This document shows positions 1 through 62,913 of a stretch of 62,913 nt of DNA, piece by piece; the first letter of the stretch is position 1, and each line of letters starts with the position of its first letter. The DNA comes from Marinitoga litoralis (GTDB lineage Bacteria > Thermotogota > Thermotogae > Petrotogales > Petrotogaceae). The stretch covers positions 1 through 62,913 of the forward strand of contig NZ_JAFBDI010000010.1 in the NCBI RefSeq assembly GCF_016908145.1. Reading direction: 5' to 3'. The notes below the pieces were generated by a model, which worked only from the letters and a program-made list of their open reading frames with translations, was not told where the DNA came from and did not search any database. A program made the translations under genes and the position numbers.

Positions 1-411
1 TCCCTTGGAATAGAATGCGCAAAACATAGATATTCAACATATTTCATACATTTCCAAAATTTGATGTCACAATTAAAAAAAGCACTTAAAGAAAACAGAC
101 TGGAAACTCGTCTAAAACATTTTGCGAAGTATAAAGTTTTGATAATTGATGAAATAGGATATCTCCCAATAGATACAGATGCATCAAATATATTTTTTCA
201 ATTAATTTCAAAAAGATATGAAAAGCATAGTACAATCATTACAACTAATACACCTTTTTCAGAATGGGGGAATATATTTGGATCACCTATTTTAGCTCAA
301 GCTATTTTAGACAGACTTTTACATCATTCACATATTATTTCCATCAAAGGTAATTCTTATAGGCTTAGAGAAAAAATTGAGTTTTTTGATAATTCCTCTT
401 CTAATTCTTAG
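1..411 (+). pseudogene. IS21-family IstB-like ATPase, 3' part
   Basis: The frame is open from base 1, so the gene is cut by the window edge; 136 C-terminal residues are visible. They start SLGIECAK, which follows the Walker A region in IstB/DnaC-like AAA+ helper ATPases, then show the Walker B VLIIDEIGYLP and the sensor TTNTPFSEWG. IstB assists the IS21 transposase IstA in choosing target DNA. No inverted repeat was recognised downstream. Whether the element is intact upstream cannot be seen. Its position beside the RiPP cassette suggests that the cassette sits in mobile-element-rich DNA, which is inference. Confidence 0.85.
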
Positions 412-650
412 TTCTTTTTTTGTACATTATTATTTTCCCTTTTTTTAACATTTTCGTAGTTGTTTTTACAACATTAATCATACTTTCTTTTTCTATCTTC
501 CAATATATTATATACTGACTATTTTTCATCCACAAATTTAAAATAAAATTTATACAATATTTAGTCCATTCTTTTTTATTTTTATAACTATTTCCTTTCA
601 ATTTTTTGGTGACTAATGTTTAGATTAAATCAAAAGAAAGGAGGGATAGG

Positions 651-743
651 ATGAATAAAAAAATTAAAATTATTTTCAAAAAAGTTGATAAAAAAGAATA
701 TTCATCAAATGGTGCAATAGTGTCAAAATCTCATGGACACTAA
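651..743 (+). CDS. Putative RiPP precursor peptide, 30 aa
   Basis: A 30-codon ORF preceded by a near-perfect Shine-Dalgarno (AAAGGAGGG at 637-645, 5-nt spacer). The N-terminal half is Lys/Ile-rich (KKIKIIFKKVDKKEY), like a leader, and the C-terminal half is small and polar, ending SNGAIVSKSHGH, like a core. It has no Cys, so thioether chemistry on Cys is excluded; Ser, His, Lys, Asn and Tyr are the candidate modified residues. It lies directly upstream of an exporter, two radical SAM enzymes and a PqqD-like protein, the standard companions of a ribosomally made, post-translationally modified peptide. I do not recognise the family. The role comes from context and a strong RBS; processing is not shown. 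Confidence 0.7.
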   Translation: MNKKIKIIFKKVDKKEYSSNGAIVSKSHGH

Positions 744-750
744 TTTCAAT

Positions 751-779
751 ATCCCGAACCAGTAATACTGGTTCGGGAT
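751..779 (+). terminator. Hairpin between precursor and exporter genes
   Basis: Arms 751-763 and 767-779 (ATCCCGAACCAGT and its complement) form a 13-bp stem with an AAT loop. No long T-tract follows, so it is more likely a leaky attenuator or mRNA-stabilising hairpin that raises precursor over enzyme levels than a full terminator. The function is inferred. Confidence 0.65.
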
Positions 780-797
780 TTATAAAGAGGTGTATAT

Positions 798-1997
798 ATG
801 TTAGAAAAAATAATAAATAAAAGAAACTATTTTATGTATATAAATAAAATTACCATTTCTATAAATATGCTTTTCTTTTTTTATTTTATGATTCATGATA
901 GTTTAGAGATCACGATGCCATTGTTTTTTGAAAAATATAAAATAAACATAGTTTATTTAGGAATGTTAATATCAATTAGTAAAATATTGAGATCTATTAT
1001 TATTATACCCCTTTCAAATATAAGAATGAATAAAAAGATAAAAGTATTATATTTTGTATTATTTACCAATATTTTATTAAATGTTTTCTCGATCATATTA
1101 AGGAATGTGTATCTTATCCTCTTTTATTTTTTATTTTTTCTTATTTCTACAAGTGTTTTTAATGTAATTATAAATCCTATCTTAGCAATAAATACACCAG
1201 AAGATAAATTAGGAATTACTTTTGGTATAAGAGATGTTTTTTTATATATTGGAAGTTTTATAGGATTATTAATTACAGGAAAAATTGTTGATATAAGCAA
1301 TAATTATAATAATCTTTCTTTTATGTATATTATTCTATTTGTTTTCTTAATATTGAATTTAAAAAGTATCCAAAAATTAAATGGAGTTAATTTATCATAT
1401 TCGGAGAATAAAAAAGATAAACACTCAGCAAGTAAATTAGTAAATATATTTAAGATCGAAAAAAGATTTCTTTATTATATCGGTGTTAATACAATAATAA
1501 TTATTGGAACAAGTAGCCTGACATACATGCCATTAATTGGAAAAGAATATGGCATAAGTGATAGTGGAATATATTATATATTCTCATCTTCAATATTCTT
1601 TACTGCTTTTATGTCTTTAATAGGTGGAATAATAATAGATAAATTCAACAAGAAAAAAATATATATAGTAAACACATTTTTATATTTAATAGTATTATAT
1701 TTGTTCGGTATAAATAACAAAGTTCTGTTTGTTATTGGGATATTAATTACTTCAGTTCAAATGGCATTTGCAAATATTAATAGCACATATCTTTTTGAAA
1801 CATTTTCAAATGAAAAAGTAGAAAAATATTGGGGAATAATTAGTGTAGTCTCTTTAATTTCTTCAAGTATGGGGATATTTTTATCTGGATATTTATGGGA
1901 AATAAATCCATCGATTATGTTATTATTTTCTTTTCTAACAACTTTTTTAGGATTTATTTTAACATTTAAATTACCAGTAAAAAATGATAGGATGTGA
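798..1997 (+). CDS. MFS transporter of the RiPP cassette
   Basis: A 399-aa polytopic membrane protein with about 12 hydrophobic segments, typical major facilitator superfamily length and composition, with the inter-domain basic loop around residues 200-220. The RBS is AGAGGTG upstream of ATG 798. It follows the putative precursor peptide and overlaps the next radical SAM gene by 4 nt (GTGA), so it is translated in the same operon. The likely job is export of the mature peptide or self-protection. No motif gives the substrate, and direction of transport is inferred from context. Confidence 0.8.
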   Translation: MLEKIINKRNYFMYINKITISINMLFFFYFMIHDSLEITMPLFFEKYKINIVYLGMLISISKILRSIIIIPLSNIRMNKKIKVLYFVLFTNILLNVFSIILRNVYLILFYFLFFLISTSVFNVIINPILAINTPEDKLGITFGIRDVFLYIGSFIGLLITGKIVDISNNYNNLSFMYIILFVFLILNLKSIQKLNGVNLSYSENKKDKHSASKLVNIFKIEKRFLYYIGVNTIIIIGTSSLTYMPLIGKEYGISDSGIYYIFSSSIFFTAFMSLIGGIIIDKFNKKKIYIVNTFLYLIVLYLFGINNKVLFVIGILITSVQMAFANINSTYLFETFSNEKVEKYWGIISVVSLISSSMGIFLSGYLWEINPSIMLLFSFLTTFLGFILTFKLPVKNDRM

Positions 1998-3166
1998 TTT
2001 TGTTGATAGACTTAGAATCTCATGATTATATGAATATTATAAAAAATTATCATCTAGCAAAAGAAAACTATACAGATAGGAATATTGAAAAAATTTTTAT
2101 TGATACATATTTATTCGAATTAATAGAAAAATATAAAATTTTTCCAAAAAAACCATTATGGATAGGATGGAAAGTAACTCCAAAATGCAACCTTAATTGT
2201 ATCCATTGTTGGGCTATAACTAAGGGAGAAGAGAGGAATACAGAAGATATGCTAAAAGTCATAGATAAATTTCATAAAATGCAAGTTATTCATGTTACAT
2301 TAAGTGGCGGAGAACCATTTTTGAGAAAAGATATTTTTGAAATTTTAAAGTATTTGAAGAAAAAAAGAATTTATATTGAAATTTTTACAAATGGGATATT
2401 ACTGAATGAAGAAAAAATTGAAAAATTAAATAAGATTTTAGATAAAAACACAGATACAATTCAAATAAGTTTAGATGCAGCAACAGAAACAACTTTTTTT
2501 TATCAAAGAAGAACAAAAAAATTTAACATAGTTGTTGATAATATAAACTTATTAAAAAAACACAATTTTATTGTGAGAACTAATTTTACAGCTACACATA
2601 TTAATGTTAATGAAATTTTTGATGCATATGTTTTAGCTAATAAGTTAGGAGTAGATACGTTTAGTGTAAGCCATGTTTATGAATTAAACCGAGGAGTAAA
2701 TTTATATGATAAAGTTAAATTAAATAGATTTATAAACGAAATAAAGAAATGTTTAAGATATAGAGAAGTAGCCAGAACAAAATTACGTTTATTTTTACCT
2801 ATTGAGTTTTATTCAGAAATTGCTCAAAAAATAGAATCTAAAAATAAGAATTCTGTTATCATAGATAAAGAAAGTTTAGGAAAATGGTTTATAAAGGCAA
2901 ATGGTGATATTTATCCAGAAGTAACTTTGGAATTCAATGAATTAAAATTTGGAAATATATATAACGATTCTATAGATGTAATTCTAAAAAAAGCATATGC
3001 AGTAACAAAAAATTTATATTTAAGAAATCTTGAAAAGCAAAAATGTAGTTATTGCAATATGTTATCCTTCTGTCAAGGTGGTGAAATTGGAAGAGTATAT
3101 AAAAAATATAAATCCTCAAATTATCCTGATCCAAAATGTACATTCCAGGAGGTTAAAAATGATTAA
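1994..3166 (+). CDS. Radical SAM enzyme with incomplete SPASM domain
   Basis: 390 aa from a GTG that overlaps the MFS stop codon. The CX3CX2C cluster motif is C65, C69, C72 (KCNLNCIHC), followed by LSGGEPF, the SAM-binding GGEP motif. At the C terminus C351, C354, C360 and C382 resemble the second half of a SPASM domain (CX2CX5C...C). The first half is missing: where SPASM proteins have GX4C this one reads GDIYPEV with no Cys, so the auxiliary cluster I ligands appear absent. It overlaps the next radical SAM gene by 8 nt. Likely modifies the 30-aa precursor or works as a partner of the second enzyme; the chemistry is unknown. Confidence 0.85.
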   Translation: MILLIDLESHDYMNIIKNYHLAKENYTDRNIEKIFIDTYLFELIEKYKIFPKKPLWIGWKVTPKCNLNCIHCWAITKGEERNTEDMLKVIDKFHKMQVIHVTLSGGEPFLRKDIFEILKYLKKKRIYIEIFTNGILLNEEKIEKLNKILDKNTDTIQISLDAATETTFFYQRRTKKFNIVVDNINLLKKHNFIVRTNFTATHINVNEIFDAYVLANKLGVDTFSVSHVYELNRGVNLYDKVKLNRFINEIKKCLRYREVARTKLRLFLPIEFYSEIAQKIESKNKNSVIIDKESLGKWFIKANGDIYPEVTLEFNELKFGNIYNDSIDVILKKAYAVTKNLYLRNLEKQKCSYCNMLSFCQGGEIGRVYKKYKSSNYPDPKCTFQEVKND

Positions 3167-4304
3167 TATGGAATTACTATCAAAATTTTATCAAAGAGAA
3201 TATAAAATAGTAAAAGAAAATAATGAAATAAATTTTGATGCATTTATTAATAATGAAATAAAACGGTATAAATTAAAAAAATTAAGTTTTCCGACTTTAA
3301 TTGGTATAAAAATAACCAATAGATGTAATTTTAATTGTCCGTTTTGTTTTAGTTCTAAAAAAAATCCGAAAGATCTTTCAAAAAAAGAATTATTACACAT
3401 AATCAAACAATTAAAAATATATAAACCTCATTCTATATATATAACTGGAGGAGAGCCGTTTTTAAATTCAAATATTTTCTATTTATTAAATGAATTAAAA
3501 AAATTAAACATAAAATTATCAATACATTCTAACGGTTCATTGATAGATGAATACATAGCAAAAAAATTATCAAAATTACTTGATAAAAAAGATAGCATTC
3601 AAATTAGTTTAGATGGATATGATAATGAAACATTTAAAATTACAAGAAATAGTGATTCATTTAAAAAAGTAATTAATGGAATAAACTTCCTTGTAAAAGA
3701 AAAAATATATGTGAAAATAAATACGGTTGTGACAAATTTAAATGTTAATTATCTTGATAAAATTTATGAATTAAGTTTAGATCTTGGAGTAAATGAAATT
3801 TCCTTTTCCCCATTATTAAATATTAAAAAATCCGAAAAAATATATTTACCTTCGGATGATTTGCTTTTAAAAAATTTTTCAAATGTATTAAAAAAATTTT
3901 ATTCTACAGAAAAGAAATTAATAATATCTCAAGATCCAATAGCGGTTCCATGGGGAAATGAAATAATAAAAAATTTTAATAAGAATAGTAATTTAGTTTG
4001 TCCTGCAGGAAAAACAGCTTTAGAAATAGATAACTATGGAAATGTTTTCCCATGTCCATATTTATATAAAACAGAATTTTATACAGGTAATATTTTTTTT
4101 GAAAACTTATTAGATATTTGGAATTCAAAAAAATGGGAGATATTTAGAAAATTAGAATGGTCAAATAACAATGAATGTAAAAAATGCGAATTTTACAATA
4201 ATTGTAAAGCGGGTTGTATTGCAGCAGCATATATAAATAATAGAAATTATGATCCAAGATGCAATAAAATGAAAGCTAATAATTATTATGTAGAGGATAA
4301 TTAA
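3159..4304 (+). CDS. Radical SAM/SPASM peptide-modifying enzyme
   Basis: The start ATG 3159 is set by the CAGGAGG 6 nt upstream; a longer frame exists but has no RBS. 381 aa. The radical SAM motif is C56, C60, C63 (RCNFNCPFC) with ITGGEPF after it. The C terminus carries a full SPASM set: VCPAG, GNVFPC (GX4C), then ECKKC...C...C spaced CX2CX5CX3C, and a last Cys in PRCNK, enough for two auxiliary 4Fe-4S clusters. Such enzymes crosslink or oxidise side chains of RiPP precursors held by a PqqD-like domain. As the only complete SPASM protein in the cassette it is the best candidate for the main modification. The residues attacked cannot be deduced. Confidence 0.88.
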   Translation: MINMELLSKFYQREYKIVKENNEINFDAFINNEIKRYKLKKLSFPTLIGIKITNRCNFNCPFCFSSKKNPKDLSKKELLHIIKQLKIYKPHSIYITGGEPFLNSNIFYLLNELKKLNIKLSIHSNGSLIDEYIAKKLSKLLDKKDSIQISLDGYDNETFKITRNSDSFKKVINGINFLVKEKIYVKINTVVTNLNVNYLDKIYELSLDLGVNEISFSPLLNIKKSEKIYLPSDDLLLKNFSNVLKKFYSTEKKLIISQDPIAVPWGNEIIKNFNKNSNLVCPAGKTALEIDNYGNVFPCPYLYKTEFYTGNIFFENLLDIWNSKKWEIFRKLEWSNNNECKKCEFYNNCKAGCIAAAYINNRNYDPRCNKMKANNYYVEDN

Positions 4305-4330
4305 AATATTTCTTTGAAGAGGTGAAAAAA

Positions 4331-4606
4331 ATGTATATAATAAACGAAAATATATATTATAGATATGAACCAGAAATCGATGATGGAATTATATATATAT
4401 ATAATTATGAATCTAAAGAAATTATTAAGTCAAATTATATAACATATTTAATATTACATGCTATTGATGAAAATAAAGATGAAGATGAAATTATTAAAAA
4501 GTTAAAAAAAGAATATAATGATTATACGGAGACAGAAATCAAAAGATATTTTGATACAATTATTAAATATCTTTTAGAAAATAATATTATAAGAGTATAT
4601 GTATAA
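4331..4606 (+). CDS. PqqD-like RiPP recognition element protein
   Basis: 91 aa; ATG 4331 follows GAGGTG with a 6-nt gap, so the in-frame GTG at 4322 is part of the RBS. The sequence runs as an N-terminal beta-rich part (residues 1-35) followed by an Asp/Glu/Lys-rich helical part with EDEIIKKLKKEY, the arrangement of PqqD, whose winged-helix fold binds leader peptides and presents them to radical SAM enzymes. It lies 26 nt after the SPASM enzyme and ends the cassette before a terminator. The identification rests on size, pattern and context, since PqqD proteins diverge strongly. Confidence 0.75.
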   Translation: MYIINENIYYRYEPEIDDGIIYIYNYESKEIIKSNYITYLILHAIDENKDEDEIIKKLKKEYNDYTETEIKRYFDTIIKYLLENNIIRVYV

Positions 4607-4698
4607 CTTCGGCTTGACCTCAAGATATTGCAGAAGAAATATGTTTTTTGAATAATTCTTCTTTTTAGAATTTTGTTGATAATAATGTCAAATACTAG

Positions 4699-4730
4699 AA
4701 AAACGGCCGCCCATTAGCAGCCGTTTTTTT
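4699..4730 (+). terminator. Rho-independent terminator of the RiPP cassette
   Basis: Stem AAACGGC (4701-4707) with GCCGTTT (4720-4726), a 12-nt loop and a run of Ts. It closes the 651-4606 operon. Confidence 0.85.
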
Positions 4731-5236
4731 AGATTACTGTTTCCCTGATAATTTATTCTCTATAGAATATTTCCTTTTAAATCAAATATTATAATTAATG
4801 GAGATAAATAATATAGTTACCCTATAATTCCTTATGAGAATTTTTGTGTTTTATAAATAGCCTTATTAATTTAAAAATAAGCACTATTATAAAATATCTT
4901 AAGATAAGAAAATATGTAATGCTGAAAAAATAATGTAATAAGAAAAAATCTATTATTTTATTTTATTGATTGTATTTATTTTTTACTAAAGTATAGAGAA
5001 TATAAGAAAAAATCAACATCAATTATAAAATCTTACAATAATTATTCAATATTAAGCTGAATTAAAAATATTAAAATTTATATAATCTTTCTAATATTTA
5101 AAAAAATATAAATACCTTTAAACAGATAAGATTTTTGAACTTATTTGAAAATCCGATTGATAAAAATTGCTTAAGTAAAAATATATGGATTTTTAATTTT
5201 AAAATAAAAGTTATATAATTGTATAAAAATTCATAA
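4731..5236. other. AT-rich non-coding stretch
   Basis: About 500 bases of very AT-rich DNA with stops in all frames. Short frames here lack RBS and recognisable motifs. It may be the decayed upstream part of the ferredoxin-like remnant that follows. Confidence 0.5.
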
Positions 5237-5455
5237 AAGATTCTAAAGAAGAAAGAAGTAGTATTTGATCCCAAATATCCAAAAATAGACTTAAATAAAT
5301 GCACTTTCTGCACATTATGCGAAATGGTATGTCCATACTGGGCAATTACTGTTGATAAGGAAAATAAACAGGTTATAGTAGATGAAGATAAATGTTTTGG
5401 TTGTAGCTTGTGTCAAAGCAGATGCCCTGTAAAAGCAATTAGTGGAGTAATATAA
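5237..5455 (+). pseudogene. 2[4Fe-4S] ferredoxin-domain remnant without start codon
   Basis: The frame reads ...VVFDPKYPKIDLNKC and then two complete cluster motifs: CTFCTLCEMVCP and CFGCSLCQSRCP, ending GVI and TAA at 5453-5455. It opens after TAA 5234-5236 and holds no ATG, GTG or TTG before the first Cys, nor any RBS. It is probably the C-terminal tail of a larger iron-sulfur protein whose 5' part has decayed. A non-standard ATT start at 5240 would be the only alternative. The Cys ligands are all intact, so the loss may be recent. Confidence 0.7.
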
Positions 5456-5457
5456 TA

Positions 5458-5486
5458 AATCCCGGAATTCCGGGATTATTTTTTTC
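5458..5486 (+). terminator. Terminator after ferredoxin remnant
   Basis: Perfect 20-bp palindrome (AATCCCGGAA and its complement, 5458-5477) followed by ATTTTTTT. It shows that the remnant once had its own transcript end. Confidence 0.85.
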
Positions 5487-5514
5487 TTGTTATTATTTTG
5501 TAAGAAATACTTAA

Positions 5515-5542
5515 TTGAAATAATTACAATTTATGTTATAAT
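5515..5542 (+). promoter_or_regulatory. Promoter of NADH oxidase gene
   Basis: TTGAAA (5515-5520), 16-nt spacer, TATAAT (5537-5542), 64 nt before the ATG. Confidence 0.6.
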
Positions 5543-5606
5543 AAAACCGACAAAATAAATCTTATTTGAATTAATTTAGTTAAAAAAATCACAAGGAGGA
5601 ATTGTT

Positions 5607-6950
5607 ATGAAAATTGCAATTATAGGTTGTACACATGCAGGAACTGCTGCTGCTATTAATTCATCAAAATTATATAAAGATGCTGAAATTACAGTATACG
5701 AAAGAAATGATAATATTTCATTCTTATCATGTGGTATTGCATTACATGTGGAAGGTGTTGTAAAAGATCCCAAAGGATTATTTTATTCTTCACCAGAACA
5801 TTTAAATAGTTTAGGGGTAAATACTAAAATGAGACATGACGTAAAGGATGTTAACTTCAAAAAGAAAACTCTTACTGTTGAAAATTTGGAAACAGGCGAG
5901 ATTTTTGAAGATACATACGATAAGCTGATTATCACAACTGGCTCATGGCCTGTTATTCCAAATATTGAAGGAATAAACATGGATAATATATTATTGTCAA
6001 AGAATTTCTATCACGCTCAAGATATTATTAAAAAAATGGACGAAGTAAAAAATGTTGTTGTTGTAGGAGCTGGTTATATTGGTGTTGAATTAGTAGAAGC
6101 GTTTATTGAACACGGAAAAAAAGTTACATTAATTGATATAGAAGATAGAATATTAAGCAAATATTTAGATAAAGAATTCACTGATATAGCTGAAAATACT
6201 TTAAAGGATCATGGAGCAATTTTAGCTTTAGGTGAAAAGGTTATAAGATTTGAAGGTGAAAATAATAAGGTTAAAAAGGTAATTACAACAAAAGGGGAAC
6301 ATGATGCTGATTTAGTTATTCTTTCAATGGGATTCAAACCAAATACAGAATTATTTAAAGGAAAACTAAAAATGTTAGATAACGGTGCAATTATTGTAGA
6401 TGAATATATGAGAACAAGCGAAAAAGATGTTTTTGCTGCAGGTGATTCATGTGCTGTATATTATAATCCATTAAAAGAATACGAGTATATTCCATTAGCT
6501 ACAAACGCTGTCAGAATGGGAACAATTGCTGCACATAACTTAAAAGAAAAAAGATTAAAACACTTAGGAACACAAGGTACATCTGGAATTAAAATATACG
6601 AAAATAATATTGCTGCTACAGGATTAACTGAAACAATGGCAAAATCTCAAGGTTTAGACGTTGAGTCAATAATAATAACAGAAAATAATAGACCTGAATT
6701 CATGCCAACATATGAAAAATTAATTTTTAAAGTTGTGTATAAAAAGAAAAATGGAAAAATTTTAGGGGCTCAAATATGTTCAAAAGCTGATTTAACACAA
6801 TCAATAAATACTATGTCTGTGGTAATACAAAATAAAATGAAAATGGAAGAATTAGCATTAATTGATTTCTTTTTCCAACCACATTTTAATAAACCATGGA
6901 ATTTCTTAAATACTGCTGGATTAGAATATATTAACAAGAAGATGGCTTGA
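5607..6950 (+). CDS. nox: NADH oxidase, probably water-forming
   Basis: 447 aa, FAD/NAD(P)-dependent disulfide-reductase fold: FAD site IIGCTHAGTAA at the N terminus, NAD site VVVGAGYIGVE near residue 150, second FAD motif DVFAAGDSC. His10 and the single redox Cys42 in SFLSCGIAL fall exactly where NADH peroxidase and H2O-forming NADH oxidase keep their catalytic His and cysteine-sulfenic acid. In an anaerobe this would remove O2 using NADH. CoA-disulfide reductase is the main alternative, but the His10/SFLSC pair favours oxidase or peroxidase. The RBS is AAGGAGG before ATG 5607. Single gene, ending in a terminator shared with the opposite operon. Confidence 0.88.
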   Translation: MKIAIIGCTHAGTAAAINSSKLYKDAEITVYERNDNISFLSCGIALHVEGVVKDPKGLFYSSPEHLNSLGVNTKMRHDVKDVNFKKKTLTVENLETGEIFEDTYDKLIITTGSWPVIPNIEGINMDNILLSKNFYHAQDIIKKMDEVKNVVVVGAGYIGVELVEAFIEHGKKVTLIDIEDRILSKYLDKEFTDIAENTLKDHGAILALGEKVIRFEGENNKVKKVITTKGEHDADLVILSMGFKPNTELFKGKLKMLDNGAIIVDEYMRTSEKDVFAAGDSCAVYYNPLKEYEYIPLATNAVRMGTIAAHNLKEKRLKHLGTQGTSGIKIYENNIAATGLTETMAKSQGLDVESIIITENNRPEFMPTYEKLIFKVVYKKKNGKILGAQICSKADLTQSINTMSVVIQNKMKMEELALIDFFFQPHFNKPWNFLNTAGLEYINKKMA

Positions 6951-6960
6951 TGCCATCTTC
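6938..6960. terminator. Bidirectional terminator
   Basis: Arms GAAGATGGC (6938-6946) and GCCATCTTC (6952-6960) around the nox stop codon. It lies between convergent genes and can serve both. Confidence 0.7.
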
Positions 6961-6961
6961 T

Positions 6962-7195
6962 TTATTGTTGTAACAGTTGTTTTGCTTCTTCTAATGTAGG
7001 TATTTTACCAGAAACTACTATTTTTCCATCTATTGCTACTGCTGGAGTAGACATTACGCCTTTAGAAATAATTTCATTTATATCTGTAACATAAATTAGT
7101 TCAGCGTTTGTTCCTGTTTCAACCATAGCCATTTCCATAATCTTATAAGTTTGTTTACATCTTGGACAACCTGAACCTAAAACTTCTATTTTCAT
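6962..7195 (-). CDS. Small thioredoxin-like redox protein
   Basis: 77 aa with CPRC at residues 10-13, a cis-Pro region MSTPAVAIDGK and a strand VVSG, matching the short thioredoxin/glutaredoxin-like family that often accompanies DUF318-type permeases. Likely a cytosolic dithiol partner of the permease next to it. Third gene of the arsR-permease-thioredoxin operon, 28 nt after the permease, with RBS GGAGG. Confidence 0.85.
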   Translation of the reverse strand: MKIEVLGSGCPRCKQTYKIMEMAMVETGTNAELIYVTDINEIISKGVMSTPAVAIDGKIVVSGKIPTLEEAKQLLQQ

Positions 7196-7223
7196 ATAAT
7201 GACCTCCTCATTCAAAAGATTTA

Positions 7224-8324
7224 TTAAAATAAATTTCCATAAATTAATCCCCATGTTGTTGAAAAAATAACAACTAATGCAAAATAAGTAAATGCTTTCT
7301 TTTTACCTAATAATTTTGTTAATACAATCATATTTGGAAGACTTAATGTATAACCAGCCATAAACAATGCTAATGCAGGACCTTTTCCCATACCTAAAGA
7401 CATTAATGATTGTATTATTGGAACCTCTGTTAATGTAGCAAAATACATTAATGCTCCAAATACTGATGCAAATAAATTAGAAAATAATCTATTTCCACCT
7501 AATAATGTATGAACAACATTTTCTGACAATGATACTGAAATAACTCCTGCGACAAAAACTCCTAAAAATAGATAAGGTAATATTTTTTTTGTAAAATCCC
7601 ATGTTTCACTAATATACTCTTTTTGATGCTGTTTATCAAAGGTTAAAGCTATACCTACTGATATAATCGCAAAAATTGTCATTAATATACTTTTTAATGT
7701 TATATTTATTTTTAAGCTTCCTGTTATTAAAAAAGCCATTTGAAAGCCTAAAAATAATAATGTTTTTTGCCATGGTATTTCACTATCTTGACCAAATACA
7801 AATCCACCTTCACCTGTTTCTTTAAATATAGTTTGCATTATTAATCCAATAAATACAGCAGAAACTATAGTAGCAAATAATCTAACAAATGATAATTCCC
7901 AGCCTAATACAGTTCCTGTCAAAAATATAGCTGCTACATTAATTGCAGGACCCGTAAATAAAAATGCCATAGCTGGTCCAATTCCTGCACCACGTTTATA
8001 TATTCCTCCAAATAAAGGTAAAATAGTACAGGAACAAACTGCTAATATTCCTCCCGAAACTGCCGCCACTGGATATGCTATTATTTTTTTAGCTTTAGGA
8101 CCTAATAATTTTAATATTGCATTTTTACTTACAAAAACAGATATTGTTCCTGCTATAAAAAATGCTGGAACAAGACATAATAATACATGTTGCCTTGCAT
8201 AATCATGAAGCATTTCAAAACCGCCAATAATCGCTTTGTGAACCCCTTCACTTGTAAAAGGGATAAAATAGAAAGCTAAAAATGCTAAAAGAATTAAAAA
8301 GAATAATCTCAACTCTTTTTTCAT
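7224..8324 (-). CDS. Permease of the YraQ/ArsP-like (DUF318) family
   Basis: 366 aa, about 8-10 membrane segments. The signature AVCSCTILPLFGGIYKRG followed by a Gly/Pro-rich TM segment with FTGPAINVAA near residues 110-150 marks this family, members of which export organoarsenicals or other thiol-reactive compounds. The CxC in that signature could bind a soft metal or arsenical. It is flanked by an ArsR repressor and a CXXC thioredoxin-like protein, so an arsenic or metal efflux role is likely. Substrate is inferred from context. RBS GGAGGTG before ATG 8324. Confidence 0.83.
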   Translation of the reverse strand: MKKELRLFFLILLAFLAFYFIPFTSEGVHKAIIGGFEMLHDYARQHVLLCLVPAFFIAGTISVFVSKNAILKLLGPKAKKIIAYPVAAVSGGILAVCSCTILPLFGGIYKRGAGIGPAMAFLFTGPAINVAAIFLTGTVLGWELSFVRLFATIVSAVFIGLIMQTIFKETGEGGFVFGQDSEIPWQKTLLFLGFQMAFLITGSLKINITLKSILMTIFAIISVGIALTFDKQHQKEYISETWDFTKKILPYLFLGVFVAGVISVSLSENVVHTLLGGNRLFSNLFASVFGALMYFATLTEVPIIQSLMSLGMGKGPALALFMAGYTLSLPNMIVLTKLLGKKKAFTYFALVVIFSTTWGLIYGNLF

Positions 8325-8336
8325 ACAACACCTCCA

Positions 8337-8669
8337 TTATTTTATAACACAAACTCCATCTTTTATAATTACTTTTTCTGATTTAATTAAATCCTCTTTG
8401 AATTCATTTTTTAAATCATCTAAAAGATAATTTAAAAATGAATATTTTTCTAAAAACTCATTATTTAATTTGTATTTAATAAAAACTCCATCTTTTTCAG
8501 TAAATAATAATTTAATCAATTTCATTTTCGATAAATGTCTAGATACTGTAGATTGAGGCAAATCAAGTATTTCTGTTAATTCACAAACACATCTAGGCTT
8601 TTCACTTAAAACATTGATTATTCTCAATCTGGTTTTATCTGATAAAATTTTCATTAATTCTTCAATCAC
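8337..8669 (-). CDS. ArsR-family transcriptional repressor
   Basis: The start is GTG 8669: the AAGGAGGG lies 6 nt before it, inside the longer frame that begins at 8696. 110 aa with the winged-helix core ILSDKTRLRIINVL...STVSRHLSKM. RCVCEL at the start of the recognition region matches the ELCVCDL metal/arsenite-sensing motif of ArsR, with two Cys; CVIK at the C terminus adds another. It heads the operon and sits next to a palindromic operator, so it is expected to repress itself, the permease and the thioredoxin until a soft metal or arsenical binds. Confidence 0.88.
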   Translation of the reverse strand: MIEELMKILSDKTRLRIINVLSEKPRCVCELTEILDLPQSTVSRHLSKMKLIKLLFTEKDGVFIKYKLNNEFLEKYSFLNYLLDDLKNEFKEDLIKSEKVIIKDGVCVIK

Positions 8670-8684
8670 AAAATACCCTCCTTC

Positions 8685-8708
8685 ATATATCCGCATATTC
8701 GGATATAT
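8685..8708. promoter_or_regulatory. Probable ArsR operator
   Basis: Inverted repeat ATATATCCG (8685-8693) and CGGATATAT (8700-8708) with a 6-nt spacer, 15 nt upstream of the chosen arsR start. Perfect arms and position suit an autoregulatory operator. Confidence 0.75.
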
Positions 8709-8843
8709 TGTAGTACATATATATTAAAATAAAGTTACACTAAAATAAAAAGATATTAAGAGGTAATATTATGATTATGTATAGCAAATCCTATTTAATA
8801 ATAATTAAAATGAATTATTAAACAATTGATATATTAATCTTTT

Positions 8844-8873
8844 TTGACAATGTTTGCTGTTTTGTGATATAAT
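8844..8873 (+). promoter_or_regulatory. Promoter for riboswitch and nhaC-type gene
   Basis: TTGACA (8844-8849), 18-nt spacer, TATAAT (8868-8873): the best sigma-A match in the window. It leaves about 160 nt of leader before the riboswitch. The bases 8709-8843 show nothing else that I can support. Confidence 0.7.
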
Positions 8874-9036
8874 ATATTGAATTTTGTACTTATAGTTAAA
8901 AATGTTTCAGGAGGGTTACTGATTTTGCATTTATATAATTCCATTATAGGTTATAATCCAATTATTTTTATACTTCGGAAATTTTTTAGAAACATTTTTC
9001 TGATAAACTCAAACGAAAATTCAATATTTCTAATAA

Positions 9037-9198
9037 CAAACGGAGGCGCAGCCAAGATGAGTAATCTATCTATCGCCAGGGTAGGCTTGGGATAGATGAA
9101 AGGCAAGGTTGCCGAAGGGTGTAAGGCTTACCCACCTTACATGCCTGGTTGTGCAGGGAATACCTGTATAACTGTCGCTTAATGCGAAGAGCCGTTTG
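9037..9198 (+). ncRNA. Lysine riboswitch (L box)
   Basis: Conserved core elements appear in order: ACGGAGGCGC, AGATGAGTA, GATGAAAGGC, TTGCCGAAGGG, GCCTGG, GGGAATACC, ACTGTCGC and AGAGCCGT, as in the Thermotoga maritima lysine riboswitch. Stem P1 is CAAACGG (9037-9043) with CCGTTTG (9192-9198). It lies just upstream of an NhaC-family transporter, a known lysine-regulated gene class, so the gene should be switched off when lysine is plentiful. Confidence 0.93.
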
Positions 9199-9244
9199 GA
9201 ATAAATTATTTATTTCAAACGGCCTTCATATGAAGGCTTTTTTT
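9192..9244 (+). terminator. Riboswitch expression platform: antiterminator and terminator
   Basis: The terminator is GCCTTCAT/ATGAAGGC (9222-9237) plus a T run. CCGTTTG (9192-9198) can pair either with CAAACGG at 9037-9043 (P1, lysine bound) or with an identical CAAACGG at 9216-9222. The second pairing takes the first bases of the terminator stem, so it is an antiterminator. The alternatives are mutually exclusive and predict lysine-dependent termination. Confidence 0.85.
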
Positions 9245-9281
9245 ATTATAATTTATCTTAACATAAAAAAGGAGGGGTTCT

Positions 9282-10967
9282 ATGAAAAAACGTATTTGGG
9301 TTATCTTTATTATGGCGACATTTTTATTAATGTCTGCCTTGGCATTTGCAAATGGGGGAGACGCTGAAACAGTATATTATGGTTTCTGGTCAATTATTCC
9401 TCCTCTACTAGCTATTGTTTTAGCGTTTGTTACTAAAGAAGTTATACTTTCATTGTTATTAGGTATATTTTCTGGTGCTGTTATTAATGTTTTCGCAACT
9501 TCAAGTTCTGGATTTTTCATGAAACTTATTGAAAGTTATACAAAAACTTTCGAATATCCTGTAAACGCCTTAGCTGATGGTTGGCATGCGGGTATTATAA
9601 TATTTACATTAACTATTGGTGGTATGGTTGGCGTTATTGCAAAAATGGGTGGAACAAGAGCTATAGCAAATGCTTTAGCAAAAAAAGCAAAAACCGCTAG
9701 AAGTGCTCAATTAGCTACAGCTTTAATGGGTGTTGTTGTATTCTTTGATGATTACGCAAATACACTTATCGTTGGTCCAACAATGAGACCTTTAACAGAT
9801 AAATTAAACGTTTCAAGAGAAAAATTATCATATATTGTTGACTCAACAGCTGCTCCTGTTGCAACAATGGCTGCAATATCAACATGGATTGGTTATGAAT
9901 TAGGATTAATTGGTGATGCATTTAACTCATTAGGAACAGATGTAAATCCATATGGTGTATTCTTCCAATCAATCCCATATAGAATGTATGGTTTATTTGC
10001 ATTATTCATGGTATTTATGGTTGGATTTTTAATGAGAGACTTTGGTCCTATGTACGAAGCTGAAAAAAGAGCAAGATTAACAGGTAAGGTTTTAGCAGAT
10101 GGCGCTGAACCAATGTTATCAACAGACTTTGAAAAAGAATTAGATAATAGTGATATACCTTTAAAAGTATCAAACGCTTTAGTTCCTATATTAACATTAA
10201 TTATCTTTGCTTTCATCGGATTATGGTATTCTGGTGGCGGATTAGAAGAACCATTTAATTTAGAAGGAATTAGAAATGCTTTCGGTAATGCTGATGCTTC
10301 AGCTGCATTAATTTGGGCATCTGCGTTAGCAAGTATTGTTGCTGTTATTATGGCAGTTTCTCAAGGCATTATGACTTTAAGAAAAGCTTTAGAAGCTTGG
10401 GTAGAAGGTGCAAAATCATTAGTTATTACTACAATAATATTGATATTAGCTTGGTCAATCGGGTCTATTGCTTCTGATTTAGGAACAGCTGAATATTTAG
10501 TACAAGTAGTTTCTTCATCATTACCTGGATGGTTAGTTCCTGTATTAGTATTTATTATGTCATCAATCGTAGCATTTGCTACAGGTACATCATGGGGGAC
10601 AATGGCTATTATGTTACCATTAGCTATTCCTTTAGCAGCAGCATATACAGGAAATGAACCTTCAACATTAGTATTTGCAACATTAGGTGCTGTATTAACA
10701 GGTTCAACATTTGGTGACCACTGTTCACCTATTTCAGATACAACAATTATGTCATCTATGGCATCATCCGCAGATCATATTGATCACGTTAAAACACAAT
10801 TACCATACGCTGTAACAGTTGCTTCTATAGCTTCTGTTGGATACATCTTAGTAGGTATTGGGTTGCCTGTTTGGATTACTTTAATATTGGGATTTGTTTC
10901 AGTTTGGGCAATATTAAGATTCTTTGGTAAATCTACTGATCAAAAAGATTTAAAAGCTAATGCATAA
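9282..10967 (+). CDS. NhaC-family transporter, probably lysine uptake
   Basis: 561 aa with an N-terminal signal-like helix followed by many membrane segments; NhaC superfamily features include FDDYANTLIVGPTMRPLTD near residue 155 and GSTFGDHCSPISDTTIMSS near residue 480. NhaC proteins were named as Na+/H+ antiporters, but copies behind lysine riboswitches are thought to move lysine. The riboswitch directly upstream therefore makes lysine the likely substrate, with Na+ or H+ coupling inferred from the family. RBS AAGGAGGGG before ATG 9282. Monocistronic, with a terminator candidate at 11038. Confidence 0.87.
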   Translation: MKKRIWVIFIMATFLLMSALAFANGGDAETVYYGFWSIIPPLLAIVLAFVTKEVILSLLLGIFSGAVINVFATSSSGFFMKLIESYTKTFEYPVNALADGWHAGIIIFTLTIGGMVGVIAKMGGTRAIANALAKKAKTARSAQLATALMGVVVFFDDYANTLIVGPTMRPLTDKLNVSREKLSYIVDSTAAPVATMAAISTWIGYELGLIGDAFNSLGTDVNPYGVFFQSIPYRMYGLFALFMVFMVGFLMRDFGPMYEAEKRARLTGKVLADGAEPMLSTDFEKELDNSDIPLKVSNALVPILTLIIFAFIGLWYSGGGLEEPFNLEGIRNAFGNADASAALIWASALASIVAVIMAVSQGIMTLRKALEAWVEGAKSLVITTIILILAWSIGSIASDLGTAEYLVQVVSSSLPGWLVPVLVFIMSSIVAFATGTSWGTMAIMLPLAIPLAAAYTGNEPSTLVFATLGAVLTGSTFGDHCSPISDTTIMSSMASSADHIDHVKTQLPYAVTVASIASVGYILVGIGLPVWITLILGFVSVWAILRFFGKSTDQKDLKANA

Positions 10968-11037
10968 TAATACAAATCAAAAAGGAATGGATCGACCATG
11001 AGACCATAAAAAATTTTGTGTAATAAAAATAGAGAAC

Positions 11038-11080
11038 CCTCTTCTTGGTATGGTAAAATAAAACCAAGAAGGGGATTTTT
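11038..11080 (+). terminator. Terminator downstream of nhaC-type gene
   Basis: A 12-bp stem between 11038-11049 and 11063-11074 (CCTCTTCTTGGT with ACCAAGAAGGGG, one G-U pair), then ATTTTT. It lies 70 nt after the transporter stop. Confidence 0.75.
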
Positions 11081-11236
11081 TAAATAGAAAAGAGAAAGAA
11101 AAAAGAAGAAAGTAACGTTGAAAGTTAGCAAACGGCTTGTCTCCTGGTCGTTGAGATAAATAAGGAAAACATTACATAAACAACCAGAAGATTTGCTTCG
11201 CAAGAATAAAAAGATAAGTTTAGTTACATCAAATTA
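11081..11236. other. Non-coding stretch beside transposase debris
   Basis: No supported gene. Together with 10968-11037 and 11460-11587 it surrounds the transposase remnant and is probably leftover insertion-sequence DNA. Confidence 0.4.
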
Positions 11237-11459
11237 TAAAAAAAGAACCTGTGGCGAAGCAACATGTTCAGACCTTCCTTTTTTAGAATTAAATACATTA
11301 TAATCATAACCGGGGTCTTCATATTTTTTAACCATTTATGTCATGTAAAGTGTGAGATGAAGGTATCATATTGCAATATCGGATAAAGATATCAGAACTA
11401 AGATATTCCTTAACAACTTGAAGTTTGAAATCAGGAGAATAATTATTTCTATTTTTCAT
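11237..11459 (-). pseudogene. Transposase OrfA (IS3-type HTH) remnant
   Basis: On the minus strand from ATG 11459 the frame reads MKNRNNYSPDFKLQVVKEYL, the N terminus of IS3-family OrfA (HTH_Tnp_1), then decays: a deletion removes part of the helix-turn-helix. A second frame further on resumes with WVKKYEDPGYDYNVFNSKKG, also OrfA-like, before stopping. No OrfB is present. It is a dead insertion-sequence fragment at the downstream edge of the NRPS cluster. Confidence 0.75.
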
Positions 11460-11587
11460 AACAAACATCACTTTCATTCCTGTAGTTTAAGGATATCATT
11501 TTCTTATTTTTTCTCCAAATATCCCATGATTGATTACGGTTAAAATAACTAAAAACTGATAAAACTTTCCCTTTATTTTGAATATTA

Positions 11588-13324
11588 TTAACTAAAAATT
11601 TCAGAAAATCTATATATATTTATTAACCACCATAATTCTTTTGGATTATAATAATCTATTTTAGAGTATCTTCTTGTATTTAATAAATTAGAAATTATTT
11701 TATTATTTATTATATTTTCCCAATTTTCTTTACATAAATTTTTTATTTTATAATCATATTTATTAGGTGGTTCGGGAAAAGGATATTTATATCTTTCAAT
11801 AATATTTTTTGGCAAAATTTTTTCATACGCTTTTCTCAATATATATTTTTCTCTTTTATCAAATATTTTTAAATTACTATCAATAGATAATGCTAAATAT
11901 AACATTTCATTATCATCTACAAATGGCACTCTACATTCGATAGAATGAGCCATACTTAATTTATCTTCTTGTAATAATAAATTGTGTAAAATAGTTTTTA
12001 TAGCATAGATTGTATAATTCTCATATTCATTTTGATAGTTGTTCAGTATATTAGTTGAAATATATTCATCTAAAATATCAAAAATTTTATTTTTCGAATA
12101 ATTTGATAACTTATCTTTAAATATCATATTTTTCTTAAAATAATTTTCTATCATTATATTTTTATTGAAATTATTTCCTATAAATTTATATATTCCCCAA
12201 ATATTTAAATATCCTAACCATAATTCATCAGAACCCTGACCATTTAATATAATTCTAAATCCTTCTTTCTTAGCAGCTTTATAATTTAAATAGTCAGATA
12301 TATATACTTTATCCATTAAAAGTTCCTCCATATGAAAAATTACTTCATCTAATATTTGTATATTTATATCTTCAGGTTTTACACATATTTTATGATGATT
12401 AATTTTCTCATTTTTAGTTAAAATTTCTGCATGATTTAAATCTATATTTTCTTTTTTTTCATAATAAATAGTAAAAGAATCTATTGCTTTATTTGTTAAA
12501 TCATTATATTCTTTAGTAATTATACTACTGTCTATACCCCCTGATAAAAAAGTAGCTATTTTAAATTTAGATAAAGTCTTATATTTTATAGATTTTTTTA
12601 TTGAATATTTGAATAAATTAATAACATCCTTTTCTTTTTTATATTTTACATTTATAATTGGCTCAAAATATTTATATTTATTTAGAACGCCGTTTTTATT
12701 AAATACAATTATAGTTCCAGGCTCCAACATTTTAATTTTTTCAAAAAAAGTATTATAATATGGTAACCATAAATTAGAAGAAAAAGACAAAAGAATGGTA
12801 TTTAAATTTAGATTTTTATAAACATTATTTTGAGAAAAAATAGCTTTTATTTCTGAAGAAAATATTAATTGGTTATTATCGATATAATAATATAAAGGTT
12901 TAATACCCACTCTATCTCTAATTAAAGAAATAGTTTTCTTTTTTTTGTTATATATTGCAATTGAAAAAAATCCATTAAATTTTTTTACCGCACTTAATCC
13001 CCAATAATCAAAAGACTTAGCGAGTACTTCAGTATCCCCCTCCGAAAAAAACTTATATCCTTTAATTTCCAATTCTTTTTTGATCTCTTTAAAATTATAT
13101 ATTTCACCATTATAAACTATGATTAAATCTTTAAAAACATATGGTTGATGAGATAAATCACTAATATCTTGTATTTTTAACAAATTATGTCCTAACCCAA
13201 TATTTTTGTTAATATAGATATTATTATAATCAGGACCTCTATGTTCTATTTGTTTTAACATTTTATATATGTTGTATTTTTCAACATTTTTTTTGAAATT
13301 ATATATTCCCACAATCCCACACAT
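11588..13324 (-). CDS. asnB: Asparagine synthetase-like glutamine amidotransferase
   Basis: 578 aa. The N terminus is MCGIVGIYNF with the Ntn nucleophile Cys2, followed by HRGPD, YNGEIYNF and GDTEVL of the class II glutaminase domain (about 1-200). The ATP-binding synthetase domain carries the PP-loop FLSGGIDSS near residue 260. A housekeeping asparagine synthetase is possible, but it is the last gene of a secondary-metabolite cluster and its codons are as AT-rich as the rest, so a tailoring role, amidating a carboxylate of the product, is more likely. RBS AAGGGTGAT before ATG 13324; 40 nt after the MFS gene. Confidence 0.85.
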   Translation of the reverse strand: MCGIVGIYNFKKNVEKYNIYKMLKQIEHRGPDYNNIYINKNIGLGHNLLKIQDISDLSHQPYVFKDLIIVYNGEIYNFKEIKKELEIKGYKFFSEGDTEVLAKSFDYWGLSAVKKFNGFFSIAIYNKKKKTISLIRDRVGIKPLYYYIDNNQLIFSSEIKAIFSQNNVYKNLNLNTILLSFSSNLWLPYYNTFFEKIKMLEPGTIIVFNKNGVLNKYKYFEPIINVKYKKEKDVINLFKYSIKKSIKYKTLSKFKIATFLSGGIDSSIITKEYNDLTNKAIDSFTIYYEKKENIDLNHAEILTKNEKINHHKICVKPEDINIQILDEVIFHMEELLMDKVYISDYLNYKAAKKEGFRIILNGQGSDELWLGYLNIWGIYKFIGNNFNKNIMIENYFKKNMIFKDKLSNYSKNKIFDILDEYISTNILNNYQNEYENYTIYAIKTILHNLLLQEDKLSMAHSIECRVPFVDDNEMLYLALSIDSNLKIFDKREKYILRKAYEKILPKNIIERYKYPFPEPPNKYDYKIKNLCKENWENIINNKIISNLLNTRRYSKIDYYNPKELWWLINIYRFSEIFS

Positions 13325-13364
13325 ATATATATCACCCTTCTTTATAAAATTATTTCATATATAT

Positions 13365-14555
13365 TTATTTATATTCTAAACTCTCATTATTTTTTACAAT
13401 AAAATATGATGAGATTAATATTATTCCAAAACCAATAATATAAAAGCCATATTGAATAACATATTTCCCTAAAAATCCAAAAAATAAGTTTCCCAATGGT
13501 ATTAATAAACTTACAAGAGTAAAAATTACAGAAAATACTCTACCTTGATATTCTGAATCAACGTTTTTTTGAACATAACTAAAAAAAGAAACGTTGAATT
13601 GTCCTAAAAATAATCCAAACAAAAACGTACTTATATATAACACAATAATTATCTTAAATTGAATTAATAATAATGATGTTCCCATAAAAATAAATATAAT
13701 CCCATTGGTAATTATTTTTTCATCATATTTTGAAAATAATTTAGAAGTCAAGACTACAAAAATGGCACCCAATGCTTCAGCGGTTAATGCTCCCGAATAT
13801 GCTATTGAAGAATTTAATACATTATTTGAAAATAAAGGTATATAAAGATTATAACCTGATATAAAAAAATTCACTAATGATGCTGTTAATATCATGGTTC
13901 TTAAGTTATTATTTAGCCATATATATTTAATCCCATCTTTAAATAAAACAATTCCATTTTCCCTCTTTTTATGATTTTTTTTATTATAGTGATAATCTAT
14001 AAAAATTTCAGAAATACCTGAAAATATGAATGTTATTCCATTTATTAAGAATATAATATATATTGGAACTATATTTATTAATGAAATACTTATTATAGGC
14101 GATAAAACTTTTATTATATTTTCCACACTTGTGAACCATGCGTTAAAACTTACAATATCATTGCTGTTAATTACTTCAGAAACAATAGAGCGACTCGCAA
14201 TGGAAAAAAATGCAAAAATGGCAGAAGTTAAGATATAAATTAAAGCAATCATTTTAATTGAAGGGTTATTAATAGAAATAATGCCCAGCAAAGTCATTAA
14301 TATACCATTTATAAAATCACATATTATCATTATTTTTTTTCTATTTAATATATCTACAGTTGTGCCTCCAATTATATTTAAAATTAACATTGGTAATATT
14401 ACTATTGATGATATTATACCTATAATTTTAGTATCGCCTGTTTTTGATATTAGCCACCAGTTAAATGCATACAAAAAAAACAAATCTCCCATATACGAAA
14501 CAGCATTGCCAGAAATTAATAAAAGTTGATTCTTTTTTTTAGATAATCTCTTCAT
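13365..14555 (-). CDS. MFS exporter of the NRPS cluster
   Basis: 396 aa, about 12 membrane segments, resembling the MFS 3/macrolide-efflux-like group: a conserved GDLFFLYAFNWWL first helix and DILNRKKIMI in the loop after helix 2. Its ATG overlaps the NRPS stop (ATGA, 14552-14555), so translation is coupled. It probably exports the cluster product or gives self-resistance; the substrate is inferred only from context. Confidence 0.82.
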   Translation of the reverse strand: MKRLSKKKNQLLLISGNAVSYMGDLFFLYAFNWWLISKTGDTKIIGIISSIVILPMLILNIIGGTTVDILNRKKIMIICDFINGILMTLLGIISINNPSIKMIALIYILTSAIFAFFSIASRSIVSEVINSNDIVSFNAWFTSVENIIKVLSPIISISLINIVPIYIIFLINGITFIFSGISEIFIDYHYNKKNHKKRENGIVLFKDGIKYIWLNNNLRTMILTASLVNFFISGYNLYIPLFSNNVLNSSIAYSGALTAEALGAIFVVLTSKLFSKYDEKIITNGIIFIFMGTSLLLIQFKIIIVLYISTFLFGLFLGQFNVSFFSYVQKNVDSEYQGRVFSVIFTLVSLLIPLGNLFFGFLGKYVIQYGFYIIGFGIILISSYFIVKNNESLEYK

Positions 14556-17542
14556 AATAACACTTCCTTTAATTTTTTAGGTGCTGTTAGATAATAAACA
14601 AAACAATTCTCATTTTCAGTAAATGCAGTTATATATATTTTTTTTCCAGGGAATGCTTTTAAAGTATTTCGTGTTTCTTTTAATTTATTAATAATCTCTT
14701 TTTTTTCATTTTGGCGTATTTCACCAAGATAATTAATTGAAACCAATACATTTAAATCATAAGCTAACTCCATTTTTCTTTGTAATTCATCCATTTTAGG
14801 ATAATCTTTAAAGATATATTGTTGAGGTTGGTAACCATTCTCATATTTTTTAAATAAATTTAATAATTTTTGCTCAAATAAATTTTCACTCCATTTACTA
14901 CTATATCTAAAAACAATAGAAGTATGATAATCTCCTATATTGTATGAAAAATCCTTATTATCAAACTTTCTATAATTCATAATTGTACTTGCAAGTATAT
15001 CATCTATGTTCATAATTTTTGCTATTTTCAATAAGATCATTTTAACAATAAAAATTATCCTTTTATTATTTCCCATATTATTATTTATTTTAAATGAATC
15101 TATTAATATTTCATCATCTGTATATGGAGTGAAACCATGTTTTTCAACTTCTAGCAATTCTTTTGTATGTTCATCTAATAAAAAATTATGATTGTTATTT
15201 TTTTCTTTTATTAATTTCACAAAATCTGAAAAATGTTGCTTGTTTTCAATATTTGATTTACCATTTAACATATTAAAAAAATTTTGTTTTAATATATGAA
15301 CACTTTTTTGGTCCATTATATGATGAGAGAAAATCATGTTTAACCTTATATTTCTTTCAGTATAATTTATATAAAACATATATAACAAATTATTTAGTCT
15401 GTACCTCTTTAGAATATCTTCTATTATGCCGTTGATTTTTTCTTCATTAATATTTTTAAATATTAAAATATCATCTGAGATGTCAAAATCATTATTATAC
15501 TCGACAAAAAACAAAGTTTCTTTTTTTACGATTTTACTTCTTAATAGTTCATGATTTTTTATCAATTTATTTAAAGTTTTTATAATTATGCTTAAATTAT
15601 ATGTTGGTGGAATATCTATATTAATGTGAATAAAAGAATTAAAATTATCAAAAAAATATACTTTTTGAAGATAATGAGTTTCATATCTTTTTATAATTTT
15701 TCCACTTAATATTTTTTGATTTAAAACTTTATATTTTTTCTCAATTGAATCTTCAGAATAAGTATTTTGTATTTTGGATAGTAAATGATTATTATAACTG
15801 GCTGAAGAGGTGTTTATATTTTTTTCAATATATTCTGACATTGAATTAATATTCGGGTGTAAATAAATGAAATCATCAGATAATTTTATACCAAATGTCT
15901 TTTCTAAATTGATTATTAATTTTATTGATGACAAAGAATCTCCACCTGGTAACATAAAAAAAGATAAATCATCTGGAATTTTATTTTCATAAGATAATGT
16001 GGATTTAATTATATTTTTTATTTTCTGTTTAATAATATTATCTGAAATATTGTTTTTAGTATTTAGAAGTTGTATATAATATTGTTCAAATATACTCTTT
16101 AATGAATTCATATCTGTTTTATTGTTATTGTTCAGAGGAATTTGATCTAATTTTATATAGAATTCTGGAATCATATATTCATTCAGATATGTCCTTAATA
16201 TATTTTTAATCTTACTGCTTTTAACTTCTTTATTTGAAACATAGAAACATATCAATTTCTTTTTATAATAAATTATTTTTAATTGTTTTATATATTCAAA
16301 ATTTTCATATATTATATTTTCAATTTCTCCTAACTCTACTCTAATTCCATTTATTTGAACTTGTGAATCTTTTCTTCCAATAAAAATAATATTATCATCT
16401 TTTATATATCCGTAATCTCCTGTCTTATAATATTTTTCATCATCTATTAATATGAATTTTTCTTTAGTTAAATCATGATTTTTATAATATCCATCTGTTA
16501 CTCCGTTACCACCAATCCATATTTCACCGATTTTATCATTACTATTTTTCTCTTTTTTTATTAATATTTTTACACCATTTAATGGCTTACCTATAGGCAC
16601 CATTTTGTTAATATTGTTTTCTATTTCATACATTGTTGAATATACAGTTGTTTCTGTAGGCCCATATAAATTATAAATATGCGTGTTTTTCAAAGTATCT
16701 CTTACTTTATTTGCTAAAGGAACAGGAAAAATTTCCCCTGCTACCATTAAATATTTTAAATTTTTGCATTTTTGTGAGAATATTTTGTTTTCTGAAATCA
16801 TACTTAATATTGAAGGAGAAAGGGCTAAGTGTGTAATTTTATATAAATAAATAATATCTAATAATTCTTTAAATAATTCTTTATCATTCTTACACGGAAT
16901 AACTATACTTCCGCCACCTTTTATCCATCCAAATAGTTCTGTCAATGACACATCAAACGTAAAAGGGGTACTAAACAAATATCTATCTTCTGAAAGAACA
17001 GTAAAATTTGATTGTAATACGTTCATTATCCATGTAAGATTTTTATGTTTAGCCAATATTCCTTTTGGCTTTCCTGTGCTCCCAGATGTAAACAAAAGAT
17101 ATGCATAATTATTTATATTAATATTTTCAATAAAAGGGATTTCTTTCATTATTCCGTTTTTTACATTAATAATATTGTTGTTAATAAATGATCTATATTT
17201 TTCATATCCAGAATTAATAAGTACAACAGGTTTATCTTGAAATACAGATAATATTTCCTTTACTTTGTTTTTAGGAAAATTATCTGATATAGGAGTATAT
17301 GCAGCTCCTATCTTAAAAAGAGCCAATATTGTAAATAATAAATATTCGTCTCTTTTCATTATTATTGGGATAATATCTCCTTTTTTTATTCCAATAGAAT
17401 AAAAATAACCCGCTAAATTATCAGTGATTAGATCAATTTCTTTATAAGAATACCTCATACCTTCTGTAGTGATAACAGCAGTTTTTTCAGCATTTTTAAT
17501 TACCTGATTCTTAAGTTCTTTTATTATATGAATATTATTCAT
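14552..17542 (-). CDS. Nonribosomal peptide synthetase, A-PCP-C
   Basis: ATG 17542 is preceded by AAAGGAGAG; the frame extends 12 codons further without an RBS. 996 aa. Adenylation domain about 1-480: LLFTSGSTGKPKG at 149-161, FDVS at 196-199, NLYGPTE at 291-297, YKTGD at 372-376, IGRKDSQVQINGIRVELGEIE at 388-408, invariant Lys near 475 in NNNNKTD. Carrier domain about 500-575 with the phosphopantetheine Ser in GGDSLSS (533-539). Condensation-like domain about 600-996 with HHIMDQ at 740-745: HHxxxD is kept, the usual final Gly is Gln. There is no thioesterase or reductase, so the C domain itself may release the product by condensing it with a free amine or alcohol. Confidence 0.88.
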   Translation of the reverse strand: MNNIHIIKELKNQVIKNAEKTAVITTEGMRYSYKEIDLITDNLAGYFYSIGIKKGDIIPIIMKRDEYLLFTILALFKIGAAYTPISDNFPKNKVKEILSVFQDKPVVLINSGYEKYRSFINNNIINVKNGIMKEIPFIENININNYAYLLFTSGSTGKPKGILAKHKNLTWIMNVLQSNFTVLSEDRYLFSTPFTFDVSLTELFGWIKGGGSIVIPCKNDKELFKELLDIIYLYKITHLALSPSILSMISENKIFSQKCKNLKYLMVAGEIFPVPLANKVRDTLKNTHIYNLYGPTETTVYSTMYEIENNINKMVPIGKPLNGVKILIKKEKNSNDKIGEIWIGGNGVTDGYYKNHDLTKEKFILIDDEKYYKTGDYGYIKDDNIIFIGRKDSQVQINGIRVELGEIENIIYENFEYIKQLKIIYYKKKLICFYVSNKEVKSSKIKNILRTYLNEYMIPEFYIKLDQIPLNNNNKTDMNSLKSIFEQYYIQLLNTKNNISDNIIKQKIKNIIKSTLSYENKIPDDLSFFMLPGGDSLSSIKLIINLEKTFGIKLSDDFIYLHPNINSMSEYIEKNINTSSASYNNHLLSKIQNTYSEDSIEKKYKVLNQKILSGKIIKRYETHYLQKVYFFDNFNSFIHINIDIPPTYNLSIIIKTLNKLIKNHELLRSKIVKKETLFFVEYNNDFDISDDILIFKNINEEKINGIIEDILKRYRLNNLLYMFYINYTERNIRLNMIFSHHIMDQKSVHILKQNFFNMLNGKSNIENKQHFSDFVKLIKEKNNNHNFLLDEHTKELLEVEKHGFTPYTDDEILIDSFKINNNMGNNKRIIFIVKMILLKIAKIMNIDDILASTIMNYRKFDNKDFSYNIGDYHTSIVFRYSSKWSENLFEQKLLNLFKKYENGYQPQQYIFKDYPKMDELQRKMELAYDLNVLVSINYLGEIRQNEKKEIINKLKETRNTLKAFPGKKIYITAFTENENCFVYYLTAPKKLKEVLL

Positions 17543-17655
17543 TATAATCTCTCCTTTATAATAAATAATTTTAATCATTAAGTAAAGATTTTTTTAGCAA
17601 TTTTCCAACCTACAAGTTAATATAGTTTATTATAATTTTTTATAAGTTTATATAT

Positions 17656-18420
17656 TTATTGTTGTGCATTTATTCCACCATCAACGAAAATAGTTTCCCC
17701 ATTAATGAATTTAGCTTTTTCAGAAATTAAAAATTTTATTATCTCACTATACTCTTTAAAAGTTCCACGTCTACGCAAAGGGATTTTTTCCTTTTTTACC
17801 TTCCAATCAGTATAATCTTCATCATTAGAACTTGGCAAATTATTTGAAGAACAATTAACATCTTTTAATTTCCCTTTCATTCCAGAGATATTTAAACAAA
17901 TTGAATTTATATTATATTTACCAAATTCAACGGCAATAGATCTCGTTAAAGAACACAATGCAGCTTTAGATAAAGAATATTCTGAAGCATTTGAAATAGT
18001 TCTTACGCTTAAGGTTGATGAAATATTTAATATAGTTCCAGATTTATTTGATATCATATTAGGTAAGAAATATTTTATTAATAAATAAGGTGCAATTAAA
18101 TTTATTTTTAAAAGTTTTTCAAATTCTTCAATAGTAGTTTCTAAAAAAGGTTTATCTATATCTACAGCTGCATTATTAATTATAATATCTATATTTTTAT
18201 GTTCATTTATTACATTATTATATAAAGTTTTTATTTCATCTTTATTTTTCAAATCACACTTAATCCAAGAAATATTAGGATAAATTTTTTTCATCACTTT
18301 AATCTTTTCATTGCTGCTTGAAACACCTATTATTTGATATTTTTCTTCATAATATAAAACCTTTATTATATTCTGACCAAGTTTTCCCGTAGCTCCTGTT
18401 AACAGAATATTTTTTTTCAT
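17656..18420 (-). CDS. Short-chain dehydrogenase/reductase
   Basis: ATG 18420 follows GAGGAG; the frame extends 6 codons more. 254 aa with the Rossmann motif TGATGKLG, the NAA motif in IINNAAVD, catalytic Ser in NISSTLS and YSLSK, and the C-terminal FINGETIFVDGG typical of classical SDRs. Reduces or oxidises a carbonyl/alcohol with NAD(P)H. It lies 113 nt upstream of the NRPS start in the same direction, so it probably tailors the building block or product; the substrate is unknown. Confidence 0.87.
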   Translation of the reverse strand: MKKNILLTGATGKLGQNIIKVLYYEEKYQIIGVSSSNEKIKVMKKIYPNISWIKCDLKNKDEIKTLYNNVINEHKNIDIIINNAAVDIDKPFLETTIEEFEKLLKINLIAPYLLIKYFLPNMISNKSGTILNISSTLSVRTISNASEYSLSKAALCSLTRSIAVEFGKYNINSICLNISGMKGKLKDVNCSSNNLPSSNDEDYTDWKVKKEKIPLRRRGTFKEYSEIIKFLISEKAKFINGETIFVDGGINAQQ

Positions 18421-18511
18421 ATAAACACTCCTCTTCAAAGAAATATTCTTAATTAACTTCCTAAATCTAGTTTTTTACGTATAAATTTCTCATTATGCAA
18501 TTTAAATTTAA

Positions 18512-19885
18512 TTAAATAAAAGGGGAATGCAAAGCTTTATTTTTCTTTGATATATTTGTTTTTTCGATAGCTAAATAAGTTAGCTGTATAATTTCTTGAA
18601 TATTAAGTTTCCCAATTTTTAATTGAGGAAATTTATAAAGTTGATAAGAATAAGTTTTATCAGCCAAATGCATATCAAAATATCCAACTTTATTATTGTA
18701 AATAGATTCTTGTATAAGTTGATTAGGAATATTTAAATCTAAATTAATAAATTCTTCATACTCGAAAAAATAATATTTTAATAAATTTGATGGAATTTGA
18801 TAATTATGCCATCTATAATAATCTAAATCTAAAGTAGATGCAGTATCAATTCGTTTATTAATAATTTTTATATTATCTCCAGGAAATCCAATAACGAAAC
18901 TTCCTTCGATTTTAATATTGTATTTTTTTAGTAACTCTACAGTTTTATATATTTTATTAATAGAAATCCCTTTTTTTATATTATTTAAAGTATAATTATC
19001 TAAAGCTTCTAATCCTAATTCAATGGTTTGACAATTTGCTTCCTTTAACATTTTTGCTTTTTCTTCATTAATTTCATCGACTCTAGATAAACCTACCCAT
19101 TTAAATTTAATACTTGATTTAGATAATTTTTGACACAATAGTTTGAAATTTGGGTGACTCAAAATACTCGAATCCCAAAAATAAAAATTATTTATTTTAT
19201 ATTTTTCAAAAGTATATTTCAATTCATTAATAACATATTCAAAATCTCTTTCAATATATTTTTTATTTCCCCAAATCAAATTTTCATCACAAAAAATACA
19301 TTTACTATATTTACATCCTTTAGAAAAAAAGACTGGAACAATAATATTATTATATTTTTCCAAGTTAAATTTTTCCCAAGATACTTTCAATATATTTTTT
19401 TTAAATTCATAATCTTTACAAAGTATTTTTTTATTTTTATCTATTTTATTTATATTATCTAATAAACTTATATAATCCCCCACAAAATAATAGTCTATAT
19501 ATTTAATATATTTAGAAATTTCATGTAAAATATTCCCATTACATAAATAATTTATAAAAAAACCTCCAACAACTATAATTATATTATTATTTAATTTTTT
19601 AATTATTTTAGATAACATAATACAATCATTTAATAAACCATATTCACAATCAATATATACTATATGTTTATTATTTATTTTTAATAAAAGCTTTTCATAA
19701 AATAAATCATATTTATATTTTTTGAATTGATCTAAATTTAAATTATTCATTTCTTTTTCGTAAAAAAATTCTAGTATTTCTATATTATGTTTTTCTTTTA
19801 AAACAGCTTCGCATGTTGTTAATTTTATATTTGGAAAATCGAAATCTGAATTTTTTATTTTGGGATCTATTAACAAATAATTCAT
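18512..19885 (-). CDS. Radical SAM enzyme with B12-binding-like N terminus
   Basis: 457 aa. The N-terminal 150 residues have the alternating Rossmann-like pattern of cobalamin-binding domains (IVVGGFFINYL, DYYFVGDY), but no DxHxxG motif is seen, so any cobalamin would be bound without the His ligand. The radical SAM motif is C191-X4-C196-X2-C199 (GCKYSKCIFC). Later motifs ELGLEALD and GSFVIGFPGD belong to this superclass. Members methylate unactivated carbons or rearrange small molecules. RBS AAAGGAG before ATG 19885; 29 nt after the upstream radical SAM gene. Probable carbon-skeleton tailoring of an NRPS building block, inferred. Confidence 0.8.
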   Translation of the reverse strand: MNYLLIDPKIKNSDFDFPNIKLTTCEAVLKEKHNIEILEFFYEKEMNNLNLDQFKKYKYDLFYEKLLLKINNKHIVYIDCEYGLLNDCIMLSKIIKKLNNNIIIVVGGFFINYLCNGNILHEISKYIKYIDYYFVGDYISLLDNINKIDKNKKILCKDYEFKKNILKVSWEKFNLEKYNNIIVPVFFSKGCKYSKCIFCDENLIWGNKKYIERDFEYVINELKYTFEKYKINNFYFWDSSILSHPNFKLLCQKLSKSSIKFKWVGLSRVDEINEEKAKMLKEANCQTIELGLEALDNYTLNNIKKGISINKIYKTVELLKKYNIKIEGSFVIGFPGDNIKIINKRIDTASTLDLDYYRWHNYQIPSNLLKYYFFEYEEFINLDLNIPNQLIQESIYNNKVGYFDMHLADKTYSYQLYKFPQLKIGKLNIQEIIQLTYLAIEKTNISKKNKALHSPFI

Positions 19886-19914
19886 TACCCGCGTTCTCCT
19901 TTCATAGATAATTA

Positions 19915-20997
19915 TTATGGATGAAAAATTGGAAGTTTCTTTATAGGAGGCTTAAATTTTTTTGCTAAGAATTTTATTGCTTCACAATTATTCTTTTTTG
20001 GTTTGAATAAATTATTTAATTCATTTAAAGATTCCCCCAAACAACCACCTGCACAAAAATATTTAATTTCACACATAGAACATTCTTCCATATTATCAAC
20101 TATTCTACTTTTAATTTTTTCGATTTTTTTATAATCATATATAATTTTCTTTTTTTTATTGTCATATTTTCCATAAACTAAATCTGATAAAACATCTTTT
20201 CTATATGACATATCGCAAGCAGTAACATAACCATCTATTGTTAAATGTGGTGAAGGATTACATGCTCTACACGAAATGTTTGTTTCTTCATCAAAATTAA
20301 TTATAAAGTATGAACCGTAAAAAATATCTTTTTTCTGAGCGTATTTATAAGCTTTAAAATATTCTTTTGCATATGTGATTGGAGGTATTTTTTTCTCGAA
20401 AAAATCTTTTTCTTTTACATTAATGGGTAAAAATAATAAATCAGAGTATAAATACTTTACATTCAAAGAGTCAAAATAATCAATTAATTTTTTTTGAGTA
20501 AAAATATTTTTTTGACCAATTGTTATCCTTACTCCCAGATATTTTATTTTGTCAGCTAAAAATTTTATATTATTTTCAACTATTTTACTTGAAGGTTGTC
20601 CTGATAGAGTAGGTCTATAATAATTCTGTATTTCGGGCATTCCATCACAAGAAATCCAGACAATATCTATATTTTCAGAAATCCATTTAGAAGTTTTTTT
20701 GTTAAAAATCCCATTTGTTTGTAATTCGAATTTTACATTATTTGTTAAAAATTTAGAGTATTCAACTAATTGTTTTATAATATCTATTTGCAAAGTTGGT
20801 TCGCCATTTGCAAAGAATCGTAAATAAATATATCCATGTGAAGTATAAAAATCACGTATACCAACTTTGTAAAAATCAATATTATAATTTTCTATCTCTA
20901 TATGTTGAGCTGTCTCTTTACAATAACAATATTTACAATGTAAATTACAACTATCTGTTAGAAATATAGATATACAATCTTTTCGCCAATGTGCCAT
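19915..20997 (-). CDS. Radical SAM/SPASM enzyme in NRPS cluster
   Basis: 360 aa. CX3CX2C at C17, C21, C24 (SCNLHCKYC), then FFANGEPTL. A full SPASM set follows: C243, C246, GYVTAC (C261), C306, C309, C315, C319 and C338. The overall plan resembles anaerobic sulfatase maturases and peptide-modifying SPASM enzymes, which act on peptide side chains. No precursor peptide is visible in this cluster, so the substrate may be an amino acid or a carrier-bound intermediate. RBS AGGGGGA before ATG 20997, 16 nt after the adenylating enzyme. Confidence 0.85.
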   Translation of the reverse strand: MAHWRKDCISIFLTDSCNLHCKYCYCKETAQHIEIENYNIDFYKVGIRDFYTSHGYIYLRFFANGEPTLQIDIIKQLVEYSKFLTNNVKFELQTNGIFNKKTSKWISENIDIVWISCDGMPEIQNYYRPTLSGQPSSKIVENNIKFLADKIKYLGVRITIGQKNIFTQKKLIDYFDSLNVKYLYSDLLFLPINVKEKDFFEKKIPPITYAKEYFKAYKYAQKKDIFYGSYFIINFDEETNISCRACNPSPHLTIDGYVTACDMSYRKDVLSDLVYGKYDNKKKKIIYDYKKIEKIKSRIVDNMEECSMCEIKYFCAGGCLGESLNELNNLFKPKKNNCEAIKFLAKKFKPPIKKLPIFHP

Positions 20998-21013
20998 AAT
21001 TTCCCCCTTTTCG

Positions 21014-22473
21014 TTATTTTTGAGTAATAATGTAATTTTTTTTAATTTTTTTTGTATAGGTAAGTTCGAAATTACTTAATATTTTTATTGTTTTTATATG
21101 TATATTATTAAATTTTCTTCTTATAATTTTTTCTAGATTATAATTTGAAAAATTTTTATTTAATACTATAAATATTGAATATATAAAAATATGTTTTATT
21201 TCATCATACTCCACAATTACACTTGTTTTTTCTACTTCTTTTATTTTATAAATATATTCCTCTATTTCTCTAGGAAATGTATTAATATTTAAATTTTTTA
21301 TATCATAATAACGTCCTATAATATAATAATTATTATCATTATCTCTCCATACAAGATCGTTGGTATTAAACCACTCATTTTCACATGTGGGAATGATTTT
21401 ATTGTCATAGTAATAATATTTTGCTACTGCAGGTCCTCTTACCCATAGAATACCAATGTTTTTATTAGTTTCTTTTTTTGTTTCTGGATCTCTTAAAGAA
21501 CATTCGATTTTTTCTAAGGGTTTTCCTATACAACCAGCATTTTTTATATTTTTTACTATATTAAAATGGGTTAAAGAAGTTGTTTCGGTTAAACCATAAC
21601 CTTCAGTTATAATCTTTTTTGTATATTTTTTGAACTTATAAAGATGTTCTAAAGGTAGCATTTCACCACCACAGTCGCATATTTCTAAAGAGTCTATCTT
21701 ATATTTGTTATTGTAATTTTTAATTATACTTTGATACATATATGGTGAACCGGGAAAAACATTTATTTTGAATTTAGAAATTGATTCCATAGCTTTTTTA
21801 TAATCCCATTTTTTCATTATAACTAAATTGGATAAACTATAAATACTTGATGCTATACAAGAAAACATACCATAATTATGCCAAAAGGGCAAAACTCCTA
21901 ATATTTTAGTTTTTTCAGATAATTTATATATTTTTTGGTATTGTAAAGATACATATTCTACATTATTTTCACTTATAATAACTCCTTTTGTTTTTCCAGT
22001 TGTGCCACTTGTAAATGATAAAATTCTACCATATTTAGTTATAGTATCGTTTTTTAGTGTAGTATTTAGTTTTAAAAAATAAAAATTATCACTCAATTTT
22101 TTTATATATTTATGAAGAACCAATTTTGAAAATTCTTTTGTTGTTAATAATATATCAATTTTATATTTTTTTAACAACAAATCCCCCATTTCTTTAAATT
22201 TTTCAGGTGGAAAACTAATGAGAAAACCATCGCTAATTAATATTCCGATATATGAACTTATAAACTCAAAGCCATTAGGAAGAATAATTGCAATTTTTTT
22301 CCACCGAATTCTATAATCAAATTATTTACTTTATATGCTAATTTGTAAATATCTAAAAATGTATATTTTTTATAATTTAATTTTTCATTATTGTCAACAT
22401 CAATAATAAATACTTTATCCTGTATTTTTTTATCCTTTTTTATTTTATCCATAAAATTTTTATAAATCTTCAT
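21014..22473 (-). pseudogene. AMP-dependent acyl/aryl-CoA synthetase, frameshifted in one A run
   Basis: Two frames make one protein. The first (22473-22258) starts MKIYKNFMDKIKK after a good RBS (GGGGGTGAT) and reads into EFGGKK. Adding one base to the 7-A run at 22294-22300 (minus-strand sense) continues as IAIILPNGFEF and joins the second frame. The rebuilt protein is about 486 aa, normal for the family, with SFTSGTTGKTKGV (P-loop), EGYGLTETTS and WFNTNDLVWRD. It activates a carboxylic acid with ATP and probably supplies the starter to the NRPS. The break may be a sequence error, a real mutation or a slippage site; all motifs downstream are intact. First gene of the cluster. Confidence 0.8.
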
Positions 22474-22819
22474 AATATCACCCCCAATAAAAATAAAATT
22501 TATTAGAATTATATTTATAGATATATTAAATAAAAATATTCATTTTTAAATTATATTGTTACTAAACTAAAATAGCGAAAAAAATAGCTATATACCAAAA
22601 TAGTGAAATATTTAACCATATATCTAAAGAATTTATGAAATATATTTTAATATTTATTATTACATAATATTGTTGTATAAATGTAATTAAATACTAATAA
22701 AAGTTTAGCAAAAAAAAAAAAAAAAAGCAACAATTAAATGTAAAAAAAATTAAATAAAAATTATTTTTTTGTTAAAATATTTTTATAATATAAACATATT
22801 TTTTAATGTGTAGCATTAA
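22474..22819. other. Non-coding region upstream of NRPS cluster
   Basis: AT-rich, with a 17-base A run (22710-22726). Two similar units, TAAAATAGCGAAAA (22568-22581) and CAAAATAGTGAAAT (22596-22609), could be regulator sites for the minus-strand cluster. No RBS-led small peptide was found on either strand. Confidence 0.4.
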
Positions 22820-22846
22820 AAAAAGGAATGGCTCGGCCATTCCTTC
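22820..22846 (-). terminator. Terminator of the acidic protein gene
   Basis: Stem AAGGAATGGC/GCCATTCCTT with a TCG loop, followed on the minus strand by a T run. Confidence 0.85.
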
Positions 22847-22850
22847 TTTT

Positions 22851-23348
22851 TTAAAATATCTTCAATCTAAAGCTTTGTATATCTTCATCAGCACTGTTAT
22901 ATTCTTCTTCATCTACTCTATTATATTCCCAATCAAATAATGTTAAGAATATTTCCCCTTCTCTACATTCAGTAAATATAGATGGCACTGTATCTTCTTC
23001 ATCATCTACACTCATAGCTTCAACAATAAAAGAATATGCTTTAGCTTCAGTAATGTCTGATACTTCTTTTAATAAATTTTCTGCCATCTCAAACTCTTCA
23101 TCGCTACCAAATGAAAATGGAAATGGTATTGCAACATCTTCCACTTTAATATTATATTCTTTAAGCATTTCTTCTAAATCTTTAGAATAATCTTCGTCAA
23201 ATTCAGCTACTTTTTCTAAAACTTTTTTTACTTTTTCTTCGTCTAATGCTGTCCATAACAATACTGTTGGATGTATATGATCGCCATGAAATATACCGTC
23301 ATTTGCTCCTTCAATTGCTGCTTCATGATAATTTTTACATTTTGCCAT
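22851..23348 (-). CDS. Acidic hypothetical protein, 165 aa
   Basis: ATG 23348 is placed by GAGGTGAG just upstream; GTG 23357 belongs to that RBS. Not recognised. It is soluble and very rich in Asp and Glu (for example SVDDEEDTV and RVDEEEYNSADEDIQ), with no signal peptide or membrane segment. The N terminus holds NYHEAAIEGANDGIFHGDHIHPTV, with three His and acidic residues that could bind a metal. It lies 100 nt after nrdJ on the same strand and may share its transcript. No function is assigned. Confidence 0.75.
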   Translation of the reverse strand: MAKCKNYHEAAIEGANDGIFHGDHIHPTVLLWTALDEEKVKKVLEKVAEFDEDYSKDLEEMLKEYNIKVEDVAIPFPFSFGSDEEFEMAENLLKEVSDITEAKAYSFIVEAMSVDDEEDTVPSIFTECREGEIFLTLFDWEYNRVDEEEYNSADEDIQSFRLKIF

Positions 23349-23448
23349 TTTTCTCACCTCTATAATTTAAGTATCATTAGCATTATACCATTAATTAATT
23401 AAAATAATCCACTTTTATATGAACAGAAATATTAAAAAATAACCAAAC

Positions 23449-26400
23449 TTATGAGCATTTTGACCAACCACATGTTTTACAAGATATACAACCTTCTGTC
23501 ATTAACAGTGAATTTTTACTTAAACATGTTGGACAATATGTATTTCCTTCAGTATCGACATAATATCCTTTTGTATATTCAAGCTTATTGGCATGAACAA
23601 ACTTTTCAACTTCCTCTTTACTTAACGGTTTTCCTACATGAAATACTTCTACTTCATTTTCTTCCCATAGTGCTTCAAAATCATCTAATGCACTCTTTAT
23701 TTCTTTTGAAATGCCTTTACAATATGTCCCTTTTACCTTTGATAATTGTTCTAATATTTCATCAACTGAAACACCTGATCTTAATGCTATAGAAGATAAT
23801 CTTCCTATAATTTCTGCTGTTTCAGTTCCATCAGATAAGAAAATTTCTATGGCTTCACCATTATCATCAAATGATACTGTAATATATACAGTTCCAGAAT
23901 CTGTTTTAAACTTTCTAGTTACACTTTTTAACGTTTCTTTTCTTGGTCTTGCACGCAATTTATGTTTTTCATCTAATACAAAGAAAGTAACCTTTTTATC
24001 ATCTTGTTTTTTAGCTTTAGTAAGAACTTGTGTTTCCAATGATCCATCTCTGTATATAGTTATTCCTTTCAAATTCAATTCCATCGCTTTCTTATATATC
24101 TCTTTTATATCTTCTACAGTAGCTTCCTTGGGTAAATTAATTGTTTTTGAACAAGATGCATCCAAATAACTTTGTATAACATTTTGAGCTAGTAAGTGAT
24201 CCATTCCAGATATATCCATAGCTGTTACAAATACTCTTTTTATTTCTTCTGAAATTCCTTCTATATTTTGAACAGAACCTTTTTCAATAATTTCTGCTTC
24301 TAATTCACTATTTAAATCACCATCTAATTTTTCTCTTAATATTTTATTCATGTATGGAAGAGGCACTCTATTTCCTTCTTTATCTGTCATATATCTAATA
24401 TATGCAAGCATAAAATTAGGTTCTATTCCACTTGAAGTATCTGCTAAATTAGATATAGATCCAGTAGGAGCAACTGTATTAACTTGAACGTTTCTTTTAT
24501 ACTTTTTACCTTCTCCAAAGAAATGTTCTTTTATTAATTTATTCCATTTTCTAATATTTTCTGAATAGTCATCATCTAACATAGGAAATGGAATAAACCC
24601 ATTTTTATATTTTGATTTTTCAAATAATGGGAAATTTCCTCTTTCTTTTGCCAATTCGCTACTTGCTAAATGGGAATAATATGCAAATTGAGCCAATGTT
24701 TCTGCCATAAACTTTCTGCCTTCTTCAGAATTATATGGTAATTCTTTTTTATACATAGCATCTGCTAATCCCATAATTCCAAGACCTATAAACCTTTGTT
24801 CTTTTGATACTTTATCAATTTTTTCAAGAGGATATACATTAATATCTATTACATCATCTAAGAATCTAGCTGTCCAATATATTAATTCTTTTAATAATTC
24901 ATTATTCTCTCCCTCAGGATTTCCCAACTCAACAAAATCTATTACTTTAGCTATATCAATAGACCCTAAATTACAACTTCCATATGGAGGTAAAGGTTCT
25001 TCTCCACAGTCATAAGATAAAATTCCATTTGTAACCCATACATAATCTGGACCTGCTGTAATATCAAAAACTTGTTTTTCGCCATCATCTATAATTTCAG
25101 AAATTTCTATAAAATCTTTATTTTTATTATAGAACCCACGCTTGTTTAAATGTTCTTTAACCAAATTATTCAATTTTTCTTGTTTTTCTCCCATAAAGCC
25201 TATTTCGTTAAAGAATTTATATGCATCTACTCCTGATATAAGAATTCTATATCCTTTTTTACAATTATATATATTATTTTTTATTTTTGATTTTCTTTCT
25301 GTTTTTTCAATAGTTAATGTTGAATTTATTCCAAAATGCAATAATAATAATTGAACATTATGAAGCAGTTTTTTTGAAATACTCGATAAGCTTATTGTTA
25401 TAGAACCATTTGAATTATATACAGAACCATCAGCAGTAAATAGCCCCATTAAAAAACTTCTTTGAATTTCTATACCAGATTTTAATATTTTTTCTGGAAC
25501 AATTTTTTCTAAAGATGATGTTGGTTCGTTTGTATTTAATCCTATTACTTCTCTAATAAATGATTCAAAATTTTTTGACCTGATCATAAATTTATATTGA
25601 TTTTCTTCTTCTACAATAGTTATTTTTGATTCTGAAATTTCATTTAATAAATATTCCATTTCTTCTTTAATGTTATCCTTTTTTCCAATAGAAAAAGATA
25701 TTCTACCCTCATTTGATAATGAACCATCACCTATGAATAACCCTAAAACTTTTGCAACAGAAATTGCATTTGAAGTATTTATAAATTTCATTTTTTTATT
25801 ATTATTTCCTTTTTCTATATTTCGATATTCAAATTCATCATTAGCATTATCAAATTCAATTTTATCATTCACTATTTTTATTTTGTTCCCAATCTTAAGA
25901 TTCTTTACTTCAACCCATCCATTTTCTGTATAAACTTTATGATCATACGTTGCTATTAATTCTATACCATTTTTTAATACTATTTTTTTTACAGGTTTAA
26001 TTCCTTGATCTAAAACTTTTTCTATTTTTAAAAATTGTTTTGAAATAGGACTCCATACTTTCATATCTGTTGTTAAATCTTTTGCATTTATTAATCCTCT
26101 ATCTGTTAAAACCTTTGTATCTCCAACAACACAGGGATTAGTGGCACTTACAGGTGTCACATCACCTAATGCATAATATTTGTTATGTCTTCCTAAAAAT
26201 AGCATTCCTGGGTCTCCAGATTTCCAAGCATTATTTGCTATTAAATCAAGTAATTCTTTTGCTTTAATTGTTCTTTTAATATTTGAATTAGGATGAGATA
26301 ATTCAATTTCTTCATCATTTTCTAATTTCTTTAAAAATTCTTCAGGATTATCAAAATTTACTGATATATTAAAATAATTAAGGACAGATTTACCGTCATT

Positions 26401-27096
26401 ATTTTTTTTAGAATTTATAAAATCTATTACATCAGGGTGATCATATCTCATTACTGCCATTTGAGCGCCACGTCTTGCTCCACCTTGTTCAATTGTAGAA
26501 GCAGTTGTATTAAAAACATGCATAAAGCTAATTGGTCCTGATGATTTTCCCCCTGTACCAGCTATAGAACTTTCTTTTGGCCTTAAAACAGAAAAATCGT
26601 ATCCTACTCCACCACCATATTTTTGTATTAATGCTGCATCTTTTACAGCATTAAATATTCCTTCCATAGAATCTTCAAGCGGAACAACAAAACATGCTGA
26701 TAACATATTATGTCTATTTCTAGAATTAAAAATAAAATTATAATCTTCTAATGTCATATCTTCTAATTTTTTTTCAAATATTTCCCTTGAAAGAGTTTTT
26801 CCTGCATTAAACAAGGTTGGACTATTAGGTAAAAATACCCTACTTTTTATTAATTTATAATATATCTTCTCTACTTTTCTAATTTTTTCTATATCTTCCG
26901 TATATAAAATTTCCGCACTTGCAATATATCTAGAAACTCTTCTTGCTATATCATCCCAAGAATGTTCAAGATATTTCCCTTCCCCATCTTTTAATAAATA
27001 CCTGTCTCTTAAAATTCTTTCAGCATTATCTGATGGTTTTACATCAGAAAAAAAATTTAATAAACTTTCTAAATTATATAATTGTTCCACATCCAT
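23449..27096 (-). CDS. nrdJ: Adenosylcobalamin-dependent ribonucleotide reductase with intein
   Basis: 1215 aa precursor; about 840 aa after removal of the intein (322-696). Host features: N-terminal ATP-cone-like region, NSPTLFNAG, LSACFVVPLEDS (C135), KYGGGVGYDFS, GGARRGAQM, then the active-site segment NP|CGEEPLPPYGSCNLGS split by the intein, QRFIGLGIMGLADA, and a C-terminal zinc-ribbon-like tail CPTC...CISCKTCGWSKC. It reduces ribonucleotides without oxygen using B12 and is the anaerobe's DNA-precursor enzyme. Splicing is needed for activity because the insertion separates active-site residues. Two NrdR boxes lie upstream. RBS AAGGGGG before ATG 27096. Confidence 0.93.
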   Translation of the reverse strand: MDVEQLYNLESLLNFFSDVKPSDNAERILRDRYLLKDGEGKYLEHSWDDIARRVSRYIASAEILYTEDIEKIRKVEKIYYKLIKSRVFLPNSPTLFNAGKTLSREIFEKKLEDMTLEDYNFIFNSRNRHNMLSACFVVPLEDSMEGIFNAVKDAALIQKYGGGVGYDFSVLRPKESSIAGTGGKSSGPISFMHVFNTTASTIEQGGARRGAQMAVMRYDHPDVIDFINSKKNNDGKSVLNYFNISVNFDNPEEFLKKLENDEEIELSHPNSNIKRTIKAKELLDLIANNAWKSGDPGMLFLGRHNKYYALGDVTPVSATNPCVVGDTKVLTDRGLINAKDLTTDMKVWSPISKQFLKIEKVLDQGIKPVKKIVLKNGIELIATYDHKVYTENGWVEVKNLKIGNKIKIVNDKIEFDNANDEFEYRNIEKGNNNKKMKFINTSNAISVAKVLGLFIGDGSLSNEGRISFSIGKKDNIKEEMEYLLNEISESKITIVEEENQYKFMIRSKNFESFIREVIGLNTNEPTSSLEKIVPEKILKSGIEIQRSFLMGLFTADGSVYNSNGSITISLSSISKKLLHNVQLLLLHFGINSTLTIEKTERKSKIKNNIYNCKKGYRILISGVDAYKFFNEIGFMGEKQEKLNNLVKEHLNKRGFYNKNKDFIEISEIIDDGEKQVFDITAGPDYVWVTNGILSYDCGEEPLPPYGSCNLGSIDIAKVIDFVELGNPEGENNELLKELIYWTARFLDDVIDINVYPLEKIDKVSKEQRFIGLGIMGLADAMYKKELPYNSEEGRKFMAETLAQFAYYSHLASSELAKERGNFPLFEKSKYKNGFIPFPMLDDDYSENIRKWNKLIKEHFFGEGKKYKRNVQVNTVAPTGSISNLADTSSGIEPNFMLAYIRYMTDKEGNRVPLPYMNKILREKLDGDLNSELEAEIIEKGSVQNIEGISEEIKRVFVTAMDISGMDHLLAQNVIQSYLDASCSKTINLPKEATVEDIKEIYKKAMELNLKGITIYRDGSLETQVLTKAKKQDDKKVTFFVLDEKHKLRARPRKETLKSVTRKFKTDSGTVYITVSFDDNGEAIEIFLSDGTETAEIIGRLSSIALRSGVSVDEILEQLSKVKGTYCKGISKEIKSALDDFEALWEENEVEVFHVGKPLSKEEVEKFVHANKLEYTKGYYVDTEGNTYCPTCLSKNSLLMTEGCISCKTCGWSKCS
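25009..26133 (-). mobile_element. Intein with LAGLIDADG endonuclease inside nrdJ
   Basis: 375 residues (322-696 of the precursor) inserted between NP and CGEEPL of the reductase. Starts with Cys (CVVGDTKVLT, block A), has the block B TxxH as TYDH (383-386), two LAGLIDADG helices LGLFIGDG (451-458) and LMGLFTADG (549-557), block F DITAGPDYVWVTNG, and ends GILSYD before the +1 Cys. The usual His-Asn end is replaced by Tyr-Asp. Inteins ending in Asp have been described and can splice, by a modified route, so activity is plausible but not certain. Full length suggests that the homing endonuclease may be active. Confidence 0.92.
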
Positions 27097-27123
27097 ACCC
27101 CCTTACAATTTTCATCATCTATC

Positions 27124-27176
27124 ATTATACCACAATATATTGTGTCTTAACTTTCTATTTACACAATACTTTGTGA
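27124..27176 (-). promoter_or_regulatory. nrdJ promoter with two NrdR boxes
   Basis: NrdR-box matches at 27130-27145 (CCACAATATATTGTGT) and 27161-27176 (ACACAATACTTTGTGA), separated by 15 bp (31 bp centre to centre), the usual NrdR pairing. On the minus strand TATAAT (27124-27129) abuts the first box, so bound NrdR would cover the space between -35 and -10. The bases 27177-27270 show nothing more. Confidence 0.82.
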
Positions 27177-27276
27177 AATTTAGGGAGTTTTTTCAATTTT
27201 ATTTTATACAAAACGATTATAGAAAATGTTAATTTTTTTATGGTGAATTTTCTAATTTAATACAATATTAAAAAAT

Positions 27277-27302
27277 AAAACCAGCGATTTTCCACTGGTT
27301 TT
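27277..27302 (-). terminator. Terminator of 27314 gene
   Basis: Stem AAAACCAG/CTGGTTTT with a 10-nt loop and, on the minus strand, ATTTTTT afterwards. Confidence 0.7.
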
Positions 27303-27313
27303 ATTAATATTTT

Positions 27314-27922
27314 TTATAAATATGTCATTATAATAAAAGTATAATATATATTATTCGTTCTTTGTATAAGATAAATATAAATAATATTTTTTATAAATAC
27401 ATATATAAAATGTGCAATAAAGATATTTATTGATGTATTAAGGTTAGTAAATAATATAGTATAGAAAAAAGAAGATATTATGATAACGAGATATTTCTTT
27501 TTTATATGTTCTAATAAAAAATTTGGAATTATTATGGAATAAAATATCAAAATAAAAAATAAATTTATACTAGCAAAAATAAAATATGGGGTAAATTCAA
27601 AATTTAAGATAGGTTTTGGGATAATTATATTTCCTGTTATCCATTTAAATAAATATATTTTTTCCATAATTATTGAAAAAATTATCAAAAACATAGTAAA
27701 AACGTTTGTTAAATCTTTTTTTAGTTTTTCCTTGCTTATAACCAAATATTTCTTTTTTCCTGAAAACATGAAAAACGATGTTATTGAAACTACTATTTGA
27801 TATAACAAAAATATATATGAATATTTCATATTTAAAATTACAATATTGGAATAGATTTTAAATATAAAAAATACTATATTTATTATAAAAGTCAAATATA
27901 TTATTATACTTTTTTTATTCAT
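27314..27922 (-). CDS. Integral membrane protein, unknown
   Basis: ATG 27922 follows AAGGAGG; the longer frame includes the RBS. 202 aa, almost wholly hydrophobic, with about 6 membrane helices and a Lys-rich loop near residue 65. The C-terminal part (LLEHIKKK, then LIQRTNNIYYTFI) loosely resembles the end of CPBP/CAAX-type intramembrane proteases, but the catalytic EExxxR and His residues are missing, so a protease is not claimed. Single gene between terminators. Confidence 0.6.
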   Translation of the reverse strand: MNKKSIIIYLTFIINIVFFIFKIYSNIVILNMKYSYIFLLYQIVVSITSFFMFSGKKKYLVISKEKLKKDLTNVFTMFLIIFSIIMEKIYLFKWITGNIIIPKPILNFEFTPYFIFASINLFFILIFYSIIIPNFLLEHIKKKYLVIIISSFFYTILFTNLNTSINIFIAHFIYVFIKNIIYIYLIQRTNNIYYTFIIMTYL

Positions 27923-28155
27923 ATTATCCTCCTTATGCAAAAAAATCTACGCTATTATAAATATAATACTTTTTTAAAATAAAAACCTTTAATTATCTTC
28001 TTTAAATCCTCTCATTTTAAATACATTAATATTATACTATATAATATTAATATAATTATTCTAACTAAATTATATTTTATTAATAATAAATAATTAAAAT
28101 TATCATTAAAAAATTTATAAAATCTAATAATTTATTATTTTTATATTATAATAAA

Positions 28156-28187
28156 AAAATAACCTCGGTTCTCACCGAGGTTATTTT
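28156..28187 (-). terminator. Terminator of trxB operon
   Basis: A 14-bp perfect stem, 28156-28169 with 28174-28187, and a TCTC loop. The bases 27923-28155 upstream are AT-rich and empty. Confidence 0.85.
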
Positions 28188-28200
28188 AATTATATATTTT

Positions 28201-29157
28201 TTAATTAAAATATTCTCTTACTGCAAAGGATGCTGCGATAGCTCCATCTGCTGCAGCTGTAATGATTTGTCTTAAATCCTTTTGAACTACATCTCCTGCT
28301 GCAAATACACCTTTAACATTTGTTTCCATATGTTTGTCTGTGATAATGTATCCAAATTCATCTAATTCTATTTTATCCTTGAATAATTGAGTTACTGGTA
28401 ATACTCCTACAAATACAAATACACCATCAACTTCAAAATCTGTAACTTCTTCTGTTTCACGATTTTCTAAAACTAATTTATTTACCTTTTTATCGCCTTT
28501 AATTTCTTTAACTACTGTATTCCATATAAAATTAATATTTTCTGTATTAAATGCTTTTTCTTGATATATTTTATCAGCTCTAAGAGCATCTCTTCTGTGA
28601 ATAATATATACTTCTTTTGCTATTTTTGAAAGATATAATGCTTCTTCAACTGCTGTATTACCTCCACCTATAACGGCAACTTTTTGATTTTTAAAGAAGT
28701 GTCCATCACATGTTGCACAGTATGAAACACCTCTACCAGCAAATTCTTTTTCACCAGGAACACCTAATTTTCTTGGAGTAGCACCTGTAGCTATAACAAC
28801 TACTTTTGCTTTAACAACATTTCCATCATCTAAAGATATAATTTTTTCTTCTTTAGAAAAATCTACGTTTATAACTTCACCGTAGTGAAATTCAACTCCA
28901 AATTCTTTTGCATGTTCACCAAATTTTTCTGCTAATTCTTCACCGGTTATAGATGTGAATCCAGGATAATTTTCAACATATTCTGTTAAATTTACTTGTC
29001 CTCCGTCTAAATCTTTTTCTATAATTAATGGTTTTATACCACCTTGAACAGCATATATCCCTGCTGCTACACCTGCAGGTCCTCCACCAATAATAACCAT
29101 ATCATAGTATTCCTTTAAATTGCTTTTACTTTTAGAGGAACCCAAATCAAAAAACAT
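28201..29157 (-). CDS. trxB: Thioredoxin reductase
   Basis: 318 aa. FAD motif IIGGGPAGVAAG at 22-33, redox centre C147-A-T-C150 in VSYCATCDGHFF, NAD(P) motif VIGGGNTAVEEA, C-terminal FAD motif GVFAAGDVV. Transfers electrons from NAD(P)H to a disulfide partner. It starts 3 nt after the two-CXXC disulfide oxidoreductase gene, its probable partner, and is the last gene of the padR-pdo-trxB operon. An N-terminal 15-residue extension (DLGSSKSKS) is a little longer than usual. Confidence 0.93.
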   Translation of the reverse strand: MFFDLGSSKSKSNLKEYYDMVIIGGGPAGVAAGIYAVQGGIKPLIIEKDLDGGQVNLTEYVENYPGFTSITGEELAEKFGEHAKEFGVEFHYGEVINVDFSKEEKIISLDDGNVVKAKVVVIATGATPRKLGVPGEKEFAGRGVSYCATCDGHFFKNQKVAVIGGGNTAVEEALYLSKIAKEVYIIHRRDALRADKIYQEKAFNTENINFIWNTVVKEIKGDKKVNKLVLENRETEEVTDFEVDGVFVFVGVLPVTQLFKDKIELDEFGYIITDKHMETNVKGVFAAGDVVQKDLRQIITAAADGAIAASFAVREYFN

Positions 29158-29160
29158 TTA

Positions 29161-29838
29161 TTATCCCTCCACAGCTTTTAATACTTCTTCTACAAAGTTT
29201 GGTTCTGGATATGCACCAATGAATTCTCCTTTTACTACCCATTCATCATTTTCAAATACTTCAATAACAGTATGTGGAACTGAACTTACATTGTGTTTCG
29301 TTGATATATCATAAAATTCATTAGCTTCAATCATTTCACCGTTTATATTTTCATTAATCATTGCAGCTTGATGAGCTGATAAAACTGCTCTTGGACAGTA
29401 TGGACATGTTGGTGTTACAAATACTCTTAATCTAATTTTTTTATCAATTGCTTTTAATTTATTAACTGTATCTTCCGCAAATTCTACTTCACCATTTTTG
29501 GATAATAATATTAAATCTTGTAATAATGTACTAAATTCATGTCCTGAAGGAATTCCATAGAATCTAACACCCAAATCAGAACCATTTGAAGCTAAGATTA
29601 CTGTTGCAGGAGCTAATGTCTTATCAATATTATATTCTTCTGCAATAGGTGAATCTATGTGATGAACATCTAAATCTACGTTTTCTACTCCTTCTTTTAA
29701 TTCTGTGTATAATTGCTTTGTAACATCACAATATTCACAATTTTCTTTTTCAAAGAATATTATTTTTACTCTGCCTTTCATTTCTGATAATAAGTCCTTT
29801 ACTTGTTCTAATGTTTTGTCATCTAATAATCTTTCCAC
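29161..29838 (-). CDS. Glutaredoxin-like protein disulfide oxidoreductase (PDO)
   Basis: GTG 29838 is chosen because GGAGGTG lies 6 nt before it. 225 aa made of two thioredoxin-fold units, each with a redox motif: CEYC (C34, C37) and CPYC (C145, C148). This two-domain PDO is typical of hyperthermophiles and Thermotogota, where it forms, reduces or isomerises protein disulfides and pairs with thioredoxin reductase. The adjacent trxB supports that pairing. Confidence 0.9.
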   Translation of the reverse strand: MERLLDDKTLEQVKDLLSEMKGRVKIIFFEKENCEYCDVTKQLYTELKEGVENVDLDVHHIDSPIAEEYNIDKTLAPATVILASNGSDLGVRFYGIPSGHEFSTLLQDLILLSKNGEVEFAEDTVNKLKAIDKKIRLRVFVTPTCPYCPRAVLSAHQAAMINENINGEMIEANEFYDISTKHNVSSVPHTVIEVFENDEWVVKGEFIGAYPEPNFVEEVLKAVEG

Positions 29839-29859
29839 AAAAAACACCTCCAAAATAAT

Positions 29860-30222
29860 TTATATATTTTCTTTTGCTTTATTCACAAAGTTTTTTAATA
29901 CCTCTATTTGTTCTTCCATCTCTATAATAAAATTTTTAATCCTTTCTTTTCCTTTTTTTGTAATCTTATACACTTTTCTAGGAGGACTAGCTGTCATATC
30001 CCAATCAAACTCAATTTCATTATTTTTTTCAAGGTCAGATAATGCCCTATATACTCTTCCTTTTTGACCTATTCCTTCAGGAATAGTAATTCCCATCTCA
30101 CATAATCTATTGGATAATTCATATCCATAACTTGGATTTTCTGCTATTAAGATAAGTAATAAATCACAAATTAACTTCCCACTCTTATTAAATACTTTAC
30201 ATTTATTATTCACCGGATCCAT
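29860..30222 (-). CDS. PadR-like transcriptional regulator
   Basis: ATG 30222 follows GGAGGTAATT; the frame runs 6 codons further. 120 aa: winged helix with SYGYELSNRL, GRVYRALSDLEKN and PPRKVYKITKKGKER, characteristic of PadR, then a C-terminal dimer helix. It has three Cys near the DNA-binding part (KCKVF, LICDL, RLCEM), unusual for PadR and suggestive of thiol sensing in an operon of disulfide enzymes. Likely represses its own operon through the repeat at 30273-30289. Confidence 0.85.
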   Translation of the reverse strand: MDPVNNKCKVFNKSGKLICDLLLILIAENPSYGYELSNRLCEMGITIPEGIGQKGRVYRALSDLEKNNEIEFDWDMTASPPRKVYKITKKGKERIKNFIIEMEEQIEVLKNFVNKAKENI

Positions 30223-30272
30223 AATTACCTCCAATTTCAACTAAAAATATCAATATTAACCACATTGATATT

Positions 30273-30289
30273 ATATACAAAGTGTATAT
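30273..30289. promoter_or_regulatory. Possible PadR operator
   Basis: ATATAC-N5-GTATAT inverted repeat 51 nt upstream of the padR-type start. AT-rich and short, so moderate support only. Confidence 0.5.
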
Positions 30290-30340
30290 ATTTGTCAATA
30301 CAAAAATATAACAATTTTGTTTTTTTATAATTAAAAAATA

Positions 30341-30358
30341 TAGCCACAATTGTGGCTA
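30341..30358 (-). terminator. Terminator of HD-GYP gene
   Basis: Palindrome TAGCCACAATTGTGGCTA that contains the stop codon, with ATTTTTTAA following on the minus strand. Confidence 0.65.
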
Positions 30359-32770
30359 ATCAGAAAATGCATCATATATAGTTTTTATTTCTATAGAATA
30401 TTCTTTTAAAATCTTTAATATTAATGGATTAAAGTCTTTTGGCGAAGTTCTTTCATCGCCATTTAAAATAATTTCTATCACTTTTTCATGAGAAAATGCA
30501 TCTTTATATGGTCTTTTTGAGCGCAATGCATCATATACATCTACCAAAGAAACTATTTGAGCTTCTATTGGTATTTCATCACCTTTTATGTTAAAAGGAT
30601 ATCCTCCACCATTATACTTTTCATGATGGTATAATGCTATTTTTAAAGCTGTATCAAAATATGGATCTTCACCTAATAATCTTTTAGCATATAATGTATG
30701 TTTTTTCATTATTTCAAATTCTTCATCACTTAATCTAGATTTTTTATTTAAAATTTCTAATGGAATAAATATTTTTCCTATATCGTGCAAAGGAGAAAAT
30801 TCTTTAATTTCTACAAGTTTTTCTTTTGGTAATTTTAATTTAGTAGCTATAAAATATGCTAATTCCCCTACTCTATATATATGTTCTCCAGTTATATCAT
30901 CATGTGCCTCTGCAATAACTGCTAACTTTCTAGCAAAGTTCAAATATGCATTTTTTACTTGGTCAATATTCAGTTTTAATTTTAAATTATTTTTAGCTAT
31001 ATTTATTAAAGCTTGGAATATTTTCTTATCATTTTCGTCAAATTGTTTTTCACTATCCTTTAGTATATCCAATGCAAAAGATAATAATTTATCATTATCA
31101 ATTGAAACTGTAGCTATCATTACTTCTTTTACCGGTTTTATTGCTTTAAAGAATTTATCTCTATCAATTTCATTTTTAAATTTTTCAATATTATATTTTT
31201 CTAATTCATCGCTTTTAAATATCTTCAAATCTTCATCCGTTTGAATCATATATTCTTTTTTTAAATTTAAATCTTTTAATATATCTATATCATGTCCTAC
31301 TGCAGAAATATATTTCCAACTATCTCCTTCTGCAATAGATAAACTACCACTTTCTGCATTTTCAGACAGTTTAATAGCTAAATTAAGTAATTCATCAAAA
31401 TATTTTTCAATTTCTATATCACTATCACCCAATTTTTGTATAATGTCTATCATATTAAGTATTTTTTCATTTAGTTTTTCTAATTCCTTTTGTTGTTTTA
31501 CATTTTCAGTAATATCAACCCATAATGTCAATAAACCTATTTCTTCATCAGATATGTTTATAGAACTTCTATAGTCTATAAAATAATACTCCTTATTATT
31601 TATTGTTAAATTAATTCTACTTGTTATATTTTTTCTTTCTTGGGTAATTATTTCAAAATCTTTTATTATAGTTTTTTCCTTTAATTGTTCATTTATATCA
31701 TTAAATATATCAAGTAAATTTCTATTAATCATATCTTCTTTCTGTTTATTAAACAACCTAGCAAAAGAATTATTGCAAAATACTATATTTTGTTTTAAGT
31801 CTTTTATAATCAATGGATTAGGAGATAAATCAACTATTTTTTCTATAAGATTTTTTGAGTTATTAAGTTCTTTTATATTTTGTTCTAAATCAGATAACGT
31901 TTCATTTAACTCTTTAGTTTTTTCATCTACCATTTTTTTCAAGATTTTTGAATTAGCATAAAATATAGATACAATAAAAATTCCAATTATTAGAATTATT
32001 AAAATTAAGATTTTTAACCAACCAGGTATTTCTTCTTTAGAATATGATCCAAAATATTTTTCAAAAAGTATATAATAAATTGATGATTTATCTTCTTTAA
32101 TCTTTTTAAGCTCGCTATCAAATTTATCAAAAATAACTTTAAGATTATTGTTTTTTCTAAACATAATATGCACCGAAATAGGTTTAAAAATAATCGTTGT
32201 TTTTACTATATTACTATATTTCTTTTCTTCGCTTAATCCAAAAAATCTTGGAATAACTCCTACATCAATCTCTCCGTTATTTAAATTTTTTAATATTTCG
32301 TTATAATCATTAAATTCAATAAACTCAGCATTAATTTTAAAACCTTCTAATATATCTTTTATTCCATCTTTACCTTCATAAAATATATCAGTTTTCATAA
32401 CACCTATTTTTTTATTTGCTAAGTCTAAAACACTATTCAAATTTAAACCTTCCCTGATATATACTACAGCCCATTCAAAAAACAACGGTTCATGATTAAA
32501 ATAATATTTTTCTGCTCTTTCTTCCGTATAACCAAGTGGAGCTACTGCATCTATCTCATTATTAGATAATTTTTCAAATAAATTTGATTGTGAATCGATT
32601 ATTATGTTATATTCTACTGAATTTTTATCCATAATATATTTAATAATTTCGTTTAAAAATCCATTTTCTTCATCAACAACAATAGGATCTGATGGATATA
32701 ATCCTATAGTTATAGGAAAAATCATGATTATATTTAATACAATCAATAACAATAATAATATTTTTTTCAT
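30356..32770 (-). CDS. HD-GYP cyclic-di-GMP phosphodiesterase with periplasmic binding domain
   Basis: 804 aa. Signal/TM helix 1-22, extracytoplasmic solute-binding-like domain about 23-245 (GLYPSDPIVVDEENGFLNEI, as in SBP_bac_3), TM about 250-272, coiled coil to 305, PAS about 306-420 (DLSPNPLIIKD, NNSFARLF), a GAF-like middle, then HD-GYP from about 620: HIYRVGELAYF, HDIGK, HHEKYNGGGYP. The metal His/Asp and GYP residues are intact, so it should hydrolyse c-di-GMP in response to a periplasmic ligand. It lies about 100 nt after a GGDEF cyclase on the same strand. Confidence 0.9.
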   Translation of the reverse strand: MKKILLLLLIVLNIIMIFPITIGLYPSDPIVVDEENGFLNEIIKYIMDKNSVEYNIIIDSQSNLFEKLSNNEIDAVAPLGYTEERAEKYYFNHEPLFFEWAVVYIREGLNLNSVLDLANKKIGVMKTDIFYEGKDGIKDILEGFKINAEFIEFNDYNEILKNLNNGEIDVGVIPRFFGLSEEKKYSNIVKTTIIFKPISVHIMFRKNNNLKVIFDKFDSELKKIKEDKSSIYYILFEKYFGSYSKEEIPGWLKILILIILIIGIFIVSIFYANSKILKKMVDEKTKELNETLSDLEQNIKELNNSKNLIEKIVDLSPNPLIIKDLKQNIVFCNNSFARLFNKQKEDMINRNLLDIFNDINEQLKEKTIIKDFEIITQERKNITSRINLTINNKEYYFIDYRSSINISDEEIGLLTLWVDITENVKQQKELEKLNEKILNMIDIIQKLGDSDIEIEKYFDELLNLAIKLSENAESGSLSIAEGDSWKYISAVGHDIDILKDLNLKKEYMIQTDEDLKIFKSDELEKYNIEKFKNEIDRDKFFKAIKPVKEVMIATVSIDNDKLLSFALDILKDSEKQFDENDKKIFQALINIAKNNLKLKLNIDQVKNAYLNFARKLAVIAEAHDDITGEHIYRVGELAYFIATKLKLPKEKLVEIKEFSPLHDIGKIFIPLEILNKKSRLSDEEFEIMKKHTLYAKRLLGEDPYFDTALKIALYHHEKYNGGGYPFNIKGDEIPIEAQIVSLVDVYDALRSKRPYKDAFSHEKVIEIILNGDERTSPKDFNPLILKILKEYSIEIKTIYDAFSD

Positions 32771-32871
32771 ATTCTCACTTCATTTCTAAAATGTTTATAA
32801 TTTTATAAAATATATTATATTGAACATATTTAAATATTATAATAATTATATTTGAATTAATCATTACAATG

Positions 32872-34515
32872 TTACCAAATAATTCTATTTTTCCCTTTCC
32901 TTTTAGCTATATAAGCTTTTTCATCTGCTTTTTTTATTAAATCTTTAATTGGAATTTTTTTATCATCGACTATTCCAACACTAAATGTAATTTCTTTTTC
33001 AGTTAGTTTTTCCTTTATTCTTTCTATAATTCTTTTTGCTTTATACTTATCAACATTTTCAAATATAATTACAAATTCATCTCCGCCATATCTATATGCC
33101 TTATCTGTTTCTCTAATAGATGATTTAATAATTTCAGATACTTCCTTAAGTATTTCATCACCTTTCAAATGGCCATATGTATCATTTATCTTTTTAAAAT
33201 CATCTAAATCTAAAAAGGCTAAAGATATTATTTTTTTGTTTATTTCATAATAGGTTAAATCTGCATTTAATTTTGATGAATTATATAATTTTGTCATTGG
33301 ATCTAATTCACTCAAATTTTTCATTTCAAGATAATGTCCCTTGTGAGATAAAATCATAGAAATAATTCTTCCTAAAACTGATAAAATTAACATTTCTTCT
33401 TTTGTTGGTCTTAATCTATTATTAGGTGAATCACAGGATATATAGCCAAATATATTATCTTCCTTATCTCTAATAGTTATAATTAATAAATCCTTCGGAT
33501 CCCATATATAATCTTTATCTGAAAATGTTTCGACATTAACATTGTTTTCCATGATAAAATAATTATCACTATTAATTTCATTTGCAATATTTGGAATAAA
33601 ATACACTTCACCAAATCTATATTCATTTTTTTTAAAAATACTATTAATAATTTCTGATGCCTTTACTTTTTTCTTTTTTAATGAAGCAAATTCTTCTTCT
33701 GAAAAACCAGCATAAGCAACTCTTTCAATTAAATCTTTTTCATAATCTATTTTTGATATTAATACATAATTAAATCCAAATTTTTCATGAAGAAATTTTG
33801 AAACATCAAAGAATAATTTTTCATCAGAAAAATGTAATGTCTTAGAATACAGCAAATTAGAAAATTCAAACATTATTTCATTAAATTTATTTAATCTATT
33901 TTTCTTTATAGACTCCTCTTCTTTTTCATATATGTACTTAGTAATAAAATAATATATAATTAATAAAAGCAAATTCTGGAATAAGAAATAATATTTAACT
34001 ATATTATTTTCGCTTATTAAATATAAATAAATACTTGGAAGAGAACTTAAGAAAAACAACAATTCTACAACAAATATTTCTATTTTAAATTTAAAAATAT
34101 CCGTAATTAGAGAATTTATTATTTTTGCAAATACTGCAAATAACAATAATTTTATATATATATTTGAATTTAGATTGTGCACTAATAAATATGAACCATA
34201 ATACATAGAAAAATAAACAAAGAATTTTTTTATCCTTTTTTCTATGTTTATATTATCTATTCTAAATAATGTTATTATGGATGATAAAAATATATATTCA
34301 GGACCAAATAAATACGAAACTATAAACCCTGGAACATTTGAAACTAATCTATTTCTATTTTTCCACTTTACATTAATATTATCAGATATAAAGGTTAATA
34401 ATATTACCAACAAAACTTTGTCAATTTGAAAATTAAATGATATTGGAAATAACAAAAATAATATTGTACTTAATAATATAGATATTGTCATTTGATAGTC
34501 AAATACTTTTTTCAT
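32872..34515 (-). CDS. Membrane GGDEF diguanylate cyclase
   Basis: 547 aa. About 6 membrane helices in residues 8-195, a linker coiled coil, a GAF-like domain about 215-390, and a GGDEF domain about 400-547 with LDLDDFKKINDTYGH and the intact signature GGDEF at 477-481. RETD at 468-471 lies five residues before it, the RxxD product-inhibition site. It should make c-di-GMP and be feedback inhibited. It follows an alpha/beta hydrolase gene by 9 nt and precedes the HD-GYP gene, so synthesis and breakdown are encoded side by side. Confidence 0.9.
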   Translation of the reverse strand: MKKVFDYQMTISILLSTILFLLFPISFNFQIDKVLLVILLTFISDNINVKWKNRNRLVSNVPGFIVSYLFGPEYIFLSSIITLFRIDNINIEKRIKKFFVYFSMYYGSYLLVHNLNSNIYIKLLLFAVFAKIINSLITDIFKFKIEIFVVELLFFLSSLPSIYLYLISENNIVKYYFLFQNLLLLIIYYFITKYIYEKEEESIKKNRLNKFNEIMFEFSNLLYSKTLHFSDEKLFFDVSKFLHEKFGFNYVLISKIDYEKDLIERVAYAGFSEEEFASLKKKKVKASEIINSIFKKNEYRFGEVYFIPNIANEINSDNYFIMENNVNVETFSDKDYIWDPKDLLIITIRDKEDNIFGYISCDSPNNRLRPTKEEMLILSVLGRIISMILSHKGHYLEMKNLSELDPMTKLYNSSKLNADLTYYEINKKIISLAFLDLDDFKKINDTYGHLKGDEILKEVSEIIKSSIRETDKAYRYGGDEFVIIFENVDKYKAKRIIERIKEKLTEKEITFSVGIVDDKKIPIKDLIKKADEKAYIAKRKGKNRIIW

Positions 34516-34524
34516 ATTATCCCC

Positions 34525-35547
34525 CTATCTTTTATTTACCCCTTCATCTAAAGCTTCATCTATTTCATCAAAACCATATAATCTAGATCTTAGTCTAAGA
34601 TCTTCAATATTTAATTTAGAAATTACATTTTTTGCCAATAAAAATTCAAATGGAAGCCACGTAACATGCCCACTAGGAATAAGATAATATTTTGCTCCTT
34701 TAAATTCTTTATACAATGATTTTCTACTTTTTTTGGATAAAGTTTTATCAAACATTGCTTCTACAAACATAACTTTAGATGGATCAATTAAATGTGCATA
34801 AGATAATGGATCAACTCTAAACAATGGATGTATTTTATCTGAAAAAATTATTTCATTTAATGACATATTTTTTACTATAGAAAATTGTTCATTGTATATT
34901 TGATATATTTTTTCTGGATTATGTAAATCATACTCATCTTTAAATCCTTTTTTTATCAAATTTCTAACAAACTTTGTTGCTGGAGAATTGTATAATACTT
35001 CTGGTAAATTCCCCCCTGTTGTCATTAATAGGAAATGTTTTAATTGAGGGTTTAACGCTTCTACTATTGTACCTATCATTCCTCCTAAACAATACCCTAT
35101 TAAAATATTTTCTTTTTTCCAATATCCTTCTTGTTTTAGTAAATCTAAAGTAGATAATGTATCAACTACACCATGCTCCCAAAATCTATACATAAGATTT
35201 AAATCTGGCCATAAATAACTTCTACCACTTACAGAGTTTTTATCTACTCGTGTATAATTACCCGGTAAAATTAGTATAGTAGTGTTTATACCTACACTTG
35301 CTAATCTTCGAGCAAGCCATATCATATATTTAATATTAGCACTACCTAAGCCATGTAATATCATGGCCGATGCTAATATTTTATCTTTTGGTTCAAAGTT
35401 ATATAATTCAACTGTTTCTGTACCCTCTACTGGATTTTTATATAATGTTTTAAACCTTACATAATTACATCTATAATGTTTTCCTTTAAATATAAAACCG
35501 GAAATATAATCTATTTTTTTCTTTTCATATGAAAAATCAATCTTCAT
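34525..35547 (-). CDS. Alpha/beta hydrolase with Cys nucleophile motif
   Basis: 340 aa. ILHGLG at 63-68 gives the oxyanion loop; the nucleophile elbow is GYCLGG at 151-156, with Cys153 where Ser is usual. GxCxG elbows occur in dienelactone hydrolases and PHA synthases. The probable catalytic His is in PSGHVTWLP near residue 298. No signal peptide. The start overlaps the preceding hydrolase by 11 nt, and a GGDEF gene follows after 9 nt. A hydrolase or acyltransferase of hydrophobic substrates is the safe call. Confidence 0.8.
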   Translation of the reverse strand: MKIDFSYEKKKIDYISGFIFKGKHYRCNYVRFKTLYKNPVEGTETVELYNFEPKDKILASAMILHGLGSANIKYMIWLARRLASVGINTTILILPGNYTRVDKNSVSGRSYLWPDLNLMYRFWEHGVVDTLSTLDLLKQEGYWKKENILIGYCLGGMIGTIVEALNPQLKHFLLMTTGGNLPEVLYNSPATKFVRNLIKKGFKDEYDLHNPEKIYQIYNEQFSIVKNMSLNEIIFSDKIHPLFRVDPLSYAHLIDPSKVMFVEAMFDKTLSKKSRKSLYKEFKGAKYYLIPSGHVTWLPFEFLLAKNVISKLNIEDLRLRSRLYGFDEIDEALDEGVNKR

Positions 35548-36502
35548 ATTCGGTCAATCTCCTTATAAATTTTACAGTTTCATTTAATATTCTAATTGTT
35601 TGTACATCATTATTTTCAAATTCAAAAGCATGATCTCCAGTATTATGTATAAGTATTTTAGCTTCTACTCCTTTTTCTTTTAATCTTTTAAATAATTCTT
35701 TAGATGAAGAGACAGGAACTGTTCTATCATTTTGACCATGAACTAATAATACTGGTTTCATATTTTCATTTATCCAAAAGAATGGTGAATAATATATATA
35801 TTCTCCTTCTTTAGTTTTATTTGGTAATCCTTTTAATGCTGTTACAGTAGCAACCTTTGCAAATACTGATTTTACATTCTTATCAAATAATTGCATTAAA
35901 TTACCTGGTGTATAATATAACACTAATCCTTTTATTCCTGAAATTTTATCTGCAATATTCAAAAAAGTATTATATGCATAGTATAATAACGTTAGATGAC
36001 CACCTGCCGATAAACCCATTAAAACTATATTATCTTTATCCAAATATAATTTATTTGCATTTTTTTTGATATAATTTAATGCATCGGTATAATCAGATAA
36101 AATATCATTCATCGTATGGGATATTCCAAGTCTATAGTCTATAGATACAACAGCAAAACCTTTTGAGGCCAAATATCTACACCAAGAAATATTATTTCTT
36201 TGATTTCTAAATCCCGAAACCCATCCTCCACCATGTGTAAAAAAAACAACAGGATATTTTTCTTTTATTACTTTAGGATAGTATATATCTAGTTTTAATT
36301 CATTTTTTTCAACTATTTTATATGTATAAGTATACGGACCCTTATAATCCTTAGCATCTATCGGTAATTTTCTAAATAATAAGTTCATGATGTATAATAT
36401 ATAATAAAGTACTAATCCATATAATAAAATAACTCCACCCCATATAAAAGAAAAAATTATAACTATTATAGCATATATTTTTTTAATCATTTCTTTATTC
36501 AT
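35537..36502 (-). CDS. Membrane-anchored alpha/beta hydrolase (esterase-like)
   Basis: ATG 36502 has GGTGA upstream; a TTG 15 nt earlier lacks an RBS. 321 aa. Hydrophobic N terminus, residues 7-45, probably one or two membrane helices. Then the carboxylesterase/acetyl-esterase pattern: HGGGW at 90-94, nucleophile GLSAGG with Ser165, Asp in HGQNDRTVP, and His in TGDHAFEFE. The catalytic triad is complete. First gene of the hydrolase-hydrolase-GGDEF-HD-GYP operon. Substrate unknown; acyl-ester or carbohydrate ester is likely. Confidence 0.83.
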   Translation of the reverse strand: MNKEMIKKIYAIIVIIFSFIWGGVILLYGLVLYYILYIMNLLFRKLPIDAKDYKGPYTYTYKIVEKNELKLDIYYPKVIKEKYPVVFFTHGGGWVSGFRNQRNNISWCRYLASKGFAVVSIDYRLGISHTMNDILSDYTDALNYIKKNANKLYLDKDNIVLMGLSAGGHLTLLYYAYNTFLNIADKISGIKGLVLYYTPGNLMQLFDKNVKSVFAKVATVTALKGLPNKTKEGEYIYYSPFFWINENMKPVLLVHGQNDRTVPVSSSKELFKRLKEKGVEAKILIHNTGDHAFEFENNDVQTIRILNETVKFIRRLTEYED

Positions 36503-36566
36503 TATATTCACCGTCAACCTTTTATTAATTATTAATTATATTATACACCAAAAAGGAGCAAATAAA

Positions 36567-37565
36567 ATGAGTTTTGGGCAAATATTAAAAATAATAGAAG
36601 AAAAAGATTTCGTTGATCATAATAAGAATATAAGAAAAGAAGTTTTAAGAGTAAATAAATGGTTATTAAAACCGAGAGAATTGAATACTAGAAAATTACT
36701 TTCTATTTTGAGATTTTTAAGCAAAAATGCTGAAAGAAAAATTCTCAGAAAACATTTAAATGACTTACAATTCCTTTTAATTCATATTGTTGAAAAACCT
36801 AAAGAAAATAGAATAAATGATTTAAAAAAATATTATAATTTATTTGATCAAGATGTTGAAATGATAAAATTTTTAATGTATCCAGATAAATTTCCACCTG
36901 GAGGATATGAAGAAAAGTTAAAAAAATATGGAATAGAATTATACAAACCCGATGTAATCTTTAAAAAATTACCTTTTAAAGATTATATAGACTTATATGC
37001 TTTAATGACATATGTGCCTCTAGATGAAAAAAATCCTTTCATACAAAATTTATTAGACGAAATATTAAAAATTGATCCTTTAGAAGATAAGAAAAGTTAT
37101 ATTAAGAAAACTTTTGATATATATAAAAGCTTGAATGATTTTGAACAACATCTTTTAAATTTGCAATTAAAGAATTTTTCATATTATCATTATAAATTGT
37201 TTAATACTGATTCAATTAAAGGATTAGTTATTGATGGTAGTAATATTGTTAGATATGAAAATAAAAATAACTTACAATTATTATTGGATATTCTTGAAAA
37301 CTTATATTTAGGTAAAATTGTATTTTTCCCTGTTCACATTGTTTTTGATAATAATATAGAATTCTATTTAAATGAAGAAGATAAAAATATTCTTAAATTA
37401 TTATCGGAAAAGAAAAGAGTTTATTTTAATTCTCCCGCCGATGAGTTGATTATATATATTTCTAATAAATATGATTATTATATTTTATCAAACGACAACT
37501 TTAAAGAATATGATGTAAAAGAAGATAAATTGCTGAAAATAAAGGATTTTCAATTTGACAATTAA
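36567..37565 (+). CDS. NYN/PIN-like ribonuclease-domain protein
   Basis: 332 aa, no signal peptide. Residues 1-215 are Lys-rich, mostly helical, and not recognised. Residues 215-332 resemble the Zc3h12a/NYN-type PIN fold: GLVIDGSNIVR gives the first acidic residue, SPADELIIYISNKYDYYILSND gives the DE and SND positions at the active site. It may be a nuclease; the remaining acidic residues cannot be verified by eye. RBS AAAGGAG before ATG 36567. It is divergent from the hydrolase operon and 51 nt upstream of pepT. Confidence 0.65.
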   Translation: MSFGQILKIIEEKDFVDHNKNIRKEVLRVNKWLLKPRELNTRKLLSILRFLSKNAERKILRKHLNDLQFLLIHIVEKPKENRINDLKKYYNLFDQDVEMIKFLMYPDKFPPGGYEEKLKKYGIELYKPDVIFKKLPFKDYIDLYALMTYVPLDEKNPFIQNLLDEILKIDPLEDKKSYIKKTFDIYKSLNDFEQHLLNLQLKNFSYYHYKLFNTDSIKGLVIDGSNIVRYENKNNLQLLLDILENLYLGKIVFFPVHIVFDNNIEFYLNEEDKNILKLLSEKKRVYFNSPADELIIYISNKYDYYILSNDNFKEYDVKEDKLLKIKDFQFDN

Positions 37566-37616
37566 TAATTAATTATGATATATTATAATATATTAATAAT
37601 TGAAAGGGGTATAATT

Positions 37617-38828
37617 ATGAAAAAAGTACAAGATAGATTTATTGAATATACTAAATTTTATACTACATCAAATGAAGAATCTAATACATGCCCATCTACA
37701 CCGGAACAATTAATACTTGCAAAACATTTAAAAGAAGAATTAGAAAATATTGGTATGAAAGATGTTGAATTAGATGAAAATGGTTATGTCTATGCTACTC
37801 TTCCTTCGAATATCGACAAAGATGTTCCAACTATTGGTTTTATTGCACATATGGATACAGCTCCAGCTTTAACTGGTAAAAATGTTAAAGCAAAAATTGT
37901 AAAATATGAAGGTGGAGATATTGTATTAAATGAATCCATTGTATTATCTCCAAAAGAATTCCCAAAGTTAAACAATTATATTGGCCAAGAAATTATTGTT
38001 ACAGACGGAAACACATTATTAGGTGCTGATGATAAGGCTGGTGTAGCAGAGATAATAACTGCCATGGAATACTTAATTGAACACCCTGAAATAAAACACG
38101 GAACTATTAAAGTTGGATTTACCCCTGATGAAGAAATAGGTAGAGGTGCTGATAGATTTAATGTAGAAAAATTTAATGCAGATTTTGCTTATACAGTTGA
38201 CGGTGGTGAAATTGGGGAATTAGAAGCAGAAAACTTTAATGCAGCAACTGCTACATATACTATTCATGGAAAAAGCATTCATCCAGGAACTGCTAAAGAT
38301 AAGATGATTAATGCTGCTTTAATTGCAGCTGAATTAGCAATGATGTTTCCTGAAGCTCAAACTCCACAACACACAGAAAAATATGAAGGATTCTTCCATG
38401 TAGTTCATATTTCTGGAGATTGTGATAGCGCTAAATTAACATTGATTGTAAGAGATCATGATAAGACATTATTTGAAAATAAAAAATGGCTATGCGAAAA
38501 AAATGCAGAATTATTAAATCGAAAATATGGTGAGGGCACAATTGAATTAGATTTAAAAGATAGCTATTATAATATGAAAGAAAAAATAGATCCGGAAATT
38601 GTTGAAATAGCCAAAAAAGCTATGGAAAATGTAGGAGTAAAACCTATAATAAAACCTATAAGAGGGGGAACAGACGGAGCAAGATTATCATATATGGGCC
38701 TACCATGTCCAAATATTTTTACAGGTGGTCACAACTTCCATGGAAGATATGAATATATTCCAATTCCTTCAATGGAAAAAGCAGTTGAAACAATATTAGA
38801 AATAATAAAAATTGTTGCTGAAAAATAA
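37617..38828 (+). CDS. pepT: Peptidase T (tripeptide aminopeptidase)
   Basis: ATG 37617 follows AAAGGGG; a start 14 codons upstream has no RBS. 403 aa, M20 metallopeptidase: HMDTAP, LLGADDKAGV, FTPDEEIGRGAD, YTVDGGEIGELEAENFNAA and the C-terminal RGGTDGARLSYMG...GGHNFHGRYEYIP, all PepT signatures with zinc ligands His, Asp, Glu, Asp, His. Releases N-terminal residues from tripeptides in the cytoplasm, fitting a peptide-fermenting anaerobe. Confidence 0.94.
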   Translation: MKKVQDRFIEYTKFYTTSNEESNTCPSTPEQLILAKHLKEELENIGMKDVELDENGYVYATLPSNIDKDVPTIGFIAHMDTAPALTGKNVKAKIVKYEGGDIVLNESIVLSPKEFPKLNNYIGQEIIVTDGNTLLGADDKAGVAEIITAMEYLIEHPEIKHGTIKVGFTPDEEIGRGADRFNVEKFNADFAYTVDGGEIGELEAENFNAATATYTIHGKSIHPGTAKDKMINAALIAAELAMMFPEAQTPQHTEKYEGFFHVVHISGDCDSAKLTLIVRDHDKTLFENKKWLCEKNAELLNRKYGEGTIELDLKDSYYNMKEKIDPEIVEIAKKAMENVGVKPIIKPIRGGTDGARLSYMGLPCPNIFTGGHNFHGRYEYIPIPSMEKAVETILEIIKIVAEK

Positions 38829-38861
38829 TGAGAATGGAAAAAACCATTCTCATTATTTTTT
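38827..38861. terminator. Bidirectional terminator after pepT
   Basis: Stem AATGAGAATGG/CCATTCTCATT with an A6 loop, then a T run. The convergent small gene stops inside it. Confidence 0.9.
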
Positions 38862-39092
38862 TAATAACCCCCATATTATTAAAATTATACCTAAAATTAA
38901 AAAAGCAATTACAAATATATTTTCTGATAAATTTGGCATATCTGGATATGAGCTGTACGATCCTCCTGAAGGGCTTAATTTAACTGCAGAAACTTCTAAA
39001 GCCCATATGAATTTTGCTACAATCCTTTCTAACGTATAAAAAATACCACTAACAATTAGGAAAATAACACCAAGTTTCGCATATACATTCAT
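38853..39092 (-). CDS. Small two-helix membrane protein
   Basis: 79 aa with two hydrophobic segments, about residues 6-30 (LGVIFLIVSGIFYTL) and 58-77 (IFVIAFLILGIILIIWGLL), joined by a Ser/Pro/Gly loop. Not recognised. RBS GGAGGG before the ATG and a position 10 nt after a HAD phosphatase gene on the same strand support it being real. Confidence 0.7.
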   Translation of the reverse strand: MNVYAKLGVIFLIVSGIFYTLERIVAKFIWALEVSAVKLSPSGGSYSSYPDMPNLSENIFVIAFLILGIILIIWGLLKK

Positions 39093-39102
39093 ATTCTCCC
39101 TC

Positions 39103-39759
39103 CTATCTTTCTATAATCCTCCAATTTCTTTTTTTCGCAATTCTTTTTAGTCTAAAGTCCGGAGAAACACAGATAGGATTTCCTACTGATTCTAAAAGAG
39201 GTAAATCTGATATTGAATCGCTATAAAAATATGCATCTTTTAAATTGAAATTCTTTGATTGACATAATTTCTTAGCTTCAATAACTTTATTTTCTTCATA
39301 CATATATACATCTAACTCTCCTGTTATTATTCCATCTTTTATTATAGTTCTAGTGCATAAAGCATCATCAAATTTTAAATATTCAGCTACTGGATTTACT
39401 ATTGAATCTGGCGAAGCAGAAATTATAACAAGATATGCATTATTATTTCTATGATATTCAATTTCTTTTTTTATACTTTCCCTTATATGATATTTCCCAT
39501 CTTCTTCAAACCATTTTTTTGCAAACCCAAAAGCATCATCTACCTTTTGCCCTTTATATCTTAAAGCCATTTCTCTTGTCATCTTTTCCATATCCTTTAT
39601 TTCAAAACCAAGTTTATAAAACACAGTAAATAATCCCATTCTATAATATTCCCAAATAGAAAATTTACCATGTTTTATCTCATATTTATAATACAATTGA
39701 GGGCTATATTTATCTAAAATAGTTCTATCTAAATCAAAAAAAGCTACATAATCTTTCAT
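39103..39759 (-). CDS. HAD-superfamily IB phosphatase
   Basis: 218 aa. Motif I FFDLDRTILDK with the nucleophile Asp, motif II IISASPDS, Lys in the MYEENKV region, motif III YSDSISDLPLLESVG. The pattern and length match subfamily IB enzymes such as SerB-like and phospholipid-precursor phosphatases. Substrate cannot be assigned. RBS GGAGG before ATG 39759. The 39760-39981 gap is AT-rich with no other feature seen. Confidence 0.87.
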   Translation of the reverse strand: MKDYVAFFDLDRTILDKYSPQLYYKYEIKHGKFSIWEYYRMGLFTVFYKLGFEIKDMEKMTREMALRYKGQKVDDAFGFAKKWFEEDGKYHIRESIKKEIEYHRNNNAYLVIISASPDSIVNPVAEYLKFDDALCTRTIIKDGIITGELDVYMYEENKVIEAKKLCQSKNFNLKDAYFYSDSISDLPLLESVGNPICVSPDFRLKRIAKKRNWRIIER

Positions 39760-39981
39760 ATTTACCTCCTAATAAAAATATATGGAAATTATACCATATT
39801 TTTGTATTTAATAACAATCTAATGATACACAGATTAATTGAATCAAATGTTAATATTTACTTTTATTTAATATTTTAGTTACTAATATTGAAATAATTTT
39901 TATTATAATAACATTAATTTAATAAAAAATATTTATAAAATTAAATACTTGTAAGGTAAAAATCAAAATAGGAGGTGTAAT

Positions 39982-40878
39982 ATGAAAAAGATAGTTTTAG
40001 TGGTATTTATTATGATTGTATCTTTTATTTTAACTTTTGGAGACTATAATGTCTTAATTCCTAGTTCTAAAAATTTTATTGAAACAGTAGAGATTGAAAA
40101 CTACAAAATTAAATATTTATACTTAAAAGAAATGGAGAAATATATTAACACTGATAAAATATCGTTTGGTAAAAAGGGTAATATCGTATTGTTTAAGGAA
40201 ATGGGAAGAAATAATTTATATATTTCCAATTTAGAGAATTTAGTTAAATGGAATGTTATTACATTAGATAATTTCCCAATACCTTCATATGATTCTACTT
40301 TTCGATTTGTAACAAATGATAATTCCGTAGTATTTTTTTATAATAATAATAAAAACTTGGAAATTTATCAATACTCATTACCAGATAAAAAATGGGAGTT
40401 AATAAAAACTTATTCAGATTCAGTATATTTTGATATTGATCCATCAAAAATAAACAATAATTTTTTATCTTTTGTTATACAAAATAGCGAAGAGAAATTA
40501 GAACTTCATCTTTTAAATATAACCAATAGCGATGATACTCTGGTAAAAAAGAATTTTATTGGTTCAACCAAATTAGACGTAAATACAAAAGGAGATGTAA
40601 TTCTTATAAACAATATAAAAATTGAATACTATAATAATGAATCTAAAATAATAAAAGAAATAGATTTAAAAGATTCTTATCCAGATATAATAATGGATGA
40701 ACCATATTTTGTAACCTTTATAAATGACAATGATGTTGCTATGTATAGCAGTAATAAATTAATAATACTTAATACTAAAAACTGGAAAATAAAAGATGTT
40801 ATATATGAAATACCTGATAATATAGTTGGTTTGACAGGTTTAAATGATGGTAGTATTTTAATAAATATTTATGAATGA
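39982..40878 (+). CDS. Secreted protein, possibly beta-propeller
   Basis: 298 aa. N-terminal signal peptide (KKIVLVVFIMIVSFILTFG), then repeating beta-strand-like segments with alternating hydrophobics and turns (NLYISNLENL, LEIYQYSLPDKKW, LELHLLNITN), suggestive of a propeller. No catalytic motif. First gene of a surface-protein island. RBS GGAGGTG before ATG 39982. Confidence 0.75.
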   Translation: MKKIVLVVFIMIVSFILTFGDYNVLIPSSKNFIETVEIENYKIKYLYLKEMEKYINTDKISFGKKGNIVLFKEMGRNNLYISNLENLVKWNVITLDNFPIPSYDSTFRFVTNDNSVVFFYNNNKNLEIYQYSLPDKKWELIKTYSDSVYFDIDPSKINNNFLSFVIQNSEEKLELHLLNITNSDDTLVKKNFIGSTKLDVNTKGDVILINNIKIEYYNNESKIIKEIDLKDSYPDIIMDEPYFVTFINDNDVAMYSSNKLIILNTKNWKIKDVIYEIPDNIVGLTGLNDGSILINIYE

Positions 40879-41030
40879 GTATGCTATAAAAAATTCATAA
40901 ATTACAATAGTATTTCTAAGTTATAATAACAAAAGATAATTATTTTACATATTTAAATAACGGGAAATACAATATATGCTATGAAACTCCATAATTTGAT
41001 AAATATATATATTTTAGGAGGTCTTATGAA

Positions 41031-41657
41031 TTGTTTAATTATTGGTATTATTGGAAGAATATAGATTTTAGATTTAAATTAATAATTTTTATAATCTCAA
41101 TAATAATTTTGTATTTCCCATTAAAATTAGTATATAACTTATACTTTAATCCTTTATATATAATTGAAAAATATTATAATACAATGGAAGTAGCAACAAG
41201 ACAATATGAAACTTATCTTAAATATACTATTGATTATGAAAAAGAAAGATTAAATGAACTTTTAAATGAAATGATTGAAGAAAGAGAAAAAATAGTATTA
41301 AATCCAGAAATAGCTAAAAGTTTAATGAAAAAATATTATATTGATTTAGAAAAAGAGGAAGTAATGAATTATATTATAATTGCACTTTCTTCAGATTCAG
41401 ATCATTATTATAAAAACATAAAAATAACACAATATGGATATGAAGTATATATAGCAAATCCAGAAATAGCACGAATTACTCTGGATTCTAATGATAAAAT
41501 TATAGAAAGAACAATTGTTACAGACGGATTAAAAAAAATAAAATATCCAGAAAATGCTGAAATAACCTTTTATATAGTAAGAACATGGAAAGGATTAAAA
41601 ATCGATTGGATTAAATCTGTTTATAATTATAAATATCAGGATATTGATCAAAAATAG
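41031..41657 (+). CDS. Membrane-anchored protein with coiled coil, unknown
   Basis: 208 aa from TTG 41031, 9 nt after AGGAGG (41016-41021). An ATG at 41026 is closer to the RBS but in another frame that stops after 12 codons; one extra T in AATTG would make it the start, so the TTG may mask a one-base shortfall. One TM helix (about 16-36), a Glu-rich helical stretch (about 50-95), then an alpha/beta domain. Not recognised. Confidence 0.65.
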   Translation: MFNYWYYWKNIDFRFKLIIFIISIIILYFPLKLVYNLYFNPLYIIEKYYNTMEVATRQYETYLKYTIDYEKERLNELLNEMIEEREKIVLNPEIAKSLMKKYYIDLEKEEVMNYIIIALSSDSDHYYKNIKITQYGYEVYIANPEIARITLDSNDKIIERTIVTDGLKKIKYPENAEITFYIVRTWKGLKIDWIKSVYNYKYQDIDQK

Positions 41658-41785
41658 TATACTATTTATAAAAAAACAAAAAAGGAGGGAGGATGCGAAA
41701 TTTAGTGTAAGAAGGATTTTGGGGAGAATTAAAATAATTTTCTATTTTATTAATTAAAAAACATTATACATAAAGGGGAGAAAAT

Positions 41786-43024
41786 ATGAAAAAATTAGTA
41801 TTAAGTATTATTTTAATATTTTTTATAGGAAAAGCATTTTCTCATGAACTAAAGTATTTTTTTAAAGGAGTAGAACCATTAAATTTAAAACCTTTATATA
41901 CCATAGCAATTGATAAAAAATATAATTTTGATGATGGATCAGATATTTCAGAAGAAAAGAATATAACTATTCCAGAAGATATTTTTTCTTCTCAATCAAT
42001 GTATTGGATAATTAGCGAAAATGGAAATAAACTTTATATTTTTGAAAATGTATATACAATCCCAATTATTGAATTTTCAGATCTAAACGAAAATAAAGCA
42101 TTTGTATATATTATAAATTTAAAAAATGGAGAAATGGAAAAAAGAAATATAGAGAGATTTGCTCCTAAACCATTTCCAGAAGGACTTGCAGTTAGAGATA
42201 TAAAAGAAAAAAATGGGAAAATATACTTTCTTACAAATGCCGGAATAAGTGTTTTTAATGAAAAATTTAAAATGATAGATTTTTATATTTTTGAAGATGT
42301 TGCAAATAATATAGATAATAATTATGAAAAAGGAGAAATTAGGGTTCCTTACGCACATGGAGATAAAATGATGATTGATAAAAACGAAGATATTCATATT
42401 ATAGATATAATTGAAAATAATAATCCAAAAATTATATATAAAAAATTATCCTTAATTGATAAAAAGGAAAATTTGTTTGGATATACAATATATGGAGTAA
42501 AAAAAGAACAAGAGATAGATAAAGAATTATCTAATACAAATAACTTAGAAGCATTTTTACTAAATAATAATGAAATACCATATTTACTGATATTTGAAGA
42601 AAATAAAAATAATCAAGAATATAATCTTTATAAGAAAATTGATAGAATAGCTTTATGGAAAATTACAGAAGATGGAATAACAGAAAAAAATAAAATTATT
42701 GATACCAGATATGCTTTCAGATATGAACAAATTATTCCTTCTGCTCAAATTATGGATAATAATTTATATTTATTAACTACTAATCCAAAAATTGGATATA
42801 CAAATACAGGAAATTTATGTTTTATAAAAAAGTATGAAATTAATAATATGGGCTTAATTGAAAAAAAGGCAAAAATATTTTTAAATTTTGAAGGCAAAGA
42901 ACCAGTTCAATCATATAAAATTATACCTGCCAAAATGAAGATTAGAAAAATAAATAATATGCTTTATTATTATGTATATGATAAATTTTATAAAAGATTT
43001 ATCATATTTAAAGAAATAGAATAA
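41786..43024 (+). CDS. Secreted protein, propeller-like
   Basis: 412 aa with a signal peptide (KKLVLSIILIFFIGKAFS) and repeated strand-turn-strand segments, for example KIYFLTNAGISVFNEKFK and NNLYLLTTNPKIG, the style of beta-propeller proteins. Not recognised further. RBS AAGGGGAG. It lies 12 nt before the TolC-like gene, and so is in one operon with it. The gap 41658-41785 holds an orphan RBS with a 5-codon frame (ATG 41694), probably not a gene. Confidence 0.75.
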   Translation: MKKLVLSIILIFFIGKAFSHELKYFFKGVEPLNLKPLYTIAIDKKYNFDDGSDISEEKNITIPEDIFSSQSMYWIISENGNKLYIFENVYTIPIIEFSDLNENKAFVYIINLKNGEMEKRNIERFAPKPFPEGLAVRDIKEKNGKIYFLTNAGISVFNEKFKMIDFYIFEDVANNIDNNYEKGEIRVPYAHGDKMMIDKNEDIHIIDIIENNNPKIIYKKLSLIDKKENLFGYTIYGVKKEQEIDKELSNTNNLEAFLLNNNEIPYLLIFEENKNNQEYNLYKKIDRIALWKITEDGITEKNKIIDTRYAFRYEQIIPSAQIMDNNLYLLTTNPKIGYTNTGNLCFIKKYEINNMGLIEKKAKIFLNFEGKEPVQSYKIIPAKMKIRKINNMLYYYVYDKFYKRFIIFKEIE

Positions 43025-43036
43025 CAGGAGGCAGAG

Positions 43037-44249
43037 ATGAAAAAAAATTTTGTTTTATTATTAACAGTTTTTAATTTATTTATTGTTGCATATGGAGAAA
43101 ATAACATTAAAAATACTTTTTTGAATTATGAAGATGCATATAAATATTATGTCTCAATTTTAAATTCAAACCATGAAATAAAAAACGAAAGCATTCTAGA
43201 AAAATATAGTGATTTTTTACCATATATATCATATAATTTTTCTTTTGGCGGGGATAAAATAAGTAAAGTGGATTTAAATACATCATCGATAAATTTTTCA
43301 TGGAATGTATTTAGATCAGATTTCAGCGATAAAGCACAAATGAATAAATTAAATAAGCAAATAGCAACTTTAAGTGAAGAAAACATAAAAGAGAACAATA
43401 TTTTATATTTTAAAAACTTATTTTATAATGCTTATTATCTTCAAAATTATATAGAATTTTTAGAAAAAGAATATAGTAAATTAAGCGATATTCCAATAAC
43501 TAATAAGATTGAAGAATTAAAAAAATATCTAACAAAAAAGAAACTAGAAATATCATTAAAAGAAAATTATGAATCATTATATAATTATAAAAATATGCTT
43601 ATAAAAAATTTAAATTTAGAAATGCAGAAAGAATTTAAGCTAAGATATTCAGGAAAATATTATATGTTAAAAAAATTCCAAGAAATTATAAAAAATATAC
43701 AATATAAACCTGTGAAAGTTTTTTAGAATATAAAATGGTTTATATTACGCAACAACAAAATAATATGGAAAAAAATTAAGATCCAGCAATTATTTCAATG
43801 TTAATTTAAGCGGAGGATATGACATTTTAAACAACAACTTTTCAATATCATTGAACTTTAATCTATCAGAAGAGATTCCATATTTAAAAATATCCAGTAA
43901 TGGAAATTATAATGGAGGATATGTGAATTTTAATAGTTCTATAAACCCATATCTTTTTAGTAACAAAGATGATTATAAAAATTTAAGTGAAGATAATCTT
44001 CAGAATACCATTTCTAAAATTATAAATTCAAGAGAAAATTTAAAAAATGAAATATTAAAAATAGAAGAGGAATTACTATTGGATGAAATTCAGATAAAAA
44101 TACTTAAAGAAGAACTAAAAAATATAGAATTAGAATGGGATAAATTTGAGAAAGAATATCAAATAGAAAAAATACAATTAGAAAGAATAATGAAAATAAT
44201 ATATTACAATTTAAAAATTGAAGAGTTTCTTGAAGCTTATACAAAATAA
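43037..44249 (+). pseudogene. TolC-like outer-membrane efflux protein, two frameshifts
   Basis: Starts MKKNFVLLLTVFNLFIVAYG (signal peptide) after GGAGG, with the strand-and-helix pattern of outer membrane factors (DFLPYISYNFSFG, NFSWNVF). The frame stops at 43724 where a T run (43719-43724) is one base short; adding T gives VFFLEYKMVYITQQQ. A second break in the A run 43769-43775 needs one more A, giving MEKKLRSSNYFNVNLSGGYD and the rest of the gene to 44249. The rebuilt protein is about 400 aa with two OEP-like halves. Either disabled or read through by slippage or sequence error. Confidence 0.78.
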
Positions 44250-44258
44250 AAAAAACAA

Positions 44259-44294
44259 ACAATCTCCCTTGAAATAAAAATCAATCTCCTGCTT
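44259..44294 (+). repeat. Intergenic repeat copy 1
   Basis: ACAATCTCCCTTGAAATAAAA and the following TCTCCTGCTT match the segment at 47573-47608. Here the second arm of the later hairpin is missing, so the copy looks truncated. The bases up to 44475 are AT-rich and empty. Confidence 0.65.
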
Positions 44295-44475
44295 TGTATG
44301 ATATTTTTTTTAATTTATATACAATAAATATTTTTTTAACTTTATTAATATATCATATGATAATATATTTAAGTAAATTTATCGAATTTTAGAAATATAA
44401 AATTAATATCAAATTTACCACGAATTTTTTTACTTTTTTTTTTGATAAAATGATTAGTGAATAATTAAAATTTTG

Positions 44476-44485
44476 CTGGCGCCAG
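44476..44485. other. Short GC palindrome upstream of lipoprotein gene
   Basis: CTGGCGCCAG, a perfect 10-bp palindrome in AT-rich DNA, 32 nt before ATG 44517. It may be an operator; no more can be said. Confidence 0.35.
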
Positions 44486-44516
44486 TTATTTAAAAAATAT
44501 ATAGGAGGATGGAAAG

Positions 44517-45660
44517 ATGAATAGAAAAAAATGTTATTTATATTCATTTTAGTAATTGGGATTTTTTTGTTAAGTAGTTGTTTAACAAAAGATATAAAAG
44601 AAATAAAAAGTGAAAAAAATAACATATATTCTCTTCCGAATATAGATGAAACTTTAGATTATTGGGCTTCAAAAAAAAAGGATGAAATAAAAAGAGCTTT
44701 GATGGTTCGAGGAATAGATATAGAATCAGAAAATGTAAAAAAGGCTATTAATAATGAAATAGTTAATTATAAAAATCAATTAAAGAAAAAAATAGATTAT
44801 GCACCCCAGAGTTTAAAAAATTATATGAGAAATGTTGTTTTATATGATAATATAATATCAAAAAACATAGATCTCAAAAAACTTGAAAAATTATTACTTA
44901 GAGGAAAAATTACAAAAAAAGAAATAATAGAATTATATAAAAAAGAAGCACAAAAACTGGATTCGTAAAATACATATCAGATATGTTTAAAAAGGATGAA
45001 ATTATCGCTAATAATATATCTATTAATAAAGGTGATTTAGATTCACTAAGACATAAAGAACTGAATACTTTAAGAGCAGGTGATGTTCTTATTATTAAAG
45101 GTTCATCTTCTGGAGATAGTAGTTCTGGTTCCAGCTCTGGTGGTGGAGTAGGACACGCAGCTATTTGGGCTAATAACGGAGACAAAGAACAAAAAAAATT
45201 CGCAAAAGTGGCAATGTCTGCATGGTATAAACCACCTTCGGGAACAAATGCACCTCATGAACAATACGAAGTTGGATATGACTATAGACAATTATGGTCT
45301 GGAGAATTAGTTAAAAAAAACGAGGTAATTTATGGAATGTATGTTAAAAAATGGATTAAAACTGGATGGTTTGGAGGCTATTGGAAAAAGACTTCAGATT
45401 TAGAAGCATCAAATGCCGTCAATTATGCTAAAAAGCAAAGGGGTAAAAAATATCCAGACCCGGTTTCATTAGTTGCTACAACAAAATTAAATACAAATAC
45501 TTTTTATTGTTCATCTCTTGTATGGAGAAGTTGGAAAGAGCAGGGAATAGATCTTGATCCAAAATGGTGGCCTTTAAATCAACTATATGTCAGTCCAGAT
45601 GATATTTACTCAGATGATAATACTGTAATGAAGTTTTCATATACAGGACTTGGAAATTAA
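44517..45660 (+). pseudogene. Lipoprotein with YiiX/NlpC-P60-like hydrolase domain, two frameshifts
   Basis: AGGAGG at 44503-44508 serves ATG 44517, but the 7-A run 44525-44531 is one base short. With 8 As it reads MNRKKMLFIFILV...LLSSC, a lipoprotein signal. A second shortfall at 44952-44956 (5 As, 6 needed) joins EAQKTGFVKYISDMF to the C-terminal domain. That domain has AGDVLIIKG, a Ser/Gly-rich loop (SSSGDSSSGSSSGGG), GHAAIW with the probable catalytic His and TFYCSSLVWRSW with the Cys, the pattern of permuted papain-fold YiiX proteins. The rebuilt protein is about 381 aa. Confidence 0.75.
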
Positions 45661-45696
45661 AAAAGGAAAATAATCCTCTTTTTCTGGAGTGATAAT

Positions 45697-46862
45697 ATGA
45701 AAAAATATATTTTATTAACTACAATAATATCATTATTAGTTTTATTAAATGGATGTTTTTTTATAGGGAAAAAAACAGAAGAAAAAATGGAAGAATATAT
45801 CCCACAACCTATTACGAATTTAAACGGAAAAATATTTCCAATATTATCGAGATGGGAAAAACATCCTTCTAAAGGAGCGTATATGATATTATACGATGTT
45901 GACAAATTAAAAGTAGCAAAAAAAATTCCTTTACCTGGAAAAGATGCTTTTGTAGATACAGTAGTTTATAGAGATGGAAAATATGTATTCATTTCATATT
46001 CAACAAGAGAAGTGGGAATATTAGATGCTAAAACAGGTAATATAAAATATATAAAAATTGAACAACCAGGACTATTAAACGGCATAACTAAATCAGATAA
46101 ATTATGTATAATGACAGATAAATATAATATTGAAAAAGGAATGGCGGTAAGTACTATAGATGTAAAAAATGAAAAATTGGAAAATATTTATTGGAGCAAA
46201 GGCAATTTAGATATGCTTTCTCCACCAAATTTTTGGGGCAATGATATATATCCTACAGCAAATTGCATATATTTACAGGAATATCCTTTTGAAGATGGTT
46301 ATTCGAAAATTATGGAAATAAATTTTGATGATAATATTATAAATAAAATATACGAATTTAAATATCCACTCAATGCACAAGATTTTATTTTTACAAAAGA
46401 TAAAAGATATTTTTTTATTCAAATATATCCAGGGTCTTGTTATTTAATTTCAAAAGAAAAAAAACCAAAATGGGCTGGAAAAGTAGTTTTTTTAAAAATA
46501 GACATAATAAAAAATGATGAACAATTTATACAATTACCATCACTAGAATGGATATTTGATGGGATTAAACCAGACGATGTTGTATATGGTGATTATACTT
46601 TAATTAATGATGATATCTATTTTTTAATCGGATATTATTATGGCGACGAACACAGAAAAACAAAATCTACATTAATCAAGTACAATATTAAAACAGGAGT
46701 TTTGAAAAAGTTATCCCTATAAGAGATGGATATCCATGGAACATTTATATCGCTAAGGATAAAATGATTTTAGTAGAAAGTTATTATCCATCACCATTAA
46801 CTATAACAGTATTGAACCTAAAAAAATCGGATATTAATAAAAACCAAAGAATTATTATATAA
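45697..46862 (+). pseudogene. Propeller-like lipoprotein, one frameshift near 3' end
   Basis: ATG 45697 follows TGGAGTG. Lipobox LLNGC gives a lipid-anchored protein. Strand-rich repeats (YMILYDVDKLKVAKKIPL, VGILDAKTGNIKYIKI) suggest a seven-bladed propeller. The frame stops at 46722, but in the 5-A run 46705-46709 one more A continues the protein as KKVIPIRDGYPWNIYIAKDKM to the TAA at 46860-46862, about 388 aa. The extension has the same repeat style, so it is genuine coding sequence. Confidence 0.72.
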
Positions 46863-46875
46863 AGGGTGTAAAAAT

Positions 46876-47564
46876 ATGAAAAAACTATCTATCTTATTCA
46901 TTTTGTGTATTACTATTAATATTTTTCAATAACCTCTATAAACCCATTACCTTTTATTGATGATGATATTTTAAATTTGGATTTTATTAATAAATCAAAA
47001 TTTTCATTGAATTATGGAATTCTAAACTTCATTGAAATAGGTGGTGGAATATCAACAGAAGGAATAGCAAAAATTAAGATTAATACAAATTTTATTGAGC
47101 AAATCCCATTAACAAGCGCAATTAGTTTAGGATATTTTTCAGGTTTTTATTCATCAACTCAGGATAACTATTTCCTTTTATTAGATTGGATAATTGGGTA
47201 TAAAAATAAAAGAATTATATTATCAAATGGTACAATATTAACAGTGAATTTTTCCAGCTTGGTAACAATCTGTGATATTTCAAATTATAATACTGCAATA
47301 TGGAATATAAACGATTTTTCTTCGATAAGTGTAGAAAATCTACTTACCTGGTCAGATAAAGGATTTTCATATTCAACAATATATTTATATTTAAATGGAT
47401 TATTAAAAAATATATCCTTTATCAAAAATATAAATATAAGCGGTGGAATAAAAGAGGATTTACTAAATAATAATTTTGGTTTTATTTTTGGAGCATCTAT
47501 TGAAATAGATATACCAGAAAATATCAATAAATTAGAAAAATTATTAAATAAACTTAAAGATTAA
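46876..47564 (+). pseudogene. Outer-membrane beta-strand-rich protein, one frameshift
   Basis: ATG 46876 follows AAGGGTG and reads MKKLSILFILCITINIF, then hits TAA because the T run 46922-46926 is one base short. With an added T it continues SITSINPLPFIDDDILNLDF and joins the open frame to 47564, about 229 aa. Alternating hydrophobic/polar strands (NYGILNFIEIGGGIS, AISLGYFSGFYS) suggest a small outer-membrane barrel. No family recognised. Confidence 0.7.
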
Positions 47565-47572
47565 AAATACAG

Positions 47573-47608
47573 CCAAACTCCCTTGAAATAAAATTCTTCT
47601 CCTGCTTA
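47573..47608 (+). repeat. Intergenic repeat copy 2
   Basis: CCAAACTCCCTTGAAATAAAA followed by TTCTTCTCCTGCTTA; matches 44259-44294. It overlaps the left arm of the terminator below. Confidence 0.65.
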
Positions 47609-47625
47609 AGCAGGAGAAGAATTTT
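47590..47625. terminator. Bidirectional terminator, 36-bp perfect palindrome
   Basis: Arms 47590-47607 and 47608-47625 are exact complements (AAAATTCTTCTCCTGCTT). It lies between the convergent barrel-like gene and SGNH hydrolase gene, with A/T-rich ends serving as U-tracts both ways. Confidence 0.9.
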
Positions 47626-48295
47626 AATATGAATTATGTATTTGAATTATCATTTTTGCTAAATTATATGCACCATAATCATTTAAATGAACACCATCTA
47701 TTGTAGTAACTAAATTCCTCATTTTACTAGTAATTTTTGATATTAAAGGAGTTCTAACAAAAATAGAATCTAGTACCATACCAAAAGGATTTTTTGATAT
47801 AAAAGTGTTTGAATTTTTTACAACTTCTTTTTGCCACCCATTAAAATCTATATATTTAACATTATATCTTTTGCATATTTTTATTATTATTTCATTGTAT
47901 TCATCTACTTTCTTATTTAAATCACTATTTAAAATTTCTCCAATCATCGGAATGCTAACAACATAAACCTTCTTATGTTTTACCTTATTTATCATTTTTT
48001 CATAATTATTTTCAAATTCATCTTTTGTTTCTGAAGGAACCCTTCCAGATTTAATAATGCTTTCTATTGATCTTTCCCACATTTTTGAATAAGATCTTAA
48101 GAATGGCAATAATATATCATTTGTACCAATTTCTATTACTAATTCATCATATTTTTCAAAATTTAAAACCTCTAATCTTTTGGTAAGATTTAAAACAGTA
48201 TCTCCACCTAAACCAAAATTTATACCCTCTAAATATTTTACATAAGATACTCCAGGCTTACCTTCTGTTATACTATCTCCAAAACATGCTAACAT
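47624..48295 (-). CDS. SGNH/GDSL-type hydrolase
   Basis: 223 aa. Block I ACFGDSITEG with catalytic Ser8, Gly in GLGGDT (block II), block III IGTND, block V DGVHLNDYG with Asp and His. All four SGNH residues are present. No signal peptide, so a cytoplasmic esterase or deacetylase is likely. Substrate unknown. RBS GGGGAT before ATG 48295. Confidence 0.88.
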   Translation of the reverse strand: MLACFGDSITEGKPGVSYVKYLEGINFGLGGDTVLNLTKRLEVLNFEKYDELVIEIGTNDILLPFLRSYSKMWERSIESIIKSGRVPSETKDEFENNYEKMINKVKHKKVYVVSIPMIGEILNSDLNKKVDEYNEIIIKICKRYNVKYIDFNGWQKEVVKNSNTFISKNPFGMVLDSIFVRTPLISKITSKMRNLVTTIDGVHLNDYGAYNLAKMIIQIHNSY

Positions 48296-48338
48296 ATTAT
48301 CCCCTCCATACCAACGATTATACCAGAATTCTTTTAAG

Positions 48339-48381
48339 TTGACAATAATTTAAAATATATGATATAATTCACTCAGTGAAT
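48339..48381 (+). promoter_or_regulatory. Promoter with palindromic operator
   Basis: TTGACA (48339-48344), 18-nt spacer, TATAAT (48363-48368). ATTCACT-C-AGTGAAT (48367-48381), a perfect 15-bp palindrome, overlaps the end of the -10 and the likely transcription start. The gene downstream encodes a winged-helix regulator, so autorepression is likely. Confidence 0.78.
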
Positions 48382-48398
48382 GAAAAAGGAGTGAAATT

Positions 48399-49049
48399 AT
48401 GTTTAATTTTGAAGATTATACTTTTTTTAATCCATCTCCAAATTTTAGAGAATTAATGATTTTACAAATAATATCCAAAAATGAAAATGTTTCTCAAGAA
48501 ATGATAGCAAAAACAGTTGGTATTGTTCCATCTATGGTAAATCGTTATTTAAAGGACTTTGAGGATAAAAAATATATTATAAAAACAGGTGAAAACAGAA
48601 GAAAAATGAATTATGAAATTACCGCAGATGGTAAAAAAAGATTACAGTTTTTAACTGTATCTTTTATTAATGAAGTATCTAAAATATATGCTGAAACAAA
48701 AAAATCATTTAATAAGGTTTTAGATAAAATTGAAGATATGGGATATCAAAATATATTATTATATGGAGCAGGTGTTGTTGGAGGTATTGTATTAAAAGTA
48801 TTAACAAGTGAAAATATTAATGTTATTGGGTTTATTGATGATTCTATTTCAAAACAAGGAGATAAAATCCATGGTATTAATATATATTCTCCAAAAGAAG
48901 TAAAGAACATGGAATATGATATGATTATTATTGCTTCATTTAGACATTCTGAAGATATATTAAAAAATGCTAGAGAAAATGAATTATCAAACATATATAT
49001 ATTTAATATAGATGAAACAGGAAATGTTTCATTAGAAAAGGGGGAGTAA
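48399..49049 (+). CDS. Winged-helix regulator fused to sugar-epimerase/PglD-like Rossmann domain
   Basis: 216 aa. Residues 1-85 form a MarR-like winged helix (ILQIISKNENVSQEMIAKTVGIVPSMVNRYLKDFE, KMNYEITADGKKRLQ), a linker helix follows, and residues 115-216 form a Rossmann-like domain with LLYGAGVVGGIVLKVL, VIGFIDDS and DMIIIASF, as in PglD and sugar-biosynthesis proteins. It probably senses a nucleotide or nucleotide sugar and controls the adjacent aminotransferase gene 1 nt downstream. RBS AAAGGAGTGA. Confidence 0.8.
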   Translation: MFNFEDYTFFNPSPNFRELMILQIISKNENVSQEMIAKTVGIVPSMVNRYLKDFEDKKYIIKTGENRRKMNYEITADGKKRLQFLTVSFINEVSKIYAETKKSFNKVLDKIEDMGYQNILLYGAGVVGGIVLKVLTSENINVIGFIDDSISKQGDKIHGINIYSPKEVKNMEYDMIIIASFRHSEDILKNARENELSNIYIFNIDETGNVSLEKGE

Positions 49050-49050
49050 T

Positions 49051-50187
49051 ATGAAAATACCTTTATTTGATATGACTAGGCAATATGAATCTTTTAGAGA
49101 TGAAGTTTTAAATACTTTGGATAACATATTTAAAACAGGTAAAGTAATTTTAGGACCTCATGTTAAAGCACTGGAAGAAGAACTGGCTAATTATGTAGGA
49201 ACAAAATATGCAATTGGTGTTGCTAATGGTTCCGATGCTTTATTTTTATCTGTTAGAGCATTAAACATAAAAGAAGGAGATTATGTTATTACAACTCCTT
49301 ATACATTTTTTGCTACAGCTAGCTGTATAACTAGAAATGGTGCAACTCCAATATTTGTTGATGTTGAAGAAAAATATTATAATCTTGATCTTGATAAGGT
49401 TGAAGAAATTTTAAAAACTCATCCAGAAAAAGAAAAGATAAAGGCTATAATTCCAGTACATTTATTTGGAAAAACAATTGACTTAGATAGACTTCAATAT
49501 TTTAAAGAAAAATATGGAGTATATATTATAGAAGATGGTGCTCAATCCATTGGATCTAAATGGAATGAAAAAAATGCTTTTTCTTTTGGTGATTTAAGTA
49601 TAACATCATTCTTTCCAACAAAAAATCTTGGAGGATATGGGGACGGAGGAATGATATTTACCAATAATGAAGATTTAGCTAACAGGATAAGAAAGTTAAG
49701 AGTACACGGCTCCGCTAGGAAATATTACCATGATGAAGTAGGTTTTAATTCAAGGCTAGATGAAGTTCAAGCTGCAATACTTAGAATTAAATTAAAACAT
49801 CTTGATGAATACATAGAAAACAGAATTAATGTCGCAAAAAAATATGATGAGTTATTTAAAAAATATAATTTAACAGATTATATTGATTATCCAGAAGTTT
49901 TTGAAGATAAATCACATGTATATCATCAATACGTTATTACATTAAAAATAGGAAATAGAGACGAATTAAAAACATTTTTAACAGAAAAAGAAATTGGAAC
50001 TTCTATTTATTATCCAAAAGGATTACATCAACAAAAGTGTTTTGAATATTTAGGTTATAATGAGGGAGATTTACCAATAACAGAAAAAGCTACAAAATCA
50101 ACATTGGCATTACCAATATTCCCAGAATTAAGAAATGATGAAATAGAATATATTGTAAAATCAATATATGAATATTATAAAAAGTAG
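49051..50187 (+). CDS. DegT/DnrJ/EryC1-family sugar aminotransferase
   Basis: 378 aa, PLP-dependent fold-type I. Pyridoxal Lys191 lies in TSFFPTKNLGGYGDGG; other signatures are VANGSDALFLSVRAL, EDGAQSIGS and HQYVI near residue 290. The family transfers an amino group from Glu to a keto sugar nucleotide, for cell-envelope glycans. It starts right after the regulator stop, so expression is coupled. RBS GGGGGAG. Confidence 0.92.
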   Translation: MKIPLFDMTRQYESFRDEVLNTLDNIFKTGKVILGPHVKALEEELANYVGTKYAIGVANGSDALFLSVRALNIKEGDYVITTPYTFFATASCITRNGATPIFVDVEEKYYNLDLDKVEEILKTHPEKEKIKAIIPVHLFGKTIDLDRLQYFKEKYGVYIIEDGAQSIGSKWNEKNAFSFGDLSITSFFPTKNLGGYGDGGMIFTNNEDLANRIRKLRVHGSARKYYHDEVGFNSRLDEVQAAILRIKLKHLDEYIENRINVAKKYDELFKKYNLTDYIDYPEVFEDKSHVYHQYVITLKIGNRDELKTFLTEKEIGTSIYYPKGLHQQKCFEYLGYNEGDLPITEKATKSTLALPIFPELRNDEIEYIVKSIYEYYKK

Positions 50188-50208
50188 GTAGATAGCTACC
50201 TACTTTTT
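50179..50208. terminator. Bidirectional terminator
   Basis: Arms AAAAAGTAGGTAG (50179-50191) and CTACCTACTTTTT (50196-50208) around ATAG, between convergent aminotransferase and mntA genes. Confidence 0.9.
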
Positions 50209-50505
50209 ATATAACACTATTCCATGAGTATCAATATGGTTTTTTAAATCTAAATTATCTATTTTATTATAATCAACAATATCAAAAAAATAAGGCAAAT
50301 ATGTCTCTTCATTTAAATAAAAACTAATTTTTAATAGCAAATCACGTGTAATTTCTTTTCCTTTAATAGCAAGATCTATATCAGATCCTTTCTTATAATT
50401 CCCCATAGCCCTGCTTCCAAAAATCAAAACTTCTTCTATTTCTGGAATAGTTTTTATAAAATCTATAATAATTATTAAATGTTCTTCTTTTAAACCAAAT
50501 TTCAT
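50200..50505 (-). CDS. mntA: MntA-type nucleotidyltransferase antitoxin
   Basis: 101 aa. The minimal nucleotidyltransferase motif GSX10DXD is exact: G30-S31 and D42-I-D44 in FGSRAMGNYKKGSDIDLAI. MntA proteins neutralise HepT toxins by transferring AMP to a Tyr of the toxin. The ATG overlaps the end of the HepT-like gene by 4 nt. Acts in the cytoplasm as part of a type VII toxin-antitoxin pair. Confidence 0.88.
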   Translation of the reverse strand: MKFGLKEEHLIIIIDFIKTIPEIEEVLIFGSRAMGNYKKGSDIDLAIKGKEITRDLLLKISFYLNEETYLPYFFDIVDYNKIDNLDLKNHIDTHGIVLYKK

Positions 50506-50906
50506 TTCTTTAACTCCTTTAACATGTTTTCATAAAATTTGTCTAACTCTGGTAAATATATTCCTTTAATTTTTTTCACTATCTCCATTGCAGTATTTTC
50601 ATCATAAGTATGCACTGTCAAATTTCTATCTTCTAAAGCTTTGAGCCAATACTCCCCATTATCTATAATTTCAAGTTGAAATGCAAGTTTTATAGCTTCT
50701 CTTGGACTTTTTACGAGATACCCATTGTACTCTAAAAAGTCTTTTAATACTTTCCAGGATAATTCAAAAGACATTTCAAAAAATTGTATAATTCCTGCTC
50801 TATCTAATTCATCCATATCTTCCATATTGATATATTTTTTTAATAACTTATATGATTTTTCAAAATTTTGAAATCTTTGCTTCCAACGTATATCTTTTTT
50901 ATTCAT
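50502..50906 (-). CDS. hepT: HepT-type HEPN ribonuclease toxin
   Basis: 134 aa all-helical HEPN protein (HI0074-like). The catalytic motif RX4HXY is intact as R94-NLTV-H99-T-Y101. FFEMSFELSWKVLKDFLE is the conserved helix of this group. HepT cleaves RNA; the partner MntA modifies the Tyr region. RBS AAAGGAGAG before ATG 50906. The toxin gene comes first, with the antitoxin overlapping, as in known HepT/MntA operons. Confidence 0.88.
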   Translation of the reverse strand: MNKKDIRWKQRFQNFEKSYKLLKKYINMEDMDELDRAGIIQFFEMSFELSWKVLKDFLEYNGYLVKSPREAIKLAFQLEIIDNGEYWLKALEDRNLTVHTYDENTAMEIVKKIKGIYLPELDKFYENMLKELKK

Positions 50907-51089
50907 TAAAATCTCTCCTTTTATAATATATATTTATTATACCAAAAAAATAGTTCTTTAATTGTATTATAACAGATAAAATTTCTCTGATTTTTAAAAT
51001 TAAATTCAACAAAAATAGATGACATATATATGTATAAAATATATAAAAAATGGCCAGTATATATAAAATACATATAGGAAGTGTGTGAT

Positions 51090-51152
51090 ATGGCATATTA
51101 TGAATACGGTTACGGAAGAGAAATGTGACTTGGTAGAGGTGGTAGTAAATAA
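51090..51152 (+). CDS. Tiny Tyr/Gly-rich peptide with in-frame UGA
   Basis: ATG 51090 reads MAYYEYGYGREM, then TGA (51126-51128), then LGRGGSK and TAA at 51150-51152. The sequence on both sides has the same Gly/Arg/Tyr bias, so the frame seems to continue across the stop. GGA would give Gly, one change away. The upstream AGGAAG is only a fair RBS. A decayed or recoded micro-gene; low confidence. Confidence 0.35.
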
Positions 51153-51154
51153 AT

Positions 51155-51186
51155 ATAACCCAGTAGAAAATCTACTGGGTTATATT
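51155..51186. terminator. Bidirectional terminator
   Basis: Stem ATATAACCCAGTAGA (51155-51169) and its complement (51173-51187 region) around a short AAA loop. It ends the opposite flavoprotein gene and the small peptide frame. Confidence 0.8.
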
Positions 51187-51197
51187 TATTATAATTA

Positions 51198-52538
51198 TTA
51201 CATTTGTGCTAAAGCATCTTCTGCTGCTAAAGTTAATGGATAAGATGTTGGACCAGCTGTTAATAACGGGTGAGTCCCCACTTGCATTTTTATCAAATCT
51301 TTTATATTTACTTCTTTTTGAATTGCTAAACTCACAACATTTATCAATTCACCAACACTCTTTCCACCAACCATTTGAGCACCTAATAACAAACCACATT
51401 CTTTTGAGAATATTAATTTCAGTGATATTTTTGATGCATCTTCAAATTTTCCAGGATGTCTATCAATAACCTCTGCTCTACCTACTATTATATCAAATCC
51501 TTCTTCTTTTGCCATTCTCTCTGTAATACCTGCAGCTGCAAATGTTTTACTTCCTATAACTGTTGAATATACATTTAAAGAGCCTTTTACTGTTCTCAAT
51601 AATTTTAATTTATATAAATTATTTGCAGCAATTCTTGCATCAAATACTGCTGCAGATGCTAACATTAATCTTGATGGTTTTCCAGTGAAGAAATCTTTAT
51701 GTTGTACACAATCTCCAGCAGCATAGATATCCTCTACAGATGTTCTCATATAATCATCAGTTTCTATATATCCTAATTCTGTAACCTTTAATCCCATTTT
51801 TTTAGCTAATTCTGTATTTGGTTTATAGCCAGTTGCTAAAATTACTACATCTGCTGGTATTTTTTCACCATTATCTAATATTACTTTTTCTACTTTTTCA
51901 TTTCCGTATATTTCTTTTACTATAGTATCAGTTAATACAGTTACATTATCATTTTCAATTTCTTCTTTTGCAATATCTCCAAAATCAGAATCAAAAGATG
52001 CTGGCAATAATGAATCCCTTGCTTCTATTAATGTTACATTTTTCCCTGATTTTTTTATTTCATCAGCTACTTCTACTCCAATAAATCCTCCACCAATAAT
52101 AACAACATTTTCAGCATTTTTTATTTTTTCGTGAACTGTACCTAAATACTTGTAATTTTTTGGTATAGTATATACATTTTCTAAATTATGACCAGGTATT
52201 GGAATAATAAACGGTGTTGATCCTGTTGCAATAACTAATTTTTCATAATAATATTCTTTTCCTGATTTTGTAATTATTTTCTTTTCATCAATATTGCCAT
52301 CTACAACTTCATCAATTAATAATTCTATATTCATAGCTTTAAATTTTTCTTCAATTCCCATATAATCGCTTTCAACATTTCCAAGAGTATGAAAAATATA
52401 TGGTATTCCACATGGAACTAATTCTTTTTCTAATTTCTTTATTATTAATATCTTCTTATCCTTATATAATTTCCTTGAAGAAATTGCAGCAACCAATCCG
52501 GCCGCACTACCTCCAATAACTACTATATCATATTTCAT
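51198..52538 (-). CDS. CoA-disulfide reductase/NADH oxidase-like flavoprotein
   Basis: 446 aa. FAD motif VIGGSAAGLVAA, NAD motif VVIGGGFIGVEVA, second FAD motif DIYAAGDCV, dimer domain to the C terminus. The single redox Cys43 is in VPCGIPY, where CoA-disulfide reductases keep theirs. It lacks the His10 of the nox protein at 5607, so it is not a simple duplicate. Candidates are CoA-disulfide, polysulfide or NAD(P)H:acceptor reduction. RBS GGAGGTG before ATG 52538. Confidence 0.85.
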   Translation of the reverse strand: MKYDIVVIGGSAAGLVAAISSRKLYKDKKILIIKKLEKELVPCGIPYIFHTLGNVESDYMGIEEKFKAMNIELLIDEVVDGNIDEKKIITKSGKEYYYEKLVIATGSTPFIIPIPGHNLENVYTIPKNYKYLGTVHEKIKNAENVVIIGGGFIGVEVADEIKKSGKNVTLIEARDSLLPASFDSDFGDIAKEEIENDNVTVLTDTIVKEIYGNEKVEKVILDNGEKIPADVVILATGYKPNTELAKKMGLKVTELGYIETDDYMRTSVEDIYAAGDCVQHKDFFTGKPSRLMLASAAVFDARIAANNLYKLKLLRTVKGSLNVYSTVIGSKTFAAAGITERMAKEEGFDIIVGRAEVIDRHPGKFEDASKISLKLIFSKECGLLLGAQMVGGKSVGELINVVSLAIQKEVNIKDLIKMQVGTHPLLTAGPTSYPLTLAAEDALAQM

Positions 52539-52778
52539 TATAACACCTCCAAAAGTTTGTTATTTTTTTATCAATGTATAATAAAATTATATCCTTAATT
52601 TTGACATTTTTATTCTATCAAAAAATGTATATATATACATAAAATATATATTAAGGATTATAAAGTTTATATTAAAATTAGAATATTATAAATTTCTAAT
52701 ATTTATTTATTTATAAATATTTTATTTTTCTGAAATATAATTAATAAAAATGATATAATATATTAGGGAGGTGGAATT

Positions 52779-53255
52779 ATGTGGTTATTAATTTCTGATA
52801 CTCATGACAATATTCATAAAATGAAAGAAGTAGAAAAAATAATTGAAAGAGAAAATATTACAGCGGTTTTTCATTGCGGGGATTTCGTTGCACCATTTGT
52901 ATTACCATACATAATTAAAGATGGTATAGATTTTTATGGTGTTTTTGGTAATAATGACGGTGAAAAATTATTATTAAGTGAAAGGTCAAATAGAAGAATA
53001 TTACCTGGTCCTAGAGAAATAAATATTGAAGGTAAAAAAATACTAATGATGCATGAACCTTATGCTTTGCGCGCTGCTGAAAAAAGTGGTCTATATGATT
53101 TTGTATTTTTCGGGCATACCCATGAAATAGTGAGTAGAAAAGAAAATGGAACTGTTGTTGTAAATCCTGGTGAAGGCTCTGGATGGCTTAGCGGAAGAGC
53201 AACAATAGCATTAATTGATCCTGTTGATAAGGAAGTAAATATATTGGAAATATGA
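52779..53255 (+). CDS. YfcE/MJ0936-type metallophosphoesterase
   Basis: 158 aa. Ordered motifs: ISDTHDN, FHCGDF, GNNDGE, MHEPYAL, FFGHTHE, giving the two-metal site of the calcineurin-like fold. Length fits the YfcE/MJ0936 phosphodiesterases. Cytoplasmic; natural substrate not known. RBS AGGGAGGTG; TATAAT at 52754-52759 is the likely -10. The 52539-52778 gap holds no gene. Confidence 0.9.
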   Translation: MWLLISDTHDNIHKMKEVEKIIERENITAVFHCGDFVAPFVLPYIIKDGIDFYGVFGNNDGEKLLLSERSNRRILPGPREINIEGKKILMMHEPYALRAAEKSGLYDFVFFGHTHEIVSRKENGTVVVNPGEGSGWLSGRATIALIDPVDKEVNILEI

Positions 53256-53262
53256 AAACAAA

Positions 53263-53284
53263 AAAGCTCCCTTTAGGGAGCTTT
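53263..53284. terminator. Terminator between phosphoesterase and tRNA genes
   Basis: Stem AAAGCTCCC/GGGAGCTTT with a TTTA loop. Works for the plus gene and may end the minus-strand tRNA transcript. Confidence 0.8.
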
Positions 53285-53295
53285 AATTAATACTA

Positions 53296-53370
53296 TGGAG
53301 CGGAAAACGGGATTCGAACCCGCGACCCCCTGCTTGGCAAGCAGGTGCTCTACCACTGAGCTATTTCCGC
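53296..53370 (-). tRNA. tRNA-Gly (GCC)
   Basis: 75 nt with encoded CCA. Acceptor GCGGAAA/TTTCCGC, anticodon stem CTGCT around TGCCAAG with anticodon GCC, T-loop GGTTCGAATCC. First of three tandem minus-strand tRNA genes when read from the left. Confidence 0.97.
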
Positions 53371-53383
53371 ATACATAATAATT

Positions 53384-53469
53384 TGGTGCGCGAGGTGGGA
53401 CTTGAACCCACACGGGTAAATCCCACTGGATTCTAAGTCCAGCGCGTCTGCCAATTCCGCCACTCGCGC
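53384..53469 (-). tRNA. tRNA-Leu (UAG)
   Basis: 86 nt with encoded CCA and a long variable arm (GTGGGATTTACCCGT), as expected for Leu. Acceptor GCGCGAG/CTCGCGC; anticodon loop CTTAGAA gives UAG. Confidence 0.96.
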
Positions 53470-53490
53470 GTTGGCAGAGATATAAAAAAC

Positions 53491-53566
53491 TGGTGACCCG
53501 CCTGGGACTCGAACCCAGGGCCCCTTGATTAAAAGTCAAGTGCTCTACCGCCTGAGCTAGCGGGTC
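53491..53566 (-). tRNA. tRNA-Lys (UUU)
   Basis: 76 nt with encoded CCA. Acceptor GACCCGC/GCGGGTC, anticodon loop CTTTTAA giving UUU, T-loop GGTTCGAGTCC. Confidence 0.97.
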
Positions 53567-53803
53567 ACGCTCAATCACGATTATTATTATATATCATTTT
53601 TTTCATTTTGTCAAGTTAAGAAAAGATTTTTTTATTTAAGAAAAGGAGAATTTTATTTTTCTATATATTTAATCTAAACAAGTAATATCGATTTAGTAAT
53701 TTGATATTATCATTATATATAAAACAATATTTATTATTATATATCATAAGTATTTTCTAAATTTCAAATAAGCTATTGTAATTTTTTTGTAATAATATAG
53801 TGA

Positions 53804-53841
53804 TATAATATGACTAATAGGTCATATGACTATATGGTCAT
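53804..53841 (+). promoter_or_regulatory. TetR-regulated promoter with two abutting operators
   Basis: -10 TATAAT at 53804-53809. Two 16-bp inverted repeats follow without a gap: ATGAC-N6-GTCAT at 53810-53825 and again at 53826-53841. They lie between the -10 and the RBS of a TetR gene, so repressor binding would block transcription start. The bases 53579-53803 show nothing else. Confidence 0.85.
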
Positions 53842-53854
53842 AAGGAGTGATAAA

Positions 53855-54481
53855 ATGCCTAAAAAAACTTTTTTTAACCTTCCTGAGGAAAAGAGAAAAA
53901 AAATAATGGATGTTGCTCTTGAAGAATTTAGTAACAATTTATTCTCTAAGGTCAGCATAAATAAAATCGTGGAAAAGTCTGGAATATCTAAAGGAAGTTT
54001 TTATCAGTATTTTAATAATAAGAAAGACTTATACAAATATATATTAGATCAAATATTTAAATTAAAAATGGAATATTTATCAAATGCAATAAAAGGAAGA
54101 GATACAAATGATTTTTTTGAATCATTTGAAGCCATGATAGAAGCAGGTTTTAAATTAACTTTAGATTATCCATTATATGCAAAAATTGGACAAAATTTTA
54201 TGTTAGAAGATGAAAAGCTTATAGCTGAAATTACTGGAGAATATTCTACTCAAGGAGACGATTTTGTTTTTTCATTATTAAAAAAAGCACAAGATAATGG
54301 TGAAATATATGAGCATATTGATTTAAAATTGGTCTCTTTTCTAATTTCTAAAATATCTCTTTTTATATTAGATTATATAAAAATTAATAATGAAAGTATG
54401 GATTATGGAAATATTAAAAATATTCTTAATGATTTTATGTTTATCATTAAAAATGGAATAAGGAGGGGTAAAGATGATTAA
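53855..54481 (+). CDS. TetR-family repressor of ABC exporter
   Basis: ATG 53855 follows AAGGAGTGAT; upstream in-frame ATG would start inside the operator. 208 aa. N-terminal helix-turn-helix: KIMDVALEEFSNN...SINKIVEKSGISKGSFYQYFNNKKDLY, a textbook TetR signature. The C-terminal ligand domain is helical and unassigned. Overlaps the ABC ATPase gene by 8 nt, so it controls the exporter and itself. Confidence 0.92.
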   Translation: MPKKTFFNLPEEKRKKIMDVALEEFSNNLFSKVSINKIVEKSGISKGSFYQYFNNKKDLYKYILDQIFKLKMEYLSNAIKGRDTNDFFESFEAMIEAGFKLTLDYPLYAKIGQNFMLEDEKLIAEITGEYSTQGDDFVFSLLKKAQDNGEIYEHIDLKLVSFLISKISLFILDYIKINNESMDYGNIKNILNDFMFIIKNGIRRGKDD

Positions 54482-55331
54482 AATTAATAATTTGAAAAAG
54501 TATTATGGAAAGCATAGGGGAATTGAAGATGTTTCATTTGAAATTAAAGAAGGAGAAATATTAGGATTAATTGGACCAAATGGTGCAGGAAAAACAACAA
54601 CTATTAGAATATTAACTGGATTTTTAAAACCTGATAGTGGAGAAGCTTTAATAGACGGTAAAAAAATGCCATATGAAGTAGATTTCGTTAAAGAAAATAT
54701 AGGTTATATTCCTGGTGAAGTAAATTTTTATGGTGATATGAAGATATCAGAATTTTTAGAATTTAATAGATCGTTTTACAAGAACATAGATAGAGAATAT
54801 GAAAAAGAAATTATTGAATTATTAGGAATTGAAGTAAATAAAAAGTTTAAAGCTCTATCTCTTGGAAATAAGAAAAAAGTAGCTATATTACAAGCTTTAG
54901 TTCATAAGCCTAAATATTTAATTTTAGATGAGCCTACTAATGGTTTAGACCCATTAGTTCAACAAAAATTCTATGATTTAATAAAAAGGCATAAAGAGAT
55001 GGGGGCAGTAATCTTATTTTCATCTCATATATTATCAGAAGTAGAAAAATTATGTGATACATTTGCAATGATTAAAGATGGATCTGTAGTAAAATCAGGT
55101 TCAATAGAAGGATTAAAAGATATTTCAAAAAAGATCATAAACGTATATAATTTAAAATTCATTGATGAATTAAATAAATATAAAAACTCAAAAAATAAAA
55201 ATACTTATACATTTGATGTAAAAAATTCTGAATTAAAAAATTTCTTAGAAGATTTAGTAAAAACAGATTTTTCTGATATAGAAATTAAAAACCCTGCTTT
55301 AGAAGATATTTTCTTAGAGCTATATAAATAA
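54474..55331 (+). CDS. ABC exporter ATP-binding protein
   Basis: 285 aa. Walker A GPNGAGKTT at 34-42, signature LSLGNKKK (variant of LSGGQ), Walker B YLILDEPTNGLDP, H-loop SSHILSE. C-terminal 70 residues extend beyond the core, as in bacteriocin/drug exporter ATPases. Starts at the tetR end with RBS GGAGGGG. Powers the two membrane proteins that follow. Confidence 0.93.
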   Translation: MIKINNLKKYYGKHRGIEDVSFEIKEGEILGLIGPNGAGKTTTIRILTGFLKPDSGEALIDGKKMPYEVDFVKENIGYIPGEVNFYGDMKISEFLEFNRSFYKNIDREYEKEIIELLGIEVNKKFKALSLGNKKKVAILQALVHKPKYLILDEPTNGLDPLVQQKFYDLIKRHKEMGAVILFSSHILSEVEKLCDTFAMIKDGSVVKSGSIEGLKDISKKIINVYNLKFIDELNKYKNSKNKNTYTFDVKNSELKNFLEDLVKTDFSDIEIKNPALEDIFLELYK

Positions 55332-55344
55332 GGGGGGTGCTGAT

Positions 55345-56145
55345 ATGAATTTAATAAAAAAAGAATTTAAGTTTAATTTTAAAAATCTTTTTATCTGGAT
55401 TATAGTAATTACTTTATTTAATTTAATGTTTATAAGTTTATCTGATATTATAAGCGAAGAAAATTCAGCTTTTATGAATTTATTAAAAAGAATGCCAAAA
55501 ACTTTTCTTGATGCTTTTAATATGGATCCAGAGACATTATTAAGACCTGAAGGAATGTTAGGTACTGAAGGTATGACCTTTATGTTCATATTTTTTGGAT
55601 TATATGCATCTATGTTAGCTAGTAAACTATTCGCAGGAGAGTATGATAATAAGACAATAGAATATTTATTAATAAAACCATACTCTAGAAATAAAATATT
55701 CTCACATAAGGTTTCAATAATATTAATCAACACAATAATATTATTTTTAGTTTTTTTAGGAACTGAATTCTGGTTCTTCAATCAATTTGTTGAGAGAGAT
55801 TTTAGTAATAATGTTTTATTTGCATTTGCTCTTTATTTATTAGTTATAGAATTCTTTTTTGCTGCTATAGCAACATTAATTTCAACTCTAATTAAAACAA
55901 GAAAATTAACTAATTCAATATCATTAGGATTATTATTTTTTATGTATTTTGGATATACTGTTACCGAAGGGGTACAAAACACAGAATTATTAAGGAAATT
56001 AAGCGTATTTTATTATATTCCAGTTAGAGATACTTTAAAAAACGAAACCGTATATTTATTAAACTCATTTATTATTATTATCATTGCATTTATAGTTTTC
56101 TTTGTTTCTCAGAAGATTTTTGAGAAACAAGATATAAGCGTATAG
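55345..56145 (+). CDS. ABC-2 type permease
   Basis: 266 aa with six membrane segments. After the first helix comes FAGEYDNKTIEYLLIKPYSRNKIFSHK, the conserved ABC-2 region. RBS GGGGGGTG 13 nt after the ATPase. Homologous to the next gene, so the two probably form a heterodimer exporting an unknown compound, perhaps a drug or lipid. Confidence 0.9.
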   Translation: MNLIKKEFKFNFKNLFIWIIVITLFNLMFISLSDIISEENSAFMNLLKRMPKTFLDAFNMDPETLLRPEGMLGTEGMTFMFIFFGLYASMLASKLFAGEYDNKTIEYLLIKPYSRNKIFSHKVSIILINTIILFLVFLGTEFWFFNQFVERDFSNNVLFAFALYLLVIEFFFAAIATLISTLIKTRKLTNSISLGLLFFMYFGYTVTEGVQNTELLRKLSVFYYIPVRDTLKNETVYLLNSFIIIIIAFIVFFVSQKIFEKQDISV

Positions 56146-56156
56146 GGGGTGCTGAT

Positions 56157-56951
56157 ATGTTATTAAAAAAAGAATTAAAATTTAATTATAAACCATTTTT
56201 AATATGGACTATTGTTTTGTTATTTTTCTCTGCCATGATTGCTCCATTTGTAAATGTGATAATGGAAGATGCGAATTCCTTAAAAGATTTTATTAATTCT
56301 ATGCCTAAATTTATGCTAAAACTATTTAATATTGATGAAAATTTTATTACTCCAGAAGGATTTTTTAGTGCTAAAGTTATGATGATGGCTGAAATATTTG
56401 CAGCTATATTTGCTGTGATTTTAGCAGCAAATGTTTTTGTTGGTGAATTTGAATCAAAAACAATAGAATATATATTAACAAAGCCTTTTTCTAGAAATAA
56501 AATTTTTATGAAAAAAGTTCTTACTTTGTTTATTTATTACACTCTATTTGCTCTAATATTCTGTATTTCAGTATTATGGTTATTTAGTATATATGTAGAT
56601 TATGATTATAATTCTTCTATATTAGCTGGATTCGCATTATACTTATATGTAATAGAAATTCTTTTTGGATCTTTAACTATATTGTTTTCTGTTATATTCC
56701 AAAGTTCCTTTATTACTATATCTACTACAATGGGATTTTTTTTAATAATGTTTGTTGCAGACATGCTTGGAAATGTTGATGAAAAATATGAATGGATAAG
56801 AAATTTAACGTTATTTAAATACATTCCTTTAGGTGATACTGTTAAGTATACTAAGGTGTATATAGGTAATTCAATACTATTCATTATATTAGGAATTATT
56901 ATTACAATCATTGCAGGAAAAATATTTGAAAAAGAAGATATATTAATTTAG
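56157..56951 (+). CDS. ABC-2 type permease, paralogue
   Basis: 264 aa, six membrane segments, with VGEFESKTIEYILTKPFSRNKIFMKK matching the preceding permease. Starts 11 nt after it with the same GGGGGTGCTGAT leader, pointing to a tandem duplication. Second membrane half of the exporter. Confidence 0.9.
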   Translation: MLLKKELKFNYKPFLIWTIVLLFFSAMIAPFVNVIMEDANSLKDFINSMPKFMLKLFNIDENFITPEGFFSAKVMMMAEIFAAIFAVILAANVFVGEFESKTIEYILTKPFSRNKIFMKKVLTLFIYYTLFALIFCISVLWLFSIYVDYDYNSSILAGFALYLYVIEILFGSLTILFSVIFQSSFITISTTMGFFLIMFVADMLGNVDEKYEWIRNLTLFKYIPLGDTVKYTKVYIGNSILFIILGIIITIIAGKIFEKEDILI

Positions 56952-57006
56952 GTGCTATGCACCTTTTTTATTTTAAAGGTGTATAATATAACTAGGAGGT
57001 GATAAT

Positions 57007-57849
57007 ATGAAAAAAATTATTATTATATTATTAGTTATTATTAGTGTAATTGGCTTTTCAGTAAAATCCGACATTGTTCCTCAACATAATGAGGGTTTCT
57101 TTGTTAATTTTGAAAGTATTGGATTTTCTTTTTCAAACATGGAAATTTCCACAGCTCCCTTACTAGATATTCTTGGTGTATACAACTTAGGGTTAAGATA
57201 CTATCTATATGAAAATATGATTTTTTCATTAAATGGAGGTGTAATTGATCCCTTTGTATTACCTTCTTATTTTGGAGAACCAAGGCCAACTGACGGATAC
57301 CTATACCTATATTATTTAAATACATATAATCATAATAATTTTAATTTTGGTAATTTTTCTTTAAAAACACATATTCAACCATCTATTTATGGTTTTTTAA
57401 TAGATTTCGGATATGATCCAATAGGTTTAAATGCTGTTACTATTAGAGGTTTTTCTCAATTGGGCTATTATTTAACTGATAATTTAGAATTATTTGGAGG
57501 AATTGAGGGTGGATATTTAATAACAATAAACGTAAATCCAGATCCTAATGATCCTGACTTTAATGCTTTTGTTGCTAGAGCTAGAGAAGAATCATTGTAT
57601 TCATTAGGACGCAGTGGTATTAGGTTTTATTCTGGAGATGTGTTTGGCGTAGAATTAGGGTACAGGATTACTATAATTGATGGTATATTAAAATTTTTAC
57701 AAGGATATAATGCTACAGATTATATATATAATTCATTCAGTCTTACTTCTATTTATTCAAGCATATTAGATGAAGAAGATCCATTAAAAAATATAAATAT
57801 TCCATTTATTACTACAGACTATTATCTATCTTTTACAGTTAAATTCTAA
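57007..57849 (+). CDS. Probable outer-membrane beta-barrel protein
   Basis: 280 aa: signal peptide (KKIIIILLVIISVIGFS), many amphipathic strands (LGLRYYLYENMIFSLNGG, FGVELGYRITII) and a C-terminal Phe (YYLSFTVKF), the hallmark recognised by the BAM machinery. No family recognised. RBS AGGAGGTGAT. Followed 11 nt later by a lipoprotein. Confidence 0.78.
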   Translation: MKKIIIILLVIISVIGFSVKSDIVPQHNEGFFVNFESIGFSFSNMEISTAPLLDILGVYNLGLRYYLYENMIFSLNGGVIDPFVLPSYFGEPRPTDGYLYLYYLNTYNHNNFNFGNFSLKTHIQPSIYGFLIDFGYDPIGLNAVTIRGFSQLGYYLTDNLELFGGIEGGYLITINVNPDPNDPDFNAFVARAREESLYSLGRSGIRFYSGDVFGVELGYRITIIDGILKFLQGYNATDYIYNSFSLTSIYSSILDEEDPLKNINIPFITTDYYLSFTVKF

Positions 57850-57860
57850 GGAGGAAAAAT

Positions 57861-58457
57861 ATGAAAAAAATTATCACTTTAATATTATTATCTTCAATAT
57901 TTATACTAAATTCATGTTCAGCATTATTTCCATCAACAAAACCTTTAAAAGTTGGAGATGTTGTGATATCTCAAATAGATAAAGATGCTATTATAGAAAA
58001 AACTGATAATTCATATGCTGATATTATTAAAAAATTAAAGAAAAAAGATATATTAATTGTTTTTGATGGTGTTTTTGTTGGTAATGACTCATCTAAATTT
58101 GTTGGTTATAAAAAAGCCAATTTAAATGCTAGGAAACAACTTGAAGAATATTTAAATTCAAGAAAAGAAATAATAACTACTAAAGTAAATAATTATATGG
58201 AAAAATTAAATAATAAAGATAGTATTATAATTGAAAAAATTATAAATTTAATTTCAAAGAATTCTTTAATTTCAGCAAAAGAAGTTGCTAAATATTATGT
58301 TGTGAAAGATAATAACATTGAATATCATTCCGTTATAGTATATGATCCACTTATGATAATAAACACAATAGAAAAATCTCCTATTTTAAATTATGTAGAA
58401 AAAGCCGGTGGTCAATCGAAAGAGTTAATTGATTTACTATATGAATCATTAAAATAA
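57861..58457 (+). CDS. Lipoprotein, unknown
   Basis: 198 aa with signal sequence and lipobox ILNSC (Cys19). The mature part is Lys/Asp-rich and largely helical; not recognised. Same operon as the preceding outer-membrane protein, and probably acts with it. RBS AAGGAGG. Confidence 0.75.
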   Translation: MKKIITLILLSSIFILNSCSALFPSTKPLKVGDVVISQIDKDAIIEKTDNSYADIIKKLKKKDILIVFDGVFVGNDSSKFVGYKKANLNARKQLEEYLNSRKEIITTKVNNYMEKLNNKDSIIIEKIINLISKNSLISAKEVAKYYVVKDNNIEYHSVIVYDPLMIINTIEKSPILNYVEKAGGQSKELIDLLYESLK

Positions 58458-58466
58458 TATATAAGT

Positions 58467-58497
58467 TGCCCTTTCATTTGAAAGGGCATTTTTTTTA
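58467..58497 (+). terminator. Terminator before flagellar genes
   Basis: Stem TGCCCTTTC/GAAAGGGCA with a short loop and a T8 run. Confidence 0.9.
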
Positions 58498-58556
58498 AGG
58501 ATTTTATACGTCTATTATTGAAAAATATATTAGACTATATATCGTGTGGTGATTAT

Positions 58557-59510
58557 ATGAAAAAAGTATTTTTTGCATTAATTATATTATTAAATATATA
58601 TATTTTTTCAAATATTACTATTCCAGCAACCATTAGCTCAAATGATATGATTTTTTCATTAAAAGATTTAATACCAAATATTGAAAATGACAGAACTTTA
58701 GCATTTTTTTCAGAAAACACACTTACATATGAATCATCTAAATTAAAAAATATAATTCTTTCAATTACTGATGAAACTGATATTAGTTTTGAATCAACTT
58801 TAATAACTATTATGTATGAGCCTATTAGTTTAAATGGCGATGATTCAAATAATTACAATGCCGAAAACATTTTAATAGAAAATAATTTAACAGAAAACAT
58901 TTTAAAAGATTATTTTGTCGATATGTTATACAATGAATCTCCAAATGCTACTATCAACGAATTTGAAATAAGTAAATACATGAAGGATACACTGATTTCA
59001 ACAATTTTGAGTTTGGATTATAGAAGATCAATGAATAATATATTCGGAAATTTTTTAGTTTTAGATGAAACCAAATTAAAAAAATATATTTCTTTCAAAG
59101 CAAATGTTTCTAATTTCGATTATGTATATGTAGCAAAAGAAAATATTGACTTCAAAACTCCTTTAAATAACAATATTTTAGAAAAAAAGTTAATTGATAT
59201 ATATTCTTTAAATATGTCACCATTAAAAATAAACGATAATAATATTATGAAATACTATGCTAATAGAACTATTAGAAAAGGTGAAATTATATTTGAAAAT
59301 TCCGTAAAAAAAATACCTGATGTTTCTGCTGGTCAAGTTATTCCTTTAGAAGTTTATTTTGATGGTGTTAAGGTCTTATCTTGGGTAAAAGTATTGAATG
59401 ATGCTTTAATTGGAGAAACAATTATGGCAAGAAATGAAAAAACTGGAGTATTAATAAACGGAAAATTATTTCCTGGACCAAAATTAATAATTGATATAGG
59501 AGGGTATTAA
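58557..59510 (+). CDS. flgA: Flagellar P-ring chaperone FlgA-like protein
   Basis: ATG 58557 follows GGTGATT; the frame extends 13 codons further without an RBS. 317 aa with a signal peptide. The C-terminal third holds the SAF/FlgA-type region: NRTIRKGEIIFENSVKKIPDVSAGQVIPLEVYF and ALIGETIMARNEKTGVLINGK. The N-terminal two-thirds are unlike standard FlgA, so the protein is longer than usual. Together with flgH and flgI directly downstream it should help P-ring assembly. Confidence 0.83.
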   Translation: MKKVFFALIILLNIYIFSNITIPATISSNDMIFSLKDLIPNIENDRTLAFFSENTLTYESSKLKNIILSITDETDISFESTLITIMYEPISLNGDDSNNYNAENILIENNLTENILKDYFVDMLYNESPNATINEFEISKYMKDTLISTILSLDYRRSMNNIFGNFLVLDETKLKKYISFKANVSNFDYVYVAKENIDFKTPLNNNILEKKLIDIYSLNMSPLKINDNNIMKYYANRTIRKGEIIFENSVKKIPDVSAGQVIPLEVYFDGVKVLSWVKVLNDALIGETIMARNEKTGVLINGKLFPGPKLIIDIGGY

Positions 59511-59511
59511 A

Positions 59512-60123
59512 ATGAAAAGGATTTCGATTTTTGTTATTGTATTATTAACTCTCACAATAGCATTTAGTGATTCGTTGTGGAAAAAAGCAAAAACCAATAA
59601 TCTATTATCAAACCCAGAAAAAAACTATAATGTTGGAGATATAATTACAGTTGCTGTATCAGAAAATCCTTCATTAAGTCTTTCTGATAATAATCCAGAT
59701 CCATTTTCTGGAGTTATGGGAACTGTGGGTTCTATATTTAATACTATAGGAAATATAGACTTAATGAAATTCTTACCTTTAGGTGCAAATAAACCTGAAG
59801 ATGTTAAGGTGTCTAATAAAACATTATCAGCAAAAAGCGATGCTAAAGTTAACTTATATGTTTCAGCAAAGGTTATTGATGTTTTAGATAATGGCATAGT
59901 AAAAATACATGGAGAAAAGGAATTTAAGGTAGAATCGCAGAAAAAAATAATGATAATAGAAGGTTATGCAGATGTATCATATATAAAAGATGGAATAATA
60001 GATTCAAAGAATTTGGCAGAAGCTAAAATTTGGTATCAAGGCGATACAGATTTACAAAAAGATCCTAACAATAAAACATGGTTAGCTTGGTTATTATCTG
60101 GAATTTCTAATTTATTCTTCTAA
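59512..60123 (+). CDS. flgH: Flagellar L-ring protein FlgH
   Basis: 203 aa with signal peptide. SLWKKAKTNNLLSNPEKNYNVGDIITVAVSE is the FlgH signature, then KSDAKVNLYVSAKVIDVLDNGIVKIHGEKEF and VSYIKDG toward the C terminus. Unlike enterobacterial FlgH no lipobox Cys follows the signal, so it is not lipid-anchored. Begins 1 nt after flgA. Confidence 0.88.
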   Translation: MKRISIFVIVLLTLTIAFSDSLWKKAKTNNLLSNPEKNYNVGDIITVAVSENPSLSLSDNNPDPFSGVMGTVGSIFNTIGNIDLMKFLPLGANKPEDVKVSNKTLSAKSDAKVNLYVSAKVIDVLDNGIVKIHGEKEFKVESQKKIMIIEGYADVSYIKDGIIDSKNLAEAKIWYQGDTDLQKDPNNKTWLAWLLSGISNLFF

Positions 60124-60135
60124 GGAGTGATTAAG

Positions 60136-61119
60136 TTGAAAAAGTTATTTATCATATTATTCTTAGTATTTTCATTATCATTATTTTCTGCAGTACGTTT
60201 AAAAGATATTGCATTTTTTAGAGGTGCAAGAGATAATCAATTATTTGGTATTGGAGTAGTTACTGGTCTAAATGGTACAGGAGATTCAGGAAATGTAACT
60301 TCAGAATTGTTAACTAATATGATGAAAAATCTAAATATTAACATACAAAATTCATTTACTACAAAAAATTCTGCTTTAGTATTTGTATTTGCTGATATTC
60401 CTGCGTATTATAAAGAAGGAATGAGATTAGATGTTACAATTACAGCTGCTGGAGATTCTAAAAGTTTAGAAGGTGGTTTCTTAATACAAACACCTTTATA
60501 TGGGGCTGATGGACAAGTTTACGCTGTAGCACAAGGTAGTGTATTAACTGGTGGTGTTGAAGTAAGTTCTACCGCTAGTCTCCAAAAAAGAAATAAAGTA
60601 GTGGGATTTATTCCTAAAGGGGCTATAGTTGAAAATGAAATACCTACAAATATTGTTTCCGATGATACTGTAACAGTATTACTTAGAAATCCTGATATTA
60701 CAACAGCAGCAAGAACCGCTTTATCAATAAATGCTCAATTTGGACAAAAATTAGCTAAAGCACAAGATCCTTCGTCAATAAAAGTAAAAATACCTGATAT
60801 ATTTTTAGATGATTTAATTTCATTTCTTGCTTTAATAGAAGAAGTTGAAATTGATCCAGATTCAAAAGCAAAAATTGTAGTTAATGAAAAAACTGGTACT
60901 ATTGTATTTGGTGGAAAGGTTAAAATTGCTGATTTTACTATTAATTATGGAAATTTTGTTATTTCTGTTGATAATGGGAAAGTTGGAGATAGTGAAGCAA
61001 CAATATACAATTTAGTAAATGCTTTAAAGGCAGCAGGCGCTACCCCTCAAGATGTTATTGCTATTATACAAAATTTATCTTCTGCAGGATATTTATATGC
61101 TGAAGTGGTGGTGATGTAA
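60136..61119 (+). CDS. flgI: Flagellar P-ring protein FlgI
   Basis: TTG 60136 is chosen for its 8-nt spacing from AAGGAG; a GTG at 60127 would lie in the RBS. 327 aa. Signal peptide, then VRLKDIAFFRGARDNQLFGIGVVTGLNGTGDSG, the FlgI N-terminal signature, and TVTVLLRNPDITTAARTA. Forms the P ring in the periplasmic wall layer. Stop overlaps the next start (TAATG). Confidence 0.94.
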   Translation: MKKLFIILFLVFSLSLFSAVRLKDIAFFRGARDNQLFGIGVVTGLNGTGDSGNVTSELLTNMMKNLNINIQNSFTTKNSALVFVFADIPAYYKEGMRLDVTITAAGDSKSLEGGFLIQTPLYGADGQVYAVAQGSVLTGGVEVSSTASLQKRNKVVGFIPKGAIVENEIPTNIVSDDTVTVLLRNPDITTAARTALSINAQFGQKLAKAQDPSSIKVKIPDIFLDDLISFLALIEEVEIDPDSKAKIVVNEKTGTIVFGGKVKIADFTINYGNFVISVDNGKVGDSEATIYNLVNALKAAGATPQDVIAIIQNLSSAGYLYAEVVVM

Positions 61120-61385
61120 TGATTTCTCCAATTACTGGTTTAAACAATTATAATTATCAAAATGCAAAAAAAGAGGATGTTGCTGCTGAATTAGTTGCTT
61201 CAGTTTTTTCAAAAGTATTTAAAGATATGTATAATACTGAAATTTTTGAAAATGATTTAATACCTAAATCAAATACAGAAAAATGGTTTAGAGAAATGCT
61301 AATTGATCAATATACTATTTCAATAGCGAAAAATAATATGAAACCATTAGTAAATGATATAATAAAAGCTTATCAAAAACCATAA
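61119..61385 (+). CDS. flgJ: FlgJ-like rod-binding protein
   Basis: 88 aa, lacking the glucosaminidase domain of long FlgJ. AAELVASVFSKVFKDMYNT...SNTEKWFREMLIDQYTISIAKN matches the rod-binding domain (caps the rod during assembly). Coupled to flgI by TAATG. Confidence 0.82.
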   Translation: MISPITGLNNYNYQNAKKEDVAAELVASVFSKVFKDMYNTEIFENDLIPKSNTEKWFREMLIDQYTISIAKNNMKPLVNDIIKAYQKP

Positions 61386-61412
61386 TCTTCGCGAAAGCGA
61401 AGATTTTTTTTA
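61384..61412 (+). terminator. Terminator of flg operon
   Basis: Stem AATCTTCGC/GCGAAGATT closed by a GAAA tetraloop, then a T run. Confidence 0.93.
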
Positions 61413-61480
61413 TATTATTGTAACTCTATTTATCTAAAATATGATATAATAATTATAGAAAAATATTATGGAGGTGGATT

Positions 61481-62773
61481 ATGAAAAAGATTATAGTTTC
61501 ATTTTTAATTTTAATTCTATCTATTGGAATTTTTGCTAATATTTATCAAGTTATTCCAAAAGATTCTAAGTTAATTATTGTTATGAACAACACTAAAGAA
61601 GTTTATTCACAATTAAAAACAGTTCCTACATTTCAAAAAGTTTTAGATGATCCTACATATGCTGAAACTTTAATTACAGGAATGATAGATGCATATATTC
61701 AATCATTAGAGCTTGAAAGCAGCGAAGTTTATGCTGGTCTAGAGAATAATTTTGGAATTTTTGTTATTGAACCTCAAGAAAATACATATGATTTTGGAAT
61801 AATTTTAGGTCCTTTGAATAATGGAGAAAAATATATTGAAATTTTTAGAAAAGTTATTAATGCTTTAATGCCTGAAGATGCGGGATTGAATTTTTCATAT
61901 ATTGTTAAAAAAAGTGAACTGCAAGATTATTTAGTAATCACAACAAATAAAGAAGCATATGAAAATTCCGAATTAAACTTTGTTCCTCAAAAAAGATATA
62001 ATGATACAGGGATCTACGAAGAAATTAATACATCAACAATGAATGGTTATGGATATTCATATGTTAAAGACGGATACTTATATAGCAAATTTAACCTTTT
62101 AACTGATGATGAAATCGTACCTACTAATAATACATTTGATGATGATAAAACATTTGGATTATATTATCTAAGAACAAATTATTTACCAAAAGATTTAACT
62201 GATGAACTAAGCAATTTAGGTTTAGATGTTCCAAAAGAATTATTAAATTCATTTGTTAATAATTTTGAATGGGCTACATTTACTGGAACTTTAGATTTAA
62301 AAACTGACGATCAAACTGGAGAAATTATAACTGATTTTGGAATAAAAATAACATTCAAATCAAATATTTTATTTAAAGATATAGAAAATTCAATTCCTGA
62401 AGATATAAAAATGGAAAAAATGGGAAATGAATATTTAAAATTAACTAGAAATGTAAATGATGAAATGGTTACTATGTATATATGGAAAAATAATGAAGAA
62501 TATATAATTTCAAATTTAAATAAAAAAGATTTACAAAAATATGAAAATAATGCTGTAAATTTATCTAAAAACAAATTGTATATCGATTTAAAAGATAAAT
62601 TACCAGAAGGAAATTTAGGTGTGTTTTTAATTGATTTAAAACCAGTAATTGCTTTCTTAAAAGATTATTTAGGTGTAGAATTAGAAGGAGAATTTGGAGG
62701 ATTAGCAAATGTTGCTTCAACTAAAACTCCTGACGGAAAAAATACAATTGAATTTAACTTTGTTATGAAATAA
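61481..62773 (+). CDS. Secreted protein, unknown (DUF3352-like)
   Basis: 430 aa. Signal peptide KKIIVSFLILILSIGIFA, then a long alpha/beta periplasmic chain starting IYQVIPKDSKLIIVMNNTKEVYSQL. This opening and the late LPEGNLGVFLIDLKPVIAFL resemble proteins of the DUF3352 type, but that is a weak impression. No Cys or catalytic motif. RBS GGAGGTG; -10 TATAAT at 61445-61450. Confidence 0.75.
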   Translation: MKKIIVSFLILILSIGIFANIYQVIPKDSKLIIVMNNTKEVYSQLKTVPTFQKVLDDPTYAETLITGMIDAYIQSLELESSEVYAGLENNFGIFVIEPQENTYDFGIILGPLNNGEKYIEIFRKVINALMPEDAGLNFSYIVKKSELQDYLVITTNKEAYENSELNFVPQKRYNDTGIYEEINTSTMNGYGYSYVKDGYLYSKFNLLTDDEIVPTNNTFDDDKTFGLYYLRTNYLPKDLTDELSNLGLDVPKELLNSFVNNFEWATFTGTLDLKTDDQTGEIITDFGIKITFKSNILFKDIENSIPEDIKMEKMGNEYLKLTRNVNDEMVTMYIWKNNEEYIISNLNKKDLQKYENNAVNLSKNKLYIDLKDKLPEGNLGVFLIDLKPVIAFLKDYLGVELEGEFGGLANVASTKTPDGKNTIEFNFVMK

Positions 62774-62784
62774 TACAAAATAAT

Positions 62785-62810
62785 AGGGGCTTATAAGCCC
62801 CTTAATTTTT
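62785..62810 (+). terminator. Terminator of 61481 gene
   Basis: AGGGGCTTA/TAAGCCCCT palindrome followed by AATTTTTTAT. Confidence 0.85.
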
Positions 62811-62823
62811 TATCTTATAAAAC

Positions 62824-62849
62824 AAAACCCCCTGCTGTTAGACAGGGGG
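62824..62849 (-). terminator. Terminator of rRNA operon
   Basis: Stem CCCCCTG/CAGGGGG (62828-62834, 62843-62849), with TTTTGTTTTAT following on the minus strand, just past the 5S gene end. Confidence 0.82.
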
Positions 62850-62861
62850 AAAAATAAAAAG

Positions 62862-62913
62862 AGGGGCGCTACCTACTCTCGCATGGATCTCCCATACTAC
62901 CATCGGCCCAGAT
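62862..62913 (-). rRNA. rrf: 5S rRNA, 3' end (partial)
   Basis: On the minus strand the bases read GGGCCGATGGTAGTATGGG, then GATCCATGCGAGAGTAGG, the conserved helix IV/V and 3' part of 5S rRNA. The 5' part lies beyond the window edge. It shows an rRNA operon running into the window from the right. Confidence 0.9.

What the first reader, a model, noticed from the sequence alone, without database searches (positions are those of the whole stretch)
637..4606. Apparently new RiPP cassette: 30-aa Cys-free precursor, two radical SAM enzymes, PqqD-like protein, MFS exporter
Seen: a 30-codon ORF with a very strong Shine-Dalgarno, ending SNGAIVSKSHGH, followed by exporter, radical SAM, SPASM enzyme and PqqD-like gene with overlapping starts. 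Established: SPASM enzymes plus a PqqD-type domain modify leader-core peptides. Inference: a new class of modified peptide, because the precursor has no Cys, no C-terminal VY (mycofactocin) and no other core I recognise. Ser, His and Lys in SKSHGH are likely targets.
Basis: partly seen in the sequence, partly recalled or inferred. Interest (0 to 1): 0.85.

Follow-up and report, generated by a model that had tools for sequence, protein, structure and literature searches.

The report
Bicyclostreptin-type peptide cassette in Marinitoga
A heat-loving vent bacterium carries what looks like the genes for bicyclostreptin, a doubly cyclised peptide known so far (in the literature I could read) from streptococci, so the cassette is real but its type is already known; the new part is where it is found.

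Summary
In detail: a 30-codon ORF with a strong Shine-Dalgarno (651-743), an MFS transporter, two radical SAM/SPASM enzymes and a PqqD-like protein form one compact same-strand cassette. The interpretation "new class" is wrong. The precursor's last six residues, SKSHGH, are identical to those of the streptococcal HGH RaS-RiPP precursors, whose product is bicyclostreptin (mature SWSKSHGH, -4 H). A Streptococcus equinus plasmid has the same gene order (precursor, rSAM, rSAM/SPASM, ~90-aa RRE), and the two enzymes pair off in order: 37% identity for HghB, 32% for HghC. The PqqD-like protein is modelled as an RRE fold, closest to lasso-peptide B1 proteins. A 94%-identical cassette is in Marinitoga lauensis, with the peptide conserved; no other of 103 Thermotogota genomes has it. 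By analogy HghC would make a Ser25-O to His28-Cbeta ether, and HghB would then join the His28 amide N to Gly29 Calpha. What differs: the host phylum, an MFS instead of an ABC exporter, no Rgg/SHP pair, and a leader that NCBI's HGH model (NF050042) does not recognise. Nothing about the product was tested. Verdict: new member of a known kind, moderately interesting as a thermophile source of these enzymes.

The parts
639..646 (+). Shine-Dalgarno of the precursor (AAGGAGGG)
   Evidence: sequence; conserved in M. lauensis
651..743 (+). HghA-like precursor, 30 aa; core ...SKSHGH (Ser25, Lys26, Ser27, His28, Gly29, His30)
   Evidence: dN/dS 0.11 against M. lauensis
751..779 (+). strong hairpin between precursor and exporter genes, probably an attenuator or mRNA stabiliser; no T-run, not called as a terminator
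   Evidence: one G-C to A-T pair change compensated on both sides in M. lauensis
798..1997 (+). MFS transporter, presumed exporter and/or self-protection
   Evidence: PF07690
2003..3166 (+). HghB-like radical SAM enzyme with reduced SPASM region; predicted to make the His28 N - Gly29 Calpha bond
   Evidence: 37% identity, 201 bits to the first rSAM of the S. equinus HGH cassette; pair supported 99/98 in the tree
3159..4304 (+). HghC-like radical SAM/SPASM enzyme; predicted to make the Ser25 O - His28 Cbeta ether
   Evidence: 32% identity, 168 bits to the second rSAM of the S. equinus cassette; seven SPASM Cys conserved
4331..4606 (+). HghD-like PqqD/RRE leader-binding protein, 91 aa
   Evidence: PF05402; model pLDDT 91.6; top PDB folds are lasso B1 RREs bound to leader

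Best explanation
This is a bicyclostreptin-type (HGH RaS-RiPP) biosynthetic cassette in Marinitoga. The 30-aa HghA-like precursor is translated; its leader is bound by the HghD-like RRE and presented to HghC, which removes two hydrogens to form a macrocyclic ether between the Ser25 hydroxyl and His28 Cbeta (SKSH, Ser i to His i+3). HghB then removes two more hydrogens to join the His28 backbone amide N to Gly29 Calpha, giving a five-membered ring. A host peptidase trims the leader and the MFS protein exports the peptide, which probably acts as a narrow growth regulator of close relatives. Shown: cassette anatomy, conservation of the peptide, identity of the core hexapeptide, homology and order of the two enzymes, RRE fold of the small protein (modelled). 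Inferred by analogy: both bonds, their order, trimming, export, activity.
For: Precursor ends SKSHGH, identical to the S. equinus precursor (...KSWSKSHGH) and to mature bicyclostreptin A, SWSKSHGH with -4.0313 Da (PMC12445099). HGH chemistry, with HghA, HghB, HghC and the RRE HghD, as described in PMC11002830. Same order precursor-rSAM-rSAM/SPASM-RRE in both loci. Same-position enzyme pairs score best: B-B 201 bits, C-C 162-168, against 61-130 across. Both HghB proteins share a reduced SPASM region lacking the usual upstream Cys residues. RRE model matches leader-bound lasso B1 RREs at TM 0.77-0.84. Second cassette in the same order in M. lauensis, with dN/dS 0.11-0.14.
Against: Enzyme identity is only 32-37% and the HghC pair is not resolved as a supported clade in a small tree, so altered regio- or chemoselectivity is possible. 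The RRE pair is barely alike by sequence (E 2e-4). NCBI's HGH peptide model NF050042 does not hit the Marinitoga precursor, although it also scores the S. equinus precursor below its cut-off. No Rgg/SHP. The residue before the core is Val, not Trp. The M. lauensis hghC copy has two 1-base gaps, probably long-read errors.
Confidence: 0.87

Rival explanations
1. HGH-family relative with altered chemistry: same core and homologous enzymes, but in Marinitoga one or both enzymes place a different bond (for example Ser27 rather than Ser25, or only the ether).
For: 32-37% enzyme identity; Val in place of Trp before SKSHGH; HghC pair not resolved as a clade.
Against: All six core residues needed for both known bonds are unchanged, and both enzymes are retained (rSAM1 dN/dS 0.14).
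Confidence: 0.08
2. A genuinely new RiPP class, whose C-terminus resembles HGH by chance.
For: NF050042 does not recognise the precursor.
Against: Identity over six consecutive C-terminal residues plus matching gene order and pairwise enzyme homology to an HGH cassette.
Confidence: 0.02
3. A decayed, non-functional cassette left after transfer.
For: Only 2 of 103 Thermotogota genomes have it; it lies near IS21 and gene debris; two frameshifts in the M. lauensis hghC.
Against: All five window ORFs are intact; dN/dS 0.11-0.14 between the copies. The M. lauensis gaps are single bases in a long-read ('quiver') assembly estimated 87% complete.
Confidence: 0.03

Closest known systems
Bicyclostreptins / HGH subfamily of streptococcal RaS-RiPPs (HghA-D; Bushin et al. 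2022, described in PMC11002830, PMC13361665, PMC12445099)
   Same: C-terminal SKSHGH core; two radical SAM enzymes in the same order; small RRE protein; compact operon starting with the precursor.
   Different: Thermotogota host; MFS instead of the ABC exporter seen in S. equinus; no Rgg/SHP; 30-aa precursor with a dissimilar, Lys-rich leader; Val instead of Trp before the core; not recognised by NF050042.
S. equinus plasmid CP020439.2 cassette (L024)
   Same: Precursor-rSAM-rSAM/SPASM-RRE order; identical SKSHGH terminus.
   Different: MutR/Rgg-type regulator upstream; ABC exporter downstream; 32-37% enzyme identity.
Mycofactocin MftC, streptide StrB/SuiB, WgkB, PqqE (SPASM peptide-modifying enzymes)
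   Same: Radical SAM plus SPASM fold; some act on C-terminal residues with a PqqD-type partner.
   Different: All NCBIfam equivalog scores shown are far below cut-off (best 139.8 against 265 for mycofactocin); cores differ.
His-Xaa-Ser (Hxs) systems
   Same: From memory: two radical SAM enzymes and Ser/His-rich peptides.
   Different: No HxsB/HxsC model among the best 25 NCBIfam matches of either enzyme; no His-Xaa-Ser repeats in the precursor.

Membership tests
HGH RaS-RiPP (bicyclostreptin) | Precursor ending in His-Gly-His | tested here: met
   ...SKSHGH, window 651-743
HGH RaS-RiPP (bicyclostreptin) | Ser three residues before the first His (ether donor), Gly after it | tested here: met
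   Ser25, His28, Gly29
HGH RaS-RiPP (bicyclostreptin) | HghB and HghC homologues, adjacent and in that order | tested here: met
   37% and 32% identity, best same-position scores. Compared with the S. equinus cassette, not with the characterised S. agalactiae or S. thermophilus proteins themselves
HGH RaS-RiPP (bicyclostreptin) | RRE protein HghD | tested here: met
   PF05402 above cut-off; RRE fold match; weak sequence match to the S. equinus protein
NCBIfam NF050042 (curated HGH precursor model, not the literature definition of the family) | Precursor scores above the curated cut-off | tested here: not met
   No hit for Marinitoga; S. equinus 29.6 against cut-off 45, so the model as drawn excludes even a streptococcal SKSHGH precursor
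HGH RaS-RiPP (bicyclostreptin) | Rgg/SHP regulation (typical of streptococcal members, not part of the chemistry) | tested here: not met
   No regulator gene in 412-5500; TIGR01716 absent from the genome
HGH RaS-RiPP (bicyclostreptin) | Product with Ser-O-Cbeta-His ether and His N - Gly Calpha ring (-4 H) | not testable with these tools
   needs MS/NMR
Mycofactocin | MftC equivalog score and C-terminal Val-Tyr | tested here: not met
   139.8 against cut-off 265; ends GH

The most novel reading that the evidence does not exclude
A thermophile branch of the bicyclostreptin family that works outside streptococci without Rgg/SHP control and with an MFS exporter, and whose enzymes have drifted to place a bond differently (for example on the other Ser).
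Probability: 0.1. Interest if true: 0.6.

Novelty: new member of a known kind. Interest (0 to 1): 0.4.

Why it matters
In the held literature bicyclostreptins are described only from streptococci. A cassette in Marinitoga would show that this rare chemistry is not tied to streptococcal quorum sensing, and would supply thermophile HghB/HghC proteins, which may be easier to handle. No close homologue of either enzyme has a solved structure. It also shows that the curated HGH precursor model misses members with a different leader.

Tried and rejected
Genome-contig scan with rSAM2: only M. lauensis and one distant archaeal hit. Viral contigs, four scans: nothing, or distant SPASM proteins only. 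Phages: three distant hits. Plasmids: S. equinus, plus one weak Streptomyces hit to rSAM1. HghB profile over 390 genomes, most of them outside Thermotogota: only the two Marinitoga. I could not centre a genome search on streptococci, and an attempt to find a Lactobacillales handle failed, so the spread of HGH cassettes in Bacillota was not mapped. NF050042 over 390 genomes gave only sub-threshold noise. Rfam: nothing in 1-6000. Base composition as a sign of transfer: cassette 21.8% GC against 24.7% (sd 2.3%) for the rest of the window, not distinctive. The first tree used wrongly extracted outgroup frames and was discarded; one search replaces it. The Cys listing for the four Hgh proteins is valid. 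New RiPP class, mycofactocin and His-Xaa-Ser readings were considered and rejected.

Full report
What is there. The window is contig C10 of a draft genome of the same genus as a genome (G007) whose 325,732-base contig matches Marinitoga lauensis LG1, NZ_QHLX01000004.1. At 651-4606 five genes lie on the + strand: a 30-aa peptide with a strong Shine-Dalgarno, an MFS transporter, two radical SAM/SPASM enzymes and a 91-aa PqqD-like protein. No RNA family matches nearby. A strong hairpin (z -5.5) lies between the peptide and transporter genes; in M. lauensis one of its G-C pairs has become A-T on both sides. It has no T-run and was not called as a terminator, so attenuation or stabilisation of the precursor message is inference.

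Is the peptide real. The M. lauensis cassette is 94% identical over 4.2 kb. The peptide differs at one residue (Asn to Ser in the leader), with two synonymous changes; dN/dS is 0.11 for the peptide, 0.14 for the MFS and 0.14 for rSAM1. The peptide figure rests on three changes only and is supportive, not conclusive, on its own. M. lauensis hghC has two single-base gaps; that assembly is a long-read unitig and the genome is estimated 87% complete, so read errors are likely but not shown.

What it is. A tblastn of rSAM2 against plasmids found one cassette, in Streptococcus equinus. There, a MutR/Rgg-type regulator is followed by a 41-aa ORF ending KSWSKSHGH, two radical SAM genes, an 87-aa protein and ABC exporter genes. 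The window peptide ends in the same six residues, SKSHGH. rSAM1 is closest to the first streptococcal enzyme (37%, 201 bits) and rSAM2 to the second (32%, 168 bits); cross pairs score 61-130 bits. The pairing of the first enzymes is supported at 99/98; that of the second enzymes is not resolved among long branches. The two first enzymes also share a reduced SPASM region without the usual upstream Cys residues.

Known chemistry. The HGH subfamily makes bicyclostreptins: HghC joins the Ser(i) hydroxyl to Cbeta of His(i+3), and HghB, which needs the HghC product, joins the His amide N to Calpha of the next Gly; HghD is an RRE (PMC11002830). Mature bicyclostreptin A is SWSKSHGH at -4.0313 Da (PMC12445099). 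Bicyclostreptins are reported as growth-inhibitory to S. thermophilus (PMC13361665). In the window the matching residues are Ser25, His28 and Gly29. The 91-aa protein, modelled at pLDDT 91.6, matches leader-bound lasso B1 RREs best (TM 0.77-0.84), which supports an RRE role.

What differs. The exporter is an MFS protein. No Rgg/SHP pair is near, and the Rgg family model finds nothing in this genome. NCBI's HGH peptide model does not recognise the precursor. Within 103 Thermotogota only the two Marinitoga have the cassette, and a broader sample of 390 genomes adds none. The cassette lies near a truncated IS21 istB (1-411) and a 216-bp remnant of a dihydroorotate-dehydrogenase-like gene (5244-5459), 97% identical over 208 bp to the intact gene end on another contig. 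In M. lauensis it lies about 1.2 kb from the 3' end of that gene, while the same neighbourhood holds other genes in other Marinitoga. Acquisition by transfer into a variable spot is therefore likely but not proven; the donor is unknown.

Limits. Orthology was tested against S. equinus, not against the biochemically characterised proteins. The spread of HGH cassettes in Bacillota was not mapped. The 2022 RaS-RiPP atlas and the primary bicyclostreptin paper were not read here, so a prior listing of Marinitoga cannot be excluded; full-text searches combining Marinitoga with RiPP terms found nothing.

Noticed in passing
L014 (G000 contig C48) 4974-5171 and flanks: A 65-aa Cys-rich peptide (MEHIKIVNLKSNNQIENCILDYCSGYDGG...) between broken radical SAM/SPASM frames and ABC transporter genes: apparently a second, decayed rSAM peptide locus in the same genome.
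   Followed up: partly
L021 889-3364 (G006): Another Marinitoga has a different cassette: 37-aa peptide ending TVCMSKTGCVVIPT, PqqD-like protein and two radical SAM enzymes.
   Followed up: no
L020 1371-3719 (G018): A relative in the same family has a PqqD-like protein, two radical SAM enzymes and a peptide ending KASSECGCGQGY.
   Followed up: no
window 5244-5459: Remnant of the 3' end of a dihydroorotate-dehydrogenase-like gene, 97% identical to the intact copy on contig C63; a 58-bp tail duplication lies near the matching place in G005 (L049).
   Followed up: partly
window 1-411: 3' part of an IS21 istB gene at the contig start; a similar fragment is at the end of contig C48.
   Followed up: no
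NCBIfam NF050042, against L024:4650-4775 and window 651-743: The curated HGH precursor model (cut-off 45 bits) scores the S. equinus SKSHGH precursor at only 29.6 bits and misses Marinitoga, so it undercounts the family.
   Followed up: yes
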